Shown here piece after piece: positions 1 through 8,661 of a stretch of 8,661 nucleotides of DNA. Source of the DNA: a bacterium (GTDB lineage Bacteria > Coprothermobacterota > Coprothermobacteria > Coprothermobacterales > JAADFF01); the NCBI GenBank assembly GCA_027063755.1, contig JAMORD010000075.1, positions 1 through 8,661 on the forward strand, given 5' to 3'. The position numbers and the translations under genes were made by a program. The first letter of the stretch is position 1. Every line of letters begins with the position of its first letter. Under the pieces are notes generated by a model that was not told the origin of the DNA, did no database searches, and saw only the letters and a list, made by a program, of their open reading frames with translations.

Positions 1-993
1 GCCATAGCTGTTTCAAGTTGTACTGCTGCGCTTCACCTGGCGATGCTTGCTTTGGGTTTGCATGAGGGTGATGAAGTTATAGTACCGTCTTTGACATTTG
101 TAGCCACTGTTAATGCTGTTCGTTATGTTGGTGCGACTCCGGTATTTGCCGATATAGTGTCGGAAGAAGATCTTACGATAGATTCTGGAGACATAGAAAG
201 AAAAATTACCGATAAGACGAAAGCTATAGTTGTTATGCATTATGCAGGTTTTCCTGTAGACATGAATAGGATTATGGAAATAGCTAACAAATATGGCCTC
301 TATGTAGTGGAGGATGCTGCCCATGCTCCCCTAAGTTATTTAAATGGTAAGCATCTGGGAACATTTGGAGATATTGGTGCATTTAGTTTCTTCTCCAATA
401 AGAATATGACTACAGCTGAAGGTGGCATGGTAGTTACAGACAATGAAGAAATTGCGGAAAAGGTTAGACTTCTTAGATCTCACGGTATGACGACGCTATC
501 GTTTGATAGATATAAAGGGCATGCCTCTTCTTATGATGTAGTAGTGCTGGGGTATAACTATAGACTTGATGATATTAGGGCAGCTCTTGGACTGGTTCAG
601 TTAGAAAAACTTGAAGATGGTGTGAATCGGCGTAGAAAACTTGTTGAAAAATACAGAGAATTGCTTGCAGATGATAAAAGGATAGTGGTACCGTTTGCGG
701 GAAAGGATGCTCTTTCTTCTCATTATATATTTGTAGTTGTTATCAAGGGAATAGATTCTGCCAGGAGAAATCAAATCAGAACACTACTGGCTGATAGATA
801 CAAGATTCAAACTAGTGTTCATTATCCACCAGTGCATAAGTTTTCTATATATCGTGAGTTTACTACATCGCTTCCCAAAACAGAAAGAGTTTCAGATTCA
901 CTTATTACTCTGCCACTTTATGACAATATGTCTTTTGAGGATGTGGAATATGTAATTTCGTCTCTTAAAAGGGTTTTAGATGAGGTGGTGTAA
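1..993 (+). CDS. DegT/DnrJ/EryC1/StrS-family PLP-dependent sugar aminotransferase (5' partial)
   Basis: Family members transfer an amino group, usually from glutamate, to a 4-keto (sometimes 3-keto) nucleotide sugar in the cytoplasm. The frame is open from base 1, and residues before the first ATG at 43 already match the family (AIAVSSCTAALHLA), so the gene is cut by the window edge. Of a usual ~370-390 residues, 330 are visible. Motifs in order are the EDAAHA segment, whose Asp contacts the PLP pyridine nitrogen; the Schiff-base lysine in FFSNKNMTTAEGG (codon 400-402); the GYNYRLDDIRAALG motif; and a C-terminal SVHYPPVHKF substrate-site segment. It abuts the deacetylase start with no gap, so it heads or continues an operon. 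Context suggests it aminates an intermediate of a nonulosonate or another diamino sugar, as LegC or PseC does. The exact substrate cannot be read from sequence. Family is certain; a LegC-like role is only inferred. Confidence 0.93.
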   Translation, partial: AIAVSSCTAALHLAMLALGLHEGDEVIVPSLTFVATVNAVRYVGATPVFADIVSEEDLTIDSGDIERKITDKTKAIVVMHYAGFPVDMNRIMEIANKYGLYVVEDAAHAPLSYLNGKHLGTFGDIGAFSFFSNKNMTTAEGGMVVTDNEEIAEKVRLLRSHGMTTLSFDRYKGHASSYDVVVLGYNYRLDDIRAALGLVQLEKLEDGVNRRRKLVEKYRELLADDKRIVVPFAGKDALSSHYIFVVVIKGIDSARRNQIRTLLADRYKIQTSVHYPPVHKFSIYREFTTSLPKTERVSDSLITLPLYDNMSFEDVEYVISSLKRVLDEVV

Positions 994-1659
994 ATGTCCA
1001 AGAGGGTTTTTATTATCTCCGCTCATGCCGACGATGAAACATTAGGAATGGGAGGAACAATTTTAAAGCACATTTCTAATGGAGATAAAGTGTATTGGTT
1101 GGTTTTAACACTTCCTTGGAGTCCCAAATGGGATAAAGATTTTATAGATAGACGTGTAGCCGATATAGAAAAGGTGGCTAATGCATATCCTTTTGCAGAT
1201 TATTGGATATGGAATTTTAGAGATAACAGAATGGACGAATATCCAATGGATGAGTATCAGACCAAAATGATAGATCTAATGGAGAATATCAAACCTTCTA
1301 TTATTTATTTTCCCAATCCGTGGGATATGAATTTTGAACATAGGATGGTTACACAAATAGTAGAATTTTCTACAAAGCCACCGTATTCTCCCTATGTTGA
1401 GAAGCTTATAGCTTATGAAATACCATCGGCAACTGAATGGTCCCTCAAGTATTATGGTCAGTTTGCTCCAAATATGTGGGTAGATATAACAGAGTTTATA
1501 GATAGAAAACTTGAGATCGTATCTTTGTACTCTACCGAACTAAAGAGCTTCCCTCACTCTCGGTCAAAGGAGTATATCTTGTCTCTTGCAAAGGTGCGTG
1601 GTGGAGAGGCATTTATGGAATATGCAGAGGCATTCTGTGTGCTGAGAGAGAGGTGGTAG
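994..1659 (+). CDS. PIG-L/LmbE-family zinc-dependent N-deacetylase
   Basis: PIG-L enzymes remove the N-acetyl group from GlcNAc-type sugars or conjugates (GlcNAc-PI, MshB and BshB substrates). The protein has 221 residues, a normal length. The N-terminal AHADDE motif supplies zinc ligands His11 and Asp14 and general base Asp13 by analogy with MshB. The third ligand is probably His116 in NFEHRMV. A RGGEAFMEYAEAF segment near the C-terminus is typical of the family. No signal peptide or membrane segment is seen, so it is cytosolic. Its ATG follows the aminotransferase TAA directly, and its ribosome site (GAGGTGG, 982-988) lies inside the upstream gene, implying translational coupling. The neighbours suggest it acts on a nucleotide sugar or nonulosonate rather than on a thiol precursor or GPI. 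Family assignment is strong; the substrate is unknown. Confidence 0.92.
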   Translation: MSKRVFIISAHADDETLGMGGTILKHISNGDKVYWLVLTLPWSPKWDKDFIDRRVADIEKVANAYPFADYWIWNFRDNRMDEYPMDEYQTKMIDLMENIKPSIIYFPNPWDMNFEHRMVTQIVEFSTKPPYSPYVEKLIAYEIPSATEWSLKYYGQFAPNMWVDITEFIDRKLEIVSLYSTELKSFPHSRSKEYILSLAKVRGGEAFMEYAEAFCVLRERW

Positions 1660-1663
1660 GTGA

Positions 1664-2281
1664 ATGAAAGATATAGTGATAGTTGGGGCTGGAGAAGGGG
1701 AGATAGTCAAACTTATAGATGACATAAATGCAGAAAAGAAAGAATGGAACATAATAGGTTTTTTAGATGCTAATCCTGAGTTGTGGGGAAAGGAATTGTT
1801 AGGCTATCCCGTTTTGGGGGGAGATGATTTAGCAGAAAAGTACTCATATGCATATTTTGCTATAAATGTTTCTGCTACTCCAGAAATTAGAAGAAGGGTT
1901 TTTCAGAAATATAAAAACTCTAAAATTGCTACTTTGATTCATCCCTCGGTTAATGTAGATTATGTTGAAATTGGTGAGGGAAGTGTTGTGTACCAAGGTG
2001 CTGTTCTTGGTGAGAGAGTAAGATTAGGAGTGGGAGTCTTCTTAAACTATTCTGTTACTGTATGTCATGAAAGTGTTATTGGGTCTTATAGTATATTGGC
2101 TCCAGGTGTTATTATAGCTGGTAGGGTAAATGTGGGAGAGAATGTGTTTATAGGGCTTGGCGCACATATTCGTGATGGCATAAAATTAGGTAATTATTCT
2201 GTCATTGGTATGGGATCAGTTGTAGTTAAAGATGTACCAGATGGGGTAACAGTAGTTGGTAATCCTGCTAAACCCCAATAA
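1664..2281 (+). CDS. NeuD/PglD-type sugar O- or N-acyltransferase (left-handed beta helix)
   Basis: The family transfers acetyl from acetyl-CoA to a sugar amine or hydroxyl (PglD on UDP-4-amino sugars, NeuD on sialic acids). The protein has 205 residues, a full length for the family. Residues 1-50 form a Rossmann-like sugar-nucleotide domain with a GAGEGE loop and GFLDANPELWG. Residues ~92-200 are hexapeptide repeats of the left-handed beta helix, ending in the family-typical VVGNPAKP. His135-Glu136 in VTVCHESVIG align with the catalytic His and following Glu of Campylobacter PglD. Its ATG lies 4 bases after the deacetylase stop, with the ribosome site AGGTGG at 1651-1656 inside that gene. 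In nonulosonate clusters this gene is usually annotated neuD. Here an N-acetyltransferase role at the amine made by the upstream aminotransferase is as likely as O-acetylation. Confidence 0.92.
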   Translation: MKDIVIVGAGEGEIVKLIDDINAEKKEWNIIGFLDANPELWGKELLGYPVLGGDDLAEKYSYAYFAINVSATPEIRRRVFQKYKNSKIATLIHPSVNVDYVEIGEGSVVYQGAVLGERVRLGVGVFLNYSVTVCHESVIGSYSILAPGVIIAGRVNVGENVFIGLGAHIRDGIKLGNYSVIGMGSVVVKDVPDGVTVVGNPAKPQ

Positions 2282-2293
2282 TGTAGATAGGTT

Positions 2294-2301
2294 AGGGGGA
2301 G
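2294..2301 (+). promoter_or_regulatory. Shine-Dalgarno site of the formyltransferase gene
   Basis: The sequence AGGGGGAG lies 5 bases upstream of the ATG at 2307. It decides between this ATG and the in-frame TTG at 2256, which would overlap the acyltransferase gene and has no good site. Confidence 0.75.
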
Positions 2302-2306
2302 AGATT

Positions 2307-3209
2307 ATGTTGAGGGGAAGGGAAGTCGTAGCGTTTGTAGCTAATGATGCTGCTGAATATGCGTTTAAGGAGTTATTGGGTGATGGAGTTATCGATTATG
2401 TTATTACTATAACTCCTGAAATGTCACAAAGGGCAAAAGTTTCTAACTATCTTGATGTTTCTAAGTATAATCCTGCGAATGTGTATTATGCAAAAAAATA
2501 TTCACTAAAATCATCAGAAGATTTAGAATTTTTCTCTTCTAATATCTTTGACATTGGACTTATATTAGGATGGAATCGTTTGATCCCTTCAAAAATTATT
2601 AACACTTTTACTCATGGAATTATTGGTTTCCATGGTACTCCTTTTGGTTTACCTAAGGGAAGAGGTCGTTCTCCCGCAATATGGAGCATTGTATTGGGGT
2701 ATGATACCTATTTTTATCACGCATTTAAAGTACAACCTGGAATTGATGATGGTCCTATATATGTTACAAAGGCTATACGAATTGAATCTTATGATAATAT
2801 TCGTACTTTTTATCTTAAGTTGTCATATGTGTTAAAAGATATGGCTTTAGAGGCGATGGAAAAACTTATCAGTGGATATCAGGGTTTACCACAAGTGGGA
2901 ACTCCGATATACTTTCGCAAAAGGGATGAGAAGGATGGATACATTAGGTGGGAGTTGGGAGCATGGAGAGTTTACAATCTTGTCAGGGCTATTACCCATC
3001 CCTATCCAGGGGCATGGACATGGTATAAAGGAGAAAAAATTAGGATATGGTGGGGAGTGCCTTTTAAGGAAGCAAAGGGTGCTCCAGGAGAAGTAATAGC
3101 TGTGTTTGATGAAGGGTTTTTAGTGGGTTGTGGTGAGGATAGTTTTCTTGTTGTGGAGTATACGGGGAAAAAGCCAGAAGTTGGAGATTATTTGAATGCG
3201 AAAGTTTAG
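2307..3209 (+). CDS. Formyltransferase-family protein, probably sugar N-formyltransferase
   Basis: Members of this fold transfer formyl from N10-formyltetrahydrofolate to an amine: methionyl-tRNA in Fmt, or 4-amino sugars in ArnA, VioF and similar enzymes. The protein has 300 residues. The N-terminal catalytic domain contains GLILGWNRLIP, then GFHGTPFGLPKGRGRSP with catalytic His109, and PGIDDGPI with Asp147, which matches the conserved Asp of the Fmt triad. The Asn of the usual N-x-H motif is Gly107 here. The C-terminal part contains RKRDEKDGYIRW and VRAITHPYPGAW, close to the ArnA/sugar-formyltransferase C-subdomain. A TTG at 2256 is in frame, but the ATG at 2307 has a clear ribosome site and starts right at the Rossmann strand, so it was chosen. 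The gene is 25 bases after the acyltransferase gene and is the last of this run. An Fmt housekeeping role is unlikely given the context. Confidence 0.87.
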   Translation: MLRGREVVAFVANDAAEYAFKELLGDGVIDYVITITPEMSQRAKVSNYLDVSKYNPANVYYAKKYSLKSSEDLEFFSSNIFDIGLILGWNRLIPSKIINTFTHGIIGFHGTPFGLPKGRGRSPAIWSIVLGYDTYFYHAFKVQPGIDDGPIYVTKAIRIESYDNIRTFYLKLSYVLKDMALEAMEKLISGYQGLPQVGTPIYFRKRDEKDGYIRWELGAWRVYNLVRAITHPYPGAWTWYKGEKIRIWWGVPFKEAKGAPGEVIAVFDEGFLVGCGEDSFLVVEYTGKKPEVGDYLNAKV

Positions 3210-3237
3210 ATAAAAGATTCTTAGCGTGTATAGAAAC

Positions 3238-4899
3238 TTATGTGTTTGAATGGATATCCAATAGTATTTCCTGCGATATCCTGTATATTCCCCAAAAGTC
3301 TACTTTATATGAATTTTCAAATAGTTTCTGCCATAGTGCGGTGTTTTCTATGAAAGCTTTTATATTGTGAGGTTTGATATCGTTTATATGTCCTATAAAA
3401 GATGCAATACCTTCATTATCTACAGTCCGGGCATAGGGTATTTGTGTTTGCTTTAGTGCTACTATTGCAGTTGGTATACCTAAAGATATACTTTCAAAAC
3501 ATAAATTTCCGTAGGAACATATAACGGCATCAACTTGCTCTAAAACATCACATATAGAAGGTATATTCTGGTATATTGTAGATTGGTTTTTGAGTTCTTC
3601 TATAAAATCCTGCTTATATAATGGGTTTAGAAATACCATTTTTTCTATTTCAGATGGTAGCATTTCTAAGATCTTTCTTACCCAATTATTTTTTCTCCAG
3701 CCTCCACTGTATATCAGAACTTTCTTTATCTGAGAAGGGGGAGATGTTCTAATATGGCAATATCTTGTTTCGTTAGATATGGGAAGATATGGCATAACCT
3801 TGTTTGAAACAGGTATAAAATATCTGTCAAAGAGATGTTTTTCTTTGATATTTCCTCCGCTAACATAGTAAACTCTATTAGCGATTTGTCTTAGTTTACG
3901 GATTGTTTGTGGGTTGATATACTCAAAATTATATGGATCTTCTGTTACATCATATATGGCTCCATCAAACCTTGTCTCTGGGGATAGTTTATCTGTAATA
4001 TGGAATCCCTTCTTCTCTATTTGTGCCTGTGCTCGCTTATCAAATATGCCGGTCCATGTAATATTGCTAACTTTTTCTTGTAGATATGATGCAAGCTCAA
4101 GTTCTCTTTTTATGTGTCCAAAGCCTATATCGCTCGTACCGCCTGTATATATTAAAATCTTGGTTTTATTCATAGGAGCATATACTGAGGGAAAAGGGGT
4201 ATGTAATCTTGAAAGTTGTTTGGGTATATAACTGTGTTTGTCTAAAAAAGATACGATTTCGTTGTAAGTTGCCTCTGTTCCTAAACCGCTACTGGTGAGT
4301 TTCCTGATAGATTCTAGGTCTTCCTTGTAATCTACTGTTAGAAAGTATAGTCTGTTGGGATTAGCTCTTACATAGACAGTTTTATACTTTTCCGGATGTC
4401 TTTTTATGTAGGGAGTTACATGTTCCCTATCGCTGTCTCGTGTTGCATTTTTTGATGCATCTTTGAGTGTTTTGTATGATATACCTTCAACACTTGTGCC
4501 TGGAAAGTAGCCATAATACCAACCAGTTACAACATAATCGTATTCATTTTCAAGATATTGAATACTGTCTCTAATGGATTCCAGCGTAGTGAAAGGGTTG
4601 TCTGCGGTTACCCTTATTACACCATCTAGTTCAAACTGCTCGGCAGCACTGATGTATCTGCCAAGTACATCGTTTAAACTACCTCTATACACTAATGCAC
4701 CAAAGGATTGGGCAATGTCTTCTACCTTGTTGTCGTCTTCTTGCGTACTTGTGGCTACAATAATAGGTATATTCACTGGTTTTAATCTCTTTATTAAGAA
4801 ACCCAGCAGTGGGGTTTCGTTGTCATCTATGGGTAAGGAAACTTTGCCGGGGAGCCTGCTTGAGCTCATGCGTGCTTGTATAATAATGCCTATTTTCAT
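3238..4899 (-). CDS. Fusion protein: SpsF-type nucleotidylyltransferase + PseG-like domain
   Basis: The protein has 553 residues in two parts. Residues 1-~225 are an SpsF/CMP-KDO-synthetase-like nucleotidylyltransferase: IIIQARMSSSRLPGKV at the N-terminus, RVTADNPF (~96-103) at the metal-binding position, and SDREHVTPYIKRHPE followed by LTVD. Residues ~245-553 resemble PseG, the UDP-diacetamido-trideoxyaltrose hydrolase with a GT-B/MurG-like fold: YTGGTSDIGFGHIKRELELA carries the G-H-x-x-R signature (His262, Arg265), and SYGNLCFESISLGIP (462-476) matches the C-terminal sugar-nucleotide site. In the pseudaminate pathway PseG frees the sugar from UDP, NeuB-type PseI condenses it with PEP, and PseF adds CMP. 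This fusion could supply the two flanking steps, but that is inferred. It overlaps neuB by ATGA and has a GGGAGG site, which fixes the start at 4899 instead of the ATG at 4914. An alternative is a glycosyltransferase role for the C-terminal half. Confidence 0.85.
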   Translation of the reverse strand: MKIGIIIQARMSSSRLPGKVSLPIDDNETPLLGFLIKRLKPVNIPIIVATSTQEDDNKVEDIAQSFGALVYRGSLNDVLGRYISAAEQFELDGVIRVTADNPFTTLESIRDSIQYLENEYDYVVTGWYYGYFPGTSVEGISYKTLKDASKNATRDSDREHVTPYIKRHPEKYKTVYVRANPNRLYFLTVDYKEDLESIRKLTSSGLGTEATYNEIVSFLDKHSYIPKQLSRLHTPFPSVYAPMNKTKILIYTGGTSDIGFGHIKRELELASYLQEKVSNITWTGIFDKRAQAQIEKKGFHITDKLSPETRFDGAIYDVTEDPYNFEYINPQTIRKLRQIANRVYYVSGGNIKEKHLFDRYFIPVSNKVMPYLPISNETRYCHIRTSPPSQIKKVLIYSGGWRKNNWVRKILEMLPSEIEKMVFLNPLYKQDFIEELKNQSTIYQNIPSICDVLEQVDAVICSYGNLCFESISLGIPTAIVALKQTQIPYARTVDNEGIASFIGHINDIKPHNIKAFIENTALWQKLFENSYKVDFWGIYRISQEILLDIHSNT

Positions 4900-5918
4900 A
4901 GCAAATCCTCCCATTGTAGAATGTGCTCATGGGGTACATCTACTTTTAGTGTTCTTCCTATGACATGTTTTACTTCATATGGTGGTATGCCGGTGCCAGG
5001 TCTCTTTAGAGTAATATCTTCCTCTTTTATGACTTCTCCTGCTTTCATATTTCTGTTTATAACGACACTTCTTCGGGCTACTTTGCCTACTTCTATTTCC
5101 TCTTTGCTTAACACTTTCCATGTTTGACCTAATGCAGACCATATCTCATCTGCTGCTTGTCTGAGTATTTTTAATTCGCTAGGGTCCATTGATACTTTTT
5201 GATCTGGTCCTGGTAGATTTTTATCAATAGTAAAGTGTTTTTCTATGATTTGTGCTCCCATAGTGATGGCAGCTATAGGTACATGAATACCTATAGTATG
5301 ATCCGAGTATCCTATAGGAATATGGGGATACATTCTCTTTAAAGTTTCTATGCTCCTCAAATGCACTTTATCTACTGTTGGTGGATAGAGTGATACACAG
5401 TACAACAATGCAATAGGAATATTGAAATCAATAAGACTTTCTATGGCTATATCTATCTCCTTTATTGTGGACATACCAACAGAGAGTATAAGAGGTTTCC
5501 CTTTTTGAGCTATATACCTAATGAATGGTGGATTGCTAAGATCCATACTTGCAATTTTGTAGCCTTTAACATTTAGTTTTGCTAAAAGATCTACATCTTT
5601 TGGGGAGAAAGGAGTGGATAGGAACATTATTCCTTTTTGGTCAGCATGTTCTTTCAGTTCAAACCATTCTTCTTCTGAAAATTCTAATGATTTTAAATCT
5701 TCAAACAGGGTGTTTCTATTCCACCCTTTTTTTGATTTGGCAAAATCCTCTACATAAAACTCTTCAACTGTGAATGTCTGAAATTTGACTATATCAGCAC
5801 CATTTTCTACAGCGGCGTCTATCATTTCTTTAGCCAAAGCAAGGTTTCCATTGTGGTTTATACCTACTTCTGCTATGATAATGGGCTTCTGGTCAATATT
5901 GAAGCCTAAAAAGTTCAT
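4896..5918 (-). CDS. neuB: NeuB-family nonulosonate synthase (LegI/NeuB-like, PEP-condensing)
   Basis: NeuB enzymes condense phosphoenolpyruvate with a six-carbon N-acetylamino sugar (ManNAc or its 2,4-diacetamido-6-deoxy analogues) to give a nine-carbon 2-keto acid in the cytosol. The protein has 340 residues, standard length. The TIM barrel shows AEVGINHNGN (16-25), VKFQTF, FLSTPF, LLYCVSLYPP and GYSDHT. His207 (SDHT) and His228 (EKHFT) match the two metal-binding histidines of meningococcal NeuB. A C-terminal SAF/antifreeze-like domain (~275-340) carries KRPGTGIP. FQTF, FLSTPF and CVSLYP look nearer to LegI/NeuB than to PseI, by memory of these families. The start at 5918 has a strong ribosome site; an in-frame upstream ATG at 6032 would overlap the divergent gene and adds non-family sequence. 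Product could be legionaminic, sialic or a related acid. Confidence 0.95.
   Translation of the reverse strand: MNFLGFNIDQKPIIIAEVGINHNGNLALAKEMIDAAVENGADIVKFQTFTVEEFYVEDFAKSKKGWNRNTLFEDLKSLEFSEEEWFELKEHADQKGIMFLSTPFSPKDVDLLAKLNVKGYKIASMDLSNPPFIRYIAQKGKPLILSVGMSTIKEIDIAIESLIDFNIPIALLYCVSLYPPTVDKVHLRSIETLKRMYPHIPIGYSDHTIGIHVPIAAITMGAQIIEKHFTIDKNLPGPDQKVSMDPSELKILRQAADEIWSALGQTWKVLSKEEIEVGKVARRSVVINRNMKAGEVIKEEDITLKRPGTGIPPYEVKHVIGRTLKVDVPHEHILQWEDLL
4905..4912 (-). promoter_or_regulatory. Shine-Dalgarno site of the SpsF-PseG fusion gene
   Basis: On the minus strand GGGAGGAT ends 5 bases before the ATG at 4899, with 7 bases between the GGAGG core and the ATG. It lies inside the neuB 3' end. The ATG at 4914 would leave this site within the coding region. 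Confidence 0.8.
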
Positions 5919-5922
5919 CTTT

Positions 5923-5930
5923 ATCACCTT
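5923..5930 (-). promoter_or_regulatory. Shine-Dalgarno site of neuB
   Basis: Minus-strand AAGGTGAT lies 4 bases before the ATG at 5918 (AAGG core 8 bases away). It matches the 16S 3' end over eight bases and selects this start over upstream in-frame candidates. Confidence 0.8.
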
Positions 5931-5940
5931 CTTTCTGAGA

Positions 5941-5966
5941 TAATATAGTATGTCATACCTATTATA
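5941..5966. repeat. Imperfect inverted repeat in the divergent spacer (candidate operator)
   Basis: A perfect palindrome GTATGTCATAC (5948-5958, one central base) is flanked by AT-rich arms, TAATATA on the left and CTATTATA on the right, that pair imperfectly with a one-base shift. It overlaps the candidate promoters of both divergent genes. It could be a repressor or activator site; no regulator gene is in the window. Confidence 0.35.
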
Positions 5967-5983
5967 AGGGGTTGATAAGTTGA

Positions 5984-7036
5984 ATGGATGGGGGCTTAGA
6001 GATACATGGGAATTTGAATATTCGTGGAGCAATAGACAAACTCAATACCACTGGCAAGAAAATCCTCCTTGTTGTAGATGATGAAAACCGGCTTATCGGT
6101 ACTATTACAGATGGTGATATAAGGAGGGCTATACTCAGGGGAATATCGCTTGATGATACGGTAGACAAGGTTATGAATACATCTCCTAAGGTGCTTAAGT
6201 ATCCGTGGAACAAAAAGGATGCCTTGCGTTTGTTTAGAAAGCATGGTATATCCCGTATTCCTGTTGTTGATGATGAAGGAAGGGTTATAGACTTGTTGTT
6301 TTTAGAGGACTTTGTTGATGGGGAAGAGTCTAAAGAGAAGATAGATATTCCTGTTGTGATTATGGCCGGTGGCAAGGGAACAAGGCTTGATCCATTTACC
6401 AAGATTTTGCCCAAGCCTCTTATTCCTGTTGGAGATAAACCTATCTTGCAGATTATTATGGATAGATTTTACAAGCAGGGTTTTAGTAGGTTTATTCTTA
6501 CTCTTGGATATAAGGCAGAGATTATAAAGTTGTGGGTAGACGATGCGGATCTTCCTTATGATGTGAAATGGGTAGTAGAAGATAAACCTCTTGGAACTGC
6601 TGGTAGCCTAAGGCAGGTTGTAGAAGAGTTTGGTTTGAAGGGAAGTTTTATAGTATCTAATTGTGATATTTTAGTAGATGTTGATTTTACCAAAGCTGTT
6701 GAGTTTCACCAGAAACATGAGGCAGATGCCACGATTATTGGTTATCTCTTGCAAAATCGTTTGCCATATGGGGTTATTGAAACAGATGGTCCTTATTTTA
6801 CCGGTATGAGAGAGAAACCGTATATAGATTCTCTTATAAATACTGGTATTTATGTTGTCAATGCAGAGACTGTTTATAGACATATTGAAAAAGATGAAAC
6901 GGTAGATATGCCGGAGGTACTTGATAGGATAAGAGAAAATGGGGGAAAGGTGGCAGTTTACCCCCATCATGGAGAGTTCTTTGATGTCGGTCAGTGGGAA
7001 TTTTACAAAGAAACTTTGCGTAAATTGGGTTACTGA
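5984..7036 (+). CDS. ptmE: CBS-domain sugar-phosphate nucleotidyltransferase (PtmE/LegE-like)
   Basis: The family makes an NDP-sugar from a sugar 1-phosphate. Campylobacter PtmE, with the same layout, makes GDP-GlcN from GlcN-1-P to start the legionaminic acid pathway. The protein has 350 residues. Residues ~8-112 are a tandem CBS pair (VVDDENRLIGTITDGDIRR, then HGISRIPVVDDEGRVIDLL). Residues ~122-350 are the nucleotidyltransferase: IMAGGKGTRLDPFTKILPKP with the signature GGxGTRL, VEDKPLGTAGSL, SNCDILVD with the metal Asp, NTGIYVV, and EFFDVGQWEFY at the end. CBS pairs often bind adenine nucleotides, so allosteric control is possible. A TGA directly precedes the ATG in frame, and AAGGGGTTGAT (5966-5976) is the ribosome site. 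It diverges from neuB and ends one base from the GT2 stop. The nucleotide (GTP, UTP, CTP) cannot be decided here. Symbol by resemblance. Confidence 0.9.
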   Translation: MDGGLEIHGNLNIRGAIDKLNTTGKKILLVVDDENRLIGTITDGDIRRAILRGISLDDTVDKVMNTSPKVLKYPWNKKDALRLFRKHGISRIPVVDDEGRVIDLLFLEDFVDGEESKEKIDIPVVIMAGGKGTRLDPFTKILPKPLIPVGDKPILQIIMDRFYKQGFSRFILTLGYKAEIIKLWVDDADLPYDVKWVVEDKPLGTAGSLRQVVEEFGLKGSFIVSNCDILVDVDFTKAVEFHQKHEADATIIGYLLQNRLPYGVIETDGPYFTGMREKPYIDSLINTGIYVVNAETVYRHIEKDETVDMPEVLDRIRENGGKVAVYPHHGEFFDVGQWEFYKETLRKLGY

Positions 7037-7037
7037 T

Positions 7038-8270
7038 CTAAAACCTTGCCGTCTTCTCCCACTGTATAGCCTCTTTGCCCTGGCGCAAAGAGGCTTTTAT
7101 TTTTATCTGGGCGTTTATGAGTATAAGTAGCCACAGCTGAGCGTAGGTAAAGTACATGAGCATGGCGGCAAGCACATTAGATACTGAGACCTCTTTTTCT
7201 AAGAAGGCACCTGCTATGATTTGGGTTACATATATCCAATATGATTCAAACCAGAGTGTTATCAGTGGTATGCCGGCTCCCACAGAGAAGAAGCCGATAA
7301 GGCCCATAACAAACCATACATCTGAGAGCAAGACAAGGGCGATAAATGCATAGTAGATAGACAGTAGTTGCATGGCATTGATAAGGTTTTTCCCTGTTCT
7401 GTAGTGTTTGTTCTGCAGTGTTTTATCAATAAGGTATAGGTTTCCCATCATCCACCGTGTGCGTTGTTTCCACCACACTTTTAGTGTTTCCGGTTCTTGT
7501 TCCCATGTGGTGCTACGGGGTTCTACAGGTATGAGGTATCCTTTGGCCGTGATATTCAGTGTTATTTCGGCATCTTCGGCAAGGGCGTTATCGTCCCATC
7601 CCCCTATTTCGTCAAGCACAGAGCGTCTTATAAGCATGTTGGTGCCGGTAAAAGAGCCCAATTTAAAGAGTTTCCACCTGCCAAGCTGCATGATGAGCTG
7701 AAAGAGTAGTATTTCAAGTCCTATCATGCGTGTCAGTAGGTTTTTGTGCATGTTATAAGACCGATAGTAGCCTACAGCACCGGCATGTTTGTCGTCTTCC
7801 AGTGTTTTCATGACAAGATACTTGATAGCATCTTTATCTGGTATGTTGTCGGCATCGTATACGACAACCATATCACCATGGGAGATAGATAGGCCGTAGT
7901 TAAGCACACGGGCTTTGCCTTTAGGTTTGCCATCGGGCACCGTTATGTGGTGTATGTTATCAAAGGTCTTATCAAAGTAGTCTGCTATTTCTGCTGTTTC
8001 ATCTGTGCTACCATCGTTGAGAAGGTATATATTTAGTTGGCCGGGATATTCGGTCAGTGCAAGGGCGTTGAGTGTGGAAAAGATAACTTTCCCTTCGTTG
8101 TATGCGGGCACAAAGACATCTACAGATGGCCACTGTGTGGGTTCTTGAGGTTTTTTGGTTAAAGTTTCTATCCTATAAAACATACCGGCTATGGCAAGCA
8201 CAGAGTAATAGAGTAGAAAAACCCAAAAGATAGCAACTATGACGAGAAATATAGTATTGGCGATATTCAT
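7038..8270 (-). CDS. Membrane GT2 glycosyltransferase, cellulose/poly-GlcNAc synthase type
   Basis: Processive GT2 enzymes polymerise NDP-sugars and move the chain across the cytoplasmic membrane. The protein has 410 residues. An N-terminal membrane segment (~5-31) is followed by the GT2 domain: VDVFVPAYNEG (50-60), LLNDGSTDE, YDADN with the DxD aspartates 139 and 141, GSFTGTNMLIRRS, AEDAE with the likely catalytic base Asp233, and QRTRW (269-273) matching the Q-x-x-R-W acceptor motif. At least three further hydrophobic segments lie at ~300-345 and ~365-388. The stop is one base from the convergent nucleotidyltransferase stop. The start overlaps the upstream GGDEF-like gene as TAATG, with AGGAG at 8279-8283, 8 bases before the ATG. 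Its closest functional parallel is YdaM of B. subtilis or PgaC/IcaA; product and sugar are unknown. No PilZ domain is present. Confidence 0.93.
   Translation of the reverse strand: MNIANTIFLVIVAIFWVFLLYYSVLAIAGMFYRIETLTKKPQEPTQWPSVDVFVPAYNEGKVIFSTLNALALTEYPGQLNIYLLNDGSTDETAEIADYFDKTFDNIHHITVPDGKPKGKARVLNYGLSISHGDMVVVYDADNIPDKDAIKYLVMKTLEDDKHAGAVGYYRSYNMHKNLLTRMIGLEILLFQLIMQLGRWKLFKLGSFTGTNMLIRRSVLDEIGGWDDNALAEDAEITLNITAKGYLIPVEPRSTTWEQEPETLKVWWKQRTRWMMGNLYLIDKTLQNKHYRTGKNLINAMQLLSIYYAFIALVLLSDVWFVMGLIGFFSVGAGIPLITLWFESYWIYVTQIIAGAFLEKEVSVSNVLAAMLMYFTYAQLWLLILINAQIKIKASLRQGKEAIQWEKTARF
7068..7105 (+). terminator. Intrinsic terminator for the CBS-nucleotidyltransferase transcript
   Basis: A perfect 11-bp stem (AGCCTCTTTGC at 7068-7078, GCAAAGAGGCT at 7085-7095) with a 6-base loop is followed by a T-rich tract TTTTATTTTTAT. 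It lies 31 bases after the TGA at 7036. On the minus strand no T tract follows the stem, so it acts in the + direction only. The whole element lies within the 3' coding end of the GT2 gene. Confidence 0.88.
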
Positions 8271-8656
8271 TATATTGTCTCCTGAGCTGGTAGAAGTGAG
8301 AGGTTTGTTTCAAAATCATGGGTTATAGAGGTTGTTGTTATATTCATGTTCTGAGATATAAAGTGGCCATTTATATGTTTGGCTGACAACACCTTTTTTT
8401 TGATTCTGTCTATTACAATCTGAGCATGTTCTGTATCCGTGCCTTGCAGGAGCACAAAGAATGTGTTACCATCTCGCCCAACAATGTCATAGCCCAGTCT
8501 AATAGATGATAATATGATGTTTCCTACTTCACGCAATACTTTGTCAGGTACTTTATCTGATAGCCCTTTTATAGTGATTCTTATAAGTGTTCCTGGTTCG
8601 TTTCGCCTTGACAATGCCCTTGTGATATAAAACATCTCGTCTTTAAATTCCGACAT
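8270..8656 (-). CDS. Degenerate GGDEF-domain protein, possible regulator of the adjacent GT2
   Basis: The 128 visible residues align to the C-terminal two thirds of a GGDEF domain: GTLIRITIKGL (~22-32), VLREVGNIILSSIRLGYDIVG, then RDGNTFFVLLQGTDTEHAQIVIDRIKKKV. The GGDEF signature is replaced by GNTFF (63-67), so the catalytic and metal residues are lost and diguanylate cyclase activity is not expected. The usual RxxD inhibitory site is also off: Asp57 is at the right place but Arg53 is one residue too far. The normal N-terminal LTGLPNR region is missing. The ATG at 8656 is only five bases from the window edge, no in-frame stop is visible upstream, and the ribosome site cannot be seen, so the gene may be longer. 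It is coupled to the GT2 gene by a TAATG overlap, suggesting that the two products work together, as YdaK and YdaM do. Confidence 0.75.
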   Translation of the reverse strand: MSEFKDEMFYITRALSRRNEPGTLIRITIKGLSDKVPDKVLREVGNIILSSIRLGYDIVGRDGNTFFVLLQGTDTEHAQIVIDRIKKKVLSAKHINGHFISQNMNITTTSITHDFETNLSLLPAQETI

Positions 8657-8661
8657 GGTTA

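Follow-up and report, generated by a model that had tools for sequence, protein, structure and literature searches.

In the standard nonulosonate pathways the acetyl group on C2 is kept and becomes the N5 substituent, and the amine at C4 is acylated and becomes N7. What chiefly distinguishes one nonulosonate from another is the acylation of N5 and N7, and on it depends how the surface appears to immune systems, phages and partner cells. Since N5 inherits the acetyl group of GlcNAc, a non-acetyl group at N5 needs an acetyl-removing step, and N7 can be varied by changing the C4 acyltransferase; no assignment for the acetyl-removing step was found in the open-access literature searched. The presumed target of PseJ-type formyltransferases is the C4 amine.

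5-N-formyl-legionaminate has been reported from Halorubrum sp. PV6, whose cluster contains a predicted formyltransferase, NeuD and NeuB (PMC6137143). A 5-N-formyl group means that the C2 acetyl must be lost, if the route begins from NDP-GlcNAc. The cluster resembles our locus in these three genes and in its aminotransferase and NeuA, but it has a NeuC-type hydrolase, no deacetylase is named, and the gene separating neuD from neuB is left without a description (PMC6137143). By analogy we regard the cluster, with its predicted formyltransferase, as a partial chemical precedent. PseJ-type formyltransferases (PDB 6ci4) and the formyltransferases (Fmts) of nonulosonate loci free of PIG-L have in common with our locus the formyltransferase fold and the nonulosonate pathway; unlike it, they have no deacetylase nearby, and they keep the catalytic Asn in the loci examined. 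In the Aeromonas flagellar Pse islands IE and IF, a "deacetylase" gene lies between pseH and pseI or between pseF and pseG (PMC7874193). Compared with our locus, this is a deacetylase by annotation only, with no function proposed, and its neighbor is called "glucuronic acid dehydrogenase" (PMC7874193), possibly an annotation of an ArnA-like protein. No paper linking PIG-L/LmbE to pseudaminate or legionaminate synthesis was found in the open-access literature, outside which most subscription journals lie. Known enzyme families make up the module described below; the module itself, its exchangeable acyltransferase and the clades of Fmt-like proteins without Asn appear to be undescribed in the open-access literature searched.

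Gene content of the locus

The window, that is the whole stretch of DNA analyzed, is an entire contig (C75) of 8,661 bases from a 1.5 Mb assembly in 251 contigs, 88% complete, of a member of a small phylum that was represented by nine genomes in the collection used. It carries the following genes:

1 to 993, + strand: DegT-family aminotransferase, 5' end lost at the contig edge (Pfam PF01041, 352 bits)
994 to 1659, + strand: PIG-L de-N-acetylase (Pfam PF02585, 73.2 bits, gathering score 28.2)
1664 to 2281, + strand: NeuD/PglD/VioB left-handed beta-helix N-acetyltransferase (TIGR03570, 181.6 bits, cut-off 160.8)
2307 to 3209, + strand: ArnA/Fmt-fold acyltransferase-like protein (Pfam PF00551, Formyl_trans_N, and PF02911, Formyl_trans_C, both above the Pfam cut-offs)
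3238 to 4914, - strand: fusion of a NeuA/PseF-like CMP-nonulosonate synthetase (Pfam PF02348, residues 5-201) and a PseG-like nucleotide-sugar hydrolase (NCBIfam PseG match, residues 381-487)
4896 to 5918, - strand: NeuB nonulosonate synthase with SAF domain (Pfam PF03102, 274.7 bits; SAF)
5984 to 7036, + strand: PtmE-like CBS-nucleotidyltransferase (CBS and NTP_transferase domains)

A first-pass annotation, made from the sequence alone, had described the first four genes as a tightly coupled run beside neuB. Pfam and NCBIfam confirmed each gene that it had named, in place and on the + strand, and the run is tight, with gaps of 0, 4 and 25 bases between DegT, PIG-L, NeuD and the Fmt-like gene and the ATG of PIG-L immediately after the DegT stop. 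The neuB gene does neighbor the run, but it is convergent (4896-5918, - strand) and lies outside it: the four + strand genes stop at 3209, where the NeuA-PseG gene on the opposite strand ends too.

The remainder of the window (7038-8659) encodes a short GGDEF-family protein, seemingly without the GGDEF motif and perhaps a regulator of the polymerase, and after it a PgaC-like GT2 glycosyltransferase. The same genome has a second nonulosonate locus on contig C153 (L131:1-4475) with NeuB, an SDR, a Gfo/Idh oxidoreductase, NeuA and a PtmE copy; its NeuB is 48% identical and its PtmE 95% identical to those of the window.

Recurrence of the PIG-L and Fmt-like gene pair

An alignment of PIG-L proteins was used to scan GTDB genomes for relatives, yielding 80 loci in named genomes; a scan with the single sequence gave no matches. 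We then called ORFs at each locus and assigned families by phmmer, taking 8 kb as the neighborhood. A neuB gene was located within 8 kb in 53 of the 80 loci, 37 of which also carried an Fmt-like gene, and in 26 of these 37 a NeuD or a PseH-like GNAT was present as well. In 39 of the 80 loci the Fmt-like gene and PIG-L were adjacent, no more than 60 bases apart, always on the same strand and mostly with a 4-base overlap. For 28 of these 39 adjacent pairs neuB was nearby, representing at least 9 phyla of bacteria and archaea (Pseudomonadota, Bacillota, Cyanobacteriota, Woesearchaeota, Myxococcota, Planctomycetota, Acidobacteriota, Bacteroidota and Thermodesulfobacteriota). Two operons recurred: LegB-LegC-NeuC-Fmt-PIGL-NeuB-NeuD-PtmE-NeuA (e.g. 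L061, L070, L127) and PseB-PseC-PseF-PseG-GNAT-Fmt-PIGL-NeuB (e.g. L085, L103, L124).

As a control, 79 loci were sampled by NeuB, independently of PIG-L. Both genes were present in 5, PIG-L only in 7, Fmt only in 4 and neither in 63, a co-occurrence above expectation (Fisher p=0.003, approximate since related loci are counted as independent). The module is thus a minority feature of nonulosonate loci, yet PIG-L and Fmt go together, and their association is far above chance. Of the gene order beside neuB for which the first-pass annotation had proposed a genome search, the deacetylase and Fmt-like pair recurs, often translationally coupled, in nonulosonate clusters of many phyla. Wide occurrence of the run away from neuB, which that annotation would have taken as contrary evidence, is seen in part, for the two-gene pair: 13 of the 27 PIG-L loci free of neuB have an Fmt-like gene, and away from neuB the pair is found with a sugar transferase and an aminotransferase as neighbors. 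Since the pair is found without neuB too, it would be a general amino-sugar exchange cassette, not private to nonulosonates. One such run, sugar transferase-Fmt-PIG-L-DegT in Leisingera and Roseibium, is like the window in its adjacent Fmt-like and PIG-L genes, in the DegT beside them and in having Gly for Asn, but it has no neuB and an exopolysaccharide setting.

Among haloarchaea, Halorussus caseinilyticus has neuB-PIG-L-neuC plus formyltransferase genes, and the Haladaptatus cluster L239 has neuB-neuC-neuD with no annotated PIG-L. A search with the Halorussus PIG-L among the relatives of two archaeal genomes and in plasmids found no Halorubrum cluster. Small archaeal genomes commonly carry relatives of the Halorussus PIG-L (L214-L238), as do 22 of the 240 relatives of one Woesearchaeote. 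On Priestia plasmids (L039:12001-16199), near spore coat genes, a glycosyltransferase gene and one annotated as carbamoyl-phosphate synthase come after a PIG-L relative.

Predicted deacetylase and acyltransferases

The PIG-L catalytic residues H11, D13, D14 and H116 are intact in the window protein and invariant among 22 relatives; in its HPDD motif the usual Pro is Ala. For its AF2 model (pLDDT 92.6), the top fold matches had Z scores of 25.3 (BshB) and 24 (diacetylchitobiose deacetylases). We propose that it removes the C2 N-acetyl group. NeuD has Hexapep repeats, and its closest solved structures are VioB and a pilin glycosylation acetyltransferase, with the catalytic His aligned; we propose it as the C4 N-acetyltransferase.

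The Fmt-like protein, the proposed C2 N-acylating enzyme, was modeled with a pLDDT of 90.8 and matched the ArnA formyltransferase domain over 282 residues (Z 28.6). It is like this N-terminal domain of ArnA over its full length, C-terminal domain included, and aligned to ArnA and relatives it retains the His and Asp of the Asn-His-Asp triad (H109, D147); unlike ArnA, it has Gly107 in place of the Asn, so that the triad is incomplete, and a nonulosonate substrate context. Across 89 Fmt-like proteins, the Asn is kept in housekeeping Fmts and in the Fmts of nonulosonate loci without PIG-L, whereas nearly all PIG-L-linked proteins are without it, having Gly in the Leg-type clade and the window and Cys, Val, Ile or Leu in the Pse-type clade. 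Where a locus has both kinds, the Asn-bearing one is an extra copy. The NeuB-sampled loci agree, with an Asn-less Fmt in 5/5 that have PIG-L and only Asn-bearing Fmts in 4/4 without PIG-L within 8 kb. The state of this residue changes only about twice on the Fmt tree, giving too few independent pairs for a contrast with PIG-L linkage, and the link between Asn loss and PIG-L is therefore mostly a clade-level correlation.

With the catalytic Asn absent, formyl transfer from 10-formyl-THF is not assured. To judge by fold and precedent, formyl is nonetheless the likeliest identity of the new acyl group, and a probable one. The Pse-type PIG-L-linked Fmt family (L124:7307-8005) is matched, with an E-value of 3.6e-65, by PDB 1ZGH from C. 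thermocellum, whose name, methionyl-tRNA formyltransferase, is on this similarity probably wrong. A further Asn-less Fmt-like family with the motif VVHES.LPxGRGW, partly fused to PseG, was seen in L091, L117, L079, L112, L114 and L157.

Other candidate acyltransferases in the position of the Fmt-like gene

Among 78 nonulosonate loci with PIG-L, we counted an Fmt-like gene in 48, a GNAT in 7, a WbqC in 12 and none of the three in 13, the last count being one that speaks against the module reading. Fmt-like genes almost never shared a locus with GNAT or WbqC (2 of the 78 loci, p=2e-7 with related loci counted as independent), and we take these enzymes to be alternatives for a single acylation step. 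In loci with PIG-L and no Fmt, the GNAT, of 315 residues and unlike PseH, lies just before NeuC in L055, L063, L065, L084, L095 and L116, and by NeuC also in L037. WbqC is beside PIG-L without an Fmt-like gene in L051, L060, L067, L120, L184, L208, L041 and L043 (L051 is probably the same locus as L161), and WbqC loci often have PseA/HisH/HisF amidotransferase genes. In L125, with PIG-L and no Fmt, a hexapeptide acyltransferase takes the slot. We put forward only tentatively, as a possibility we would not bet on, that bacterial and archaeal nonulosonate clusters hold a modular N-acyl exchange cassette, in which PIG-L is combined with an interchangeable Asn-less Fmt-like protein, 315-residue GNAT or WbqC, the Asn-less Fmt-like proteins being a distinct class with altered chemistry or donor.

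Remaining pathway genes and the type of sugar

The best NCBIfam match of DegT was PseC (306 bits, under its cut-off of 423.5; LegC, 241), and most of its nearest relatives are PseC-like genes in clusters of the Pse type (L157, L118, L117, L124), making it by similarity a predicted, PseC-like C4 aminotransferase of the pathway. The nearest relatives of the NeuA part of the fusion are in L169, L040 and L137. The hydrolase has a PseG-like domain rather than a NeuC-type hydrolase/epimerase; B. subtilis makes legionaminate using the SpsG enzyme (PMC7439481). In the NeuB tree, the window protein falls in neither the NeuC-linked nor the PseI clade but in a third. PtmE-like genes occur in most Leg-type clusters with PIG-L, and the PtmE-like CBS-nucleotidyltransferase probably makes the NDP-hexosamine precursor. 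Neither the single PseB query, for the dehydratase, nor the LegB query found a match in the genome, which is 88% complete and whose contig is cut upstream of the run. The signals are thus mixed, DegT and NeuA resembling PseC and PseF and the hydrolase PseG, as against a PtmE typical of Leg clusters. With NeuB in a third clade besides, legionaminate specificity of the run was not borne out.

Proposed pathway and alternatives

A deacetylase with two acyltransferases is a gene set for altering N5 while N7 is still acylated. We think it fairly likely that the run is an N-acyl exchange module within the nonulosonate pathway, in which the C2 acetyl is taken off, a one-carbon acyl, most likely formyl, is put on, and NeuD acetylates C4. 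The substrate of PIG-L would be an NDP-2-acetamido-trideoxyhexose, or the hexose once freed, from which it would strip the C2 N-acetyl; the new one-carbon group would be added to the exposed amine by the ArnA-fold enzyme, and NeuD would acetylate the C4 amine that the aminotransferase had made. After hydrolysis by the PseG-like domain, condensation by NeuB and activation by NeuA, the product would be a CMP-nonulosonate with different acyl groups at N5 and N7, most likely 5-N-formyl-7-N-acetyl. We infer what the substrate is, where on the sugar it is changed (C2/C5), in what order the steps follow and which acyl group is new; exchange would most likely be at the amine on C2, a position that ends up as C5 of the nonulosonate. 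The acyl swap suggested at first pass holds up well as an exchange, because the PIG-L and Fmt-like pair recurs and co-occurs in NeuB-sampled loci, with an acetyltransferase usually present; its formyl part is less secure, the PIG-L-linked Fmt-like proteins being without the catalytic Asn.

An unlikely alternative has the Fmt-like enzyme formylating the C4 amine to give a 7-N-formyl group, as PseJ would, with PIG-L and NeuD serving another step (a free amine, O-acetylation). Enzymes of the PseJ type do exist, and Fmts are found in nonulosonate clusters without PIG-L (L137, L147, L179), where deacetylation is unneeded. Yet those without PIG-L within 8 kb retain the Asn and form a separate clade, L082, L096, L097, L107, L176 and L193 have both kinds of Fmt, suggesting two positions, and a C4-type acetyltransferase is already present in the 26 loci counted above. 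Improbable too is that the exchange is real and the Fmt-like enzyme moves a non-formyl group from a donor other than 10-formyl-THF. Replacement of the Asn with His and Asp kept is consistent with this, as is the filling of the Fmt slot elsewhere by unrelated acyltransferases, but fold and C-terminal domain are ArnA-like over the full length, and the sole chemically characterized possible precedent is formyl (PMC6137143).

We give very little credence to a PIG-L that acts on a substrate unrelated to nonulosonates, such as a bacillithiol precursor or lipid-linked GlcNAc, and lies here by chance. The family is broad, BshB is the nearest fold, and there is some weak similarity to BshB1; the NCBIfam score, however, is 49.1 bits against an equivalog cut-off of 182.5, and BshC was not found in the 88%-complete genome by a search that was positive in a B. 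subtilis control. A bacillithiol role was rejected on these grounds, which disfavors the objection, raised at first pass, that the deacetylase might serve only such a substrate. The repeated coupling of PIG-L with nonulosonate genes in many phyla also argues against a chance location.

Implications

The N-acyl exchange module may account for the different groups that microbes place on the nitrogens of their sialic-acid-like surface sugars. A conserved deacetylase with an exchangeable acyltransferase is a testable answer to how the acetyl group at N5 is replaced, WbqC and the uncharacterized GNAT are candidates for the same acylation job, and genome sequences could predict the chemistry at N5.
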